The notes under the pieces were generated by a model, which ran no database searches, was not told where the DNA came from, and saw only the letters and a program-made list of their open reading frames with translations. This document shows, piece after piece, positions 1-64,000 of a DNA stretch of 64,000 nt; position 1 is the stretch's first letter; every line of letters begins with the position of its first letter. The translations under genes were made by a program, and so were the position numbers. Source of the DNA: Vallitaleaceae bacterium (lineage in GTDB: Bacteria; Bacillota; Clostridia; Lachnospirales; Vallitaleaceae); assembly GCA_028277605.1 (NCBI GenBank), contig JANQFZ010000017.1, positions 1 through 64,000 of the forward strand, in the 5' to 3' direction.

Positions 1-175
1 TAGATATCAAACTTAAAAAACTTGCACCCCAAAAATGATGTACAAAAAAAGTAGTATTATATTTTAATAAAATTATGGGAATATTACAAAAGAAACATAG
101 AATAGCCACCCCAGCATACATAGCTAGGATGGGTTTTTACACACTTAGTCTGACACTACCAATTGATTCTATGAA

Positions 176-1831
176 TTACAAAAGCTTTCTCAATTCCTTC
201 AAACGTATAAGCACCTCTTGATATTCCTTATCCAACACTTTCATATCCCTTTTACCATCTGGGATACTTAATCGACCTACTAGATAATTCAGTCGATTTT
301 CTAATTGTATCTTTTCCTCTAGCAACTGTTTGTTTTGATGGCATTTCTTATTCTTATGTGTATCTACTTTTTCTAGTACATAGGAATAGGGATAAGGATA
401 ATAAGTTAACTGACCATCCTTAATTTCTATAATTTCATCCGCAAGATAATGGATAAACTCACGATCATGTGTTACAAATATAACTGCTCCTTCGTAGTCT
501 TTAAGAACCTGCATAAGTGCTGCTCTTGATTCAATATCCAAATAGTTGGTCGGTTCATCCATTAATAAAACATTAATATCACTTAAAAACACCTTAGCAA
601 AGGATGCTTTAACACGTTCTCCACCACTTAGTTGTTCAATTTTTTTGAAAACATCCTGCTTCCTGAATAATAATCGCCCCAAAACAGTACGGACGATTTC
701 TTCTTTCATGGTTGTTGTAGACATGACATTTTCTAATATAGACTTATCTTCTTCAAGATTTTTAAGATTTTGTTTGAAATAGCCAAAGACAGCCTTAGGT
801 GCTAATCGTATACCTTCACTACCTTTTATAATCATGTCTAACAAAGTGGTCTTGCCTGTTCCATTGTCCCCTAATAATGCCGTTTTTTTATTGTTCTTGA
901 TACGGATAGTTTTGCAGGAAAACAAATGCCTTGAACCAAAAGATTTATGAAGATTCTCTAGTTCTACTACAGTTTTAGAATAAACTCTTAAATACTCTGG
1001 CAGGGTTATTTTGGTTGCTTTTTGTATTTTTGGTTTTTCTTTGATTTCCATCTGTTCAATTCTTTTTTTTATGGCTAAAGCATTCTTTTCCAACTTTGCT
1101 TTTTTGACGCCTACTGATCGCTTATGCAGTCTGGCTTCTGAATTACCCATACGACTAGGTGTCTTCTTCATTGCTTTAGCTTGGCTGCTTTTTTGCATCA
1201 TTGCTTTTTCCAAACGTCTTCTTTCTTTTCTATATTGCTCATACTCTACATGCTTACGTTGTTCTCTTTCCTCTTTTAAATGCATATAGTCTGTATAATT
1301 CCCTTTGTATACGGTCACTTTTTGATCTTCAATTTCTAAAATTTTATTACAGACTCTATTCAAAAGCTCCTTATCATGTGAAACCAAGACAACAGCACCT
1401 ACATAATCTATTAATAGATTCTCCAGCTCATGGATAGCCTTTATATCCAGATTGCAAGTCGGTTCGTCAGCAAAAAGGATATGCTGGTTACTTGATAAAG
1501 CTTGTGCTATTTTCAGCTTCGTCAGTTCTCCTCCACTCATGGTCTCTCTTTTCCTATGGGTTAAACCATACTTACTCATTTCCTCAGCATTTAGGTATTC
1601 ATCTGTAGGAGTGTCTAACTGAGTGATATAAGAAAAGCTTCCCATGATTTGAATATGTCCTTCATGATTCATATCTCTATTTTGCAATAGATGGAGCAAA
1701 GTAGTTTTCCCAGAACCGTTTTTCCCAACGATACCTACTTTATCATTTGAATATATCTTTAGTGATGGAATTTCAAATAAAACCCTTTCACCAAATGATT
1801 TTTTAATATCCTTTGCATCAATCAATAACAT
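176..1831 (-). CDS. ABC-F family ATPase, probable ribosome protection protein
   Basis: Soluble protein of 551 residues with two ABC ATPase domains in one chain and no membrane segment, the layout of ABC-F proteins that bind the ribosomal E site and displace antibiotics. Domain 1 has the P-loop GKNGSGKTT near residue 37, the signature MSGGE and Walker B FADEPT; domain 2 has GDNGTGKTT, LSGGERVK and LMDEPTNYLD. A long Lys/Arg-rich helical linker (about residues 180-275) sits where the antibiotic-resistance domain lies in Vga/Lsa/Msr-type members. The start ATG follows GGGAGG by seven T. That ribosome site is the 3' arm of a terminator hairpin and the gene has its own leader and promoter, which is typical of drug-inducible ABC-F genes. 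The antibiotic specificity cannot be read from the sequence, and a housekeeping EttA-like role is less likely given the leader. Confidence 0.9.
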   Translation of the reverse strand: MLLIDAKDIKKSFGERVLFEIPSLKIYSNDKVGIVGKNGSGKTTLLHLLQNRDMNHEGHIQIMGSFSYITQLDTPTDEYLNAEEMSKYGLTHRKRETMSGGELTKLKIAQALSSNQHILFADEPTCNLDIKAIHELENLLIDYVGAVVLVSHDKELLNRVCNKILEIEDQKVTVYKGNYTDYMHLKEEREQRKHVEYEQYRKERRRLEKAMMQKSSQAKAMKKTPSRMGNSEARLHKRSVGVKKAKLEKNALAIKKRIEQMEIKEKPKIQKATKITLPEYLRVYSKTVVELENLHKSFGSRHLFSCKTIRIKNNKKTALLGDNGTGKTTLLDMIIKGSEGIRLAPKAVFGYFKQNLKNLEEDKSILENVMSTTTMKEEIVRTVLGRLLFRKQDVFKKIEQLSGGERVKASFAKVFLSDINVLLMDEPTNYLDIESRAALMQVLKDYEGAVIFVTHDREFIHYLADEIIEIKDGQLTYYPYPYSYVLEKVDTHKNKKCHQNKQLLEEKIQLENRLNYLVGRLSIPDGKRDMKVLDKEYQEVLIRLKELRKLL

Positions 1832-2057
1832 AAAAAAACCTCCCTATGTCTAGAGAGGATCGTGTGTCGCATACCTTTTTTATTGTGAAAAATATAGTAC
1901 AATAAAAATACATCCATCATCATGCATGGATATAAGAAGGGTATAAATAAACATACTAATCCTATCTAGAACCTGAATTAAACTATTCAACTACTATCAT
2001 AAGATTAGTTAATTTTCATCTGCCTATTTATATCTCCTTTCTTTTATTTGTATTTTT
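1832..2057 (-). promoter_or_regulatory. Transcription attenuator leader of the ABC-F gene
   Basis: Three segments of the leader can pair in two exclusive ways. The terminator is an 8-bp hairpin (arms 1851-1858 and 1839-1846, loop GACA in the RNA) followed by seven U directly before the ATG; its 3' arm is also the ribosome binding site. The antiterminator segment 1961-1970 can pair with the terminator 5' arm 1849-1858 (9 of 10). The segment 1999-2009 can pair with 1955-1965 (11 pairs, one G-U) and would mask the antiterminator. Segment 1999-2009 overlaps the stop codon of a tiny leader ORF. A ribosome stalled there would free the antiterminator and switch the gene on. The pairings are seen in the sequence; the stalling model is inferred from known ABC-F leaders. 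Confidence 0.75.
2005..2019 (-). CDS. Leader peptide Met-Lys-Ile-Asn (candidate uORF)
   Basis: Four-codon ORF, ATG AAA ATT AAC TAA, in the ABC-F leader. An AAAGGAG ribosome site lies about 14 nt upstream at 2034-2040, which is longer than optimal spacing. Its stop codon falls inside the first arm of the leader's upstream stem, the usual position for a stall-sensing leader peptide. Translation is not proven. Confidence 0.5.
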   Translation of the reverse strand: MKIN

Positions 2058-2086
2058 ATTGTAACAAAAGTGATTTAAAGTGTCAA
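2058..2086 (-). promoter_or_regulatory. Sigma-A promoter of the ABC-F gene
   Basis: Perfect -35 TTGACA (2081-2086), 17-bp spacer and -10 TACAAT (2058-2063). The -35 box lies inside the last codons of the upstream AraC-type gene, so the ABC-F gene has its own transcript starting near 2050, with a leader of about 220 nt. Confidence 0.85.
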
Positions 2087-2896
2087 ATAATAATCTCTAT
2101 ACTTTTTTGGTGACATACCAGTTTTAGTTTTGAATAGATTAGAAAAATAATATTCGTCAGAAAAGCTCAGTTTATAACTTATCTGCTTTATGGTTAAAGA
2201 TGTATTAATGAGTAAAAACTTAGCCGCTTCTATCTTTTTATATAATACATATTGATGAGGTGTATACCCATATCTTTTTTTAAAAATCCGAATAGTCTGA
2301 GATTGTGAGCGGTTAATATAACAACCCAGCTCTTTGATACTTACCTTTTTTTCAATAGTGGTATCTAAATAATGCTTTAATTGGCTTGAGGCATCATCTA
2401 AATAGGTATTATCCATTATTTTTTTGGAAATATCCATTAGCAGCTCATGATAAAACAATGTAAAATCTTTGTTTTTGCAGTTCATGTCATCTGTACTTTT
2501 TATAGTTGAGAAAAGATCGTAGATTTTAGCAAAATGATTTTTTAAGTCATGACACTGCTTAATAAAGTATACATTATTAAGCTGATAGCTATAAATCAAG
2601 TCATAAGCAAGAGGACCATCTACAATAAACCATATTTTAGTCCAAGGATTGTCTTTATTTGAAAAATACATATGATTACTATCTCTATGTAATATAAAAA
2701 TATTTCCTTCGGATATAGCATACTTATTTGAGTTTATCTGTAACTCTCCCTCACCCTTAACAATATATTCAAAAGCACAGTAATGGAACCCATTTCTTTT
2801 GATAACATCATGATAACTAGACATACCTGCTGCTACCATTTTAAATACATTGTTTTGATTATCATATTGCTTTTCCAAACATAATTTTTCACTCAT
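2075..2896 (-). CDS. AraC-family transcriptional regulator
   Basis: Cytoplasmic DNA-binding regulator with an N-terminal cupin-like sensor (about residues 20-150) and a C-terminal AraC domain of two helix-turn-helix units (about the last 100 residues, with the typical GYTPHQYVLYKKIEAAKFLL and FSDEYYFSNLFK segments). The frame is open from 2923, but the ATG at 2896 is preferred because GATGAGG precedes it at normal distance; the upstream ATG has no ribosome site. It is divergent from an MFS transporter at 3004, which is the likely target. The ligand is unknown; such pairs usually respond to a sugar or other small molecule. Confidence 0.85.
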   Translation of the reverse strand: MSEKLCLEKQYDNQNNVFKMVAAGMSSYHDVIKRNGFHYCAFEYIVKGEGELQINSNKYAISEGNIFILHRDSNHMYFSNKDNPWTKIWFIVDGPLAYDLIYSYQLNNVYFIKQCHDLKNHFAKIYDLFSTIKSTDDMNCKNKDFTLFYHELLMDISKKIMDNTYLDDASSQLKHYLDTTIEKKVSIKELGCYINRSQSQTIRIFKKRYGYTPHQYVLYKKIEAAKFLLINTSLTIKQISYKLSFSDEYYFSNLFKTKTGMSPKKYRDYYLTL

Positions 2897-3003
2897 AGGT
2901 ATTTTCCTCATCCTATTGCACATTTATCATATTCTTTTCTTTCCATATTAGCAGTAAAATACAGTTGAAGCAAGTCATAAGACAAAGAAAGTTTGGTGAC
3001 CCT

Positions 3004-4242
3004 ATGAGATTACTAAAAGACTTACCTAATAATACAAGAGTTTGTATATTTCTAGAGCCTTTGTGGGCAGTATTTGGTACAATTATTATATTTTATGCCC
3101 CCCTCTATATGAAGGAACTTGGGGTAACAGAAATTCAAATCGGTTTAATTTTCTCTGTCAATCTTTACTTCTCAGCGATGCTGCAATTTTTTGCTGGTCC
3201 AATCACTAACAAACTTGGCAGAAAAAAAACCTCATTTATTTTCGATCTTATTTCGTGGAGTATACCAATGCTCATCTGGGCAATAGCACAGAATTTCTGG
3301 TATTTTTTAATCGCCTACAGTATCAATGCATGCTCTAAAATTGTGGCTATTTCATGGAATTGTTTAGTCATAGAAGATGTAGACCCTCGAAAAACATCAA
3401 AAGTTTTTGGTATTCTGAATGCCATTATCTATGCAGGAGGTGCTATAACACCCATATTTGGTATGTTAATGACAAAAAACGGTACCATACCAACCATGCG
3501 GTTAATTTATATTCTTGCATTTATATCAATGACTGCTATGTTTATCATAAGAAACAAGCTGGTTAATGAAACAGAAGCAGGAATCGATTTAATTAACAAG
3601 CACAAAGATTTAAATATACTACAAAGTATAAAAAACTACTTTAAAACTGTGTTTGGTTCAATTAGAAACGTGAAAATACTACCCATTATTTTGATATATA
3701 TATTAACAACCATGATTCTTCAGATGAACTTTTTTCAAGTAGTTTATTTAACAGATTTTCTAAAGTTCAGCACCTATGCTGCCTCATATTCACCTGTAAT
3801 TACCGGTATTGTAGCTTTGATATTTTATTTCTTCGCTATGCCTAAACTACAGTCTGCTTCAAATGAGAACAATTTAGTTAAGTCACTTTTCTTATGCGTT
3901 ATAGGATCCGTTATGTTTGTATTGGTTCCTCAAGGTAATTTTATACTGCTTGTTATAGCACTCTTTTTACTTGCAGCAGGATTTATTACGCTAATAACAT
4001 ACAGAGACGCTACATTAATGAATAGACTGGGTAAATATGAAAAAGCAGATATGTTTTCAGCCATTCAAACTGTAACAACTATTGTGTGTATTCCAACAGG
4101 CTACCTTTCAGGTCTATTATTTACTCATTTTCCCAGAGGACTTTTTATAGTAGTAGCGGTCTTTTACGGTATCGTCTTCTGCATTTCAGTTTTTATGAAG
4201 CATCAAACGGAACATTTAAAGAGTTCTAGATCTAATAGCTGA
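3004..4242 (+). CDS. MFS transporter
   Basis: Integral membrane protein of about 412 residues with roughly 12 hydrophobic segments. It has the cytoplasmic loop signature NKLGRKK between segments 2 and 3, as expected for a major facilitator. The frame opens at a TTG at 2965, but the first well-placed ATG is 3004 (MRLLKDLP), preceded by a weak GGTGA. It faces the AraC-type regulator on the other strand across about 100 bp. The substrate is unknown. The gene is followed by a hairpin at 4265-4299. Confidence 0.8.
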   Translation: MRLLKDLPNNTRVCIFLEPLWAVFGTIIIFYAPLYMKELGVTEIQIGLIFSVNLYFSAMLQFFAGPITNKLGRKKTSFIFDLISWSIPMLIWAIAQNFWYFLIAYSINACSKIVAISWNCLVIEDVDPRKTSKVFGILNAIIYAGGAITPIFGMLMTKNGTIPTMRLIYILAFISMTAMFIIRNKLVNETEAGIDLINKHKDLNILQSIKNYFKTVFGSIRNVKILPIILIYILTTMILQMNFFQVVYLTDFLKFSTYAASYSPVITGIVALIFYFFAMPKLQSASNENNLVKSLFLCVIGSVMFVLVPQGNFILLVIALFLLAAGFITLITYRDATLMNRLGKYEKADMFSAIQTVTTIVCIPTGYLSGLLFTHFPRGLFIVVAVFYGIVFCISVFMKHQTEHLKSSRSNS

Positions 4243-4264
4243 TAAATAATTTTATCATAAAAAT

Positions 4265-4299
4265 GGTGAAACTTAATCATTAATTGCTTAAGTTTCACC
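4265..4299 (-). terminator. Hairpin terminator between convergent genes
   Basis: Perfect 12-bp stem (4265-4276 with 4288-4299, 11-nt loop). On the minus strand it is followed by ATTTTT, so it can end the YigZ-family transcript. On the plus strand a C-run follows, so its action on the MFS transcript is doubtful. Confidence 0.7.
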
Positions 4300-4426
4300 A
4301 CCCCCCTTGTTACAATCACTATCCAAATAAGACTAATATAAAATAGACTAATTCCCTATAATGAACTCAAACGTTACATATAATCTGTATAGTGTGTACA
4401 TAAAATAGATATTACTTTTATATCGG

Positions 4427-5086
4427 TTATAGTACTTTTTCAATATGCATCTTATTTTCAACCTTCATACCATAATACAGTCCCATATTATTTATTAGTA
4501 CCTGATTATTCGTAATATCTATAAAATGATTCTTGAAGCTGTCTATTCTTTTAAATTCTACCAAGACTTGAAACTGCACTTTTTCTGCATATTCTGTATG
4601 ATATAGACTATGATTATCATGGAGAATTTCATATTGTACTTTACCTGTTAAAGCATACTCTACATGGATATGTACCAGATGATAGAGTTTTTTTATAATT
4701 ATTTGGGCATGAGACAAAGCTTCTTTAGTACTTCCACCATAGGCTCTAACCAAACCTCCAGTACCAAGCAGTACGCCTCCAAAATATCTAATCACAACAA
4801 CTGCAAGGTTGGTTAGTGGATATCCTCTTAGAATCTCTAAAATCGGTTTGCCTGCTGTGCCACTAGGTTCTCCATCATCACTATATCGTTCTAGTACTTG
4901 ACCAGTTCCAATTCGATAAGCAAAAACATGATGTCTGGCATCTCGGTATTTTTTTCTCATAGCTTCTATGAAAACATCCGCTTCTTTTTCTGACTGCACC
5001 GGTGTGATAACCGCTATAAATCTTGATTTCTTTTCAATAACCTCACTTATACTTTTCTTATAAAGTGTTTTATATTGTTCAATCAT
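4427..5086 (-). CDS. yigZ: YigZ/IMPACT family protein (UPF0029 + DUF1949)
   Basis: Soluble protein of 219 residues, the normal length of bacterial YigZ. The N-terminal UPF0029 domain shows KKSRFIA, YRDARHHVFAYR and DDGEPSGTAGKPIL; the glycine-rich VVVIRYFGGVLLGTGGLVRAY follows at about residues 93-115; the last 70 residues fit the DUF1949 ferredoxin-like domain. The start has AGGTGA five bases upstream. The eukaryotic relative IMPACT affects translation control. The bacterial role is not firmly known, though a nucleic acid or ribosome link is suggested for the family. It stands alone between two terminating regions. Confidence 0.9.
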   Translation of the reverse strand: MIEQYKTLYKKSISEVIEKKSRFIAVITPVQSEKEADVFIEAMRKKYRDARHHVFAYRIGTGQVLERYSDDGEPSGTAGKPILEILRGYPLTNLAVVVIRYFGGVLLGTGGLVRAYGGSTKEALSHAQIIIKKLYHLVHIHVEYALTGKVQYEILHDNHSLYHTEYAEKVQFQVLVEFKRIDSFKNHFIDITNNQVLINNMGLYYGMKVENKMHIEKVL

Positions 5087-5144
5087 TATGTCACCTTTTA
5101 TAACCCTATTTCATTAGGAAATTTAATTAATAATAAAGATGGTA

Positions 5145-5423
5145 TTAGAGAAGCTCGTCAATGGTATAGATTAAAGCTATTGGCGTAACTGTGTTTCTTC
5201 TAAGCTTATCTACAACCTCCGCAATTGTATCATATGAAGGTGTTATATCTCCAATTGCATCATAGTGTATGGTATTTTTTATACGTTTAGCAATTTCTAC
5301 ACCATAGGCTATACGTCTTACCCCAAACTCATAGTACTCTGATTTTAAAATATAATAGTCTAAGTCAAAATTCAAATGATCTAGTCGTACCTTTTTAGAT
5401 TCTACTAAAGTTTTTTCTAGCAT
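5145..5423 (-). CDS. Small DUF6514-like protein
   Basis: Small soluble protein of 92 residues (MLEKTLVESKKVRL...) rich in charged residues, with a repeated YGVEIAKR-type beta/alpha pattern resembling short Clostridia-only proteins labelled DUF6514. The frame also allows a start at 5429, but GGGGAG abuts that ATG; starting at 5423 gives a normal 6-nt spacing. It lies upstream of the YigZ-family gene in the same direction, 58 bp away. I do not know its function. Confidence 0.65.
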   Translation of the reverse strand: MLEKTLVESKKVRLDHLNFDLDYYILKSEYYEFGVRRIAYGVEIAKRIKNTIHYDAIGDITPSYDTIAEVVDKLRRNTVTPIALIYTIDELL

Positions 5424-5635
5424 AGTCATCTCCCCATCTTTTGTATAAGATTAATACAGGATATAGTGTTTTTTAATCTAATACACAGTATATCTTGTAT
5501 TTATATCCATTATAGCTTACACAATACAGGGTTGCTAGATGAAATTATCGCACATTTATTATAGAATTTATGATTTTCGACGGTATGCCTGATTGAATCA
5601 AACATTTCTTATGGTATGCTGTCAGACCTTAATGG

Positions 5636-6604
5636 TTATTGCGATAATTTTATCCAGCCATTGGCATGACTCATGATTTCTATAATCCTAACTTTTTTCT
5701 TATAATAGTCAATATCTTTCCTCTCACAGATATTTGGATAGGTAACTTTTGTTACAGCATAATTAATACCTGCTGCAAGCTTAGCAAGCTTCTCCAATTC
5801 ATATTTTCTTTCTAACCCTACTGCTATACCACCAATCATGGCATCCGATGTATAGCTTTCATCCAAAATTTCAATCTCTTGATTGTACACTGCTAAAATA
5901 ATTTTATTCTTGGATAACATATAGATACCTTCATTATGAGCATCATAAATCAAGTAATGAAGATTATTATCTAGAAGTATTTGATACAATGCCTTAAGCA
6001 TGGTTTCTTTATTATTAAATCGAATGTCTAAATCTTTAATTGAGTCTTTATCAATTTTAACTGCATAAGGATGATAGGCTAATGATTTACGAAGCGCTTG
6101 TCCTTTTAAACCTATAACTAATTTGGTGTGTTTATCATTCATACTCTGAATATATTCTTCTATTCTATCAAAATCAGTGCCATAAGGCATTTCACCACTT
6201 AATACGCCTACCTTAGCATCCTTAATATGGTTATAAACCTTGTATTTAAGATTCTTTAAATTTTGCTTTTCAATACTCGTTCCATAATCCAACATAGTCG
6301 TATGAGTTCCATTGACGGAATCTATGATATTATAGATAGACTTTGTTTCTCCATTTATCCATACAAAATCAGACTTAATTCTATTCTTGTCTAAAAATGA
6401 CTTAATGTATCTTCCCCCAAAGCCCCCAATAAAACCAAGGATATGCGGTTCACCTTGAAGTAGCTTAATCGTATAGGCTGTATAAACTGGACTGTTGCCT
6501 AGAGTAATCCGATAATCGATAACCTCATTGTCCGTATCAACTTCTAAGCCATTAACAACTGCCGTTTTATTAATAGAGGGATTAAGTGCCAAAATTACAA
6601 TCAT
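5636..6604 (-). CDS. Divergent PfkB-family kinase-like protein
   Basis: Soluble protein of 322 residues that follows the 1-phosphofructokinase / tagatose-6-phosphate kinase fold. The N-terminus MIVILALNPSINKT matches the FruK pattern TLNPAIDKT, and GFIGGFGGRYIKSFL matches the sugar-binding lid region. Two hallmark motifs are altered. The substrate-binding GGKGxNxA is replaced by GNSPVYTAYT near residue 36, and the GAGD catalytic/anion-hole motif is ESYTSDAMIGG near residue 250, keeping only the Asp. The substrate has probably changed, or catalysis is lost. The gene has a GAGGTG ribosome site and stands alone. Calling it fruK would be unsafe. Confidence 0.7.
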   Translation of the reverse strand: MIVILALNPSINKTAVVNGLEVDTDNEVIDYRITLGNSPVYTAYTIKLLQGEPHILGFIGGFGGRYIKSFLDKNRIKSDFVWINGETKSIYNIIDSVNGTHTTMLDYGTSIEKQNLKNLKYKVYNHIKDAKVGVLSGEMPYGTDFDRIEEYIQSMNDKHTKLVIGLKGQALRKSLAYHPYAVKIDKDSIKDLDIRFNNKETMLKALYQILLDNNLHYLIYDAHNEGIYMLSKNKIILAVYNQEIEILDESYTSDAMIGGIAVGLERKYELEKLAKLAAGINYAVTKVTYPNICERKDIDYYKKKVRIIEIMSHANGWIKLSQ

Positions 6605-6713
6605 AGTTACACCTCTTGTTTAAGCATATTTGAATTTTATTATATAGAATTATTAAGATATGATCAACCCTGCTCTTTTTTGAGCTTATGAGCTTTTACT
6701 GCCTAAAGCAAAA

Positions 6714-6732
6714 ACCCGAGCAATGCTCGGGT
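6714..6732 (-). terminator. Intrinsic terminator of glnN
   Basis: Stem of eight pairs (ACCCGAGC with GCTCGGGT) around a three-base loop, followed on the minus strand by TTTTT, 29 bp after the glnN stop codon. Confidence 0.85.
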
Positions 6733-6760
6733 CATAGAATATTTGAATACCTCTATACAA

Positions 6761-8863
6761 TTAAACTCTGAACAATAAATCTCCATAAGTTGGAAATGGC
6801 CAGTATTCTTCACTTACAATTGTCTCCATTACATCACATGGTTCTCTTAAGTCATTCATTGCAGGGAAAACATTTTCTTTGTAAGCAAACGCTTGTTTTT
6901 CATAATCTTTTATGGTTTTTGCTTCATCAACCTTGATTTCTAACTGATCTGCTTTTTCTTGCGCATCTGCTATGAGCTGTGATAATTGCAGCAATAACTT
7001 TTCTTGAACGGATACATTTGCTGTAGATACGGCTGCTTTAACCGAATTAATGGAATCAGCTAAGCTGGTTGCATAGTCAATACATGCAGGTAAAATTTCT
7101 CTCTTAGCCATTTGAATCATCGTTAATGCTTCAATATTAACCACTTTACTGTATTCTTCATATATTATTTCCTGCCTTGAAATCACTTCTTCTTCGGTAA
7201 AGACTTTATGCTTCTCAAATAATTTAACATATTCAGGATTATTAAAATAAGTAAAGGATTCAACAGATGATTTAATATTAGGTAATCCTCTTTTTTCAGC
7301 CTTCTCAATCCAATCATCTGAATAACCATCACCATTAAAAATAACTTTTTTATGATCAGCAATTAACTTTCTAATGACGGTTTGGAGTGCTTCATTAAAA
7401 TTATCGGCTGCTTCTAACTGGTCAGCGATTAAACATAACTCTTCAGCAACAATGGAATTGAGTACGATATTAGGTCCAGCAATTGAAGCGGAGGATGGAC
7501 ACATTCTAAATTCAAATTTATTTCCTGTAAAGGCAAATGGTGATGTCCTATTTCTATCCGTTACATCCTTATCGAATCTTGGAAGCGTAGACACACCTAT
7601 TTTCATCACTTCTGCTTCTTTACTAGAATTTAAGTGACCTTCTTCAATCTGATGGATGATGTCGGTTAACTGTTCACCTAAAAAGATAGAGATAATGGCT
7701 GGAGGAGCCTCATTCGCACCTAATCGATGGTCATTACCAGCATTAGCTGCTGACATTCGCAATAATGGTGCATTCTTATCCACTGCCGCAATGACAGCAG
7801 AAAGAAATGTAAGAAACTGAGCATTCTCATGAGGTGTATCACCTGGGTCAAGTAAATTCATACCATCGTCAGTTAAGATAGACCAATTGTTATGTTTACC
7901 AGAACCATTGACACCTGCAAATGGTTTCTCATGTAATAAGCAGACTAACTGATGCCTATTTGCTACTTTAACCATAGTCTCCATTATCAGCTGATTATGA
8001 TCTGTAGCAATATTGGTTGTGGTAAATATAGGAGCTAACTCATGCTGAGCCGGCGCAACCTCATTATGCTTAGTTTTTGAAGAAACACCAAGCTTCCATA
8101 AATCATTATCCAGTTCCTTCATAAAAGCAGATATTCTTTCTTTAATACTACCAAAATAATGATCGTCAAGCTCCTGCCCCTTTGGAGGCATAGCACCAAA
8201 CAATGTTCTATCCGCAAAAATCAAGTCTTTTCTATCTTGATATAATCGCTTATCTACTAAAAAGTATTCTTGTTCTGCGCCAACCGTTGTAATAACCTTC
8301 TTAGACGTTGTATTACCAAATAGCTTTAGAACACGTATCGCTTGTTTATCCAAAGCTTCCATAGAACGTAGCAATGGTGTTTTTTTGTCTAATGCTTCTC
8401 CTGTATAAGAACAAAAGGCTGTTGGTATACATAATGTCACTCCAGAATGATCCTCTTTTAAAAATGCAGGAGAGGTACAATCCCACGCGGTATAGCCTCT
8501 AGCTTCGAAAGTAGCTCTTAACCCACCATTTGGAAAAGAACTAGCATCCGATTCTCCTTTGATTAATTCCTTACCAGAAAAGTCCATAATAGCTCTACCA
8601 TCGGTAGTTAATGTGATAAAAGAATCATGCTTTTCAGCTGTCTTTCCTGTCATGGGCTGAAACCAATGAGTAAAGTGTGTAGCACCTTTTTCTATAGCCC
8701 AATCCTTCATTGCATTAGCAACAACTTCAGCAATAACAGGATTTAAAATCTCTCCATAATCTGTAGTTCTCTTTAAAGCCTTATAAGTTTCTTTAGGTAA
8801 TCTCTCTTTCATAACAGCATCATTAAAAACATTTAAACCAAATACATCACTTGCACTTCTCAT
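6761..8863 (-). CDS. glnN: Glutamine synthetase type III
   Basis: ATP-dependent ligation of ammonia to glutamate. At 700 residues it has the length of GSIII (about 700), far above GSI (about 440). Family markers include HWFQPMTG (about residue 65), [10 protein letters not shown], the glutamate-binding [11 protein letters not shown] region and [10 protein letters not shown]. The start is preceded by GGGAGG. It lies downstream of the glnA-ANTAR genes but has its own promoter and leader at 8942-9056, which carries an ANTAR-type antiterminator. The organism therefore has two glutamine synthetases side by side under a shared RNA-based control. Cytoplasmic. Confidence 0.97.
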
Positions 8864-8941
8864 ACGAAATATTGCCTCCCTTGGTATTCTTCATTTATAG
8901 AAATTATTTATTTATATTACAGGGTTCAAATTTTAAACACT

Positions 8942-9013
8942 AAAAAAGCGTACTCAAATAATCTTGAGAACGCCATTGTTCAAAAGTCTATCATGATGAG
9001 CCCCATTACTCAT
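8942..9013 (-). promoter_or_regulatory. ANTAR dual-hairpin antiterminator and terminator before glnN
   Basis: Hairpin P1 is at 8996-9013, six pairs with hexaloop AATGGG. Hairpin P2 is at 8963-8986: a GAAC/GTTC stem capped by hexaloop AATGGC and three outer pairs. P2 overlaps the 5' arm of an intrinsic terminator (8948-8973, 9 of 10 pairs, then six U at 8942-8947), so P2 and the terminator exclude each other. Both loops have A at position 1 and G at position 4, the known recognition pattern of ANTAR regulators such as EutV. An ANTAR protein is encoded just upstream. The expected action is read-through into glnN when the ANTAR protein binds P1-P2. Confidence 0.85.
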
Positions 9014-9027
9014 TATATGTTATGATT

Positions 9028-9056
9028 ACTATAGCATATCTGTAACCAAAATGCAA
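9028..9056 (-). promoter_or_regulatory. Promoter of glnN
   Basis: -35 TTGCAT (9051-9056), 17-bp spacer, -10 TATAGT (9028-9033). The predicted start near 9021 puts P1 of the ANTAR element at the very 5' end of the transcript. Confidence 0.7.
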
Positions 9057-9098
9057 GTACTACTTGTGCAACTTTTAATTTTCTAACTATTCAATATT

Positions 9099-9671
9099 TT
9101 ATTTTTCATACATAAATATAATGGCTTCTGCAATTTTAACTTTAGAGATGCCTTTATCCATACTCTGCTTTTGAATTCTTCTATGAGCCTGCTCTTCAGT
9201 TAAGTTCATATTTTCTATTAGTAGCTTTTTTGCTTTATTGATAATAACTTGATTACTATTACTCTTTTTTAAATGTGTTACTTCTTTTTCTAGCTTAATA
9301 ATACTCTTTGAAGTTTTCACTAACATATCAATGGTATGAATGAGCATTTGCTTGTTTAAAGGCTTTACTAATGGTGTAAAAATGGATTCTTGACTAAGAT
9401 TAATAAAGTAATGGACTTCTGTTGTATGAAGCAAAGCTATAACAGGACAAATACGTTCTAAAACAAGAGTCTCAGATATTTGATGCCCATTTAATCCCTT
9501 AATATTAAAATCTAGAAGACATATATCTGGATAGAGCGTATGAATTCTTCTTAATAAATCGTACCCATCTGTAGTTGTTCCAACGACATTATATCCACTA
9601 TCAGATAAAAATTGAGAAAGCTGTTTTGTAATTTTTTCCTTTGAAGAACCTAGTATTATCCTCGTATCCAT
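9099..9671 (-). CDS. ANTAR-domain response regulator (antiterminator)
   Basis: RNA-binding regulator of 190 residues: receiver domain (1-120), short coiled coil and a C-terminal ANTAR domain (about 130-188) with KAKKLLIENMNLTEEQAHRRIQ. The receiver keeps the phosphoacceptor position Asp54 (LLDFN) and Lys in VKPLN. The acidic pair normally near residues 9-10 is replaced by Ser-Ser (LGSSKEK), so Mg-dependent phosphorylation may be impaired. It starts 11 bp after the glnA stop and is cotranscribed with it. AATGGC hexaloop hairpins before glnA and glnN are its likely RNA targets. No partner histidine kinase is in the window, so the signal is unknown; direct interaction with glutamine synthetase is possible but unproven. 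Confidence 0.92.
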   Translation of the reverse strand: MDTRIILGSSKEKITKQLSQFLSDSGYNVVGTTTDGYDLLRRIHTLYPDICLLDFNIKGLNGHQISETLVLERICPVIALLHTTEVHYFINLSQESIFTPLVKPLNKQMLIHTIDMLVKTSKSIIKLEKEVTHLKKSNSNQVIINKAKKLLIENMNLTEEQAHRRIQKQSMDKGISKVKIAEAIIFMYEK

Positions 9672-9682
9672 ATAAACACCCT

Positions 9683-11014
9683 TTAATATCTTGCAATGTA
9701 TTTATCCACTTCCCATGAATGGACATACCTATTATAAGCGTCCCATTCTAAACCTTTAGCTTTAATATAGGGGTAATAAATTTCACCTAAAACACTTTTG
9801 ATGACTTCATCCATTGATAGTTCAATCAACGCTTCTTTTAAACTTCCTGGTAGATTTTTTTCCATATCAAGTAGGTTAGATTTTGCTTTTAATTCATCCT
9901 TGCTCATCATTTTAGGTGGTACGATTTTATTCTTTATACCGTCTAATCCTGCTTTCAGAATACCAGCAATCGCTAGATATGGATTACAAGAAGGATCAGG
10001 ACTTCTTAGTTCTATTATAGAATCCAATTCTTTTATACATGGAATCCTAATGAGTGATGTCTGTTGGCAGTTAGACCATCCTATTTTAACAGGTGCTTCA
10101 TATCCTGGTACGAGCCTTTTGTAAGAATTAACCGTTGGATTGGTCAATGCTGTTAATGCTTTTGCATGCTTAAGTAACCCCCCTATAAAATAGTGTCCTT
10201 GCTCTGACAATTTTAGGGGATGATTTTTATCATAAAAGATATTATACCCTTGAGCATCATACAAGGATAAATGGCAATGCATGCCTGATCCATTCCTATT
10301 ATTTAATGGCTTAGGCATAAATGTTGCATGCAGCCCATGTTTTTGAGCCATAACTTTTACAACAAGTTTAAATGTAATAATCTTATCTGCTGAATTTAAA
10401 GCATCGCTATCACTAAAGTCAATTTCATGCTGTCCAGGTGCCTCCTCATGATGAGAGGCTTTTATTTCAAATCCCATAGATTGAAGTGTCAATACAATAT
10501 CTCTTCTAACATTTTCACCTAAATCCATGGGACCAAGGTCAAAGTATCCTGCTTTATCATGGGTATGTGTAGTTGGGTCTCCATTTTCATCTGTATGAAA
10601 TAAAAAGAATTCAAACTCTGGGGCTACTTTTAGCTGATAGCCCATCTTCTCTGCTTCTTCAATAACTGTTCTAAGAACATATCTTGGATCACCTTTAAAT
10701 GCTGTGCCATCTGCACGGTTAATGTCACAAATCAAACGTGCTACCTTACCTTGATGAGGTCTCCATGGGAAGATTTCAAAAGTGTCTAAATCAGGCTTTA
10801 AATACATATCTGCCTCTTCATTACGGACAAAGCCTTCTATTGAAGAACCATCAATTAAAATATCTCCTTCTAAAGCTTTATCTAATTGCTCAACTGTAAT
10901 TGCAACGTTCTTTAATGTTCCTAAGATATCTACGAATTGGAGTCTAATAAACTTTACTTCTTGCTCCTCAACGATTCTTCTAATATCGTGCTTAGTAAAA
11001 ATACTTGCTCCCAT
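9683..11014 (-). CDS. glnA: Glutamine synthetase type I
   Basis: Dodecameric GS of 443 residues, the usual length for the Gram-positive GSI-alpha group. The N-terminal beta-grasp holds DGSSIEGFVR with the Arg used in feedback inhibition in Bacillus GS. The catalytic domain has APEFEFFLF, HHEEAPGQHEID, NRNGSGMHCHLSL and the flap VPGYEAPV. AGGAGG lies seven bases before the ATG. No adenylylation-type C-terminus is evident. First gene of a glnA-ANTAR operon, with an attenuator leader (11205-11254) and promoter (11262-11290) after dapL. Confidence 0.98.
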   Translation of the reverse strand: MGASIFTKHDIRRIVEEQEVKFIRLQFVDILGTLKNVAITVEQLDKALEGDILIDGSSIEGFVRNEEADMYLKPDLDTFEIFPWRPHQGKVARLICDINRADGTAFKGDPRYVLRTVIEEAEKMGYQLKVAPEFEFFLFHTDENGDPTTHTHDKAGYFDLGPMDLGENVRRDIVLTLQSMGFEIKASHHEEAPGQHEIDFSDSDALNSADKIITFKLVVKVMAQKHGLHATFMPKPLNNRNGSGMHCHLSLYDAQGYNIFYDKNHPLKLSEQGHYFIGGLLKHAKALTALTNPTVNSYKRLVPGYEAPVKIGWSNCQQTSLIRIPCIKELDSIIELRSPDPSCNPYLAIAGILKAGLDGIKNKIVPPKMMSKDELKAKSNLLDMEKNLPGSLKEALIELSMDEVIKSVLGEIYYPYIKAKGLEWDAYNRYVHSWEVDKYIARY

Positions 11015-11204
11015 TTGAACGCCTCCTTGTATTTTAAATTAATATTTATATTTTTCCCCACTCATATCTCATTATTATGATGAACCATATTAATTAAACT
11101 ATAGCCATAAATTAAAAAGTTATCAATACTATGAAATTATAAATATATCTTATTCTTATTTCTATAAACTATTACATATTTCAAACATAACAGTATTCAA
11201 TAAT

Positions 11205-11254
11205 AAAAAGACGCCTCTATCCAGCACAAACTAGATAGAAACGCCATTGCTTCT
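11205..11254 (-). promoter_or_regulatory. glnA leader: AATGGC hairpin overlapping a terminator
   Basis: A six-pair hairpin (11237-11254) carries the same AATGGC hexaloop as P2 before glnN. Its 3' half is the 5' arm of a strong terminator (11212-11243, 13 pairs with three G-U, six-base loop, then TCTTTTT). The layout matches the second half of an ANTAR element. I see no convincing first hairpin: the predicted transcript begins at about 11255, right at this stem. An upstream transcript reading through from dapL could add a weak one near 11282-11294. Confidence 0.65.
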
Positions 11255-11261
11255 TATATGC

Positions 11262-11290
11262 ATTATAATAGATCTTCTCTAAGGAATCAA
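11262..11290 (-). promoter_or_regulatory. Promoter of glnA
   Basis: -35 TTGATT (11285-11290), 17-bp spacer and a consensus -10 TATAAT (11262-11267), placed just after the dapL stop codon. Confidence 0.75.
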
Positions 11291-11293
11291 TAC

Positions 11294-12532
11294 CTAAAAA
11301 ATAAACTCTACATCAGATAATCTATTATAAATCTCTTCAAATACTTGACTTTCTTCATACTGTTCATAAGCAAGAAAAGTTACTGAAAATCTAACAAAAG
11401 CCCCTACATCATCCCAAGGCACAGTTGAAATAAGCTTTTCTCTTATTAAATACTGTGAGAAATCCTCGGCTGTTTTAAATTTAGGACCATTTTTAATTCC
11501 TTTAGGAATGGAAACATATAAGTAAAAAGAACCCTTAGGTTTTTTTGCTTTAAATCCTAAACGATTTAATACTTCTACTAAACGATCATGTCGTCTTGAA
11601 TATTTTTGTGCAGTAACTTCTGTAATTTCAGGATGCTCTAAAGCATATATTCCTGCTTTCTGAATAGCTTTAAACTGACCAGAATCATTATTATCCTTAA
11701 CTGCTGCAAAAGCACTTACAACTTTACGGTTTCCTGCTACAAAAGCTAACCTCCAGCCTGTCATATTGTAGGCTTTTGATAAAGAATGGATTTCTACACC
11801 CACTTGTTTTGCACCTGGAAGGCTTAAAAAGCTTAATGGTTTGACTCCATCGAAAGTTAAAGCTGCATAAGCTGCATCATGAATAACAACAATATTGTTT
11901 TTCTTAGCAAACTTAATAACCTGTTTAAAAAAGGTCTTGGTTGCTATTGCACCGGTTGGATTGTTAGGATAATTGAGATACAGTAGTTTCGCTCTATCTA
12001 ATATATCCTGAGGTATTTGATCGAAATCTGGTAAGAACTTATTTTCTTCTTTTAGCGGCAGATTATAAGCCTCTCCACCTAACCACTTAGTCATAGTTCC
12101 AATAATTGGATAACCTGGAACTGTTAGTAGAGTAACATCCCCCGGATTAATAAATGCTTGAGCCATCATCGCCAATGCTGGTTTAGAGCCTATAGCATGG
12201 TTAACTTCCTTCAATGGATCAATACCTTTAACGCCATAAACCTTTTCTAGATACACTGCTGCTGACTCTTTAAACTCCGTAATACCATTATCAGCATAAT
12301 TTCTATTTTCCCACTTTGCAGCTTCCATAGAAAGTGTATCGACAATCCCGCTATCTGCCATTGCATCTGGTTCACCAACACCCATATCAATAATGTTCAT
12401 ATCCGGATGAGCTTCAACCGCTGCTGCCTTGGCTCTTTTTATTTTTTCAAACTTATATAATACTGTGTTTTTACCAAACTTATTGCCACCTATTCTATTA
12501 GCGATAAGTTGTTGAATATAGCTTTCTGCCAT
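11294..12532 (-). CDS. dapL: LL-diaminopimelate aminotransferase
   Basis: PLP enzyme (class I fold) of 412 residues that converts tetrahydrodipicolinate directly to LL-diaminopimelate with glutamate as amino donor, bypassing DapC/D/E. It shows GVGEPDAMAD, YADNGITEF, NYPNNPTG and the PLP-lysine motif SLSKAYNMTGWRLAF. The length equals the family norm. AGGGAGG precedes the ATG. dapF lies 236 bp upstream in the same direction, so the two consecutive steps to meso-diaminopimelate, needed for lysine, peptidoglycan and dipicolinate, sit together. Confidence 0.95.
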   Translation of the reverse strand: MAESYIQQLIANRIGGNKFGKNTVLYKFEKIKRAKAAAVEAHPDMNIIDMGVGEPDAMADSGIVDTLSMEAAKWENRNYADNGITEFKESAAVYLEKVYGVKGIDPLKEVNHAIGSKPALAMMAQAFINPGDVTLLTVPGYPIIGTMTKWLGGEAYNLPLKEENKFLPDFDQIPQDILDRAKLLYLNYPNNPTGAIATKTFFKQVIKFAKKNNIVVIHDAAYAALTFDGVKPLSFLSLPGAKQVGVEIHSLSKAYNMTGWRLAFVAGNRKVVSAFAAVKDNNDSGQFKAIQKAGIYALEHPEITEVTAQKYSRRHDRLVEVLNRLGFKAKKPKGSFYLYVSIPKGIKNGPKFKTAEDFSQYLIREKLISTVPWDDVGAFVRFSVTFLAYEQYEESQVFEEIYNRLSDVEFIF

Positions 12533-12768
12533 TACTTTTACCTCCCTTTAATCATAAAGCTTATCATGTGTTTTCTTGTAGAGAATAACATAAATCGAAA
12601 AGTAAGGTTAAGAATGTCTAATATTATGTTTTCGTTGGTCTAAATAAGGTAATAAATGAGGAATATATGTACAGAATCCGTTCTATGGCTTCTTTTAAAA
12701 ACCAACGACAAAGGTTATGGTATTCTCTTATTAACTTGTCCTGCATTTCGTTTAATCGAGCTGTTATT

Positions 12769-13602
12769 TTATAAGAGCCAGTCTCCCTCAAAAACTGTAG
12801 CAGCAGGACCTGTCATAAAAATATGATTGGTAGCTTCATTCCACTCAATAAGTAAGCTACCGCCTAGTAACTTGAGTGTTGCTTTTCTGTTTGATCTATT
12901 ATTAAGAACTGCTGCAACTAAAGATGCGCATGCACCAGTTCCACAAGCCAACGTTTCCCCTGTTCCTCTTTCCCAAACTCTCATTTTTAATGTAGATGTA
13001 TCTACAACCTCAACAAACTCAACATTGGTTTTATTTGGAAACAAAGGAAGTTTTTCAACCTGAGAACCAATCAACTCAACTGGAAATGTCTCTACAGAAT
13101 CTACAAAGGTGATTGCATGTGGATTACCCATAGATACACAAGTAAAAGTATAAGAATGGTCTTGTAAGGTTATCATCTCACCCATAACGGGACTGTTAGA
13201 ACTCATTACAGGAATCAAATCCGGGTTTAATATGGGTTCTCCCATATCTACCTGAACTTGTTGAACGTATCCACCCGATTGTGTGAGCTTTAGTTCCTTT
13301 ACTCCTGCCATGGTATCTATGGTTACTGTTAATCTATCTGTCATTTTCTTATCATAGACATATTTCCCAATACAGCGAATAGCATTCCCACACATCTCTG
13401 ATTCAGAACCATCCGAATTAAACATCCTCATTCTAAAATCAGCTTTATCAGATGGTAGAATCAGCACAAGTCCATCTGACCCAACACCAAAATTTCTATT
13501 GCTCATCTGAATAGCTAGCTGGGATGGATCAACCACATTGTTTTGAAAGCCATTAATATAAATATAATCATTACCACAGCCATGCATTTTAGTAAACTGC
13601 AT
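12769..13602 (-). CDS. dapF: Diaminopimelate epimerase
   Basis: PLP-independent epimerase of LL- to meso-diaminopimelate, 277 residues. Both catalytic cysteines are present, Cys71 in [10 protein letters not shown] and the C-terminal one in [10 protein letters not shown]. The N-terminus [16 protein letters not shown] is typical. GAGGTGG precedes the ATG. The next gene downstream is dapL. A 236-bp gap separates them, with an 8-bp inverted repeat (12632-12639 and 12701-12708) but no clear terminator. Confidence 0.97.
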
Positions 13603-13657
13603 TTATCCACCTCATTATCTAACTGTCGTCTACCTTGTTGATAGTACTGATGTTCCT

Positions 13658-13687
13658 ATTATAACACAATCTATTTTATAGTTTCAA
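13658..13687 (-). promoter_or_regulatory. Promoter of dapF
   Basis: -35 TTGAAA (13682-13687), 18-bp spacer and consensus -10 TATAAT (13658-13663) with a TG one base before it (extended -10). Confidence 0.7.
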
Positions 13688-13732
13688 TTATTATTTAATT
13701 CATTTGGTTTTTCATACATTTTATACAATAGT

Positions 13733-14464
13733 TTATTTTCTATTAACGTCATTTCCCTCCATTGGTGCAACATCTAATATATTATTTTCAGGAACATTAA
13801 CATAGTTTGGTGGTACATCTCCGCTTAGTATTCGATCAACAAGCGTTACATGCTGAACAACATTAACCTTCTCTGTTGCTAAAGGCACCACGATTTGCAT
13901 CGTGGTTTCTATAGTCAGCCATATTCTATGATTAATTTGATTAATTCCTGTTGAACGAAATTCTCTATCATAATTAATAGTTGCAGTCCCATACGGCATA
14001 ACTTCAACAGCAATACTAGGTCCAAGATTAGCCAGTATGCTGGTACCTACAACATTTCCAATGGGAATTGGTATCGATGCTTCTTGGTAAGTGTCCACAC
14101 TACTGGATATATTATTAATGACATCAGCACATATCTGATTGATGGTAATTGTATCGATACCGCATGATGCAATATCTCCATTATTATCAAAGTAGTACGT
14201 CACCAGATCATCCGTATTGATATTGGCTTCTTGGAGCGTTTTATTAACCGCTTCATTGATAATAGTGGTTGAGATAGTCTTGATTTTCATTTCAGACATT
14301 GCAATAACAGAAGGCATGATTTGTCTATCAATGTATTCATATAATAGGATAAAAATAACAGTTATGAGTATAATGATTATAGTAAGCTTAGTTAATGCAT
14401 TTTTTTTCCTATGTTTCCTGTTCTTTTTCCTTCTCGGTTTAACACCTTTTATTTGTCTTCTCAT
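13733..14464 (-). CDS. yunB: Sporulation protein YunB
   Basis: Protein of 243 residues with a very basic N-terminus (RRQIKGVKPRRKKNRKHRKK), one membrane helix (about 26-46) and an external domain. The pattern of EAVNKTLQ, IPIPIGNVVGTSILANLGP and a C-terminal TTMQIVVP beta region matches YunB, a mother-cell (sigma-E) protein needed for normal spore formation in Bacillus; its exact activity is unknown. AAAGGATG precedes the ATG. It is divergent from the PBP gene across 281 bp. Confidence 0.9.
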   Translation of the reverse strand: MRRQIKGVKPRRKKNRKHRKKNALTKLTIIIILITVIFILLYEYIDRQIMPSVIAMSEMKIKTISTTIINEAVNKTLQEANINTDDLVTYYFDNNGDIASCGIDTITINQICADVINNISSSVDTYQEASIPIPIGNVVGTSILANLGPSIAVEVMPYGTATINYDREFRSTGINQINHRIWLTIETTMQIVVPLATEKVNVVQHVTLVDRILSGDVPPNYVNVPENNILDVAPMEGNDVNRK

Positions 14465-14690
14465 ATGAACATCCTTTCACTAAGTGAAGGGTTTATTGTA
14501 ATGTACTAATAGGAAAAGAGTTATAAAATATATTATGTATTATTCTAAGTAAAAGTGTCTGTCCAGCGGTAATCCGCCCTTCTCTTCCTACTAAATATAA
14601 ACATTTATTTAACGGATTATGAATAATTCGTTAATAAAATGAAAGGCTTTAAGACAAATATTAAATTTTTACTAAAAATAAACCGAAACC

Positions 14691-14719
14691 TTTATAACCA
14701 TACATATTTTTGATATAAT
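14691..14719 (+). promoter_or_regulatory. Candidate promoter of the PBP gene
   Basis: A consensus -10 TATAAT (14714-14719) lies 26 bp before the PBP start, with a weak -35 TTTATA (14691-14696) at 17 bp. Confidence 0.5.
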
Positions 14720-14745
14720 GGTCTACGTGTTGAAGGAGGCTAATT

Positions 14746-17415
14746 ATGAATTACAGTAAAGATTCTAATAAAAAAAAGCAACAAAAATTAGATTCAGCCG
14801 CCAATAAAGTGACAAAAAAAGTTAGTACGTCCTTTGTAAAGATTATACTATTTGGAATTCTAGCTTTGATCATTGTTGGCGGTGGGATTGGTGTTGGTGT
14901 GTTTAAGGCTATTATTGACGCAGCCCCTACGATTGAATCTGTTGAGGATGTTATGCCTAAAGGTTATACAACCGTTATATACGACCAAAATGGAAATGAA
15001 GTTCAGAGACTGCATTCTACCAATGGCAATCGATTGTATGTAGAATTGGATCAAATTCCTAAAAATTTACAAAATGCTTTTATCTCAGTAGAAGATGAAC
15101 GGTTCTGGGATCACAACGGTATTGATGTTAAAGGAATTATGCGTATTATATTTGTTAATATATTTGAAGGTAAGCGCGAAGGTGCAAGTACCATTACACA
15201 GCAACTGATAAGAAATAATATTTTATCTACTGAAGTTACACTAGAAAGGAAGGTAACGGAGCAGTATCTTGCTGTAAAGCTGGAACAAAAAATAAGTAAA
15301 GAGAAAGTTTTAGAGTTATATTTAAATACTATTTCTTTAGGTCCTGATACCAATGGTGTTCAAACAGCTGCACATCTATATTTTGATAAGCATGTAAAAG
15401 ATTTAACATTGGCTGAGAGTGCAGTTATAGCTGGTATTACTCAAAACCCGACCAAATATAATCCTATAAAAAAACCCGAAAATAATCGAGAAAAGCAGCT
15501 GATTATACTAAATAAAATGCTTGAGCAGAACCTCATTACCCAAGTAGAGCATGATGCAGCAGTTGATGAAGATGTTTATGCTAATATTCAAACCATCAAT
15601 CAGAATTTTACAGCTTCATCCAGCTATTCCTACTACGTAGATGAAGTTATTAAACGTGTCATACATGACCTTCAAGAAAAAAAGGGTTATACGGAAAATC
15701 AAGCAGAAAACCTCATTTACAGCGGTGGTTTAAGTATTTATATTCCTCAGGACTTAAAAATTCAAGAAATCATAGATAAAGAGTATAAAAATGATGAAAA
15801 TTTCCCACCTAAAAGTGAGGATTACTCGGTCAAGCTCATCTACCGCTTATCTGTAGAAACTGAAGATGGAGATCTTAAGCATCCTGAAAAAGTAAAAACA
15901 TTTGATACCAATGAAGAAGCTCAAAAATTTATTGAACAGTATAAAGAAGAAATGGTTGGAGAAAACGATAAAATTCTCAAGGAACTGCCTATTCTTATTC
16001 CTCAGCCTCAATCAGCTATGGTCATTATGGACTACCATACGGGTCATGTTAAAGCCATTGCAGGTGGTCGAGGTGAAAAAGTAATCAACCGTTCTTTTTC
16101 TAGAGCAACAGAGGCTACTAGACAGCCAGGATCTACCTTCAAAGTTCTTGCGGCTTTTCTGCCAGCTATTGATACAGGAGGCTATACATTAGGAACAGTT
16201 CTTGATGATGTTCCAACAGTATTTAATGGTGGAGCAAAAAACAAATATGTTCCTAAAAACTGGTATAAAGGATATGCAGGCTTAAGTACGGTTAGAGATG
16301 CTATATCCATGTCAAGAAATATAATCGCTGTAAAAACATTACAAGATGTTGGTATTCAGACAGGCTTTGACTATTTACTCAATCTTGGTTTTACCACCTT
16401 ATGCGATAATGAAGAAATAGACGGTAAGATTCACAGCGATAAAAACTTACCACTAGCATTAGGCGGGATAACTAAAGGGGTTTCCATGCTAGAATTAACA
16501 GCTGCTTATGGTGCTATCGCTAATAACGGAGTCTATATTGAGCCCACCTTCTATACTAAGGTATTAAACAATGATGGTACCGTTCTACTTGAACACGAGC
16601 CTGTAACAAAAACTGTGATGAAGGAAACCACATCATTCTTATTAACACAGGCCATGCTAGAAGCTGTACGAACTGGTACTGGAACACAGGCTAGATTTTC
16701 GGATATGCCAACAGCAGGTAAGACAGGGACAACACAGAATTCTAAAGATATTGTGTTTGTAGGCTATACCCCTTATTACGTATCTACTATCTGGATGGGG
16801 TATGATGAAGGAAAAGTTCTTCAATATAGAGATGCTTATCATAAATACCTGTGGAAAAATATTATGGGGCAGGTACATGAAGGCTTGCCTAATAAAGATT
16901 TTGAAGAACCACCCGGTATCGTTACAGCCAGAATATGTAGTAAATCTGGAAAACTAGCTGTACCTGGGCTATGTGATAAAGCCCTCGGAGGGTCTACGGT
17001 CTATACAGAATACTTTGCAAAAGGAACAGAACCTACTGAAGAATGTGATGTTCATGTAAAAGCAACTATCTGTAAAGAATCAGGATTATTTGCAAATGAG
17101 TTTTGTCCAGATTCATCAAAGGAAGAAAGAGTCTATATCGTCAGACCAGAACCCTTTGTTCCTGAAGAATGGAATCCTGCAAATCCACCCTATATTGCAG
17201 ATAGAAAATATGAGCTTCCACAAAGTATGATTGGGGAGTATTGTAATATTCATGGTCCTGCACCAGTCATACCAGATGGTGATACTAACGGGGGCTTATT
17301 TAATAGTTTTATTAACTCAATTAATTCTAGCTCTGATGACAACGACGATAACGATGAGGAGAGTAATAACGATAACAACAGTCTTCTCCCAAATGAATTC
17401 AATAGTGATGAGTAG
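14746..17415 (+). CDS. Class A penicillin-binding protein (glycosyltransferase/transpeptidase)
   Basis: Bifunctional peptidoglycan synthase of 889 residues. A cytoplasmic N-terminus and one membrane anchor (about 31-55) lead to a GT51 domain with catalytic Glu116 in EDERFWDHNG and GASTITQQLIRN, and then a transpeptidase domain with Ser463-x-x-Lys466 (PGSTFK), Ser523-Arg-Asn525 and Lys659-Thr-Gly. All catalytic motifs are intact. The C-terminus ends in a flexible Ser/Asn/Asp-rich tail of about 40 residues. AAGGAGG precedes the ATG. Single-gene transcript with a strong terminator. The PBP1A/PonA group is likely; a sporulation-specific role cannot be excluded, since yunB is next door. Confidence 0.95.
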   Translation: MNYSKDSNKKKQQKLDSAANKVTKKVSTSFVKIILFGILALIIVGGGIGVGVFKAIIDAAPTIESVEDVMPKGYTTVIYDQNGNEVQRLHSTNGNRLYVELDQIPKNLQNAFISVEDERFWDHNGIDVKGIMRIIFVNIFEGKREGASTITQQLIRNNILSTEVTLERKVTEQYLAVKLEQKISKEKVLELYLNTISLGPDTNGVQTAAHLYFDKHVKDLTLAESAVIAGITQNPTKYNPIKKPENNREKQLIILNKMLEQNLITQVEHDAAVDEDVYANIQTINQNFTASSSYSYYVDEVIKRVIHDLQEKKGYTENQAENLIYSGGLSIYIPQDLKIQEIIDKEYKNDENFPPKSEDYSVKLIYRLSVETEDGDLKHPEKVKTFDTNEEAQKFIEQYKEEMVGENDKILKELPILIPQPQSAMVIMDYHTGHVKAIAGGRGEKVINRSFSRATEATRQPGSTFKVLAAFLPAIDTGGYTLGTVLDDVPTVFNGGAKNKYVPKNWYKGYAGLSTVRDAISMSRNIIAVKTLQDVGIQTGFDYLLNLGFTTLCDNEEIDGKIHSDKNLPLALGGITKGVSMLELTAAYGAIANNGVYIEPTFYTKVLNNDGTVLLEHEPVTKTVMKETTSFLLTQAMLEAVRTGTGTQARFSDMPTAGKTGTTQNSKDIVFVGYTPYYVSTIWMGYDEGKVLQYRDAYHKYLWKNIMGQVHEGLPNKDFEEPPGIVTARICSKSGKLAVPGLCDKALGGSTVYTEYFAKGTEPTEECDVHVKATICKESGLFANEFCPDSSKEERVYIVRPEPFVPEEWNPANPPYIADRKYELPQSMIGEYCNIHGPAPVIPDGDTNGGLFNSFINSINSSSDDNDDNDEESNNDNNSLLPNEFNSDE

Positions 17416-17424
17416 CTTTAGTAT

Positions 17425-17470
17425 AACCAGAGATAGCATCCAAAATTTATAATGCTATCTCTGGTTTTTT
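17425..17470 (+). terminator. Terminator of the PBP gene
   Basis: Twelve-pair perfect stem (17427-17438 with 17453-17464), 14-base loop, followed by six T. Confidence 0.9.
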
Positions 17471-17488
17471 ATCTTTTTAGCTGAAGGG

Positions 17489-18328
17489 CTATAATCTAAA
17501 GGTCTTACGATTGACCATCCTCTCTTTATACCTTGAAGGGGATATCCCTTTAATCCTTTTAAAAGCCTTTGAGAAGGCAAGAGCATCCTTGTAGCTTACT
17601 GCCATTCCGATTTCTTTTACTTGTAAGTTAGGGTTTTGTTCGATCAGTTCACAGGCTTTGTTTATTCTATAATGCAATAAATAATTCTGTGGAGATGTCC
17701 CGATTTGACCTTTAAATACATTAGAAAAATAGTTCCTGTTTAATCCAATATAAGACGTAACTTCTTTTATTGTAATAGCTCTAGAATAGTTCTTCTCTAT
17801 AAACTCAATAAACGCTTGTATATAATCTGTTTTATCGCTTACGTGTTTGCTTGGTTCACTTTCTTCTATCAGATCTGATAAAAATAGATAAAAATATCCA
17901 AGTAATCTTGTTTCTGTTCCTCTTTTTTCCTTTGAACTCTTTAGCATCTGCTCTAAATAATGGATGATGCAATTACTACTTTTAACTCTAATTATTGGAT
18001 TGTGAACACTAAGATTCATTTGTTTAAGATATTGATAACTTCTAGAACCACTAAATCCTATCCAATAATAATGCCATGGATCAAGGGTATCAGCTTGATA
18101 ATAAGAGAGAATATTTGGAAATATAATGAATCCTTCATTCTTAGTTATCTCGAAGCTTTGATGATTCACCATCAAAGTACCTTTTCCACTTGTAACAAAA
18201 TGGATTAAAAAATGGTCTCTAATAGTTGGGCCATACGCATGATTAGGTGCACATTTTTCTCTCCCGCAATAATAAATATGACTATGTGAATCATATTTTT
18301 TAGGTAAATCAAAAAGAAATTCTTCCAT
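17489..18328 (-). CDS. AraC-family regulator, likely of alpha-galactoside use
   Basis: Regulator of 279 residues with an N-terminal cupin domain (about 25-130; IHFVTSGKGTLMVN, WHYYWIGFSG) and C-terminal paired helix-turn-helix domain (about 170-275; GLNRNYFSNVFKGQIGTSPQNYL). This is the RafR/MsmR-type layout that senses alpha-galactosides or other oligosaccharides. AAGGAGG precedes the ATG. It is divergent from the GH36 alpha-galactosidase across about 200 bp, so it probably activates that gene; the ligand is inferred only from this neighbour. Confidence 0.9.
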   Translation of the reverse strand: MEEFLFDLPKKYDSHSHIYYCGREKCAPNHAYGPTIRDHFLIHFVTSGKGTLMVNHQSFEITKNEGFIIFPNILSYYQADTLDPWHYYWIGFSGSRSYQYLKQMNLSVHNPIIRVKSSNCIIHYLEQMLKSSKEKRGTETRLLGYFYLFLSDLIEESEPSKHVSDKTDYIQAFIEFIEKNYSRAITIKEVTSYIGLNRNYFSNVFKGQIGTSPQNYLLHYRINKACELIEQNPNLQVKEIGMAVSYKDALAFSKAFKRIKGISPSRYKERMVNRKTFRL

Positions 18329-18535
18329 AGAACCTCCTTCTCATGAAAATCTCATTTAATTACATTATACCATATCAAAACTACATATTAACATGTACAT
18401 TTATGTCATAATCCTTCATAATTTATTCATCTCAAACCATAATAAAACCCCATCTAATGTAAACATGGTTTGTTTAAATGATTGAACTTACATCAATCTA
18501 GCTATACTAAGAAGAAAACTCATATGGAGGTCATC

Positions 18536-20302
18536 ATGGTACATTTAAGAACAAACAAACACAACATAACAATAAATAGCAGCCAACATATAGACATGTC
18601 TGCAAGTACTTTTAATGAAGACGGTGTTGATTATGTTAGTATCCAAATAGAACAGAATCATTTAGAAGTCATGCCCCCAATAGAAATTAGTTGGAATCAT
18701 CCAATCGTTGATCTACATTACTGCTGGCATCCCTTATCCTATCACAATAAAGGCTTGAATATGGATTCTAATGACGGAACCATATCAAACATATCAAGTT
18801 CAGCACCTGTTACATGCTTCTACAATTCCAATGGACATAATAGGATGACTTGTGCTTATTCAGATGCAGTGAATACACTACGTATGAACATGGCTGTTCA
18901 TGAGGAAGATGCTACATTGACATGTAAGGTTATACTTTTTAGTGAACCCACACAGATATCAGAAGCCTATCATGGTATGTTAAGAATAGATACAAGAAAC
19001 ATACCCTACTATGACAGTCTTTCACATGTCTCTAAATGGTGGGAAACCATTGGATACACACCTTTATCTGTACCTAAGTATGCCAAGTATCCTATGTACT
19101 CAACTTGGTATAGCTTTCACCAAGATTTAGTACCAGAAAAAATTGAAGCGCAATGTCAAATAGCAAAACAACTAGGATGTAAGGCAGTTATTGTCGATGA
19201 TGGATGGCAGACATCAGATAATAATAGAGGTTATGCTTATTGTGGCGATTGGGAAGTGTCTATGGAAAGAATACCTGATATGAAAGCTCATGTAGCAAGA
19301 GTACATGATATTGGCTTAAAGTATATTCTGTGGTACAGTGTTCCTTTTGTGGGCATTCACTCAAAAGCATGGGAAATTTTTAAAGATAAACTGTTATCTT
19401 TTAATGAAAAAATAGGGGCAGGTGTACTAGACCCCCGTTACAAAGAAGTAAGAGAATACTTAACTCAGACTTATAAAAAAGCTCTTATAGAATGGGATTT
19501 AGATGGCTTTAAATTAGATTTTATTGATAGGTTTACTTTACCCAATGACAGTGTTGATAAACCTGATGAAAGACGTGATTATACGTCGATACATGACGCT
19601 GTCAATTATTTTCTAATGCATGTGAAGAAAGAACTTCAGACAATAAAACCTGATATCATGATAGAATTCCGTCAAAAATATATTGGTCCTTGTATGAGGC
19701 AATATGGGAATATGTTTCGGGTGGAAGACTGCCCTAATAATTTCATTAGCAATCGTATAGGAACAATGGATATTCGCCTATTAAGTGGAAATACTGCAAC
19801 TCATTCTGATATGGTTATGTGGCATATAGATGATGATGTTGAAAGTGCAGCATTGCAAATGATAAATACGCTTTTTGCTATACCGCAGATTTCAATAGCT
19901 TTTAATAAACTTCAAGAGAAACATTTAAAAATGGTCAAATTTTGGCTAAAATTTTGGAATAACCATAAAGATGTTCTCATTGAAGGTCAATTACAACCCT
20001 TATATCCAGAACTTATGTATCCAGTGATCATAGCTAGCAAGCATGATAAAAAAATAATTGCAGTCTATAGCGATACTGTCATCCATTTTGGGATAAATGT
20101 TCAAAGTCAGTTAATTCTTGTTAATGGAACGCTTAAAGAAACTATTGTACTAAGCTGTGACGAAGATTTAACTAAGCGTAGGTTAATAACTATGAATTGT
20201 AGTGGTGAATTAGTAGGTGATAGGCTAATCACCTTAAAGAAGGGCATCCATCAATTAAAAATACCTAAATCTGGAATAATTCAGCTGGTGAAAAAAGAAT
20301 AA
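18536..20302 (+). CDS. GH36-type alpha-galactosidase
   Basis: Intracellular glycoside hydrolase (no signal peptide) of 588 residues with a beta-sandwich N-domain and a TIM barrel. VIVDDGWQTSDNNRG and the nucleophile motif GFKLDFIDRF (Asp328) are clear. RVEDCPNN (Asp398) fits the acid/base region, and HSDMVMWH follows. The frame is open from 18482, but GGAGG at 18526-18530 fixes the ATG at 18536. It cleaves terminal alpha-linked galactose from substrates such as melibiose or raffinose; exact specificity within clan GH-D is uncertain. Controlled probably by the divergent AraC gene. Confidence 0.88.
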   Translation: MVHLRTNKHNITINSSQHIDMSASTFNEDGVDYVSIQIEQNHLEVMPPIEISWNHPIVDLHYCWHPLSYHNKGLNMDSNDGTISNISSSAPVTCFYNSNGHNRMTCAYSDAVNTLRMNMAVHEEDATLTCKVILFSEPTQISEAYHGMLRIDTRNIPYYDSLSHVSKWWETIGYTPLSVPKYAKYPMYSTWYSFHQDLVPEKIEAQCQIAKQLGCKAVIVDDGWQTSDNNRGYAYCGDWEVSMERIPDMKAHVARVHDIGLKYILWYSVPFVGIHSKAWEIFKDKLLSFNEKIGAGVLDPRYKEVREYLTQTYKKALIEWDLDGFKLDFIDRFTLPNDSVDKPDERRDYTSIHDAVNYFLMHVKKELQTIKPDIMIEFRQKYIGPCMRQYGNMFRVEDCPNNFISNRIGTMDIRLLSGNTATHSDMVMWHIDDDVESAALQMINTLFAIPQISIAFNKLQEKHLKMVKFWLKFWNNHKDVLIEGQLQPLYPELMYPVIIASKHDKKIIAVYSDTVIHFGINVQSQLILVNGTLKETIVLSCDEDLTKRRLITMNCSGELVGDRLITLKKGIHQLKIPKSGIIQLVKKE

Positions 20303-20311
20303 TATAACACA

Positions 20312-20345
20312 AGCAATCTCACTAATTTTCATTGGTGAGATTGCT
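20312..20345. terminator. Hairpin between convergent galactosidase and bioB genes
   Basis: Fourteen-pair stem (20312-20325 with 20332-20345, one G-U), six-base loop. The U-tracts are poor on both strands, so it may act as a weak bidirectional terminator. Confidence 0.55.
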
Positions 20346-20382
20346 CCATTATAATGATACTATCTCCCTCAACTCTTATATC

Positions 20383-21366
20383 TTAGTCTATGCTAAATCC
20401 CGCCTTTTTCATCATCGTTTTATCTTCCTCAACGTTACTGCCGAGTGTAGTTAAAAAATCTCCGACTAACGCAGCATTGATACCGCCTTTGAAGCCTTTT
20501 ATCTGTTTATCTCTTAGCGCTGATCGACCAGCTGCATATCGAATCATACTATTTGGATTTATAAATCTGAATACTGCCATTGTTTTTAGTATTTCATTAG
20601 GTTCTAAGATGACATTCTTTTCAAGTGGCGTACCTTTAATTGGAGTTAATACATTAATTGGTATAGAGCGGACATCAAGGGCTTTTATTTCAAATGCCAT
20701 CTTAACACGATGCTCTTTACTTTCACCTAACCCGATAATTCCACCGCAGCACACATCTAATCCAGCTTTTTTTGCATTCTTTATTGCTTGAATTCTATCC
20801 TCATAGGTATGTGTACTGCATATAGTAGCATAGTAATCTTTGCAGCATTCTATATTATGATGATACATCAATACACCTGATTCTTTTAGTTTTACGGCTT
20901 GCTCATAGGTAATGATACCAAGAGAAGCACACAGTTTTAAATGCGTTTCTTTCCTAAGCCGTTTATAAAAATCGGTTAATATTTCAATATCTTCATCTGT
21001 TGGTCCTCTACCGCTGGTAACTAACGAAAACCTATGAACACCAAGCGCTTGTACTTCCAATGCTTTTGCTCTTATGGCTTCATAGTCTATGAGTCGATAC
21101 TTTTTAACATTGGTACAGTAATAAGCCGATTGAGCACAAAACTTGCAATCCTCTGGACACTTACCTGATTTAGCATTAATGATTGTACACATTTCTGCCT
21201 GATACCCCATAAACTTTTCTCTTATATCATTAGCACAAGCTAATAAATGACTTAATAATCCGTTATCTTTAAAATCAATATGTATAAGCTTTAAGGCATC
21301 TTGAATAGTGATATCTTTACCTTCTATTATTTGTTCCTTTAAAAAACTGATAGTATCCTTTGTCAT
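20383..21366 (-). CDS. bioB: Biotin synthase
   Basis: Radical SAM enzyme inserting sulfur into dethiobiotin, 327 residues. The SAM cluster cysteines are Cys70, Cys74 and Cys77 (GKCPEDCKFC), and FCAQSAYY, YHHNIECC and CCGGIIGLGES are typical. TAGGAGG precedes the ATG. No other biotin biosynthesis gene is in the window, so the organism may take up or complete late precursors. A BirA-type operator covers its promoter. Transcribed separately from the spoVA operon, which ends in a terminator just upstream. Confidence 0.97.
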   Translation of the reverse strand: MTKDTISFLKEQIIEGKDITIQDALKLIHIDFKDNGLLSHLLACANDIREKFMGYQAEMCTIINAKSGKCPEDCKFCAQSAYYCTNVKKYRLIDYEAIRAKALEVQALGVHRFSLVTSGRGPTDEDIEILTDFYKRLRKETHLKLCASLGIITYEQAVKLKESGVLMYHHNIECCKDYYATICSTHTYEDRIQAIKNAKKAGLDVCCGGIIGLGESKEHRVKMAFEIKALDVRSIPINVLTPIKGTPLEKNVILEPNEILKTMAVFRFINPNSMIRYAAGRSALRDKQIKGFKGGINAALVGDFLTTLGSNVEEDKTMMKKAGFSID

Positions 21367-21442
21367 ATAGGCCTCCTATCTTAACAATTATTCAGTAGAT
21401 TTACATAACGAAACAAGCATAAGATTTGGTCTAACACTCCTT

Positions 21443-21498
21443 ATAATATAAAAAATTATTTATATTGTCAACTCGTATACCTATTTTTAGTTTACTAA
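21443..21498 (-). promoter_or_regulatory. bioB promoter with BirA-type operator
   Basis: Promoter -35 TTGACA (21466-21471), 17-bp spacer, -10 TATTAT (21443-21448). Overlapping the -35 is an imperfect palindrome, TTAGTAAACT (21489-21498) and AGTTGACAAT (21464-21473) separated by 15 bp. This resembles the biotin-repressor site (TTGTAAACC, 14-16 bp, GGTTTACAA) in both half-sites and spacing. Biotin-dependent repression by a BirA encoded elsewhere is inferred. Confidence 0.7.
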
Positions 21499-21527
21499 AA
21501 AAGGCAGGCTGTAACAGCCCACCTTTT
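21497..21527 (-). terminator. Terminator of the spoVA operon
   Basis: Stem of about 13 pairs (21499-21510 with 21515-21527, two G-U) overlapping the spoVAE stop codon, ending in a run of six U on the minus strand. Confidence 0.85.
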
Positions 21528-21882
21528 AGATTTCTGCTTTTGGATCAAAGATTATTGCAGCTAGATAACCAAAAAGTATAGCCGCAGTTATACCACCTGC
21601 AGTAGCTTTCATACCTCCCGTAAGTATACCAAGAAAACCTGACTCAGCAACTTCTTCCATAACACCATTCCCTAATGCATAACCAAAACCTATTAATGGT
21701 ACTGTTGCTCCAGCACCACCAAAATCAACTACATAGTCATAGAGACCAAGACCTGTTAGTAGTGTCCCAGCCACTACATAGATAACAAGAACACGAGCTG
21801 GCATGAGTTTTGTCTTATCCATTAGTATTTGTGCTATAACACATATGATCCCACCCGTTATAAATGCTCTTATATATTCCAT
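21526..21882 (-). CDS. spoVAE: Stage V sporulation protein AE
   Basis: Membrane protein of 118 residues with about four hydrophobic segments and the SpoVAC/SpoVAE signature TLLTGLGLYDYV...GGAGATVPLIGFGYALGNG. Part of the SpoVA complex in the spore inner membrane that moves Ca-dipicolinate into the forespore and releases it at germination. Last gene of the spoVA operon, 34 bp after spoVAD. It shares the LTGL-Y-D pattern with SpoVAC, consistent with an old duplication. Confidence 0.95.
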   Translation of the reverse strand: MEYIRAFITGGIICVIAQILMDKTKLMPARVLVIYVVAGTLLTGLGLYDYVVDFGGAGATVPLIGFGYALGNGVMEEVAESGFLGILTGGMKATAGGITAAILFGYLAAIIFDPKAEI

Positions 21883-21916
21883 TCTATCACCTTTAAGATT
21901 ATGAATTGTCTATTGG

Positions 21917-22930
21917 CTACTCTATATTTTCTAGTACAACTCCATGTGCAATTCCCGGAATACTTTCACCCTCATTAGCACTTGTTGTACTTAATAAAGC
22001 ACCTGTTGGTATAAATAGAATTCGATTATACCTTTTTGCCTTCATGCTCTTTAACAAGTAGCCAGTTAAGGTTACAGCTGAACAACCGCAGCCACTGCCT
22101 CCTGCATGTGTATCCTGCTTATCAGATTCGTAAATCTCTACACCACAATCCGTATACACTTGTTCTATATCATAGCCTTGTTTTTTTACAAGCTCTAAAG
22201 CAAGTTCCTTACCCACAGAGCCTAAATCACCTGTTGCAATCATATCATAATCACTGGGTTTTCTATTGGTATCCTTGAGATGAGTAACAATGGTATCTGC
22301 TGCCGCTGGTGCCATAGCTGCTCCCATATTCATTGGATCCTTAACTCCCAAGTCTATAATTCTTCCAGGTGTAACATGCGTGATGACGGGACCTTGACCA
22401 TGATTACCAACAACTACTGCACCACTCCCAGTTACTGTCCAAGTGGCTGTTGGAGGTCTCTGGTTTCCAAATTCTAGGGGGTATCGAAACTGCTTCTCTG
22501 CACTACAGTAATGGCTAGAGGTAGATGCAACACAATATTTGGCAAACCCACCTTCTACTGTCATTGCCGCTAATATAAGAGATTCACCCATAGTAGAACA
22601 TGCCCCAAATAGTCCAAAAAAGGGCTTATTCAGAGAGCGTATAGCAAATGAACTTGCAATCAATTGATTCAGCAAATCTCCTGAGAAGACATATCGTACA
22701 TCATCTATGGCTATACCAGCATTTTTTATAGCTAGATGAATGGTTTCTTTTAAAATCTTACTTTCTGCTTTTTCCCAGGTTTCTTCTCCCCATAATGCAT
22801 CTTCTAAAATTAAATCAAAATAATCTTTGAGTAAGCCTTCTCCTTCTTTAGGTCCTACAATAGATGAAGCACCTAAAATATGAGGTGGGCATTCAAACTG
22901 AATGGTTTGGCTTCCTATAAACTTCTCCAA
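21917..22930 (-). CDS. spoVAD: Stage V sporulation protein AD
   Basis: Thiolase-fold protein that binds dipicolinic acid and forms the soluble part of the SpoVA channel. It shows FGACSTMGESL, TATWTVTGSGAVVV and DTHAGGSGCGCSAVTLTG. The frame opens with a TTG at 22945, but GAGGTGA sits over that position, so the better start is the TTG at 22930 (MEKFIGSQ), giving 337 residues, the family norm. Located between spoVAC and spoVAE as in other spore formers. Confidence 0.95.
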   Translation of the reverse strand: MEKFIGSQTIQFECPPHILGASSIVGPKEGEGLLKDYFDLILEDALWGEETWEKAESKILKETIHLAIKNAGIAIDDVRYVFSGDLLNQLIASSFAIRSLNKPFFGLFGACSTMGESLILAAMTVEGGFAKYCVASTSSHYCSAEKQFRYPLEFGNQRPPTATWTVTGSGAVVVGNHGQGPVITHVTPGRIIDLGVKDPMNMGAAMAPAAADTIVTHLKDTNRKPSDYDMIATGDLGSVGKELALELVKKQGYDIEQVYTDCGVEIYESDKQDTHAGGSGCGCSAVTLTGYLLKSMKAKRYNRILFIPTGALLSTTSANEGESIPGIAHGVVLENIE

Positions 22931-22975
22931 CTTATCACCTCTCAATACCTAATCATCTTAATAGTGTAGTCATAA

Positions 22976-23431
22976 TTACTGTCCAAAAAAATAATAGCCA
23001 ATACCTACAATAATTGACGCAAGCATACCATAAATAATAACAGGTCCAGCGATATTAAATATTTTAGCTCCTACTCCAAAAACATAGCCTTCCTTTTTGT
23101 ATTCTATAGCAGGAGCTACAATCGAATTGGCAAAACCGCTGATGGGTACTATAGACCCAGCACCTGCCCGTTTACCTAGGCTATCATAAATATCTAATCC
23201 AGTTAATAAAGCACCTAAAAAGATTAGGGTTACACTTGTTAAAGTAGTTGCCTCCTGCTTGCTAAAGTCCAGTGCTTTATATCCATTGTTGAGTAGCTGT
23301 CCTATTGTACATATTCCTCCACCAACAAAAAATGCCCATAAGCAATTCTTAAGTAAGGTGACTTTTGGGGACTTTTGTTTAACAAGCTTTCCATATTCCT
23401 TTTTTAATGTTTCGTTGTCATGGTAGGCCAT
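22976..23431 (-). CDS. spoVAC: Stage V sporulation protein AC
   Basis: Membrane protein of 151 residues with a charged N-terminus and about four membrane segments; shows FFVGGGICTIGQL and FLGALLTGLDIYDSLGKRAGAGS. SpoVAC acts as a mechanosensitive dipicolinate channel in Bacillus. TAGGAGGTGG precedes the ATG. It sits 11 bp after spoVAB. Confidence 0.96.
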   Translation of the reverse strand: MAYHDNETLKKEYGKLVKQKSPKVTLLKNCLWAFFVGGGICTIGQLLNNGYKALDFSKQEATTLTSVTLIFLGALLTGLDIYDSLGKRAGAGSIVPISGFANSIVAPAIEYKKEGYVFGVGAKIFNIAGPVIIYGMLASIIVGIGYYFFGQ

Positions 23432-23442
23432 CTTGCCACCTC

Positions 23443-23880
23443 CTAGTTTTTATATTTAAAGAACCCCGGTACTATCCAATAAATCAATGATGCTGTAAGC
23501 TTACCTAGCGCCAGAGCAATCATAAAATAACACATCCCTACTTGTATTCTGATTCTCTTTGTTAAAATAGGGATAACATCTAAAACTTCTGCAAGAGATA
23601 CTGCTAGACAGCCTACAAAAGTACCAGCACATAAGCCATAAATAATTGCTCCTATGACACCAATATTAAAAGGTAAGCTAAAATTGATCATAACGACCCC
23701 AAATAACCCTCCAGCAGTAATACTGTCCTCATATAAAGTAAGTTTGTTCTGTGTATCTGTTTTTTGAGCTAATCTAGGAATAACACCAATTATTGCTATA
23801 AAAGCAAAAACACCTCCAGCAATTACAATTCCAGAAGCTAGACCTATAAAAATTAAGGCTATACTTTTTAAAAAAATCAT
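23443..23880 (-). CDS. spoVAB: Stage V sporulation protein AB
   Basis: Polytopic membrane protein of 145 residues with about five hydrophobic segments; the segments VFAFIAIIGVIPRLAQKT, YEDSITAGGLFG and CAGTFVGCLAVSLAEVLDVIP identify SpoVAB. Its ATG overlaps the spoVAA stop by four bases (ATGA), so translation is coupled. Many Clostridium species lack spoVAA and spoVAB, so keeping them is a useful lineage marker. Confidence 0.92.
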   Translation of the reverse strand: MIFLKSIALIFIGLASGIVIAGGVFAFIAIIGVIPRLAQKTDTQNKLTLYEDSITAGGLFGVVMINFSLPFNIGVIGAIIYGLCAGTFVGCLAVSLAEVLDVIPILTKRIRIQVGMCYFMIALALGKLTASLIYWIVPGFFKYKN

Positions 23881-24512
23881 TTATAATTATCCCTCTCATT
23901 ATGCAGTGACTCAATAATACAATCCTCTACATCCTTTTCATAAAGCCGCATTTCTACTTCAATAGGGGTGGGATCTTCTGTGATGTGTACCGTTGAAAAA
24001 TGATTAAAAAAAACAATAATACCAACAACTAGACCTATTGAGTATGGGATTTCTATTAAATAGGGAAGCGGCTCCCCCTTTTCCCCAAAGAAGATTTGAT
24101 AAAGGTTAACGAATACATCTGGTAAAGCAGCATCCGTATGAAAGGTCATAATAGCTATGCCTCCTCCAGCAAACAAAATCAAACATATGGATAGGACTTT
24201 AAAAAATTTTAACCATGGATTTGGTTTATTTATCTGCTTTTTGTAAGAGACGATAATATCTTGCTCTCCAACATTATGGATGATCAGATTTTCATATTTA
24301 TCTTGGATGCATCTGATAATATCTAATATAGAAATTAAATAATTTTTCGTTTTATCATTTGGTATCTTCATAATTTGACAATCATACAGTTTTTGTATTA
24401 CTTTTAAGTCTTTACCTTCTAAAGTAGCAATATCTCGTAGAATGACTGTTTTTTTTGCTATAATGGTATTTCTTTTTGCAGCTTTAATATAAATATGCAT
24501 GTATAGAATCAA
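23877..24512 (-). CDS. spoVAA: Stage V sporulation protein AA
   Basis: Protein of about 211 residues: a cytoplasmic N-terminal domain (about 1-95) and two membrane segments (about 100-125 and 160-180), the SpoVAA layout. The apparent start is a TTG overlapping the stop of the 48-residue ORF upstream (TTGA). An in-frame ATG at 24500 is the alternative and is better spaced from AAGGG. Second gene of the sigma-G type operon. Confidence 0.88.
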   Translation of the reverse strand: MILYMHIYIKAAKRNTIIAKKTVILRDIATLEGKDLKVIQKLYDCQIMKIPNDKTKNYLISILDIIRCIQDKYENLIIHNVGEQDIIVSYKKQINKPNPWLKFFKVLSICLILFAGGGIAIMTFHTDAALPDVFVNLYQIFFGEKGEPLPYLIEIPYSIGLVVGIIVFFNHFSTVHITEDPTPIEVEMRLYEKDVEDCIIESLHNERDNYK

Positions 24513-24655
24513 CCCTTATAGTATCTATAATCTAAAACAAATGTTCCTTGATAGGTTATGTCTGGCTGATCTTGAAAATATAAGTAAATCAGTGCTGCTA
24601 CAGCAATAATAATAAAGACTGTTAACGCAATTACCATTATTTTGCTATATCTCAT
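24509..24655 (-). CDS. Small single-pass membrane protein leading the spoVA operon
   Basis: Forty-eight residues (MRYSKIMVIALTVFIIIAVA...): an N-terminal membrane helix followed by a short tail rich in aromatic and acidic residues ending DYRYYKG. The ATG at 24655 has AGAGGTGA four bases upstream; upstream in-frame codons lack a ribosome site. Its TGA stop overlaps the spoVAA start. Position between a sigma-G-like promoter and spoVAA suggests a forespore role, possibly a small SpoVA partner. I do not recognise a family. Confidence 0.7.
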   Translation of the reverse strand: MRYSKIMVIALTVFIIIAVAALIYLYFQDQPDITYQGTFVLDYRYYKG

Positions 24656-24673
24656 ACAATCACCTCTTTGTTC

Positions 24674-24703
24674 TAGTTTTGACCATTTTAAGTTGTGTAT
24701 ACT
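24674..24703 (-). promoter_or_regulatory. Candidate sigma-G promoter of the spoVA operon
   Basis: -35-like AGTATA (24698-24703), 17-bp spacer, -10-like AAAACTA (24674-24680), close to the sigma-G pattern (TGAATA and CATACTA). It lies between the sigF terminator and the first spoVA-operon ORF; spoVA is a sigma-G operon in Bacillus. Confidence 0.5.
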
Positions 24704-24721
24704 GGGAATTAAAAACAAGAT

Positions 24722-24745
24722 AAAAAAAGATGCTTTCGCATCCTT
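24722..24745 (-). terminator. Terminator after sigF
   Basis: Stem GGATGC/GCATC(T) with a GAAA tetraloop (24729-24742), extended by A-U pairs, and seven U; overlaps the sigF stop codon and separates the spoIIA operon from the spoVA operon. Confidence 0.88.
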
Positions 24746-25461
24746 TATGATAATTTTTCACGTATTTGATTGAGTATTTTTTTTTCTAATCTTGAAACTT
24801 GAACCTGAGAAATACCAATTCTTTCAGCTATTTCAGTTTGTGTTTTATCTTGATAATAACGTAAGTAAATAATTTCCTTTTCCTTAGGTGAAAGCTGCAT
24901 GATAATCTGTCTAAGCGCAATTTTATCTATCATTTTTCCACTTTCATCACTTGTTTTTTCTAATTTATCTATTAAAAATATAGGATGTCCATCTCCTTGA
25001 TGTATGGTTTTATATAACGACTCCACTTCAGCATTGGATTCAAGAGCAATTACAATTTCCTCTACAGTAATTCCAATAGCCGCTGCTAGTTCATCTATAG
25101 TCGGCTCTCTTCCTAATTTTTTATTTAAAATGTCTTTTTGTACTCTTACTTTATTAGCTATCTCCTTTAGAGAACGACTGACTTTGATCATACCATCATC
25201 TCTTATGAAACGTTTAATTTCCCCCAATATCATTGGTACGGCATAAGTTGAAAACCTAACTTCATAACTTAAGTCAAACTTGTCAATCGCTTTTAGAAGA
25301 CCGATACTTCCAATCTGAAATAAATCATCCATTTCATATCCTCTATTAGAAAACCGTTTGACACAGCTCCATATAAGTCCTATATTCTCTTCAACTAAAA
25401 GTTCTTTTGCACTTGTATCACCACTTTGTGATTTTTTTATTAATTCGAGTGCTCTATCCAT
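24745..25461 (-). CDS. sigF: Sporulation sigma factor SigF
   Basis: Sigma-70 family factor of 238 residues, the forespore-specific sigma-F. Region 2 has DLFQIGSIGLLKAIDKFD and FSTYAVPMILGEIKRFIRDDG; region 4 has LSPKEKEIIYLRYYQDKTQTEIAERIGISQVQVSRLEKKIL. Third gene of spoIIAA-spoIIAB-sigF. Kept inactive by the SpoIIAB anti-sigma factor encoded just upstream until the asymmetric septum forms. Confidence 0.97.
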   Translation of the reverse strand: MDRALELIKKSQSGDTSAKELLVEENIGLIWSCVKRFSNRGYEMDDLFQIGSIGLLKAIDKFDLSYEVRFSTYAVPMILGEIKRFIRDDGMIKVSRSLKEIANKVRVQKDILNKKLGREPTIDELAAAIGITVEEIVIALESNAEVESLYKTIHQGDGHPIFLIDKLEKTSDESGKMIDKIALRQIIMQLSPKEKEIIYLRYYQDKTQTEIAERIGISQVQVSRLEKKILNQIREKLS

Positions 25462-25503
25462 ACTCTTCCCATTCCTTTTATAACCTACTCTAGTTCTTGT
25501 ATA

Positions 25504-25938
25504 CTACTTATCAATTGACTCTAGTTTTTTTCTCATCATGACTTTCGTTCCAATACCAGCCTTAGATTCTATTTCAACTTCATCCATAAAAGTCTCCATA
25601 ACCGTAAATCCCATGCCACTCCGATCAAGTTCTGGTTTTGACGTATATAATGGTACTCTAGCCTTTTCAATGTCCTCTATACCTTTTCCATAATCCTTAA
25701 CCTCAATGTATATGGTGCTATCGTATATTTTACATAGCATATGTACTTTACCTTCACATTCTTCATACCCATGTATAATGGCATTGGTGACAGCTTCTGA
25801 AACAGCAGTTTTAATATCAGACAACTCTTCAAGTGTTGGGTCTAATTGAGCGACCATTGCAGATATAACAACTCTGGCAAAAGCTTCATTTTGTGATTGA
25901 CTATCAAATTCTACCTTCATTTCATTTTGGTATTTCAT
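25504..25938 (-). CDS. spoIIAB: Anti-sigma-F factor / kinase SpoIIAB
   Basis: GHKL-type ATPase of 144 residues that binds SigF and phosphorylates SpoIIAA. N-box EAVTNAIIHGY and G1 box VKDYGKGI are intact, with GMGFTVMETFMDEV following. AAGGAGG precedes the ATG. Located between spoIIAA (18 bp) and sigF (42 bp), the standard order. Confidence 0.97.
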   Translation of the reverse strand: MKYQNEMKVEFDSQSQNEAFARVVISAMVAQLDPTLEELSDIKTAVSEAVTNAIIHGYEECEGKVHMLCKIYDSTIYIEVKDYGKGIEDIEKARVPLYTSKPELDRSGMGFTVMETFMDEVEIESKAGIGTKVMMRKKLESIDK

Positions 25939-25956
25939 GGTTATCCTCCTTTATTG

Positions 25957-26295
25957 TTACCTGCAAACCTTTAAAGCAGTTTCCATATTTTCGTATTTAT
26001 GAATTATCTTATAAATGCCAGCCAGTTTTAAAAGTCGCTCAACACTTCTATCCACATTGGTTATAACTACATTTCCTCCGATATTTTTTATGCTCTTGTA
26101 CTTTGAAAAAATTACACCAATACCAGAACTATCCATGAAGGATGTTTTCTTAAAATCAAAAATAATATTCTTAATATTATGATGCCTGATCAATTTATCT
26201 ATGCCCCCAGCAATACATTTGGCATTATGATCATCTAATTCTTCAGAAACTCTCACAATTAAGTTACGACCAACAATATCATATTCTAATTCCAT
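25957..26295 (-). CDS. spoIIAA: Anti-sigma-F factor antagonist SpoIIAA
   Basis: STAS-domain protein of 112 residues. The phosphorylatable serine lies in FMDSSGIG (Ser56/57). The frame extends to an ATG at 26343, but the ATG at 26295 has AAGGAG seven bases upstream and gives the family length. The longer start is also ruled out because it would lie within the -10 box of the sigma-H promoter. When dephosphorylated in the forespore it releases SigF from SpoIIAB. Confidence 0.95.
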   Translation of the reverse strand: MELEYDIVGRNLIVRVSEELDDHNAKCIAGGIDKLIRHHNIKNIIFDFKKTSFMDSSGIGVIFSKYKSIKNIGGNVVITNVDRSVERLLKLAGIYKIIHKYENMETALKVCR

Positions 26296-26332
26296 CTGTT
26301 TACTCCTTTGTAAAATATTTACATACTTTAAT

Positions 26333-26361
26333 AAATTCTCCATTTTACATTTTTTTCCTTT
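26333..26361 (-). promoter_or_regulatory. Sigma-H promoter of the spoIIA operon
   Basis: -35 AAAGGAAAA (26353-26361), 11-bp spacer, -10 GGAGAATTT (26333-26341). Both match the Spo0H (sigma-H) consensus RnAGGAwww and RnnGAATww. In Bacillus the spoIIA operon is a sigma-H and Spo0A target. No clear 0A box was located by eye. Confidence 0.8.
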
Positions 26362-26387
26362 TATTTTTCGAAAAAAATTTAAACAAT

Positions 26388-26414
26388 AAAAAAAAACTCC
26401 ATACGGAGTTTTTA
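26388..26414 (-). terminator. Terminator of the folC-TPR operon
   Basis: AACTCC/GGAGTT stem with a four-base loop, extended by A-U pairs and followed by a long U run on the minus strand, directly before the spoIIA promoter. Confidence 0.85.
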
Positions 26415-26440
26415 ATAATAGTATTAACTTATAGTGATGT

Positions 26441-27835
26441 TTATTGAGAGAGTTGATTTAAGAAGTTGGTTGCATCCCGTTTAAGAGTTGCTTCCGGGTA
26501 TTCTTCTAAGAGTTGAGTAAATAAATTAATTGCTGTTTGTGACTGACCTAGCTTCTGGTAAGAGCGTGCCATAAAATAAAGGGTTTCATCTGAAAAATAA
26601 GCTTGTTTTTCAAATTTACGTGCCATTGTCAATTGGTCTATGGCTTCCTGATACTGTTTTGATTGATAATACCTATATCCTTTTTCATAGGATGATTTTG
26701 CAATTTTAGGAAATAGCTCCTCCTTTAATAACTGATAGACAGCATTAGCAGAAGTGGTATGGATTTGATTAGCATCTAAAGATACCAGTGCATTAGCTGC
26801 CTTAATATCATCATCGCTTAGATAATAATTGACAGCATCATATAGTCCTTGACTTGCCTCTAAATCAACCTGCATTCCTTCTAATTCTGTTATCAAAGTC
26901 TCTTTTTCTTTTATGTTTGTATTTAAGTTTGTATTTTCATTTTGCAATTCTACGATTTGATTATCGTAGCTTTCTGTTGCCGTTTGTAATTGATCCTTTA
27001 ATTTAGAAACTTCATTTTGCTTGTTATTAACAGCATTTGGCATGATTAAAAAGTACATGAGAGCCACTCCAATAATCGTTCCAAAAACAGTATAAATAAG
27101 TCCTGTAGATAATGGATTCTTATCATGGGTTTTAACTTTTGGTCGTCCTTTATAAACGATTTTTTCATTTGCTTCATCGTCTGTTGCTTCATTCAAAAGC
27201 TCTTCTTCACTCTCAACAACGCTTTCATAATACTTTAAAGCAATATAATTGTTTTTGTCTAAAGAAAGGGCTTTTGAAAGTATTCTTTTGGCTTTTTCAT
27301 TGAATGTATCATGAATATAGAGCAATCCAAGTAAGCAGTAGGCTCTTAGGAACTTTGGATTCAAACTGATAACCTTTTTTAATTGAATAACTGCTAAGTC
27401 ATTATTTTTTTGGTCAATATATTTTAAGGCTAGATTATATTTTTTTATAGCTGAATTAAGTTTGTCCAGTTTATGCTGATTCTGCTGTATCTGATTTATG
27501 TAGTATTCAGCAATATTATTATCGGGTTCAATATTCTTACTTATGACCCATTGTTCCAAAGCTAAAACAACTTCACCTACTTCAAAATAAACCAAACCTA
27601 ATAGATTTCTGGAATCCATATTATATTTGTCATATTTAATACTTCTTTTAAGGACAGTAATTGCGCCACTTAAATCTCGAACCTTTGATTTTTGAAGTCC
27701 TTGGTTGTAGAGCAACTTAGAAGTATTTATGATTTTTTCATAGACATTGATGACAGACTTACAGTGCTCACAATAAAAGTCTTCATTTAATTCATTTCCA
27801 CATATTGGGCATATTTTACTTTTATTTTCCATCAT
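26441..27835 (-). CDS. Zinc-ribbon TPR membrane protein
   Basis: Protein of 464 residues. It has an N-terminal zinc ribbon (Cys9, Cys12, Cys22, Cys25), tetratricopeptide repeats (about 35-210), a basic linker, one membrane helix (about 248-270), a coiled coil (about 275-330) and a second set of TPRs near the C-terminus (about 380-460; SSYEKGYRYYQSKQYQEAIDQL, ALYFMARSYQKLG-like). The topology suggests TPRs on both sides of the membrane, so it may scaffold a complex. Start overlaps the stop of the 49-residue gene upstream by four bases, and folC precedes that. I do not recognise a named family. Confidence 0.75.
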   Translation of the reverse strand: MMENKSKICPICGNELNEDFYCEHCKSVINVYEKIINTSKLLYNQGLQKSKVRDLSGAITVLKRSIKYDKYNMDSRNLLGLVYFEVGEVVLALEQWVISKNIEPDNNIAEYYINQIQQNQHKLDKLNSAIKKYNLALKYIDQKNNDLAVIQLKKVISLNPKFLRAYCLLGLLYIHDTFNEKAKRILSKALSLDKNNYIALKYYESVVESEEELLNEATDDEANEKIVYKGRPKVKTHDKNPLSTGLIYTVFGTIIGVALMYFLIMPNAVNNKQNEVSKLKDQLQTATESYDNQIVELQNENTNLNTNIKEKETLITELEGMQVDLEASQGLYDAVNYYLSDDDIKAANALVSLDANQIHTTSANAVYQLLKEELFPKIAKSSYEKGYRYYQSKQYQEAIDQLTMARKFEKQAYFSDETLYFMARSYQKLGQSQTAINLFTQLLEEYPEATLKRDATNFLNQLSQ

Positions 27836-27981
27836 TTATCCTCTTCTTTTTTAATCTCTTTAATCATTTCCTGTAAAATATCAGAAACATCTTTAGAATC
27901 ATAAGCATAAATAGCTTCTTCTGCTTGTTCAATTTCTAGACAAGGTTTAAATTTCTTGATTTCTTCCTCAAAATTAATCAT
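27832..27981 (-). CDS. Small acidic protein between folC and the TPR gene
   Basis: Forty-nine residues (MINFEEEIKKFKPC...), strongly charged and helical, no membrane segment. The ATG at 27981 has AAGGGGA six bases upstream; it overlaps the folC end by 8 bp and the TPR gene start by 4 bp, so the three genes are translationally coupled. Function unknown; a similar short ORF beside folC exists in relatives as far as I recall, but I cannot verify this. Confidence 0.6.
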   Translation of the reverse strand: MINFEEEIKKFKPCLEIEQAEEAIYAYDSKDVSDILQEMIKEIKKEEDK

Positions 27982-29278
27982 CACTATTCCCCTTCCTGTG
28001 GATGGTCTTTTTGATATCACCTACTAAATACAGTGAACCGATACAACATACGAGTTGGTTTTTATTAGCACAGCTTAAAGCATAGTCTATAGCCTTATCT
28101 TGATTCATAAATTTAATAATTGTGTTAAAATCAGATGCCTCAAAACAACGATACAATTCTTTTACATCAACCGCTCTTTCATAGTTCATCTGTGTGATAA
28201 TTACTTTATCTATATTATGGCATTTTTTTAGTGTTTGAATCATCTTTTGGTAAGGCTTATCCTTCATACAAGAAAATAATAGAGTTTTAGGTTGATTAAA
28301 ATGATTGATTTCCTTAACAAATTGTTTGATGCCATCAAGATTATGGGCACCATCTAATATAATAGTATTCCCAATAGATTCCATTCTACCCGCCCAATTA
28401 AAATGGCTCATTCCTTTTTTAACTACTTTTTTGTTTATAATAATTGATTGGGATTTAAGTGCCTCTATGACTAGTAAAGCAATGGATGCGTTATGTATTT
28501 GATATTCTGCAATCGTATGGATGCTTAGACTCTTATAATTATAATACTTTGTCCTTATAGAAAATTCAATGGTCTTTTTATCCTTTTTTGAAATGTTATA
28601 ATTGATTTTTTCACTATAGTATAAAGGTGATTTTTTTTGTTTGCAATGCGTATAAAACAGTTCATAGATGTCTGAAGTACAGGGGTATAAAACAGTAGGA
28701 CAATTATTCTTTATAATACCAGCTTTTTCTTTTGCAATATCTAAAATATGATCCCCAAGCACCTGATTGTGATCCAAGCCAATCCATGTAATAACAGATA
28801 CTAATGGATGACATATAATATTGGTTGGATCTAATCGTCCACCTAATCCTGTTTCTAATACAACAACATCCACTTGGTGTGTATAAAAGTATAGAAAAGC
28901 TATCACAGTTGTTACTTCAAAAAAAGTGGGATGGTGATAACCCTCCTCAATCATTTCATCAATCTTAATTTTTATCGTACTAAATAAATCAACAATATCT
29001 TTATCATTTATATCACGATTATTTATCTTTATTCTTTCATTGTATTTTATTAGATGAGGAGAAGTAAAAAGACCTGTTTTACTTCCATTTTCTATGAGTA
29101 CTTGTGAAAGCATTGAACAAATTGAGCCTTTTCCATTTGTCCCAGCTACATGAATACACTTAAGATGTCGATGAGGATTATTGAGTTTCTCTAATAAGAT
29201 TCTGATATTATCTAAGCCAGATTTCACACCAAATTTAGGAATACTTAATATATATTCCATTGTTTGCTGGTAGTTCAA
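27974..29278 (-). CDS. folC: Folylpolyglutamate/dihydrofolate synthase
   Basis: Mur-ligase-fold enzyme of 434 residues adding glutamate to folates. P-loop HVAGTNGKGSICSML (about 43-57), TSPHLIKYNERI, VLETGLGGRLDPTN and LDGAHNLDGI are present. The start appears to be a TTG at 29278, eight bases after AGGAGG; the first ATG (18 bp later) is too far from it. First gene of a three-gene coupled operon with a promoter at 29416-29444. Confidence 0.95.
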   Translation of the reverse strand: MNYQQTMEYILSIPKFGVKSGLDNIRILLEKLNNPHRHLKCIHVAGTNGKGSICSMLSQVLIENGSKTGLFTSPHLIKYNERIKINNRDINDKDIVDLFSTIKIKIDEMIEEGYHHPTFFEVTTVIAFLYFYTHQVDVVVLETGLGGRLDPTNIICHPLVSVITWIGLDHNQVLGDHILDIAKEKAGIIKNNCPTVLYPCTSDIYELFYTHCKQKKSPLYYSEKINYNISKKDKKTIEFSIRTKYYNYKSLSIHTIAEYQIHNASIALLVIEALKSQSIIINKKVVKKGMSHFNWAGRMESIGNTIILDGAHNLDGIKQFVKEINHFNQPKTLLFSCMKDKPYQKMIQTLKKCHNIDKVIITQMNYERAVDVKELYRCFEASDFNTIIKFMNQDKAIDYALSCANKNQLVCCIGSLYLVGDIKKTIHRKGNSDD

Positions 29279-29415
29279 TCAACACCCTCCTATCATGTAA
29301 ATATCGAACTTAAACATAGATGTTAGGTCAATATCAACTCTTAATTTGATTGTTTTTATCTATAAAAACCTGCATTTCAGTTATTTTTGACTGACTTAAT
29401 CATTATACTGCTACA

Positions 29416-29444
29416 ATTTTAGCATGTATTGATACGACTTTCAA
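29416..29444 (-). promoter_or_regulatory. Promoter of the folC operon
   Basis: -35 TTGAAA (29439-29444), 17-bp spacer, -10 TAAAAT (29416-29421) with an extended TG. This is the only clear signal, besides the valS terminator, in the 334-bp gap between valS and folC. Confidence 0.65.
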
Positions 29445-29509
29445 TACCTATGCAATTATAGCTAGTAGAGGGACTACCCAAAGTATTCTCTATGTATAGC
29501 AAAAATTCA

Positions 29510-29583
29510 TAAAAAAATACCTCCACGTAAACAATCTAATTTTAATTAATTAAACAGTCTACTTTGGAAGTATCATACCATAC
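29510..29583 (-). terminator. Terminator of valS
   Basis: Outer stem of nine pairs (29517-29525 with 29575-29583), an inner six-pair stem, and seven U on the minus strand, 30 bp after the valS stop. Confidence 0.8.
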
Positions 29584-29612
29584 GAGGTAATTACTTTTAA
29601 ATAATTGTTTTA

Positions 29613-32255
29613 TTATTTAGTGATACTTTTTAATCTTTCTTCTACTTGTACCATCATTTGCTCATATTTCTCAAGCTTAGCTTTCTCGCCGTCTACAACC
29701 TTTTGTGGTGCTTTGTTAACAAAGCCTGCATTAGAAAGCTTATGATTAACCCTATCTATTTCACTTTGTAGTTTTTCTTTTTCTTTTTCTAGTCGATTTT
29801 TTTCTTTTTCTATGTCTACCAACTCTGTAAAAGGCATATATATCGTAGCTTCAGGAATGATGGTGGATACAGCATCATCTAGGATACCATCCTTATTACT
29901 TTGAATGGTTATGGTACTGCCATAAGCTAAGGTTGCAAAGAAGGCTTTAGCTTTTCTAAAGATCTCTCTTATTTCTTCTTTTTCCGATACAACATAGATC
30001 TGAGCTTTTTTTGATGGAGGTACACTCATGTTCGATCGAATGGTTCGTATATTCCTCACTGCCTGCTTTAATACTTCTATATCTTTTTCTTCTTCTTTGA
30101 AATTCCATATTTCTTGATACTCAGGCCAGCTTGATATCATGATAGAGGGTTCTTCCTCTTGTAGGGTTGTGAAGATTTCTTCCGTTATAAATGGCATATA
30201 TGGATGTAGTAGCTTTAGAACATGAATTAATACGGTTTTAAGTGTCCATAGTGCCGCTTGTTTTGTTTCGTCTGATTCGTTATATAATCTTGGTTTTACC
30301 ATCTCAATATACCAATCGCAAAATTCTTCCCATAAAAACTCATACAACTTGGATGCTGCAATACCCAGCTCATATTTATCCATATTTTCTGTAACCTCTT
30401 GAGTTAAGGTATTCACTTTAGATAGAATCCATTGATCAGCTGGAGTTAAATCCTCTAGTTTTACATTTGAATGACTAGTATCCTCTAAGTTCATAAGAAT
30501 AAAGCGAGAGGCATTCCATATCTTATTTGCAAAATTTCTATTGGCTTCTACTTTTTCCCAATAGAACCGCATATCATTCCCCATAGCATTACCTGTGACT
30601 ATTGTAAACCTTAGAGCGTCAGCCCCATACTTATCAATCACTTCTAAAGGATCTATGCCATTCCCTAAGGATTTACTCATTTTTCTTCCTTCAGAATCAC
30701 GAATTAACCCATGCATTAGTACGGTCTTAAATGGTAGCTCACCCGTAAATTCAATAGCAGAAAATACCATTCTAGCCACCCAAAAGAAAATAATATCATA
30801 CCCCGTTACAAGGGTAGCAGTAGGATAAAAGTAGTCAAACTCCGGCGTTTTTTTCGGCCAGCCTAATGTTGAAAATGGCCATAGAGCTGAGCTGAACCAA
30901 GTATCCAATGTGTCTTCATCTTGCTTAATTTTATGACTGCCGCATTTAGGACATTCTGTGGGCGCTTCTTTCTGTACAATTAATTCCCCACATTCTTCAC
31001 AATAGTAAGCTGGTATGCGATGACCCCACCATAATTGTCTTGATATACACCAATCTTGTATATTTTCTAACCAGTTGAGATAAATTTTACCGTATCTTTC
31101 TGGTACGAATTTTAATTCTCCTGATTTTAAAGCTTCTATGGCTGGTTTAACCAGTTCAGACATTTTTACAAACCACTGCATTTTAATCATAGGTTCTATT
31201 ACCGCATGACAGCGGTCATGGGTACCAACATTATGGGTATGTTCTTCAATCTTGACTAATAAATCCTGCTCTTTTAAATCCTTGACAATCTGCTTTCTAG
31301 CTTCATATCGGTCTAAGCCTTCATATGGACCACCTTGACTGTTAATGGTTCCGTTATCATTCATAATATTAATTTGAGATAAGTTGTGTCTAAGTCCTAC
31401 TTCAAAGTCATTGGGATCATGGGCTGGTGTGATTTTAACCACTCCTGTACCAAAAGTTCTATCCACATACTCATCTGCTATGACAGGAATTTCCTTATTA
31501 ACTAAGGGTAACAAAACAGTTTTTCCAATAAGATGCTGATACCGCTCATCCTCAGGGTGAACAGCTACAGCAGTATCCCCTAGCATCGTTTCTGGTCTGG
31601 TGGTTGCTATTTCAATAAAATCATCCGTGCCTGCAATCGGGTACTTAATGTGCCAAAAATGCCCCTGTTTTTCTTCATGGTCAACCTCCGCCTCAGAGAT
31701 GGTTGTCTGACATTCTGGACACCAGTTGATGATTTTAGCACCTTTATATATATAACCTTTTTCGTAATATTTAATGAATACATCTAACACAGCATCAGAT
31801 AGACCTTCATCCATTGTGAACCTTTCTCTTTCCCAATCACATGAAGAGCCCATCTTTTTCAACTGTTTTATTATACGACCGCCGTATTCTTCTTTCCACT
31901 CCCAAGCACGTTTCAAAAACCCTTCACGACCAAGATCTTTTTTGGTTAATCCCTCATCAGCCATTTGCTTAATGATCTTAACCTCTGTTGCAATACTTGC
32001 ATGGTCTGTACCAGGCTGCCACAAGGTACTGTATCCCTGCATTTTCTTCCATCTTATCAGTATATCTTGAAGCGTATTATCAAAAGCATGCCCCATATGA
32101 AGCTTACCTGTTATGTTTGGTGGCGGAATCACAATTGTATATGGCTTCTTGGTCTTATCCACTTCTGCATGAAAATATTTATTGTCTAACCATTTTTGAT
32201 AAATTCTATCCTCTACCTTGGTTGGATCATAAGTTTTATCCAGCATTTTTCCCAT
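29613..32255 (-). CDS. valS: Valine-tRNA ligase
   Basis: Class I aminoacyl-tRNA synthetase of 880 residues. HIGH-type motif GKLHMGH (about 48-54), KMSKS motif [11 protein letters not shown], the CP1 editing domain and a C-terminal coiled coil (about 810-875) typical of ValRS. Zn-binding Cys pairs appear in YYCEECGEL...CPKCGSH. AGGAGG precedes the ATG. Expression is governed by a T-box with a valine specifier (32535-32840), with a 71-residue membrane protein gene in between. Confidence 0.98.
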
Positions 32256-32293
32256 GGTTTACATCCTCCTTATAATTTACCGTAAAAGCAGCA

Positions 32294-32509
32294 CTATAAT
32301 AGCATTAAAAAAACACAGCCTGCCGCTATTAAAACCGCGGCTATTATTTTAAACACAATCAAACCATTATTCAATAAGGTTAAAAAATCTTCCTCTTTAT
32401 CTGTTTCTTTCCCTAAAGCGGACTTTTTACTATTTTTCTTATAAATAAGTTTTGAAGATAAGAAAAGAACTGTTCCTGCAATAATGAGTATTAGACCAAT
32501 TACTTTCAT
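32294..32509 (-). CDS. Small two-helix membrane protein upstream of valS
   Basis: Seventy-one residues: N-terminal helix (MKVIGLILIIAGTVLFLSS), a charged loop of about 27 residues and a C-terminal helix (IVFKIIAAVLIAAGCVFLMLL), a hairpin topology. GAGGTG precedes the ATG by five bases. It lies after the T-box terminator and 38 bp before valS, so it is expressed only when uncharged tRNA-Val rises. I do not recognise a family. It could be a stress-linked membrane protein or an unrelated passenger. Confidence 0.75.
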   Translation of the reverse strand: MKVIGLILIIAGTVLFLSSKLIYKKNSKKSALGKETDKEEDFLTLLNNGLIVFKIIAAVLIAAGCVFLMLL

Positions 32510-32534
32510 TGCAACACCTCGCTAGGAATCAAAA

Positions 32535-32840
32535 ATAAAAAAACGGTTATTTCATTCTTTGTAAGGACGAAATAACCGTGGTACCACCTTAATTCTTATC
32601 ATTAAGAGAGTGTTCTCTTAAATAAGCACTCGCAACATTTAACGCTGTTAACCGTCTAATTCTACTTCTAATTCAAATTAGCTGCTCCAAAGCTACCTTC
32701 TGCCTGCCTTGTCTGAGGAAGCCTTTCAGCCTAGGAACTTCCTTCTCTAACAGATGTGCAAACGTACTCCTCTTTTTCCTAGCATTTTACAAAATTTTAT
32801 TCAATTTAAATACTGCAAGAGCTGATTCACTTCTATAATT
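32535..32840 (-). promoter_or_regulatory. T-box riboswitch, valine specifier (GUA)
   Basis: Stem I contains a GAGTAC segment and a long distal arm capped near 32721-32745. In the specifier loop the sequence GAAG-GTA-GC puts a Val codon GTA at 32694-32696. The conserved T-box AAGGTGGTACCACGG is at 32576-32590, where the tRNA acceptor end pairs. The terminator (32543-32579: ACGGTTATTTC with GAAATAACCGT) is followed by seven U. Uncharged tRNA-Val should favour the antiterminator and so transcription of the small membrane gene and valS. Confidence 0.95.
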
Positions 32841-32846
32841 ATAATT

Positions 32847-32875
32847 AATATAATGGAATTCTTAGGTTTTGTCAA
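32847..32875 (-). promoter_or_regulatory. Promoter of the T-box valS transcript
   Basis: -35 TTGACA (32870-32875), 17-bp spacer, -10 TATATT (32847-32852). The -35 lies at the end of the upstream coiled-coil gene. Confidence 0.8.
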
Positions 32876-34040
32876 GGTTCATTTGAAGTTGTAATTGATT
32901 ATCTGCTAGGTTCTGCTGGATAGCCAAAGCAACGCGCTGATCTGATGTGGTGTCTTTTTCTTTTATCTCTAGAATTAAGTGACTAATTAATTTCATATCA
33001 TTTTCATGCAGCTCAATCTGTTTTTTTAATAGTGCTTTCTTTTCTTCCTGAGATCTTAGTTCTTCTTGTCTTGTTTTTTTATAGGCTAACCATCTAACAT
33101 GCTTAATGATAAATTTAGGATCGCCTAGTTGATAGATTTTAACTAGATCCTCTATCGAATCCTCTAGAGATAAAATATGACTGGATATTTTAGTTATTTT
33201 ACTTTTTGCTTTTCTATTCTCTTCGTATTTTTCCCATTGGTATTCTAAGATCTCACTATTTTTTACATGGTATTTTTTATAGATATAGGATAAATACTGC
33301 TCATTTGCGACAAATTTTAATTTAGTTTTATTCATTAGCTCCACAGCTCTTTTTTGAAGCCTAACATTTTTTTTAAGTTCATGCAAAACATAACGTCTAA
33401 AGATATACAGCCAGAATCCCAAAAAAACGATAACAGCAGCAAATACAACTCCTATTAATAATATATCTTTATGAAAAACAGATAATAAAGTGGTTAATAC
33501 CACTGCAATTAGTGAAAAAATACACACTAGAGCAATAGTCATTCCTTTAATAGTTTTTTGTGTCTTAATGAGTCTCTGCCTTTGATAGACTAATTCACTT
33601 TTCTCTCCCTCTAAATAGTTCATATCAGAGCGAACTAAGCGTTGATTTTCTTCGTAATCCTTCAAATTCTGAATAACTTCTGGAATAGTAACTTCATACT
33701 GCTCTAATGCTACTGCTTGAGTCTTATCTTTTAGTAAATCCTTTACAGATTCTTTTTGTTGTAAAGCATCACAATAGGTTTCAAGCAGAGTTTCAAACTC
33801 CTTTAGCTTCTGCCTTGGTAGTGCTTCTATCTCTTGAATTGTACTGATATATCTTATCAGTTGATTGTAATCATCTGTTAGTCTTTCTTTATTACTATAT
33901 AACCGCTCTAGACGATTACACAGCTTTACAGCTGTATTCACATCATTGTATTGAACATTTAAATCCAAAACTGAATCATTGGTATTCGCTTTAGCATGCT
34001 TTTTCAATCCATTTTTTTTAAACCAAGTCCATAGGCTCAT
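32862..34040 (-). CDS. Coiled-coil membrane protein of unknown function
   Basis: Protein of 392 residues: an N-terminal coiled-coil region (about 40-170), two adjacent membrane helices (about 168-190 and 195-215) and a second long coiled coil (about 225-385). Both coiled coils therefore face the same side, probably the cytoplasm. Lys/Glu/Gln-rich throughout, with no enzymatic motif. GTGAGGAT precedes the ATG. The layout recalls SMC-like or chromosome-anchoring scaffolds, but no family can be named. Confidence 0.65.
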   Translation of the reverse strand: MSLWTWFKKNGLKKHAKANTNDSVLDLNVQYNDVNTAVKLCNRLERLYSNKERLTDDYNQLIRYISTIQEIEALPRQKLKEFETLLETYCDALQQKESVKDLLKDKTQAVALEQYEVTIPEVIQNLKDYEENQRLVRSDMNYLEGEKSELVYQRQRLIKTQKTIKGMTIALVCIFSLIAVVLTTLLSVFHKDILLIGVVFAAVIVFLGFWLYIFRRYVLHELKKNVRLQKRAVELMNKTKLKFVANEQYLSYIYKKYHVKNSEILEYQWEKYEENRKAKSKITKISSHILSLEDSIEDLVKIYQLGDPKFIIKHVRWLAYKKTRQEELRSQEEKKALLKKQIELHENDMKLISHLILEIKEKDTTSDQRVALAIQQNLADNQLQLQMNLDKT

Positions 34041-34254
34041 ATAGATATCCTCACTTTTATTACCATATATTCTATTTTTTCAGTTTTATCGACAACTGTC
34101 AATACTTTTTTATTTAGAGTTTCACATTTCTTAAGACAATCGAATTTCCCCTTATCATAGTTTACTTTTTATGATAAACTCATAGATAGATTTCAATGGA
34201 TTATAATGCTCAACTATTAAAGTATTAAATAAAATATAAAAGCAGGTGAGAAAC

Positions 34255-35358
34255 TTGAAAGATACCAAACAACATTTTCATGGAAGTGATTTAGAAAAAA
34301 TTGAACATGTCTATCAGATTCCTAAAGAGGAGCTAACCAACTTTAGTGCCAATGTTAACCCTCTTGGTATTTCTCCTATGCTTAGAACTCAATTGTCTAA
34401 GCATGTTGATTTAATTGCTCATTACCCTGATAGGCAGTATACTCAATTAAAGGAAAAAATAAGCCAATACACTGGCGCTGATAAACAACATATCGGTGTT
34501 GGAAATGGTTCAACAGAGCTTATTTCTTTGTTTATTAATCGTTTACATCCAAAGAAGGCACTCATCATTGGTCCCACCTATTCAGAGTATGAAAGGGAAA
34601 TATTTCTTGGCGGCGGATCCTCTCATTATTATCGACTAAAGGAAGAACAAGACTTTAAAATAGATGTTCATAATCTAAAAAAACAGTTAACCGAGGATAT
34701 AGATTTATTAGTCCTATGTAATCCAAATAACCCCACTTCTTCCTCTATTTACCAACATGATTTAAGACAAATATTAGATTACTGTAAAGAGCTTGATATT
34801 TTTGTTCTTATTGATGAAACCTATGTGGAGTTTTCTAATAAGATAGAGGAAGTGACAGCAATTCCTTTAACTGCCTATTATAATAATTTAATAATCATTA
34901 GAGGTGTTTCTAAGTTTTTTAGCGCACCTGGATTAAGATTGGGATACAGCATCTGTGGTAATCAACCGTTACGTCAAAAAATTGATAGTCATAAAAATCC
35001 TTGGACTATTAGTTCTCTGGCTAGCTATGCTGGTGAGATTATGTTTGATGATCAAGCCTATATCAGTAAAACAAAAGCTTTAATTAGAAATGAAAGAGAA
35101 AAAATTTATCACACCTTATCCTCATGGAAAAATGTTAAAACTTTTGCACCTACTGCTAATTTTATACTGGTTAAGCTTCTTAAAGATACGCTTCCATCCA
35201 GTGAACTATTTAAAGCACTCATTCAAAAACGCATGATGATAAGAGATGCTTCCTCATTCCCATTTTTAAACGATAAATTTTTTAGATTTTGTTTTATGAT
35301 GCCTGAAGATAATGAACGTTTATTATTGGAATTAAGGAAGCATATTGAAGCACAGTAG
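34255..35358 (+). CDS. CobD/HisC-like PLP aminotransferase
   Basis: Class I/II PLP enzyme of about 367 residues. FSANVNPLGISP at the N-terminus resembles L-threonine-O-3-phosphate decarboxylase (CobD) more than HisC. LCNPNNPTSS, LIDETYVEF and the PLP-lysine motif RGVSKFFSAPGLRLGYS are intact. AGGTGAG at 34245-34251 supports the TTG at 34255 over a GTG at 34246 that overlaps the ribosome site. No cobalamin or histidine gene is adjacent and no cobalamin riboswitch precedes it, so the substrate (threonine phosphate or histidinol phosphate) is open. Confidence 0.75.
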   Translation: MKDTKQHFHGSDLEKIEHVYQIPKEELTNFSANVNPLGISPMLRTQLSKHVDLIAHYPDRQYTQLKEKISQYTGADKQHIGVGNGSTELISLFINRLHPKKALIIGPTYSEYEREIFLGGGSSHYYRLKEEQDFKIDVHNLKKQLTEDIDLLVLCNPNNPTSSSIYQHDLRQILDYCKELDIFVLIDETYVEFSNKIEEVTAIPLTAYYNNLIIIRGVSKFFSAPGLRLGYSICGNQPLRQKIDSHKNPWTISSLASYAGEIMFDDQAYISKTKALIRNEREKIYHTLSSWKNVKTFAPTANFILVKLLKDTLPSSELFKALIQKRMMIRDASSFPFLNDKFFRFCFMMPEDNERLLLELRKHIEAQ

Positions 35359-35385
35359 ATTACTTATTAGTTTTAACAAATAGGT

Positions 35386-36054
35386 TTAATATCCAGAATT
35401 GTCTGCTGGCTTACCTGTAGTAATGGCGATACTTGAACTTGCTCCTATCCTATCTGCACCTGCGTCTATTACAGCCTTTGCAGTCTCATAAGTTCTTACC
35501 CCACCAGAAGCTTTTACTTTTGCATTATCGCCAACGACACGCTTCATTAATTGAATATCTTCTACAGTTGCACCACCTGTACTAAAGCCTGTTGATGTCT
35601 TAACAAAATCTGCCTTTGCAGAAACAGCTAATTCACAGGCTTTTTCCTTTTCTTCGTCCGTTAACAAACAGGTTTCAAGAATGACTTTTACAAGTGCTTG
35701 ATTTTTAGCTGTGTCTACCACCGCTTTTATATCATTATAAACTTCATCATATTTCTTATCTTTAAGTGCAGCTACATTGATAACCATATCAATTTCCTGT
35801 GCACCATCCTCAATAGCACATTTTGTTTCAAATGCCTTTACCTCTTTTGTGACTGCACCAAGTGGAAAACCTACAACCGTACAGGTTTTAACACTACTTC
35901 CCTTTAACTGTTCAGTAACCATTTTAGTGTTGTATAAATTAACGCAAACAGATGCAAAACCATATTCCTTTGCTTCTTCACATACTTGTAAAACTTCTTT
36001 TTCTGTTGCATTTGCTTTTAAAACCGTGTGATCAATATAAGATGCAATTGACAT
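35386..36054 (-). CDS. deoC: Deoxyribose-phosphate aldolase
   Basis: Class I aldolase of 222 residues that splits 2-deoxyribose-5-phosphate to acetaldehyde and glyceraldehyde-3-phosphate. The Schiff-base lysine is Lys152 in VKTSTGF, with the proton-relay lysine in [15 protein letters not shown] precedes the ATG. No other deo gene is nearby. It converges with the CobD-like gene with only 27 bp between stops. A minus-strand terminator (36121-36163) lies 67 bp upstream. Confidence 0.97.
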
Positions 36055-36120
36055 TTTTTGATCCTCCTTATGTTTTAATTATAGTCTACTATTTCCCTTT
36101 ACTTTAGTCAATTTTTTTAC

Positions 36121-36163
36121 AAAAAAACATGGATTCATCAAATTTTTTTTGAATAAACCCATG
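36121..36163 (-). terminator. Minus-strand hairpin terminator upstream of deoC
   Basis: Stem of 12 or more pairs (36128-36140 with 36151-36163, G-U pairs valid only on the minus strand) and seven U (36121-36127). It ends either the lacI-cellobiose phosphorylase transcript after a long 3' region or a deoC leader. Confidence 0.65.
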
Positions 36164-36183
36164 GTTTTTGGTGATACTACTAA

Positions 36184-36412
36184 TGCAGGGATACAATAGA
36201 TTATAGGTTCATATGTTTGTATTATTTAGAAATAAATGAACACATCTGTATGAGCCTAGTTGTAACATCTAGACTTTTATAGACTAGATTATAACATTTA
36301 CGTTATATAGGTTACATGTATCTCTGTAATGCAATATGTTCTCCCCCACACAAGAATGCTGCATAGATTATGTAGTATTCTACTGCTGACAAAATTCTTT
36401 GTCAGCAGTTTT
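36184..36412 (+). ncRNA. Candidate structured noncoding RNA, family unassigned
   Basis: Plus-strand RNA with a 12-pair closing stem (36184-36195 with 36317-36328). It encloses three hairpins: 36204-36258 (11-pair base), 36267-36289 and 36290-36307 (6 pairs, 6-base loop). A C-rich single strand (36341-36347) follows, then a 12-pair hairpin (36354-36380) and an 11-pair perfect terminator (36383-36408) with TTTT. The G-U wobbles in the three longest non-terminator stems are allowed only on the plus strand; on the minus strand they would be A-C mismatches. A possible promoter (TTGAAT 36149-36154, 18 bp, GATACT 36173-36178) would start transcription at about 36185, exactly at the closing stem. No coding ORF fits. 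It is antisense to the 3' region of the phosphorylase operon. I do not recognise the family. Confidence 0.6.
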
Positions 36413-36439
36413 ATTATGTCTTAATAGAACATTATATAT

Positions 36440-38875
36440 TTATCCTAATTCCACCTCTATTTCACAGGTTGGCTTACTACATAATGGAATAATATTCCCT
36501 TTGATACTTGTGCCGTCCACTGTCAAGCTTTTAACACCTTTTGAAACATGGTAAGGATTAGCAACTTTTATTTTATACATGGTTCCTCTAAATTCACGAA
36601 CAGCCTCAAAATCAGACCATTCCTTTGGTATACAAGGATCAATCATAAGTCCATCGTACGTTGGTCTAATACCTAATATATATTGAGTAATTGCAATATA
36701 GTTCCATGAAGCAGTTCCAGTTAACCATGAATTTTTAGCTTCACCATGTCTCACTGCATCCGATCCTGCTATCATTTGAGAGTAGACATAGGGCTCAGTT
36801 CTATGGACATCACTTTGTTCTTCAAGATAGGCAGGTGCTATCTTTTTATATATTTCAAATGCATGATTCCCCCTGCCAATAACGGTTTCTGCAATAGCTA
36901 CCCATGGATTATTATGACAAAATATACCTGCATTTTCCTTATAGCCTGGAGGGTAAGAGGTAATTTCTCCAAGATTTAGATAATATTTGGAGTACGGTGG
37001 ATATAGAAGGCGCATACCATAGTCTGTATCTAAATACTGCTTAGCGGCATTTAAAGCTTTTTCAGTATATCCCTCTTCCTTTCCAATACCAGCCATACCA
37101 CACATGCCTTGAGGCTCAATAAAAATTTGTCCTTCATCATTGTCACGACTACCAATTTTATGACCTAAGGCATCATAAGCTCTTAGAAACCATTCTCCAT
37201 CAAAACCATACCTAATGACTGTATCTTCCATATTTTTTATAGCTTTCGCAGCTCTATCCGCTTCGTCAGATAGACCTTTTCTTTTGCAAAGCTCTACATA
37301 TTCTGGCCCTATAAAAACAAACATTCCTGCTATGAAAATTGACTCTGCTATTTTACCATCTGTAGCATTTTCCACTGTTTGAAAAGATTCACCCGGTTCC
37401 TGTGAAAAACAGTTTAAATTTAAGCAATCGTTCCAATCTGCGCGTCCAATTAAAGGTAGTCCATGAGGTCCTAAATGATTCAACGTATAATCAAAAGCTC
37501 GCTTGCAGTGGTCAAACAAAGGCGCTGTATTCTTATCATCTGAATCAAATGGCACCTGTTCATCCATAATTCCCCAGTCACCTGTTTCCTTAATATAGCT
37601 GGCGACAGCTAATATCAGCCAAAGGGGATCATCATTAAATCCACCACCAACGGCATCATTCCCTTTTTTGGTAAGCGGCTGGTACTGATGATAAGCACCG
37701 CCATCTTCAAGCTGTGTTGCTGCTAGGTCAATTATTCTCTGACGTACCTTTTCTGGTATTTGATGAACAAAGGATAGTAGATCTTGATTGGAATCTCTAA
37801 AACCCATGCCTCTTCCTATGCCAGACTCAAAAAATGAAGCACTCCGTGAAAGATTAAAGGTAACCATGCATTGATAGGCATTCCAGATATTAACCATGCG
37901 ATTAACCTTATCCTCTTTTGTTTGTACCGTGTATTTGGATAAGACACTGTCCCAGTGGTTTCTTAGTTCTTCAAGTGCCTGAACAACTTTTTGATTTTCG
38001 CTAAATCGACCTATCATCTCTTGCGCTTGTTTTTTATTAATCACATTAGGTTTTTCCCATTTATCATTGACCCTGTTTTCAACATATCCAAGAATGAAAA
38101 TATAGTTTTTTTCTTCATCTGGCTCTAATTCTACTAACAGTTGATGTGAAGCAATTGGCGACCAGCCGCTTGCCATGGATTGGCTGGACTGCCCATGACT
38201 AACAACTTGCGGATTTTGAACATTACCATATAGTCCTATGAAAGTTTCTCGATCCGTATCAAATCCTTCTATCTCTGCATTAACACTATAAAATGCATAG
38301 TGGTTCCGTCTCTCGCGATATTCTGTTTTATGATAAATGGTTGATCCTTCTACTTCAACTTCACCTGTACTAAAGTTTCGTTGGAAATTAGTCATATCAT
38401 CATAAGCATCCCACAAACAAAACTCAATATATGAGAATAGCTGGAGCTTTCTATGTGCTTTAGATTGATTATGAATGGTTATTCTATGTATCTCTCCATT
38501 AAACCCTATTGGAACAAAGGAGGTCTGTGTTACTTCAATATTATTTTTACTACCTATAATACGTGAATAGCCCAGCCCATGCCTACATTCATATTTATCT
38601 AAGTCACATTGAACAGGCTTCCATGCTGGAGACCATATGTCATCGTCTTCTTTCAAATAAAAATATCTGCCCTCATTATCTATTGGAACATTATTGTATC
38701 GATATCGTGTTAATCTTCTTAGCCTTGCGTCCTTATAAAAACAATACCCACCCGAAGTGTTCGAGAAAAGAGAAAAAAAATCATCACATCCCAAATAATT
38801 GATCCACGGATAGGGTGTTTTAGGTGTTGTTATTACATACTCTCTGTTCGTATCATCAAAATAACCATACTTCAC
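36440..38875 (-). CDS. Cellobiose phosphorylase (GH94)
   Basis: Cytoplasmic enzyme of 811 residues that splits cellobiose with phosphate to glucose-1-phosphate and glucose. From memory the length and motifs agree with clostridial cellobiose phosphorylases: [17 protein letters not shown] at the start, [12 protein letters not shown], and the catalytic [15 protein letters not shown] near residues 478-490. The sugar-binding [13 protein letters not shown] is present. It lies 39 bp after lacI in the same operon. Activity on other beta-glucosides or N,N'-diacetylchitobiose is less likely given the sequence. No cellobiose transporter is in the window. Confidence 0.93.
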
Positions 38876-38914
38876 CTAAGCTTCCTCCTTTTTTTGTTTA
38901 ATCATTATTATAGG

Positions 38915-39958
38915 CTATTGAGTAGACTGCCTTTTTATTAATTGAACATCATATTCAAAAAGACTTTGCTTTGCCTCTCCTTCCCGAATGTATAAGTCTA
39001 ATATCTCAACAGCCTTACTACCGATCTCATAATATGGCTGATTAAATGTTGTTAAGGATGGCGTGATCTGCCTGCCAAGACCGACATTATCAAATCCAAT
39101 AATCGATACATCATCAGGTACTCGAACCCCATTATCTACCAAGGCATTGATAGCAGCAATCGCCATATAGTCATTTCCTGCTAAAAAAGCACTCGGGAGC
39201 GTTCTTCCTAGTGCTAGTTGATTCACTTTTTGATAGGCTATTTTGGGAGAAAACATGCCTTCTATAACATACTTTTCTTCATACTCTAAACCTAGCAGCT
39301 GGATCATTTCTAAATAGGCTTGGTATCTCATACGTCCAGAGTAGGTGTAATCGGTACCTTTTATCATACCGATTTGTCTATGACCCTGATCGTATAAATT
39401 CTGCATAGTTGTTTTGATAGCTTTTTCATCTAATGTATTAATGACACATAGTCTGCTTTTTGAATGCTCTTGAAGATATTTTCTTTTTTCTGCATCTAAA
39501 TCAAATATAACAAGGGATGAGTTTATTCTAGATAAATCAATCGTTTCAACCGCTTCGTCCTGAGTTCCAATAATAATGCCGCCGTCAATCCTTTTTTCTA
39601 TAAAGGCTTGATTTACCTTATCGTAGTCATCATTTTTAGTTACAGTGTGAACTAAGACATAATAGCCCATACCATTGGCTTGGTCTACAATAGCATCAAG
39701 ATAATTGGTATAATAGTCATTTTGAAATATTTTACAGTCCGTATTTGTATCCCCACTGATAATAAAAAATAGTCCTATGGTATTATTTTTCTTGCCTGCC
39801 AGAGTCCTTGCATAAGAGTTGGGCATATAGTTGTATTCCTTTATAACTCTCATGACTTTTTCCCTTGTTTTTTCTGGAACATTGGAGTAATTATTAATGA
39901 CCCTAGAAACGGTGCTTCTGGATACCCCCGCAATTTTTGCAATGTCTTCACTTTTCAT
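38915..39958 (-). CDS. LacI-family transcriptional repressor
   Basis: Regulator of 347 residues: N-terminal LacI helix-turn-helix (SEDIAKIAGVSRSTVSRVINN), hinge helix (ARTLAGKK) and a periplasmic-binding-protein-like sensor. The ATG at 39958 has GGAGG five bases before it; a TTG at 39970 is in frame but overlaps the ribosome site region. First gene of an operon with the cellobiose phosphorylase. A 20-bp palindrome over its own promoter (40131-40150) is the likely operator, so the operon should be autorepressed and induced by a cellobiose-related sugar. Confidence 0.93.
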   Translation of the reverse strand: MKSEDIAKIAGVSRSTVSRVINNYSNVPEKTREKVMRVIKEYNYMPNSYARTLAGKKNNTIGLFFIISGDTNTDCKIFQNDYYTNYLDAIVDQANGMGYYVLVHTVTKNDDYDKVNQAFIEKRIDGGIIIGTQDEAVETIDLSRINSSLVIFDLDAEKRKYLQEHSKSRLCVINTLDEKAIKTTMQNLYDQGHRQIGMIKGTDYTYSGRMRYQAYLEMIQLLGLEYEEKYVIEGMFSPKIAYQKVNQLALGRTLPSAFLAGNDYMAIAAINALVDNGVRVPDDVSIIGFDNVGLGRQITPSLTTFNQPYYEIGSKAVEILDLYIREGEAKQSLFEYDVQLIKRQSTQ

Positions 39959-40009
39959 AGTTTCCTCCAACGGTAACTTTTTGAATTTAGCTTATAAATA
40001 AAATAGTCA

Positions 40010-40058
40010 ATATATTGAACTCAGCAGTTGAATTACCTCATCTAAATGTTCAATATAT
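40010..40058. repeat. Perfect 11-bp inverted repeat in the lacI leader
   Basis: ATATATTGAAC (40010-40020) and GTTCAATATAT (40048-40058) separated by 27 bp inside the untranslated leader of lacI. It could be an mRNA stem or a second regulator site. It has no U-tract, so it is not a terminator. Confidence 0.5.
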
Positions 40059-40130
40059 ATGCTTTATTGTATAGTAGAATAGCTCTACATATCATGCTAG
40101 TAAATATCAAACAGAAATAGTGTGTAGATA

Positions 40131-40176
40131 TAATAAACGCGTGTTTATTATACTACATATGCTATTCATCTGTCAA
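40131..40176 (-). promoter_or_regulatory. lacI operon promoter with LacI-type operator
   Basis: Promoter -35 TTGACA (40171-40176), 18-bp spacer, -10 TATAAT (40147-40152). The palindrome TAATAAAC-GCGT-GTTTATTA (40131-40150) covers the -10 and the start point, with a central CG as in LacI-family operators. The rest of the 440-bp gap (39959-40398) holds only the inverted repeat at 40010-40058 and the sleC start region. Confidence 0.8.
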
Positions 40177-40398
40177 TAGATTCACCTTTTTGGGTTAACC
40201 CTATTTAATGTTAAAAAGATAGTAATATAGTCTAAATAATAGATATCCGTAACAGTCAAGGGTTTATAGTATAAGTTCATAACTCACTAGATATCCTATT
40301 TAGTTCTATTTTGATTCAAGCTTTATTTGAATTAGCAATTATCAAATCTAAGCTATATTCATATACTTATAGTAAACAAGTGATTTAGAGGATTTTAT

Positions 40399-41304
40399 AT
40401 GATAAACAAAAAAGTATATCCAGCTGAAATGTCTACACAGACCTTTGGTAAATTAACCATTAATGTGGCAACTCAAGTCGGCTTAAAACCTATAGAAGGT
40501 GCTCAGGTCATCGTAAGAAAAACAGGTGTAGATACTCCAGTTATAGAGCAACTGGCAACTGATGGATCTGGTCAGACGGTTACAGTTGAATTGGAAACAC
40601 CGCCTTTTGAGGCAAGTCAAGAACCAAGTGACCAAAAGCCTTATGGAGAATATACAGTTCAAGTTGCAGCTCCCCAGCTCAATCCTGTTCAAGTAGATGC
40701 TGTTCAACTCTTAGCGGATCAGACAGCCATTCAAGCTATACGAATGATTCCACTAGCTGAGATTTCCTCTCAACAAGCACAACCTATTGTTATTGATCCT
40801 CATACGTTATATGCTGAATATCCCCCCAAAATACCAGAAGATGAGATTAAGACAGAGGTAGATGAACCTGATTGGGTTGTACTACCATTTGTTCAAGTTC
40901 CTGAAACTATTGTTGTACATGATGGTGTTCCTAATGATACATCTGCTCCTAATTATTTTGTTAATTTTAAGGAGTATATAAAAAATGTTGCCTCATCAGA
41001 AATCTATTCTACGTGGCCAGAAAACACTATTATTGCGAACATACTAGCTGTTTTATCTTTTACCCTTAATCGAGTTTACACAGAATGGTATAGAAATAAA
41101 GGTTATAGGTTTACCATAACCTCTTCGACTGCTTTTGATCATAAATTTATTTATGGTAGAAATATTTATAGAAACATATCAGAAATAGTTGACACTGTCT
41201 TTATAAATTATTGTTCTAGACCGGGTATTCGTCAACCGTTATTTACACAATATTGTGATGGTCAACGGGTTAGCTGTCCTACTTGGATGTCCGTGTTGCA
41301 GTAG
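40399..41304 (+). CDS. sleC: SleC-like spore cortex-lytic enzyme, 5' part of a split gene
   Basis: The first 297 codons (to the ATG at 41287-41289) encode an N-terminal beta-rich pro-region (about 15-120), then the SleC/SpoIID-type core with VQVPETIVVHDG, EYIKNVASSEIYSTWPENT and FTQYCDGQRVSCPTWM. After that the frame runs into the inserted element and stops within five codons (SVLQ-stop). The peptidoglycan-binding C-terminus is missing here but is found in the same frame at 45097-45480. TAGAGGA precedes the ATG. In Clostridia, SleC degrades spore cortex during germination after cleavage by Csp proteases. A CATATACT sequence upstream resembles a sigma-E -10 box but I found no convincing -35. 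Confidence 0.85.
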   Translation: MINKKVYPAEMSTQTFGKLTINVATQVGLKPIEGAQVIVRKTGVDTPVIEQLATDGSGQTVTVELETPPFEASQEPSDQKPYGEYTVQVAAPQLNPVQVDAVQLLADQTAIQAIRMIPLAEISSQQAQPIVIDPHTLYAEYPPKIPEDEIKTEVDEPDWVVLPFVQVPETIVVHDGVPNDTSAPNYFVNFKEYIKNVASSEIYSTWPENTIIANILAVLSFTLNRVYTEWYRNKGYRFTITSSTAFDHKFIYGRNIYRNISEIVDTVFINYCSRPGIRQPLFTQYCDGQRVSCPTWMSVLQ

Positions 41305-41315
41305 GGAATAAATAA
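41262..41315 (+). other. Left attachment site (attL) of the inserted element
   Basis: Gene half-site TCCTACTT, core GGATG (41285-41289), then the element arm GCAGTAGGGAATAAATAA (41298-41315). The arm starts nine bases from the dyad axis, which falls between T41288 and G41289. Confidence 0.8.
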
Positions 41316-41344
41316 GAATAAATATTGTTTGTCAGACAATTGAA

Positions 41345-41373
41345 AAGGGATATCCCTAAGGTATCCCCTTTCT
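41345..41373 (-). terminator. Hairpin after the GNAT gene
   Basis: Near-perfect stem (AAAGGGATA with TATCCCCTTT, one-base bulge) just after the acetyltransferase stop codon; weak U-tract on the minus strand. Confidence 0.5.
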
Positions 41374-41378
41374 TGTTA

Positions 41379-42269
41379 TTATCTTTCTCTCCACATAGTA
41401 GTAGTAGCATATGGACGCATCCCAATACTATAATAAAACTGTTGTGATGATCCTACCAAAGTACTTTTAGCACCAAGTTTTCCAACGCGTCGAATTCCCT
41501 CAAGGACTACTGCTTTTCCTAATCCCATCTTACGATAATCAGGGTCAGTTGCTACTGGTTCTATAACTGCATAACCAGCTTTAGTATCATACCACATTCC
41601 ACTATAAGCAACAAAATTGCCATTTGGTGCAACTACAGCTAGCTTTAGATTCAAATCTGCATTAGGACGATTCATAGATTCTGCAAATTCACTTTCATCT
41701 TTTTGAGAAAATTCAAACTTACCTTCACCATTTAACTCATGGTTAAAACCTTTCCATAATACACGTCCATATTGGTATAAATCATAAGTTTCTTTCATTG
41801 AAGTAATGTAAAATCCTTCTGGCAAATCATATGCTATAGGTGATTTATCAAGATAAAAAATAGCATCACTTTCTTTCTTTTCTGTAGCAATGAAATTAAG
41901 TTTGGCGGCAATACTCTGAAACTCTAAATCAGTATCTGCAATCATAACTCCAAATTTTCCATCTTTCACCAAATTACTTTTTGCATACAGCAATATATCA
42001 TTTTTTAAGAATGTATATTGAGGTAGTGTTAAACAAAACCCAACTCCTAACTGACAATCAAAAGTTGCTACTCCTACAATTTCCTTAGCATTCTCCCATA
42101 TACCAATTTTACTTACTGAAGCTTTATCTAAATAACTATGGGTTATCATCCAATCCCATCTTGCATATGTAAATTCTGTATATCCCAACTTTAGTAAAAA
42201 CGTTCTTACTTTAAAATAATCATCTGTAATACCTGCTTGTTTTGTATAATTTCTAAATTGTATTGACAT
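41379..42269 (-). CDS. GNAT-family acetyltransferase (element cargo)
   Basis: Soluble protein of 296 residues. The C-terminal GNAT domain has the acetyl-CoA motif VATDPDYRKMGLGKAVVLEG (near residue 245), and the N-terminal half looks like a degenerate second acyltransferase domain. GGAGG lies upstream of the ATG. It is inside the element that splits sleC, in the same direction as the recombinase. The substrate is unknown; it is probably a passenger. Confidence 0.8.
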   Translation of the reverse strand: MSIQFRNYTKQAGITDDYFKVRTFLLKLGYTEFTYARWDWMITHSYLDKASVSKIGIWENAKEIVGVATFDCQLGVGFCLTLPQYTFLKNDILLYAKSNLVKDGKFGVMIADTDLEFQSIAAKLNFIATEKKESDAIFYLDKSPIAYDLPEGFYITSMKETYDLYQYGRVLWKGFNHELNGEGKFEFSQKDESEFAESMNRPNADLNLKLAVVAPNGNFVAYSGMWYDTKAGYAVIEPVATDPDYRKMGLGKAVVLEGIRRVGKLGAKSTLVGSSQQFYYSIGMRPYATTTMWRER

Positions 42270-42338
42270 AGGTAAACCTCCTTTATAAACTATAATACCC
42301 CTTGATTAATATTGTATAAATATACAGTTTACCTATAA

Positions 42339-42440
42339 TCATTCTATACCCAACCCCAAAACAGTTTTCATTTCTTGTGTCATGTTCATTAATTTTCTAC
42401 TTTCTTTAAATCGTTTACCAATTACTTTGTAATCAATCAT
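42339..42440 (-). pseudogene. Fragment of an XRE-type helix-turn-helix gene
   Basis: Thirty-three codons, KVIGKRFKESRKLMNMTQE..., match the first helices of an XRE-family DNA-binding domain; the stop comes before the recognition helix. The remainder is absent, so it is taken as a remnant. Lies between the GNAT and recombinase genes. Confidence 0.5.
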
Positions 42441-42445
42441 TTTTA

Positions 42446-42592
42446 TCACTCTGCTTTTGTTGTCCACGTAACTGATAATGGACTATATACTTCTAGCAAT
42501 TTAAAATATGTATTTAATTTATGTATCCCACCTACAACATATATTTTACCATTAACTTCAGCTCCTCCCATATTTATTCTCTCAATCGACAT
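42446..42592 (-). pseudogene. Fragment of a Kelch-repeat gene
   Basis: Forty-eight codons with one recognisable Kelch repeat, GGAEVNGKIYVVGG ... LEVYSPLSVTWTTKAE. No further repeats and no full-length frame nearby. With the XRE fragment it shows that the 698-bp gap (42270-42967) is decayed cargo; I see nothing else coding in that gap. Confidence 0.5.
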
Positions 42593-42967
42593 AGAAGTCT
42601 TGTCCCTAAATCCTCACCTTCAGCACCTAATACAGTGAGTGACTAGTCATAAAATAGCTACAACATTACAAAACTGAATAATCTTTCGTGTTTTTTCATA
42701 TACATTCATCCTTTTCTAGTAATTTATTCTATCATTATATCATAGTACTTATGTAATGTTTAGTATTATAACCAGCTTAACTAGGTAGTATAATATAGTG
42801 TTATTATCTCTTGTAAATTATTTTGTTACGCCAATAATTAACAAAGCAGCTTATATCTAATGTAAAACTAATATCCCATATATATAAATAAACACGATAT
42901 ATTTAGCACAACAATATAATAATTATAAGATAAGGAACGTTATACAATGTTCATTATAGCAAAGGTA

Positions 42968-44413
42968 TCAATATAAATATGGATAGTAATTGATTTCTAC
43001 AGTACCTTTAGAAACGTCTACTACTATATTTTTTACAAACGATTTTAATACTCTGTTTTTCTCGATTACTGATAAAGTTTTATCTTTTAGTATGTCATAC
43101 ACATTGCTCTTTCTATATCTAATGAATTCATCTGCACTATAAGAACTAAGTGATAACTTATTCAATTGGCTCTTAATGCTCTGTTCTTCTTTTGATATGG
43201 ACTCTTTATTACTCTTGTACTCAACTAATGTATCAATTTCTTCTAAGAAAGCTTCTTTAGCTAGCTGATACTTGTTTTGAATCTTTATCAACTGTCTATT
43301 CAGTACATCAAGATTTAGAACTTTATTTGTCTCTGGTATCCGTTCTACATCAAAGTATAAATCATTCATGTCTTCGTAAATCTTATCCAATATAACTGAC
43401 TCAAGTCTCTTTAATGAAATACGGTTTGAATACTGACACGACCCTTTTAAATATTTATTACATACATAATAATGATATTTACCAGTACCATTTAAAGTCA
43501 TGGGTCCCCCACAATAAGCACACTTAACAACTCCGGATAACCAGTGACCATACTCGCTTGAAGGTCTATATTTATTACCATGTATCTCCGAGATATGTTT
43601 AAGTTTATTGACTGCTTTATCATATATTTCCTTAGAAATAATTGGCTCATGATCAGCTTTAGCAATAATCCATTCTGATTCATCGTTTATTTTGTTATTC
43701 TTACGATAGTTCCATCTTGTATACCCTGCATATATAGGATTATGTAAAATATACTTAATGTTTCTTTTCTCAAAACGATTGCCTTTGCTTGTTCTAAAGC
43801 CTAATTCATTCAAGTACTTAGTAATATCATGAATTGTCCTGTCCTCATTCACAAACTTTTCAAATATAGAACGAATAATTAACGCTTCTTTGGGGATAAT
43901 AACTGGTGGTTTTTTACTCTCTACTATTGTATAACCTAACGGCGGTCTAGCTAGATACCCTCCCCTCTTTGCCTTTTCAACCATGCCTTTTTTAACTTCA
44001 TCAGCTAGGTTTAAACTGTAATATTCAGCCATAGCTTCAAGCATGCTCTCGAGAATAATAGAAAATTTGTCATCCTCAAGCTGTTCTGTAATGCTGATAA
44101 CTTTAATACCACATTCCTTTCTTAGTAGAGATTTAAAGACAACGCTGTCCTCCCTATTTCTAGCAAATCTATCAAACTTATGTACTAAGATGACATCAAA
44201 TAATTTTTCTTTTGCAAGCTTAATCATTTTCATAAAAGCTGGTCTTTTTTCTGCTTTTTTACCACTTATTCCTTCATCAGTAAATACAAACTCAGGTTTA
44301 ATAGCAATATTATTTTTTTCAGCATAGATATATATGGCATTCTTCTGTGCTTCAGGACTAAACTCAATTTGTTCATGAGTACTAACTCTAATATAGGCTG
44401 CCCCTCTCAGCAT
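42968..44413 (-). CDS. Large serine recombinase (SpoIVCA-type)
   Basis: Site-specific recombinase of 481 residues. The N-terminal resolvase domain has the nucleophile Ser11 in AYIRVSTHEQ. The recombinase domain (about 160-260; PPLGYTI, NPIYAGYTRWNYR) and a zinc ribbon (CAYCGG ... YVCNKY-x-x-GSC) follow, ending in a coiled coil (about 350-440) used for directionality control in this family. Length is close to Bacillus SpoIVCA (about 500). Its ATG overlaps the stop of the 52-residue ORF (TAATG). It should cut at the GGATG core of the element ends. Confidence 0.95.
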   Translation of the reverse strand: MLRGAAYIRVSTHEQIEFSPEAQKNAIYIYAEKNNIAIKPEFVFTDEGISGKKAEKRPAFMKMIKLAKEKLFDVILVHKFDRFARNREDSVVFKSLLRKECGIKVISITEQLEDDKFSIILESMLEAMAEYYSLNLADEVKKGMVEKAKRGGYLARPPLGYTIVESKKPPVIIPKEALIIRSIFEKFVNEDRTIHDITKYLNELGFRTSKGNRFEKRNIKYILHNPIYAGYTRWNYRKNNKINDESEWIIAKADHEPIISKEIYDKAVNKLKHISEIHGNKYRPSSEYGHWLSGVVKCAYCGGPMTLNGTGKYHYYVCNKYLKGSCQYSNRISLKRLESVILDKIYEDMNDLYFDVERIPETNKVLNLDVLNRQLIKIQNKYQLAKEAFLEEIDTLVEYKSNKESISKEEQSIKSQLNKLSLSSYSADEFIRYRKSNVYDILKDKTLSVIEKNRVLKSFVKNIVVDVSKGTVEINYYPYLY

Positions 44414-44571
44414 TATAGATCATCTCTTTTGTTAGATTCTATAACTTTATATCCCAAAGCTTTTAATGCTTGCTTATTTAGTTTAAAACTATAAAACTGT
44501 TTCTCTTTATCAGATAAATTTTTAAACGCTATGCGATCTTTATTGAGCACAATGTAAGAAGTAACTTTCAT
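44413..44571 (-). CDS. 52-residue protein coupled to the recombinase
   Basis: MKVTSYIVLNKDRIAFKNLS..., basic and helical, encoded directly before the recombinase with overlapping stop and start (TAATG). Ribosome site weak (AGGGTGTG). Small genes next to sporulation-linked serine recombinases often encode the directionality factor that drives excision (SprB in SP-beta, CD1234 in the C. difficile skin). That role here is inferred from size and position only. Confidence 0.65.
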   Translation of the reverse strand: MKVTSYIVLNKDRIAFKNLSDKEKQFYSFKLNKQALKALGYKVIESNKRDDL

Positions 44572-44904
44572 TATTCAATCACACCCTATACAAATAGCTT
44601 TATATGTTACAATATATGAATAACAGGTTGTCTAATTTGCTAACAATCAACAATCTATATCCTATCAATAACAAAAGTTCATTACTTGACTTACATCTTT
44701 TTAAATGTTAAACTTTTAACATACTGTATCTGTTAGTATATTACTCAAATTTTTATGATTAATAGTCGTATTTTTACTAGTCCTTATTAAAGATTGAACA
44801 TTATACTAATATAATTTACATAGGATTATTTAATAATAACTTTAAGTTTATTTATCTAATATTTTGTTTTTTAAATATATTATATTAATGAAAGGTGTAT
44901 GGTT

Positions 44905-45018
44905 ATGAAAAAAAATATCAAACAAAGAGTAGTAATTCACATGATTGATATGTTGGATAAAAACAGGAGATTATTAAACCAAATAATGAAATTTCAGGAC
45001 ATAAAAAATACTATATAA
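44905..45018 (+). CDS. 37-residue ORF near the right end of the element
   Basis: MKKNIKQRVVIHMIDMLDKN..., charged and probably helical, on the strand opposite to the recombinase. AAAGGTG lies seven bases before the ATG. It ends 54 bp before the left arm of attR. An alternative candidate for an excision factor. The 330-bp stretch before it (44572-44904) shows no gene; it must hold the recombinase promoter. Confidence 0.45.
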   Translation: MKKNIKQRVVIHMIDMLDKNRRLLNQIMKFQDIKNTI

Positions 45019-45071
45019 TAACTGCGATTGGTTGTTTATTCTTTCCTTATCAAGTTGATTAAGATTAGACT

Positions 45072-45112
45072 TTATTTATCCCCTACTGCCACAAGGATGA
45101 GGCAGTGGGAAA
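45072..45112 (+). other. Right attachment site (attR) of the inserted element
   Basis: Element arm TTATTTATCCCCTACTGC (45072-45089), core GGATG (45095-45099), then the gene half-site AGGCAGTGGGA. The arm is the inverted repeat (17 of 18) of the arm in attL. Confidence 0.8.
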
Positions 45113-45480
45113 GTAAATATGATGGTGATGCTGGCTTAAGAGCGGTAGAAATCTTAAGAAAATATTATGGTCAGGATTTATTCATTAACACAGCTACAGA
45201 AGTTGCTGGAATACCTTCCTCATGGCCGGGATTTAATTTACAGCAAGGCTCAAGAGGAGAGCCAGTAAGAACCATACAAATGCAGATAAATGCAATTTCA
45301 AATAACTACCCCGCCATTCGTAAGGTTAGGGTCGATGGTATTTTTGGACCAGAAACCAAAGAAGCCGTTCAGAAATTTCAAGAGGTGTTTTACCTGCCTC
45401 CAAATGGTATTGTGGATTATCCAACATGGTATAAAATATCTGATATATTTGTTGCCGTTACAAGATTATCTGAGCTATAA
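45095..45480 (+). CDS. sleC: SleC-like spore cortex-lytic enzyme, 3' part of a split gene
   Basis: Codons for RQWESKYDGDAGLRAVEILRKYYGQDLFIN continue the SpoIID-type motif seen in intact family members. They are followed by a PG_binding_1 domain (LQQGSRGEPVRTIQMQIN ... VDGIFGPETKEAVQKFQ) and the family C-terminus. The open frame reaches back to 45028 only by chance in element sequence and has no ribosome site, so this part cannot be expressed alone. Joined to 40399-41289 at the GGATG core it gives 423 codons, the usual size of clostridial SleC. A strong hairpin follows. Confidence 0.85.
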
Positions 45481-45521
45481 AAAACCTATAACATATCCAT
45501 TTTGGGTATGTTATAGGTTTT
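45481..45521. terminator. Bidirectional terminator between sleC and the export operon
   Basis: Fifteen-pair perfect outer stem (45481-45495 with 45507-45521) extended by three inner pairs, five-base loop; U-rich tails on both strands. It serves the sleC 3' end and the minus-strand export operon. Confidence 0.9.
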
Positions 45522-45575
45522 AATTTATAGGTCAAGGTCATAGAATTTTAGTTTAAGAAATTGAACTGTGCAACT

Positions 45576-46784
45576 TTATTCATACCTTAAAGACTCAATT
45601 GGATCAAGATCAGCAGCTTTTTTGGCAGGATAAACACCAAACATTATACCAAGAACTACAGAACTAACAAAAGCAATAATGGTAGTCCATACATCCACTA
45701 CAGGCGGTATATTGATAACACTTGATATAATAGCTCCTGTTATCAGCCCTATGATAATTCCAATAAGACCACTGAATCCTGTCATTATGATAGACTCTGT
45801 TAGAAATTGCATAATAATATCTCTCTTTCTTGCTCCCAACGCCTTCCTAAGACCAATTTCTCGAATTCTCTCTGTAACTGATACAAGTAAAATATTGATA
45901 ATACCAATACCACCAACCAGTAGCGTTATTATAGCAATAACTACAAGAACCATAGAAATAACATTCAACACACTACCTACCGATTTTTGAATATCTTCAA
46001 CACTGGTAGCTAGATATATATCCGTATTCTTATGAATAAATTCAAGCAGCTTAACCAGTTTTTCACCAGTAGCTTTTAAATCTGCCTTATCTTTAACAGA
46101 AACCGTAATAGTATCAACTGGCGTTCTACCATAAAATACTTGACTCGTGGTAATAGGCATAGTTACATTCACTGGAAAATCTTCATTATCCATCATTGAA
46201 GCAAACAGATCCCCTTCTGTACTTTGAACACCTACTATTTTAAGCTTCATGATGTCACCATAATTATTAACCAGCTTGATTTCTTCTCCTATAATATCTG
46301 TTGTTCCAAAATAACGTTTTGCAAAATTGTCTAAAACCACAGCAACCCTTCTCTGTGACTGCACATCTGATTCTGATATAAATCTTCCTTCCTTCAGATC
46401 AATAGTCTGAAAACTGGTGTATTGAGATGTTACGCCAGTTACCTGTGCATCTCTTGAGTTATTGGGTAATTTAATGGTTGAATAAATTGTTCTAGAAGCT
46501 GTAATATTATTGACCTCATCCATAGCTTTTACAATAATATCTAAATCTTTAAGAGTTAGTAAATCCTGATCTTCAAGACTATTGGTACGGTAACGGAGAA
46601 TGATCGTGTTAGCTCCAAGCTTATTAAACTCATTAGACATAAAACTCTTAGCTGCATTACTAATAGCCATAATCGCTACAATTGAAAAAACGCCCATGAC
46701 AATTCCCAACATGGTTAAAATCGATCTCAGCTTATTGGTACTAAGACTTATGAAAGCTTGCTTCAAATTCTCAGTAAATTGCAT
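45576..46784 (-). CDS. MacB-type ABC transporter permease
   Basis: Permease of 402 residues with one N-terminal membrane helix, a large extracellular MacB core domain (about 45-260) and three C-terminal FtsX helices; SVTERIREIGLRKALGARKRDI is the signature cytoplasmic loop. Last gene of a four-gene operon: ATPase, Yip1-like protein, membrane fusion protein, permease. Starts two bases after the fusion protein stop. It probably exports a lipid, peptide or drug by the mechanotransmission mode. Confidence 0.93.
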   Translation of the reverse strand: MQFTENLKQAFISLSTNKLRSILTMLGIVMGVFSIVAIMAISNAAKSFMSNEFNKLGANTIILRYRTNSLEDQDLLTLKDLDIIVKAMDEVNNITASRTIYSTIKLPNNSRDAQVTGVTSQYTSFQTIDLKEGRFISESDVQSQRRVAVVLDNFAKRYFGTTDIIGEEIKLVNNYGDIMKLKIVGVQSTEGDLFASMMDNEDFPVNVTMPITTSQVFYGRTPVDTITVSVKDKADLKATGEKLVKLLEFIHKNTDIYLATSVEDIQKSVGSVLNVISMVLVVIAIITLLVGGIGIINILLVSVTERIREIGLRKALGARKRDIIMQFLTESIIMTGFSGLIGIIIGLITGAIISSVINIPPVVDVWTTIIAFVSSVVLGIMFGVYPAKKAADLDPIESLRYE

Positions 46785-46786
46785 GA

Positions 46787-48154
46787 TTACTCTCCTTCTT
46801 CCATAAGATCGTTAGTAATTCGTACGGTAGTGCCTTCCTTTAACGATAGTGATGGATTGTTTATAACAATATCTCCCGATTCTAATCCTTCCACAATCTC
46901 GGCATCAAAATAGGAAGTTATCCCCAATTTAACAGGTTGTTCAACAACTTGATTATTTTCATCAACTTTTAACACGATTTTACCACCATCTTTATCTTCT
47001 CGAAACATATTATAAGAAGCAATTAGAGCATTCTTATTCATCTTGGTTGTAATTTCACAATCAATGGTATAGCCTGGTTTTAAATGGCTAACACCTTCTG
47101 TTATCATCATTTCTATGTCAATGGTGGTGGTCTCTTTGCCTGATTGTATCATTTGCTTTGCTATAGGAGAGATAAATGAAACCTCAGCATTTACTATTGC
47201 TTCTGCATCAATAGCATCACCTGTAATGTTAACGGCTTGTCCTAACTGTATGTCTTTTATATCATATTCTCTTATATGAGCTGTTACCTTTAATAAACTA
47301 ACATCCTTAATCGTTAACATAGGCTGCAAGGTAGAACTCATCAACTGCTCTTTGATAGTTATATCTGCAACAATTCCATCTATTGGTGCTTTAGCTAAAT
47401 CTTCTATTTCTGCAATCTGTTCCTTTACATGGTCTATATTGAGCTTTATACTCTCAAGATTCTTTGTTTGAACCTGTATATCATACGCAGTATTACTGCT
47501 TAAATTTTTATTGTTTTTCTTGAGATTGTTAACCTCTGTTTGACTGCGCTCAAGATTAAGCTTAGCAGTATCTAACTGGCTCTTAGCATCACGTAACATT
47601 TTTTGTACAGCATCTAATTCTGATTTGGATATGAGTCCTTCATCGTATAGTAATTGATTGTTTTTTTCTGCTAAAACCTGCTCATCATAATAAGCCTTAG
47701 CGCTTTCATAGTTTATCCGAGCTAACTCAACCCCTATTTGGACACTCGTTGTATCTGTAGTAATTGATGCGTTTTTTAGCTTTTCTAGTTGAAGGGATTG
47801 TATTTCTTGATTTATAAGCAGTTGATCCAGCTCTTTTTTTAAATTAGATGTATCAGCTGTAAATAAGACATCTCCTTTTTTTACTCTATCCCCATCGGAT
47901 ACTTGCACTTCTAAGATTTGGATTGGTGTATCAGAAGAAATATTTTTAATATTTGCTTCTTCAACGCGCCCTGTTACAAGTACACTCGAGGATATTTCTC
48001 CTGCTTTTATAATTTGTGCTTCAACCGATTGAGCTTTACCACCTCGTTTTATAATGTTACCTTCGCCATCAGATTGCCCTTTATTTAGGTTAAAAAAAAC
48101 CATAAAACCTATAACAATAATAATGCCTACAGCAATTCCAATTTTCTTACCCAT
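46787..48154 (-). CDS. HlyD/MacA-type membrane fusion protein
   Basis: Protein of 455 residues with an N-terminal membrane anchor (about 5-24), biotinyl-lipoyl-like halves (VLEVQVSDGDRVKKGDVLF-like and APIDGIVADITIKEQ), a coiled-coil hairpin (about 105-240) and beta-barrel domains. In Gram-positives this partners the MacB-type permease without an outer-membrane channel. Directly precedes the permease gene; 83 bp after the Yip1-like gene. Confidence 0.92.
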   Translation of the reverse strand: MGKKIGIAVGIIIVIGFMVFFNLNKGQSDGEGNIIKRGGKAQSVEAQIIKAGEISSSVLVTGRVEEANIKNISSDTPIQILEVQVSDGDRVKKGDVLFTADTSNLKKELDQLLINQEIQSLQLEKLKNASITTDTTSVQIGVELARINYESAKAYYDEQVLAEKNNQLLYDEGLISKSELDAVQKMLRDAKSQLDTAKLNLERSQTEVNNLKKNNKNLSSNTAYDIQVQTKNLESIKLNIDHVKEQIAEIEDLAKAPIDGIVADITIKEQLMSSTLQPMLTIKDVSLLKVTAHIREYDIKDIQLGQAVNITGDAIDAEAIVNAEVSFISPIAKQMIQSGKETTTIDIEMMITEGVSHLKPGYTIDCEITTKMNKNALIASYNMFREDKDGGKIVLKVDENNQVVEQPVKLGITSYFDAEIVEGLESGDIVINNPSLSLKEGTTVRITNDLMEEGE

Positions 48155-48237
48155 ATTTTATCTCCTTATTCTATGGTTAATCTATTAACTGGAGAGTCAA
48201 AAGATTGACTATTCTATCATGCTGAACTAATAAACTA

Positions 48238-48948
48238 TTAGGTTATTAATACACTAACTCCTGATATTAATGCACTTATAGCAAAACCAATAATGACAAT
48301 AATGACTGCTTGCTTTTTAGTAAGATTTCCTATAATCATAAGTCCAAATGCTGCTAAACAGGTGCTCCATATAGAGAAAACCTCTATGATTTTGCAGACA
48401 CCATATATAAAAGTACTGCTCATAGTTTCTGGTAATAAACTTGCAAGACTTGTTATAGGTGCTTCTATAAACATTTCACCAGTAGTTGCTGTTACAACTA
48501 TCATAATAATCCAACTTAATAAACCTATTAATCCTGTATGCGTAACAATAGATAGACTCTTTTTATAACTCAACTTTGTTTTTACAATTTTTGCAGCTAT
48601 ATAATAGAATAAAGCACTTAATAAAAAGGCAATTAATATCCCAAGTACGACACCAACCAATGTGATAATCTTACTAAAAGTTAATTGCATAGCTAGATTT
48701 TCTTGGGTCAATACTATATTGAGTTTTGCAGATTGCTCCTCTATTATATGAATTAATTGTATTTCATATATCCCCCAGAACAAAAGGTAATATAATAAGC
48801 CAACTAGAGGAAGTACGATCATAGGCATTAATATATTAGGCTTTTGCTTTAGTGATTCGAATACTTTCTTTGGTGAAATAAAAATACCTATTAATCGTTG
48901 TAATCCATTCATCGTTTTTTCATTTACCATTATTTCATTATTACTCAT
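48238..48948 (-). CDS. Yip1-domain membrane protein
   Basis: About 236 residues with five hydrophobic segments, matching bacterial Yip1 (DUF1282-like) proteins: an N-terminal FISPKKVFESLKQKP motif and then membrane helices. The ATG at 48948 has GGGAGGG seven bases upstream and lies one base after the ATPase stop; the frame extends to 48984 without a ribosome site. Its role in export operons is unclear. Confidence 0.8.
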   Translation of the reverse strand: MSNNEIMVNEKTMNGLQRLIGIFISPKKVFESLKQKPNILMPMIVLPLVGLLYYLLFWGIYEIQLIHIIEEQSAKLNIVLTQENLAMQLTFSKIITLVGVVLGILIAFLLSALFYYIAAKIVKTKLSYKKSLSIVTHTGLIGLLSWIIMIVVTATTGEMFIEAPITSLASLLPETMSSTFIYGVCKIIEVFSIWSTCLAAFGLMIIGNLTKKQAVIIVIIGFAISALISGVSVLIT

Positions 48949-48949
48949 T

Positions 48950-49699
48950 TTATTTCCCTCCCTGTAACGATTCCTTAAAAGCATTCTGTTTTTCGTGCAA
49001 TAGCTGAGATGCTATCAAAGGTGTCTCTACGATTTTATCACTTGTTAAATAGCCATCTGCAAATGTGATAATTCTTTTCGTATGGTTCGCAATATCCAGT
49101 TCATGTGTTACAATGAGTACTGTAACACCTTCATCATTTAACTTTTGAAACTGATTCATGATATCTTCTGATGACATACTATCTAAGTTTCCGGTCGGTT
49201 CATCTGCTAATATAAGAGGTGGACGATTTACTAAAGCTCTTGCTATAGCCACTCTTTGTTTTTGCCCCCCTGACATCTCATTCGGTTTATGATTCATGCG
49301 ATCTTTAAGACCAACACGACTTAAAGCTTCTATAGCTCTTCGCTGCCGCTCCTTATGATGTATTCCTGCATAAATCATAGGAAGCTCTACATTTTTTAAA
49401 GCTGAAATCCTTGGCAATAAATTAAAGGACTGAAATACAAAACCAATTTTTAGATTTCTTATTCCTGCCAAATCATTATCATTAAGCTCAGAGACATTGA
49501 CATCATCTAACTGATAATTACCATAGGTTGCTCTATCCAAGCATCCAATAATATTCATTAATGTTGATTTACCAGAACCAGAGGGTCCCATTATCGAAAC
49601 AAACTCACCTTCTTCAACTGAAATAGAAACATTCTTGAGAGCTTTTACTGCAATACTACCTTGACCATAGGTTTTATCGAGATTAGTTATTTTTATCAT
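48950..49699 (-). CDS. MacB-type ABC transporter ATPase
   Basis: ATPase of 249 residues, LolD/MacB type: Walker A GPSGSGKST, signature MSGGQKQRVAIARAL, Walker B LILADEPTG, H-loop VTHE. The ATG at 49699 (MIKITNLDKTYG) has GAGGTG upstream; the frame extends further to 49780 without a ribosome site. First gene of the export operon. The palindrome at 49786-49797 may be its operator. Confidence 0.93.
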   Translation of the reverse strand: MIKITNLDKTYGQGSIAVKALKNVSISVEEGEFVSIMGPSGSGKSTLMNIIGCLDRATYGNYQLDDVNVSELNDNDLAGIRNLKIGFVFQSFNLLPRISALKNVELPMIYAGIHHKERQRRAIEALSRVGLKDRMNHKPNEMSGGQKQRVAIARALVNRPPLILADEPTGNLDSMSSEDIMNQFQKLNDEGVTVLIVTHELDIANHTKRIITFADGYLTSDKIVETPLIASQLLHEKQNAFKESLQGGK

Positions 49700-49785
49700 A
49701 TGCACCTCATTCTCAATACATTGTTTGATAGTTTTTTCACATAAAGTAGGAATGATATTTTCTACATAATATATAGTCATCTTAT

Positions 49786-49797
49786 TGCATTAATGCA
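49786..49797. promoter_or_regulatory. Candidate operator of the export operon
   Basis: Perfect 12-bp palindrome TGCATTAATGCA, 87 bp before the ATPase start, overlapping a TTGTGC that could be a -35 box. No regulator gene is adjacent. The remaining gap to 50016 shows nothing else that I can support. Confidence 0.35.
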
Positions 49798-50015
49798 CAA
49801 TCTCTTGTATAAAAAAGGCTATAGCTGTGTTCTGTATGATCTAACTTAGTTGATTAAGTATAATAAATTATATATGTTTTATTATACCTATGCAACTCAT
49901 AAAAATCAAAATAATTTTGGTTTAGTTTCCAATTATGTAAATAAATCAATGACTATAGAACCAAAATTTCTATTAATTAAATTATTTGCAACAAGGAACT
50001 TTAGCAGCTGCGATG

Positions 50016-50070
50016 AAAAAGCAGAAAGGATGAATAGTATTATGAGGCTAATACCATTCACCCTTTCTGC
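50016..50070 (-). terminator. Terminator of the pyr operon
   Basis: Twenty-two-pair stem (50021-50042 with 50049-50070, two G-U), six-base loop, then five U on the minus strand; 47 bp after the pyrE stop. Confidence 0.92.
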
Positions 50071-50116
50071 AAATATACAGTAGTTGCTTGTTAACTAATT
50101 GATCATAGAATAAGAT

Positions 50117-50788
50117 TTATGCACCGTATACTTGATAATATTCTTCAATTCTTTTCATTATAGTCTCGTTGATTATTTTTTCTCCTGCTACTTTATGATC
50201 AGAGAGATAATCTATGACTTCCCTCATCGTAACTATAGCACAGGTTTTAAAGTTAAAGGTATCTTCCAACTCTTTCAAAGCCGTGTTTTCACCCTGACCT
50301 TTTTCCATTCTATCAACAGAAATGATAAGTCCTTTAACCTCAATATCTGCTGCTGATTTTATAATTGGCATCGTCTCATAGATAGATGTGCCAGCAGTGG
50401 TAACATCCTCAATAATAATGACCTTATCTTCATTCTTAAGTTTACTGCCTAATAAAATTCCTTTATCTCCGTGATCCTTTATCTCTTTTCTATTAGAACA
50501 ATAACACACGTCCATCCCATAGTTCCTGTCTAAAGAGATAGAAGCTGCCACACTAAGAGGTATTCCTTTATAAGCAGGACCAAATAACACATTAAAATCT
50601 GTACCAAAATGATGATAAATAGCCTCAGCGTAAAAATCACCCAGCTTGCTTAATTGTCGTCCTGTTTTATAATTCCCAGTATTGACAAAAAAAGGAGTCT
50701 TTCTGCCGCTCTTTGTAATAAAATCTCCAAAAGTCAATACACCGCATTCAACCATAAATTCTATAAATTCCTTTTTATACTGTTCCAT
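50117..50788 (-). CDS. pyrE: Orotate phosphoribosyltransferase
   Basis: Converts orotate and PRPP to orotidine-5-phosphate. 223 residues. The PRPP motif is VIIIEDVTTAGTSIYE, with the catalytic loop around YCSNRKEIKDHGDKG. AAGGAGG precedes the ATG. Last gene of pyrC-pyrF-carA-carB-pyrK-pyrD-pyrE, followed by the operon terminator. Confidence 0.96.
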   Translation of the reverse strand: MEQYKKEFIEFMVECGVLTFGDFITKSGRKTPFFVNTGNYKTGRQLSKLGDFYAEAIYHHFGTDFNVLFGPAYKGIPLSVAASISLDRNYGMDVCYCSNRKEIKDHGDKGILLGSKLKNEDKVIIIEDVTTAGTSIYETMPIIKSAADIEVKGLIISVDRMEKGQGENTALKELEDTFNFKTCAIVTMREVIDYLSDHKVAGEKIINETIMKRIEEYYQVYGA

Positions 50789-50857
50789 AAGCCCTCCTTA
50801 ATTTAATCTATTAAAAAGTAGTTATCATGACTTTTACTGCAAAACAGTGTTGTCAGA

Positions 50858-51757
50858 TTAAACCACACCTATCAGTTCGCCCATGTCTTTCACTTCATAC
50901 TGTTTCATGTATTGTTTTATCCCTTTTAAAACTTCCATTGTGGCTGTCGGTCGTATTAAATTTGCTGTTCCTACAGCAATACCTGTTGCACCTGCTAGTA
51001 AGAACTCAATAGCATCTTCACCAGTTGAAATACCTCCAAGACCAATAACTGGCAGTTTTATCGCTTTAGTTACTTGGTAGACCATTCTGACTGCTATAGG
51101 CTTGATTGCAGGACCTGATAATCCACCTACTTTATTTGCTAATACAGGCTGTCGTTTATGAATATCTATTTTCATGCCGAGCAAAGTATTAATGAGACTA
51201 ACAGCATCAGCACCCCCTGATTCAACAGCTTTAGCTATTTCAGTGATATCTGTAACATTGGGACTCAATTTAACGATTAATGGCTGCTTGGATACCTTCT
51301 TAACTGCATACGTAATCTTCTCTGCCATATCTGGATCCGTTCCAAAAGCTACGCCCCCATGCTTGATATTAGGGCAAGATATGTTTAACTCAATCATGTC
51401 CACATCTGCAGTTTGCAGTCTCTCTGCAACCCTACAATACTCATCAATCGTTCTGCCTGCTATGTTAACAATAATATTCGTATTATACTGTCTAAGAAAA
51501 GGAATATCATCCTTAATAAAAGCCTCTATGCCAGGATTTTGCAACCCAACAGCATTCAGCATTCCACCATAGGACTCAGCTATTCTAGGGGGGGCATTGC
51601 CCATCCAAGGCTCATAAGCTACCCCTTTAACCACAATTCCACCTAATTCGTTGAGATCAATAAAAGGTTCAAACTCTTTGCCAGAACCAAAAGTACCTGA
51701 AGCTGTCATAACAGGATTCTTAAAATGAACGCCTGCAATAGTAACAGATAAATCCAT
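50858..51757 (-). CDS. pyrD: Dihydroorotate dehydrogenase B catalytic subunit
   Basis: FMN enzyme of class 1B, 299 residues from the ATG at 51757, which has GAGGTG upstream (a GTG at 51766 in frame overlaps that site). FKNPVMTASGTFGSG at the N-terminus, active-site Cys in ELNISCPNIKHGG and FMN-binding GLGGISTGEDAIEFLLAGA. Works with PyrK, encoded just upstream, passing electrons to NAD. Confidence 0.96.
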   Translation of the reverse strand: MDLSVTIAGVHFKNPVMTASGTFGSGKEFEPFIDLNELGGIVVKGVAYEPWMGNAPPRIAESYGGMLNAVGLQNPGIEAFIKDDIPFLRQYNTNIIVNIAGRTIDEYCRVAERLQTADVDMIELNISCPNIKHGGVAFGTDPDMAEKITYAVKKVSKQPLIVKLSPNVTDITEIAKAVESGGADAVSLINTLLGMKIDIHKRQPVLANKVGGLSGPAIKPIAVRMVYQVTKAIKLPVIGLGGISTGEDAIEFLLAGATGIAVGTANLIRPTATMEVLKGIKQYMKQYEVKDMGELIGVV

Positions 51758-51792
51758 TGAATACACCTCATCTTATCAGAGTATTTTATAGT

Positions 51793-52569
51793 TTAATCAT
51801 TAAAAATCTCATCGCCCCTAAAAACAGGACCATCCATACAAACTTTCTTATAACTAAACTCATGCTTATTTTTCCAAACCTTAACCGCACACCCTACACA
51901 CGCCCCAAAACCACACCCCATGCGTTCTTCTAAAGAAAACTGAGCACTTATACCTCTTATTTGCGCCCATTCCTTGACAGCTTTTAGCATGGGTTTAGGT
52001 CCACAGGAATAAAGACTATTACCTTTTAAATCAAAATGGTTCAATACATCTATAACCGTGCCTTTATAACCATAGTTACCCGTATCTGTTGCAACAAAAA
52101 CTTCTCCGTACTGTTCAAACTCTTTAACTAAAAATGGTTCTTGTCTAAACCCAAGTATTATTCTATTATTCCCTTGTAGTTGCTTAGCTAATTCTAATAA
52201 TGGCGGAACGCCAACGCCTCCCCCTATAATTAGATTGCTTTTAGAGTTCTCCATCGTAAAACCATTCCCAAGTGGCCCAAGTACTTCTATAGAATCTCCT
52301 TGATTCAGCTTTGAAAATTCTTTCGTACCCTCACCAACCACGGCGTAGATAAGCTTAATCCAGCCCTGTTTTTTATCCACTTCACAGATACTAATGGGTC
52401 TAGGCAAAAGTCTGCTGCTACAGTAACAGTATAGATTAACAAATTGTCCTGGTTTTATTTTACTGGCTAAAGTTTTATCTATAAAAACCAATTCATAAGT
52501 ATCCTTAGCAATTACTTTATTTTCATGTATCTGTACTGTACCTCTAGCTTTTTCTAAACGAATACACAT
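51793..52569 (-). CDS. pyrK: Dihydroorotate dehydrogenase B electron transfer subunit
   Basis: FAD and [2Fe-2S] protein of 258 residues. FAD site LLPRPISIC, NAD site region IIGGGVGVPPLLELAKQL, and cluster cysteines in ERMGCGFGACVGCAVKV with a later Cys in KKVCMDG. AAGGAG precedes the ATG. Pairs with PyrD. Confidence 0.96.
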   Translation of the reverse strand: MCIRLEKARGTVQIHENKVIAKDTYELVFIDKTLASKIKPGQFVNLYCYCSSRLLPRPISICEVDKKQGWIKLIYAVVGEGTKEFSKLNQGDSIEVLGPLGNGFTMENSKSNLIIGGGVGVPPLLELAKQLQGNNRIILGFRQEPFLVKEFEQYGEVFVATDTGNYGYKGTVIDVLNHFDLKGNSLYSCGPKPMLKAVKEWAQIRGISAQFSLEERMGCGFGACVGCAVKVWKNKHEFSYKKVCMDGPVFRGDEIFND

Positions 52570-52597
52570 GAGAACACTCCTTAATCATAGTTATATA

Positions 52598-55500
52598 TTA
52601 CAAACAATAGACCTCTGTTTGATGGCTATCTAATCCTGAACTTAAAATATCAAGTAAGCCGTTAGCTGTGTCTAAAGAGGTTAGGATAGGCACAGACGCC
52701 TCTATAGCCGCTCTCCTTATTCTAAAACCGTCTCTTGTTGTATCATTAGCTTTAGTAGGGGTATTGATAACGAGATCCACTAATCCGCTTCGTATCAAAT
52801 CCAGCACATTGGGTACTCCCTCACTGATTTTCTTAACCACCTTAACCTCAATATTGTTCTCTATTAAAACCCTAGCTGTTCCTTCTGTGGCAGCAAAGGT
52901 ATATCCTAATGCTATCCATTGCTTTGCTATTGGAATAAAAGCTTTTTGGTCTGCTGGTTTAAGCATAACCAAAATGGTACCTTTTTTTGTTGGCAGTATC
53001 ATACCCGAGCCAACAAATCCCTTGAAAAGAGCTTCAAGAAAATTACGTCCTACACCTAATACTTCTCCAGTAGATTTCATCTCAGGACCTAAACTCACTT
53101 CTACTTCTGGTAGCTTTTGAGTTGAAAATACTGGAACTTTTACAGATACTTTTTCAGATTCCTTATAAATACCTACGCCATAGCCCATATCCTTTATTCT
53201 TTCACCAAGGATAGCTCTAGTTGCAAGCTCAATCATAGGAACACCTGTAACCTTGCTAAGATATGGGACTGTTCTAGAGGATCTCGGATTAACTTCTATA
53301 ATAAATATTTCATGGTCATACAAAATATATTGAATATTAATCATGCCTTTGATAGATAAAGCTGATGCTAACCTCTTAGTAATATCATAAATATTATTTT
53401 TTATTTCCAAGGAAATATGAACAGGTGGATAAATGGATATACTGTCTCCCGAATGGACACCTGCCCTTTCTAAGTGCTCCATAATACCGGGAATCAGGAT
53501 ATCTTCTCCGTCATAGATAGCATCCACTTCAATTTCTCGTCCAAGCAAGTATCTATCAATTAAGACTGGATTCTTTTGATCTCGTTCAAACGCCTGTATT
53601 AGATAATTCTCTAGCTCTACCTTGTTATAAGTAATTTCCATACCTTGACCACCTAAAACGTAGGAAGGTCTTACTAAAACAGGATAGCCCAAGTGATTAG
53701 CCTGTATCAAACCTTCTTCAAGAGACCAAACCGCTTTCCCTTTAGGTCTGCTAATATTAAGCTTCTCCATAAGTGCATCAAATCTCTCTCTATCCTCTGC
53801 TTCATCAATTTTATCTGGGCTTGTACCTAGAATGGGTACTTGCATAGCTTGAAGAAATTTTGCAAGCTTAATGGCTGTCTGACCTCCAAATTGAAGAATA
53901 ACACCTTCTGGTTTTTCCTTTTCAATTATATTGAGGACATCTTCTTCTGTTAAGGGCTCAAAATATAATTTATCAGCTATATTAAAATCTGTGCTTACTG
54001 TTTCTGGATTATTATTAACTATAATGGTTTCAATGCCTGCTTTCTTTAATGCTAAAATACTGTGGACAGAGCAATAGTCAAACTCAATGCCTTGTCCAAT
54101 CCTTATAGGTCCAGAGCCAATTACCATCACCTTTTTATTATCTGACACGTCCACTTCATCATAGATATCATAAGTTGAATAATAGTATGGAGATACGGCT
54201 TCGAACTCTCCACCACATGTATCAACCATTTTAAACACAGTTTCTATATGATAGGCTTTTCTTAAATGATAGATTTCCATAGGAGAACATTGTATAAAAT
54301 CAGCTATAGCTCTATCACTAAAACCTTTTTGCTTAAGTGTATATAACCAATCTCTACTTATATCTTTTAAATCACTTTCTCTTAATTTTTCTTCTTGCTC
54401 TACAATGCCTTTTATTTTATTAAGATAAAAAGCATCCATTCCTGTTATTTTACATATCTTATCAACTCTATAATTTCTTCTTATTAGCTCTGCTAAATCA
54501 AAGAGGCGTTCGTCATCAGGAATAGTCACCCTTCTCTTAAGCTCATCCAAGGATCGGCTAGATGCCTTTTTATGGTAAAGAGCATATTGACCGATTTCTA
54601 AGGATCGAACGGCTTTTAACAATGCAGCTTCAAAGGTATTACCTATCGCCATGACCTCTCCTGTTGCCATCATTTTAGTACCTAACGTTTTTTTAGCTCT
54701 TCTAAACTTATCAAAGGGCCATTTTGGGATCTTGATGACACAATAATCTAAAGTTGGTTCAAAACAAGCCTTAGTCTTTTTGGTCACAGCATTCTCAATC
54801 TCATCAAGCGCATAGCCTAATGCCAGTTTTGCTGAAACCTTTGCTATAGGATACCCTGTTGCTTTTGAAGCTAATGCAGATGAACGACTAACTCTAGGAT
54901 TAATCTCAATAATGGCATATTCAAAGCTTTCAGGATTCAATGCTAATTGAACGTTACAGCCTCCAACAATTCCAATTGCATCAATAATATCCAAAGACGC
55001 CTTTCTCAGCATATGATATTCATAATCTGATAAAGTTTGAGATGGTGCAATTACAATACTGTCTCCCGTATGAACGCCAACTGGATCTAAATTTTCCATA
55101 TTGCAAACGGTAATACAGTTACCCTTGCTATCTCTCATGACCTCATATTCTATTTCTTTCCAACCTTTGATTGATTTTTCTAATAGAACCTGACCAACAC
55201 GACTGAGCTGCAATCCGCCAGCTAAAATCTGCTTAAGCTCTTCCTTATCTTCTGCTATACCTCCGCCAGTTCCTCCAAGTGTATAAGCTGGACGAACAAC
55301 CACTGGATATCCAATCTCTTTAGCAAAGGAAACGCCTGCATCTATACTATCTACTATTTTACTCTTTATAATGGGCTGCCCTAACTCTTGCATTAAGGTT
55401 CTAAAACTCTCTCTATCTTCCCCTTGCTTAATTGCTTCAATGGCAGTACCTATGACCTTAATATTATATTTATCAAGGATACCCTTATCATTAAGCTCTA

Positions 55501-55798
55501 CCGCCAGATTTAATCCAGTTTGTCCACCCATACCTGCTAAGATACTATCTGGAAGTTCTTTGCTAATTATTTTTTCAAGATAATCTATAGACATAGGTTC
55601 TATATACACTTTATCTGCTACTTCTTTATCCGTCATAATCGTTGCAGGATTACTATTAACCAATACGGTTTCAATCCCATCTTCTCTAAGTGCCTGACAC
55701 GCCTGCGCACCTGAATAATCAAACTCAGCAGCCTGACCAATAACAATAGGTCCTGAACCAATAACTAACACTTTTTTTATGCTAACATTCTTTGGCAT
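52598..55798 (-). CDS. carB: Carbamoyl-phosphate synthase large subunit
   Basis: 1066 residues with two homologous ATP-grasp halves ([21 protein letters not shown] near residue 10 and [20 protein letters not shown] near residue 555) and a C-terminal allosteric domain. Makes carbamoyl phosphate with CarA. One enzyme must serve both the pyrimidine and arginine routes unless another copy exists; here it is in the pyr operon. No UMP response can be read directly. Confidence 0.98.
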
Positions 55799-55923
55799 AT
55801 AATTTCCTTTCTATAGATTCTATATTTTGCTATCAATATTATCTATATTTATATTTTATTTGTTTTTGATGCTTCTCTACGGGTTGTCTATGTTCCATAT
55901 ATTGATGACTTTAGTAACAATAT

Positions 55924-56979
55924 TTAGGGCTGCATACTGTCAATAATTTCATCTAAAACTGTATCTGCATCAAAAGGTCCTGGGCAGGCTTCTGGATGAA
56001 ATTGTACGCTGTAAATTGGATATGCCTTATGCCGTATACCTTCTATGGTATCATCGTTTAGGCTCATGTGTGTAATTTCTACATCCTCTGGAAGAGTAGA
56101 ATTCTTGACCACATAGCCATGATTTTGAGAGGTTATCATAATTTTATCATTAACTAAGTCCTTAACTGGATGATTGGTACCTCTGTGTCCAAACTTTAAC
56201 TTCTCAGTATCTCCACCAAGCGCTAATGCTAAGAGCTGATGCCCTAAACAAATACCTGTGATGGGTTTTTTTCCTAACAGTTTTCTTATTTCATGGATCG
56301 TTTCAACATCCTTAGGGTCACCTGGCCCATTGGATAAAAAAACGCCATCTGGCTTCACTGCTAGGATCTCTTCAGCAGTAACAGTTGCAGGAAACACCGT
56401 TAGCTTACATCCCCTTTTAATAAAGGCATTTACAATGCTGTTCTTGATACCAAAGTCAATAATAGCTATATGAATACCCTGACCTTCTATTACTTTTTTT
56501 TCTTTAATCGATACTTCTCTAACAGCATTTTTATTTGTGTAGCTGTTAAGTTTAAGCTGGATTTGAGATTCTGTTAAATCTCTCACTGTGATAATTCCTC
56601 GCATCGTCCCTTTATTACGAATAGTTTTTGTAAGCGCTCGGGTGTCTAAACCCTCTAATCCAATGACTCTATTTTCTTTTAAATAATCGTCTAATTCAAA
56701 TTCACATCGCCAGTTACTAGGGAAAGAGCATTTTTCCCTTACAATTAGTCCTCTTACCTTAACTTTATCTGATTCACTATCATCTAGGTTTAATCCGTAG
56801 TTTCCTATCAATGGATAAGTCATTGTAACCATTTGACCATAATAGGAAGGATCAGTTAATATCTCCTGATAGCCTGTCATCCCAGTGTTAAATACAACTT
56901 CACCTACTGTTTCTTTTACATAACCAAATGCATTACCTTCAAAAATGGTTCCATTCTCTAATATGAGCTTTGCTTTCAT
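55924..56979 (-). CDS. carA: Carbamoyl-phosphate synthase small subunit
   Basis: Glutamine amidotransferase of 351 residues that feeds ammonia to CarB. The catalytic Cys lies in ITGICLGHQLLALALGG and the His-Glu pair in SVQFHPEA. AAGGAGG precedes the ATG. The 125-bp gap to carB shows no terminator. Confidence 0.97.
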   Translation of the reverse strand: MKAKLILENGTIFEGNAFGYVKETVGEVVFNTGMTGYQEILTDPSYYGQMVTMTYPLIGNYGLNLDDSESDKVKVRGLIVREKCSFPSNWRCEFELDDYLKENRVIGLEGLDTRALTKTIRNKGTMRGIITVRDLTESQIQLKLNSYTNKNAVREVSIKEKKVIEGQGIHIAIIDFGIKNSIVNAFIKRGCKLTVFPATVTAEEILAVKPDGVFLSNGPGDPKDVETIHEIRKLLGKKPITGICLGHQLLALALGGDTEKLKFGHRGTNHPVKDLVNDKIMITSQNHGYVVKNSTLPEDVEITHMSLNDDTIEGIRHKAYPIYSVQFHPEACPGPFDADTVLDEIIDSMQP

Positions 56980-56998
56980 AGGTCCTCCTTACATCATC

Positions 56999-57925
56999 CT
57001 ACTGGATAACTGAGTTGATATCTTTTTTCATATCCTCTGCTGCTTGTCTAGCTGCATAATGAAATTCTTTTTCTGAATATTTGCTTGCATACTTATCTTT
57101 CTTGTAAGCAGCAATAATACCTCTTGATGAATTAACAATGGCTCCTAATCCATTCTTATTAAAACAATCTGCAATATCTTTTGCTCCTGCTCCTTGTGCT
57201 CCATATCCAGGGACTAAGAAAAACGTATGCGGCATGAGTGTGCGCAATTCCAAACACTGCTTCTTATATGTCGCTCCCACTACTGCTCCTACTTGACTAA
57301 AGCCGTAGGATCCGATAGACGCTTGACCCCACTCAGATACTAAACTTCCAATCACTTCATAAATTCTTTTGCCATCTGTACTTAAATCTTGTATTTGTCC
57401 ACCATTTGGATTTGATGTTTTAACTAAGATAAAAAGCCCTTTATTATACTTCTGACAATCATTCATATACGGTTCTATTGAATCAACTCCCAAATATGGA
57501 TTAAGTGTTATAAAATCTTCTTTATAAACACAATAGGAATGTTCTTCTACCTTAACTCTACCAATATGTCCATGAGAGTAAGCCTCTGCTGTTGAGGCTA
57601 TATCACTTCTTTTAATATCACCAATGACAATTAATCCCTTGCTTTTAGCATACTCAATGGTGTCTAAATATGCTTTTATACCTTCGTAACCAAACTGTTC
57701 ATACATGGCAATCTGTGGTTTTACAGCAGGCACAATGTCTGCTATCTGGTCGATAATAGCTTTATTGAAACGTAAATAAGCATCTGAAGCACCTTTTAAG
57801 GTTTGACCATATGATCCATAAGCTTCTTGCTTAATAAACTCAGGTATAAAATCTAATCTTGGATCTAAACCCACAACGGATGGATTATTGAGTTCTAGAA
57901 TTCTCTTGATTAATGTATCTATCAT
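56999..57925 (-). CDS. pyrF: Orotidine-5'-phosphate decarboxylase, type 2
   Basis: 308 residues, the longer type 2 form. The catalytic motif DIKRSDIAST is present, with VVGLDPRLDFIPEF at the N-terminus and VPGYGAQGAGAKDI. CGGAGG precedes the ATG. Last enzymatic step to UMP. Confidence 0.96.
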   Translation of the reverse strand: MIDTLIKRILELNNPSVVGLDPRLDFIPEFIKQEAYGSYGQTLKGASDAYLRFNKAIIDQIADIVPAVKPQIAMYEQFGYEGIKAYLDTIEYAKSKGLIVIGDIKRSDIASTAEAYSHGHIGRVKVEEHSYCVYKEDFITLNPYLGVDSIEPYMNDCQKYNKGLFILVKTSNPNGGQIQDLSTDGKRIYEVIGSLVSEWGQASIGSYGFSQVGAVVGATYKKQCLELRTLMPHTFFLVPGYGAQGAGAKDIADCFNKNGLGAIVNSSRGIIAAYKKDKYASKYSEKEFHYAARQAAEDMKKDINSVIQ

Positions 57926-58015
57926 TTGCTACCTCCGTGAATAAATCCTATTTTTGTGGTACTCTGTATAACACTAACTCTAACATTCCAGTTTGTTTTC
58001 TTAGCACATTACTAT

Positions 58016-59299
58016 CTATATAACTTTTGTATCACTATAAACTACTTTCCCATTGACTATAGTATATTTAACCTTTCCTTTGACCTGTTTACCATGAAAA
58101 GGACTGTTTTTACTTTTTGAAACAAATTTATTTACATTTATGGAATAAGTTTCACTAGGATTAATAATGGTAATATCAGCTGCTTTGCCTATACTTAATG
58201 TTCCTTTATCAATGCCTAGCATTTTAGCTGGGCTATAACTCATTTTTTCAACCATTTGCATGGGTGTTAAAATACCTGTTTCTACGAGTTCTGTTATGGT
58301 TAATGCTACAGATGTTTCAAGTCCCACGATACCATTAGCTGCTTTTGAATAATCACAGTTTTTGTCTTTAATATGGTGTGGCGCATGGTCTGTCGCAATT
58401 AATTCTAATGTACCATCACGCAGCCCTTCTTTTATAGCATCAATATCCGACTGCGTTCTAAGAGGAGGATGCATTTTGGTATTGGTATCATAGCTTCTAA
58501 CAGCTTCGTCCGTCAAAGTAAAATGATGAGGACACACTTCTGCTGATACAGATAATCCTTTACTCTTTGCAAACCTTAGTAAGTCAACACCGCCTTTTGT
58601 AGTTAAGTGGCATATATGGAGTTTAGCTCCTGTTTTTTCGGCAAGAATAATATCTCTTGCAATAATAACTTCTTCAGCTTCGGCAGGAATACCTTTTAAT
58701 TGTAGTGAATCAGCGACTGATCCTGCATTCATAACGCCACCTGATAGAGTCTCATCTTCACAATGAGATAATACTGGCAGGTTAACTTTTTTAGCACTTA
58801 TCATGGCCTTTTTTAAAAGACCTGCATCCATAACTGAATAGCCGTCCTCACTAATAGCGCAGACACCAGCCTCTGCCATTTCTTCTATATGGGCTAAGGT
58901 CTTTCCTTCTTGTCCCATGGTTATTGCTCCTATGGGTAAGACATTCACCACAGCTTCTTTTTCTGCTTTTAGACGTATGTAATCCACTACATACTTGCTA
59001 TCAATTGCTGGGTTTGTATTGGGCATTGCGCAAACAGTTGTAAACCCACCTTTTGCTGCACTTTCACTTCCTGTAGCTATTGTTTCCTTGTATTCAAATC
59101 CGGGGTCTCTTAGGTGAACATGTACATCTATTAGCCCTGGAGTTACCCAACAATCCGAAGCATCAATAACCTCATCCGTCTGATGGTCTATGGAACTTTC
59201 AATTTTTATTACGATACCATCTTCTATTAGTACATCTTTTTTTTCATAGGTTTGGTCTGCTGGATTAATAATCATGCCATTTTTTATAAGTGTTTTCAT
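58016..59299 (-). CDS. pyrC: Dihydroorotase
   Basis: Amidohydrolase of 427 residues (class I type). Metal site DVHVHLRDPGFEYKE near residue 58 and the later ATDHAPHH motif with the catalytic Asp. AGGAGG precedes the ATG. First gene of the pyr operon after the PyrR-type leader. pyrB (aspartate transcarbamylase) is not in this operon. Confidence 0.97.
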   Translation of the reverse strand: MKTLIKNGMIINPADQTYEKKDVLIEDGIVIKIESSIDHQTDEVIDASDCWVTPGLIDVHVHLRDPGFEYKETIATGSESAAKGGFTTVCAMPNTNPAIDSKYVVDYIRLKAEKEAVVNVLPIGAITMGQEGKTLAHIEEMAEAGVCAISEDGYSVMDAGLLKKAMISAKKVNLPVLSHCEDETLSGGVMNAGSVADSLQLKGIPAEAEEVIIARDIILAEKTGAKLHICHLTTKGGVDLLRFAKSKGLSVSAEVCPHHFTLTDEAVRSYDTNTKMHPPLRTQSDIDAIKEGLRDGTLELIATDHAPHHIKDKNCDYSKAANGIVGLETSVALTITELVETGILTPMQMVEKMSYSPAKMLGIDKGTLSIGKAADITIINPSETYSINVNKFVSKSKNSPFHGKQVKGKVKYTIVNGKVVYSDTKVI

Positions 59300-59370
59300 A
59301 AATTACCTCCTAAATTCTTAATTTGTTAAACTATTTATCCTTCATTGTATTGCACAATTCGTTGTTCTAC

Positions 59371-59580
59371 AAAAAAAGAAAGAACAATAATCCCATTAAA
59401 CCAATGGGTTATTGTTCTTTTAAATGGGTAATAATATCTTATACTTTTAAGTATAAGATATCGTAATGATAATTGAGTTACTATTATTATAACATGTTTT
59501 ATAGAATAAAGAATAGCATAATAAAAGAACGCACTGATGTCTCGCATCCTATTTCATCCCTTTCTGATCTCACAGGATCA
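59371..59580 (-). promoter_or_regulatory. PyrR-type attenuator leader of the pyr operon
   Basis: The hairpin at 59565-59580 presents TCCTGTGAGA, matching the PyrR binding loop UCCNGNGAGR. The terminator is at 59381-59418: a 16-pair stem with one bulge and a U-rich tail (59371-59379). An antiterminator is possible between 59522-59530 and the terminator arm 59414-59422 (nine perfect pairs). UMP-bound PyrR on the first hairpin should permit termination. A further 13-pair hairpin lies at about 59433-59462. pyrR itself is not in the window. Confidence 0.82.
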
Positions 59581-59630
59581 ATTTAAAGGTCGACTTGCGT
59601 ACTGTCGATTAACCAATTTAAGTTGTTGCA

Positions 59631-59659
59631 ATTGTATCATATACTATTTATTGTGTCAA
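59631..59659 (-). promoter_or_regulatory. Promoter of the pyr operon
   Basis: Perfect -35 TTGACA (59654-59659), 17-bp spacer, -10 TACAAT (59631-59636). Start near 59624, giving a leader of about 325 nt before pyrC. Confidence 0.88.
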
Positions 59660-59673
59660 TAACAATTTTTTAT

Positions 59674-60183
59674 TTATGAGGTCAGTTGATTAGATGCCGC
59701 ATACATTAAGCCTAGCATTAATAAATAGGTTACGATCGCAAATGCAAAAACAACAAAAAATAACAGACTAATCGGGATTATAGTGACAATTATAGTAAGT
59801 ATTATACTAATAAGATATAACCTCCACCTACTATTGGCCTTTGATTCTAATTTAATCAGATTTATCAGTCTTGCTTCGTATCCTATCCCTCGACAAATAT
59901 TATAAACCATCACTAGTGAAAGTATTAGTGTTAGTATCGTAAGCAATATACTGAAAAAATATAGAAAAGTATTCCCTGTATTAAACTCATAAATGTTAAA
60001 AATAGAGATGAATATCATAGGAAATGCAACTTTCTTTGCAGCTTTAAAAAACTCATTCTTCTCTTCTAAAAGGGTTAATCCCTGATAGAAAAAGATGTAA
60101 GCAATTACATCTGGTAAAATATCAAAGCCTAAAAGTCTAAAATCAAATAAAAATAAGAATCCCCAAAATAATTTCTTATACAT
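59674..60183 (-). CDS. Polytopic membrane protein of unknown function
   Basis: 169 residues with about five hydrophobic segments; a hydrophobic N-terminus (FWGFLFLFDFRLLGFDILPDVIAYIFFY) and basic loops. AAAGGA precedes the ATG. Resembles generic small membrane proteins of Firmicutes with an FDILPD segment. It stands alone between the pyr promoter and the TraB-family gene. Function unknown. Confidence 0.65.
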   Translation of the reverse strand: MYKKLFWGFLFLFDFRLLGFDILPDVIAYIFFYQGLTLLEEKNEFFKAAKKVAFPMIFISIFNIYEFNTGNTFLYFFSILLTILTLILSLVMVYNICRGIGYEARLINLIKLESKANSRWRLYLISIILTIIVTIIPISLLFFVVFAFAIVTYLLMLGLMYAASNQLTS

Positions 60184-60305
60184 AACATCAATCCTTTCTT
60201 AATACTGATATCATATAAATACAAGTTATTTTATACCGTTTATGTGTATTAATGTTGTATTTATTTACTATCATTGTATTCTATCTTTTTACACCTTGAT
60301 TAATC

Positions 60306-60345
60306 AAGGTATTAGCATCAACATACTATTGATTGCTAATACCTT
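60306..60345. repeat. Hairpin after the TraB-family gene
   Basis: Twelve-pair perfect stem (60306-60317 with 60334-60345) with an inner four-pair extension. No good U-tract on either strand, so it may be a weak terminator or an mRNA-stabilising 3' stem. Confidence 0.45.
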
Positions 60346-60394
60346 ATTATTATAGATAACTATATAATTTTGTATGTATCATTATATTAAAAAG

Positions 60395-61864
60395 TTAATC
60401 TAAAATCTGTTCTACTGTATAGTCTTTATCTTGTAATTGATTTATAATACCTGTGTCTCCAACCATATGACCTGCACCCACAACTACAAAATAGGTTTTA
60501 TTCGTGTCATCTGTTAAATAAGTCTGTATTTTATTTACCATATTATGATTTCTCATTATCCAAAATTGCTGTGTAAATTCATTTTCAGAGCTTTGCTCTT
60601 CTAATTTAAGAATATCTTCTAACTCATGAACATCACCCTGCTTCCAAGCATTGAGTAATGCCTCCATTACTTCTATATTATCTGACTGCTCATCACCATC
60701 TAGTGTACTTAATAAAAATTGCTCTTGAAGCTCAGGTGTAAAAGATTCAAATAAATTGACTTGAAGTTTAAGACCTTCTATTTCTATAAGCTCTTTCCGC
60801 CCTATGGCCTTTGTCATAAAATAAAGATCAACGCCAAGTCCAGCTGAGTAATCATTCTGTGCCATTTCTAAATTTTGAAGTACTAATGCTGCACTCCATG
60901 GTTTAAATCGTATATAGCTTTCTTCAGGTATACCATATGGTTTTATTTTTTCTAAAAACATCTGATAGGTCTGTTCAGATATATTGTCTTCAAGCGTATT
61001 GTTATCTGTATAAAACATTTTTTGCTGCATATATGCAATGCCTTCACTATTATTATTTAATAAATTTGCTTCTACGACAAGGTAATCTGCAAGGGTATAT
61101 GCTTTTATAATATCATTGTTCATAGGATATATTCTAGAATCTGCTGCATGTATTGAACCCATTAAATATACTTGACTGGTTCCACCTTCGACTTTCCAAA
61201 AGAACCCTTTTGAAGTGGCATCGGTCTCTTGCATAACCAACTCGTAGGTTCTATTAAGAAATGCAAACATTTCCTCTCGTGTACATAAGCTCATCAAATT
61301 GAGTGTTTTATTGGGATTTCCTCTTAATACTCCTTTACCAATAAAGTACTTAACCATGTCTATATTCTGGTTTGGTATATCCTTTGCATCTTTAAAATCA
61401 AGCTTATCATCCATATCATAGCCTAAATCGGGTTGTGCCTTATTTATAACCTGATATAGTATATCAATAACCTGAAGTCTATTAGCTGGTTCATTGAAAT
61501 TATCATTGAGTGATTCATCATGGAGCAGATTAATAGTATAAGCCTTAGTTCTTATAGGATTATCTTTGAACACAACGGTACTATCTATTTCAATTTCAGC
61601 TGCTGTTAATTTTTCATATAATTGTACTCCAATCCTATACATTTCATCTTTGGTTATAGGTTTTTGAGGTTTTTGATACATATGTGTATCAATAAAATTA
61701 TAAATACTTAATGAATGTATTTCATCTATTGCCCATGAACTGGGTACTTCTACCTGTATTGATTGTACTTTTGATTGTAAATCTGATTGAGCACAAGCCT
61801 CATGTAAATTAAACTGAGTTAATATAAGAAAAATAGCTATTATTAAACCGTAGCCTCTTTTCAT
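60395..61864 (-). CDS. Secreted TraB/GumN-family protein with SLH-like N-terminus
   Basis: 489 residues: signal peptide (1-25, ending AQS-D), two degenerate S-layer-homology-like segments (about 40-90 and 140-205; FKDAKDIPNQNIDMVKYFIGKGVLRGNP) and a C-terminal TraB/GumN domain (about 220-489) with VYLMGSIHAAD, FKPWSAALVL, EGLKLQVNLFES and VVVGAGHMVGDTG. The two GxxH motifs and conserved Glu suggest a metal-dependent hydrolase, possibly a protease related to Tiki. The SLH part suggests cell-wall attachment. AAGGATAATG region gives a reasonable start. Confidence 0.85.
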   Translation of the reverse strand: MKRGYGLIIAIFLILTQFNLHEACAQSDLQSKVQSIQVEVPSSWAIDEIHSLSIYNFIDTHMYQKPQKPITKDEMYRIGVQLYEKLTAAEIEIDSTVVFKDNPIRTKAYTINLLHDESLNDNFNEPANRLQVIDILYQVINKAQPDLGYDMDDKLDFKDAKDIPNQNIDMVKYFIGKGVLRGNPNKTLNLMSLCTREEMFAFLNRTYELVMQETDATSKGFFWKVEGGTSQVYLMGSIHAADSRIYPMNNDIIKAYTLADYLVVEANLLNNNSEGIAYMQQKMFYTDNNTLEDNISEQTYQMFLEKIKPYGIPEESYIRFKPWSAALVLQNLEMAQNDYSAGLGVDLYFMTKAIGRKELIEIEGLKLQVNLFESFTPELQEQFLLSTLDGDEQSDNIEVMEALLNAWKQGDVHELEDILKLEEQSSENEFTQQFWIMRNHNMVNKIQTYLTDDTNKTYFVVVGAGHMVGDTGIINQLQDKDYTVEQILD

Positions 61865-62075
61865 TATCCTTCATCCTTTCAAATTGTTGGTTTTAGTATA
61901 AACCATATACTAAAACACTGTCAACTTTGATACATATATTTAACTTTAATGTCATATATCTATTTATTAATTATTATTGTTTATATATTCGTTTATTATA
62001 GATACCCTAGCTTATCTAAACCAACTTTTTCCTATAGTTACCTATTAAGTTCTACAATCTATGTACATATTAAGA

Positions 62076-62103
62076 TAAAAAAAAGAGGTACTCAGTACCC
62101 CCT
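62076..62103 (-). terminator. Terminator of prmC-prfA
   Basis: Hairpin with GGTAC/GTACC core extended by wobble pairs, overlapping the prfA stop codon and followed by eight U on the minus strand. Confidence 0.75.
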
Positions 62104-63176
62104 TATACATTATCCATATTTTTTAATTTCTCAGCTTGATCTGCTGTGATTAGACTGTCTATGATTTCTTGAATATCTCCATCTAAAATAGAATCTAACC
62201 GATGTAGCGTTAGTTTAATTCTATGGTCCGTAACACGACCTTGAGGAAAATTATAGGTTCTTATTTTTTCACTTCTATCCCCTGTACCTACTTGGCTTTT
62301 TCTATTTTGCGCAAGTTCTGATTGCTGTTTTTCCAGCTCAAGTTCATAAAGCCTTGCTCTTAATACCTTAAGAGCCTTATCTTTGTTTTTTAGCTGGGAT
62401 TTTTCATCCTGACAGCTGACAACCATACCTGTTGGAAGGTGTGTAATACGTATTGCTGAATCTGTTGTATTAACACTTTGCCCACCATTACCAGAGGAGC
62501 GAAATACATCTATTCTGAGGTCGTTCATATTAATTTCTACATCGACATCCTCTGCTTCTGGCAAAACAGCTACCGTAACCGTAGATGTGTGTATTCTTCC
62601 GCCTGATTCTGTAACAGGCACTCTTTGTACACGGTGTACACCACTTTCGTATTTCAGCTTTGAATAAGCTCCTTGACCCTGTATCATAAATACAGCTTCC
62701 TTAAATCCTCCAACGCCACTTTCGTGTATATTCATGGTTTCAATTTTCCAGCGACTTCTCTCTGCATACCTTGAATACATTCTGAAAAGCTCAGCAGCAA
62801 ATAGAGCTGCTTCATCTCCACCTGCACCGCCTCTTATTTCAACAAAAACATTTTTATTATCATTGGGATCCTTAGGAAGTAATAATACTTTTAAACTCTC
62901 TTCTAATTCTATAAGTTTTTCCTTGCTTAATGATAGTTCTTCTTTTGCCATGTCCTTTAATTCTGGATCGTCTTCTTCCTCAAGAATCATTAAGCTGTCT
63001 TCAATATTTATTTTAGTATCTTTATACTCTTTGTATTTTTCAACAACAGGTGTTAAGTCGCTATGTTCTTTCATAAGCTTTCTCCACTTATCTTGTTGAC
63101 TAATTACCTCTGCGTCATTGATTAATTCTAGTATTTCGTTAAATCTTATAAGAATTCCATCCAACTTATCAAACAT
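62103..63176 (-). CDS. prfA: Peptide chain release factor 1
   Basis: RF1 of 357 residues, recognising UAA and UAG. The GGQ motif [13 protein letters not shown] triggers peptide release, and the PxT-type tripeptide region [14 protein letters not shown] marks RF1 rather than RF2. It is the second gene after prmC, which methylates the GGQ glutamine; the gap is 21 bp. Confidence 0.98.
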
Positions 63177-63197
63177 ACTATATACCTCTTTTACCTT

Positions 63198-64000
63198 TTA
63201 TTCAGCTTGATAATAGCCTAAAACAACTCTATCCAAGCCAGAACAATCTTTAATTCCTTCAATATTCTGATAGCCTTCTGCTATCAGTAGTTTTCTAACC
63301 TCTTCTTTTTGATTATACCCAATTTCAAAAAGAAGGTAGCCCTTTGTTTTAAATAAAGGCTTACAAGTCTTTGCAATTCTTTTATAATAGTCCAGTCCAT
63401 CCTCACCACCATTTAAAGCTTGAAAAGGCTCATATTCTCTAACTTCAGTCATTAAGTTCTTTATATGAGCTGTAGGAATATAAGGTGGGTTAGAAATGAT
63501 TAAGTCCACGCTACTACTGTACTTAGAATCTAGACTTTCAAATAAATCACTTTGGATAAATATTATTCTATCCTCTACATGTAAGTGCTTAGCATTATAC
63601 CTTGCTACATCCAACGCTTCATGCGACACGTCCAAAGCAACGACCTGTTCAACATCGTCACAAAAATGGCATAGGCTGACAGCAATACAGCCACTTCCTG
63701 TTCCAATATCCATAACAGAATCAATGGGGTGTAATTGAATAAGCTCTATTGCTTTTTCCACTAGAATTTCAGTATCTTGTCTTGGAATAAGAACCTTATT
63801 ATTAACAGTAAATGTAAGTCCCATGAATTCTTGTTCCCTTGTTAGATATTGAAGAGGTTTCCGTTGTGCCCTCAGGTCAATATTATACATATATTCTTTA
63901 TAAGCTTGAGAGCATATTTCTTTATTTCCATGAACCAGCACTTCTACTTTGGTTACTTTTAAAATAAATTCTAGCAATAGCATAGCATCTATCTTAGCAT
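63198..64000 (-). CDS. prmC: Peptide chain release factor glutamine methyltransferase (5' end outside the window)
   Basis: SAM-dependent N5-glutamine methyltransferase acting on the GGQ motif of release factors. VMDIGTGSGCIAVSL is the SAM site and IISNPPYIP the catalytic NPPY motif. YLTREQEFMGLTF is typical of PrmC. An ATG exists at 63983, but the frame stays open to the window end and reads Ala-Lys-Ile-Asp-Ala before it, matching the usual PrmC helix (xRLDAELLL). The true start is therefore beyond 64000 and the gene is truncated here by the window edge. Confidence 0.96.
   Translation of the reverse strand, partial: AKIDAMLLLEFILKVTKVEVLVHGNKEICSQAYKEYMYNIDLRAQRKPLQYLTREQEFMGLTFTVNNKVLIPRQDTEILVEKAIELIQLHPIDSVMDIGTGSGCIAVSLCHFCDDVEQVVALDVSHEALDVARYNAKHLHVEDRIIFIQSDLFESLDSKYSSSVDLIISNPPYIPTAHIKNLMTEVREYEPFQALNGGEDGLDYYKRIAKTCKPLFKTKGYLLFEIGYNQKEEVRKLLIAEGYQNIEGIKDCSGLDRVVLGYYQAE

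Follow-up and report, generated by a model that had tools for sequence, protein, structure and literature searches.

A split sleC gene in Lachnospirales-like bacteria is a probable new target of sporulation-timed DNA excision

The sporulation genes known to be interrupted by intervening elements are sigK, spsM, spoVFB, spoVR, gerE and yabG (PMC5595907, PMC6957869, PMC10747680). The skin element, which splits sigK in B. subtilis and C. difficile, encodes a large serine recombinase, has its core repeat in the coding frame of the gene, and is excised to rejoin that gene with the help of a recombination directionality factor (RDF) under mother-cell control (PMC5025042, PMC6957869), namely that of sigma-E and SpoIIID (PMC5025042). 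The gin element in gerE of Bacillus cereus ATCC10987 is a non-prophage element of 28.6 kb with three recombinases whose excision has been experimentally shown; it employs the GirC recombinase together with GirX, and its att sites combine an inverted repeat with a short core (PMC5595907). In Clostridium botulinum V73, yabG is split by yin, a serine recombinase element that is a prophage unique to this one strain, and since YabG processes pre-pro-SleC in C. difficile, yin affects the germination pathway to which SleC belongs (PMC10747680). SPbeta in spsM, vfbin in spoVFB and the spoVR element likewise split mother-cell genes and are excisable (PMC4191935, PMC6957869). C. difficile cannot do without SleC in germination, and its gene is transcribed from a sigma-K, that is, mother-cell, promoter (PMC3789822). 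Our search of the open-access literature found no case of an intervened sleC. The locus described here suggests that sleC is a new target gene for elements of the skin, SPbeta, gin and yin kind, and one with unusual recurrence.

The window, by which we mean the whole 64,000-nucleotide stretch of DNA that was analysed, comes from a Vallitaleaceae genome of 3.34 Mb in 86 contigs that is 97.7% complete. The split gene and the element within it are composed as follows.

40399..41289, + strand: sleC 5' part, codons 1-297, with the pro-region and the SpoIID-like catalytic core
41285..41289, + strand: left GGATG core copy, inside attL, with the predicted crossover at the central TG
41290..45099, no strand assigned: sleC-intervening element, 3,810 bp
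41347..41367, + strand: weak terminator-like hairpin, just inside the element past the stop of the 5' part
41379..42269, - strand: GNAT-family acetyltransferase, 296 aa, cargo
42968..44413, - strand: large serine recombinase, 481 aa, the proposed excision and integration enzyme
44413..44571, - strand: 52-aa ORF, candidate recombination directionality factor
44611..44640, - strand: suggestive sigma-E-like promoter preceding the 52-aa ORF and recombinase, GCAAATT - 15 nt - CATATATT
44905..45018, + strand: 37-aa ORF
45095..45099, + strand: right GGATG core copy, inside attR
45100..45480, + strand: sleC 3' part, codons 298-423 and stop, with the peptidoglycan-binding domain

The 5' reading frame (ORF 40399-41304, + strand) enters the element by four codons and stops at 41304, and the downstream codons are contained in a second ORF (45028-45480, + strand), the break separating the SpoIID-like core from the peptidoglycan-binding domain. 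The earlier note on this DNA had claimed that codon 297 lies in one of two GGATG copies that share a reading frame and that joining them restores a 423-codon gene with both of these regions. The coordinates bear this out: counted from the ORF start at 40399, the ATG at 41287-41289 is codon 297, and joining across the GGATG copies removes 3,810 bp, restores the frame and places the peptidoglycan-binding domain at joined residues 349-409. The restored product is homologous to pre-pro-SleC over its full length, matching the pre-pro-form of the spore cortex-lytic enzyme in PDB 9h68 at residues 17-422 (E 6.6e-123), and it aligns from end to end with the intact SleC of family members at 62-65% identity. 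A second sleC was not found in the window's genome, sigK is intact in it, and its three SleB-like matches all fall below the family cut-off; an alternative cortex-lytic pathway besides SleC may conceivably exist in this organism. The hairpin at the element's left end should be read against a terminator scan that gave no excess over expectation (2 sites found, 1.4 expected), and the 37-aa ORF has no family match.

Large serine recombinases act on a symmetric attP that has a central dinucleotide and on a weaker attB, and cross over in frame (compare PMC5595907). The ends of the element correspond closely to this anatomy. When they are closed into a circle the junction reads CCCTACTGCCACAAGGATGTCCGTGTTGCAGTAGGG, a dyad about the TG of GGATG in which 22/25 half-site positions are symmetric; among 200,000 random joins of the window flanks the maximum was 17. 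The empty site in the joined sleC has 13/25 symmetric positions. To judge by its sequence, the closed-circle dyad is the hallmark expected of a large serine recombinase attP, and the arrangement of the putative att sites fits precise excision. The 481-aa protein carries Resolvase, Recombinase and Zn_ribbon_recom domains in a single chain and has a PHROG match annotated 'integrase', so that the 'SpoIVCA-type' label first given to it stands at the level of a large serine recombinase and no further. In the phage collection its matches were integrases only, at up to 41% identity, and no sleC-type attP lay near the two of these that we examined; a scan of IMG/VR recovered relatives, none of them in sleC. 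The locus thus has the coding frame of a germination gene interrupted between halves that rejoin exactly, by an element that has its own serine recombinase and matching att sites. As in skin, the recombinase is internal and the core repeat lies in the coding frame, with excision here being predicted; as in gin, the element is not a prophage and its att sites have a comparable build, although it is of 3.8 kb, has one recombinase and is known from sequence.

The window is one instance of a recurrent pattern. Of 392 genomes sampled from the order, 241 have a sleC match, and in at least 24 of these, or about one in ten, the gene is split; outside the order this was seen in 0 of about 53 sleC-bearing genomes (Fisher p 0.011). 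Fourteen genomes of the sample are split at the same codon as the window, which we call site B (G000, G008, G035, G055, G061, G080, G113, G253, G282, G297, G305, G346, G357, G378), eight at codons ~230-234, or site A (G183, G270, G325, G343, G368, G370, G297, G346), and four at further sites (G232; G051, G073, G210). Several of these loci lie on a single contig, that of G378 lies in a closed chromosome, and, in addition to the sample, the complete genomes of three Anaerocolumna species have site B split by elements of 2.6-3.3 kb. Site B falls in a highly conserved stretch of sleC codons, CPxWM|TQW. Every alignable site-B junction joins in frame with a TG-centred core, and those with a clear register have the TG of GGATG as their centre and 13-19/25 symmetric positions, whereas the site-A joins are centred on a GT within Trp-Tyr codons; these symmetry values exclude the rows that the automatic finder mis-registered because the core was short or the halves lay on separate contigs (W, G055, G325, G282, G357, G297, G232), the window's site being measured separately. 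The contigs of G346 that end exactly at the core were considered as a circular or excised form and rejected, since their ends share only four bases and hence offer no joined path. In G183 a second, divergent sleC paralogue is also split (L063, 868-4026), by a 1.9-kb insert nearly filled by a 535-aa recombinase.

These breakpoints bear on whether the two parts are simply translated separately and act together, making excision unnecessary. The window's break, which parts the catalytic core from the peptidoglycan-binding domain, would suit such a split protein. However, the 3' part is without a credible start, the choice being a TTG 69 nt upstream that has no ribosome-binding site or the core ATG itself; site A cuts inside the SleC catalytic region; and with an insertion at site A as well as at site B, G297 (L050/L051) and G346 (L052/L053) have sleC in three parts. 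We therefore regard a split protein as highly improbable. Reassembly of sleC by excision would require two such events in the latter genomes.

Insertional inactivation is the more ordinary reading, in which a mobile element has killed sleC and the species manages without it. The general anatomy is indeed that of an integrative element with cargo, such as the GNAT gene here and an SMR pump, an ECF sigma factor or pilus genes elsewhere, and the 3' half in G357 is somewhat weaker. An insertion that killed the gene should, however, leave its promoterless 3' half to decay. In all 24 split genes the severed 3' half is full length. Their 3'/5' identity ratio, in a comparison that includes the window's sleC, is 1.13 (n=24) against 1.08 in intact genes (n=29). 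Selection was estimated in relatives with a split sleC rather than in the window's own lineage, and pairwise dN/dS is rough at the divergences involved, though the contrast is large. G061 and G080 share one element, with recombinases 74% identical, and their sleC dS values of 2.3 and 1.6 are near saturation; dN/dS is nevertheless 0.014 (5' half) and 0.032 (3' half). In the Anaerocolumna trio (dS 1.1-3.0) the corresponding values are 0.06-0.09 and 0.03-0.04, with 0.10-0.14 for the recombinase and 0.18-0.24 for the small ORF. Purifying selection on both open, full-length halves at divergences near dS saturation is a strong argument against a dead sleC and for excision, and the recombinase, too, is kept (dN/dS about 0.1). 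With no second sleC in the window's genome, we consider plain inactivation quite unlikely. The substitution patterns indicate that the two halves are needed together, that the element is retained, and that the split gene has stayed functional over evolution. The earlier note's reading of a precisely excisable element in sleC is accordingly strengthened by the att anatomy and by selection on the relatives' halves; the pattern it had set against this, an intact second copy beside a decayed split one, is not what the window's genome presents.

In a phylogeny of 43 recombinases, those of the sleC sites form dedicated clades. Site-B members fall into two well-supported clades, one comprising the window, G055, G035 and G008 and the other Anaerocolumna, G253, G061/G080, G378, G282, G297 and G305, with sister recombinases from other loci placed between them; those of site A make up a third, distant one. 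In the SleC tree, for which sampling was uneven as split genes were chosen deliberately, split and intact genes interleave such that at least 6 changes are needed. Element size ranges from 2.6 kb in Anaerocolumna to the 36.6-kb prophage at site B of G378, which carries a complete phage head and tail gene set and is the only phage-like one among the sleC elements checked. Cargo is likewise varied, with a sortase and SpaA pilins in G061/G080, an ECF sigma factor and DUF4367 in G055, and an SMR pump in G035. The element of G008 (L032, 3079-7886) holds a complete germinant receptor operon of the gerA type, with GerA, GerB and GerC types and a second GerB (permease), an instance of germination cargo within a split germination gene.

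Related recombinases were also observed away from sleC. Sister recombinases in Petroclostridium sp. X23 (L101, 5986-7964) and at L085 and L105 abut a manganese-catalase (CotJC-like) ORF that begins at profile position 43, which suggests a split spore-coat gene. Within the window's family (L077, L078, L074, L120), related recombinases, often as a convergent pair, flank an ORF beginning MTCVAPVVFDECGINLCREIKIPEC that has no Pfam match and that occurs with related recombinases in an IMG/VR viral contig as well. At L083, L086, L106 and L107 they lie in or beside genes for NMT1/THI5-like substrate-binding proteins, which by their position would be a target unrelated to spores for this group of recombinases.

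The 52-aa ORF lies directly upstream of the recombinase gene and overlaps its start by one base, much as skr, the RDF gene of B. subtilis, overlaps the start of spoIVCA (PMC6957869). Members of its family, marked by the motif LSxEEK...LNxKALRAxGY, adjoin the recombinase in most site-B elements, divergently in Anaerocolumna and others and upstream with an overlap in the window. A family search found no known RDF relative and the phage collection no match; the AlphaFold model is a beta-hairpin and helix (pLDDT 83), for which a fold search returned no match at E < 0.001. Its position and recurrence suggest that this protein is the directionality factor. Upstream of it in the window, GCAAATT and CATATATT at a spacing of 15 are close to the sigma-E consensus, a match that is suggestive only (shuffle p 0.02-0.03). 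Across six lineages, sigma-E matches upstream of the small ORFs have single p values of 0.02-0.7 and a combined p of about 0.02; such matches are absent in the elements of G008, G035 and G305 and weak elsewhere. Taken together, these upstream matches are suggestive of sigma-E control over the small ORF and recombinase. The Anaerocolumna species have a common motif, AATATGTACAA...CATARATT, upstream of the small ORF. The small ORF of G253 (L046, upstream of 4503) has an exact sigma-K-type match in front of it, AC-17-CATAACTTA (p 0.03), which differs from the sigma-E-like sites of other elements.

Promoter type is relevant to a further possibility, that a mobile element is excised and reinserted in a subset of growing cells, germinable spores arising only from cells that have lost it. 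Yin in yabG of C. botulinum offers a precedent, with excised and integrated cells present at all time points (PMC10747680), and some of the recombinases do have sigma-A-like sequences upstream. Were good spores to come only from element-free cells, however, the element would be lost, yet it has been kept across species of two groups as dS nears saturation, and several small-ORF upstream regions are sigma-E-like. Growing-cell flipping is in our judgement unlikely.

We consider it highly probable that this is a developmental gene-intervening element, whose sporulation-timed excision in the mother cell would rejoin sleC exactly. We infer that excision occurs, that it is timed to the mother cell and that the 52-aa protein takes part; the timing is suggested by the sigma-E-like promoter and by the place of sleC in the sigma-K regulon of C. 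difficile. A large serine recombinase would have integrated (attP x attB) at the conserved CPxWM|TQW stretch; during sporulation it and a small directionality factor, for which the 52-aa protein is the probable candidate, would recombine attL with attR. Crossover at the TG of GGATG would release a 3.8-kb circle and rejoin sleC in frame within the mother cell, the compartment that produces SleC. In the forespore, the chromosome would retain the element, which would thereby be inherited despite loss of the mother-cell copy. Recombinase, attL/attR and RDF acting together in the mother cell are the simplest account.

This system differs from those described previously in several respects. Compared with skin, the gene encodes a germination enzyme rather than a sigma factor, the elements are of 2.6-8 kb with few or no phage genes, and one gene is the shared target of two to three recombinase lineages that are unrelated to each other. 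SPbeta, vfbin and the spoVR element belong to Bacillus species and interrupt spore-envelope or DPA genes, SPbeta being an active phage; in contrast to yin, the sleC elements are recurrent and long inherited. It is reasonably likely that sleC in this Lachnospirales-like order is a standing target, reached by at least 2-3 unrelated recombinase lineages at several conserved sites, with germinant-receptor genes in some elements and two excisions in some species, such that germination would be set by mother-cell recombination.

The targets of rearrangement known so far are regulators (sigK, gerE), coat or envelope genes (spsM, yabG), DPA synthesis (spoVFB) and spoVR, whereas in the case of sleC the rearranged product would be the cortex hydrolase itself. 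Bacteria with a split sleC almost certainly depend on cutting and rejoining their own DNA for germinable spores, and since SleC is essential in C. difficile, spores should still form if the rearrangement failed but be unable to wake. As these elements include very small recombination modules of 2.6-3.8 kb, and as the split gene occurs in culturable species with complete genomes (Anaerocolumna), it becomes testable why mobile elements repeatedly pick terminal mother-cell genes, and whether they may tune germination heterogeneity in the spore formers of gut and soil.
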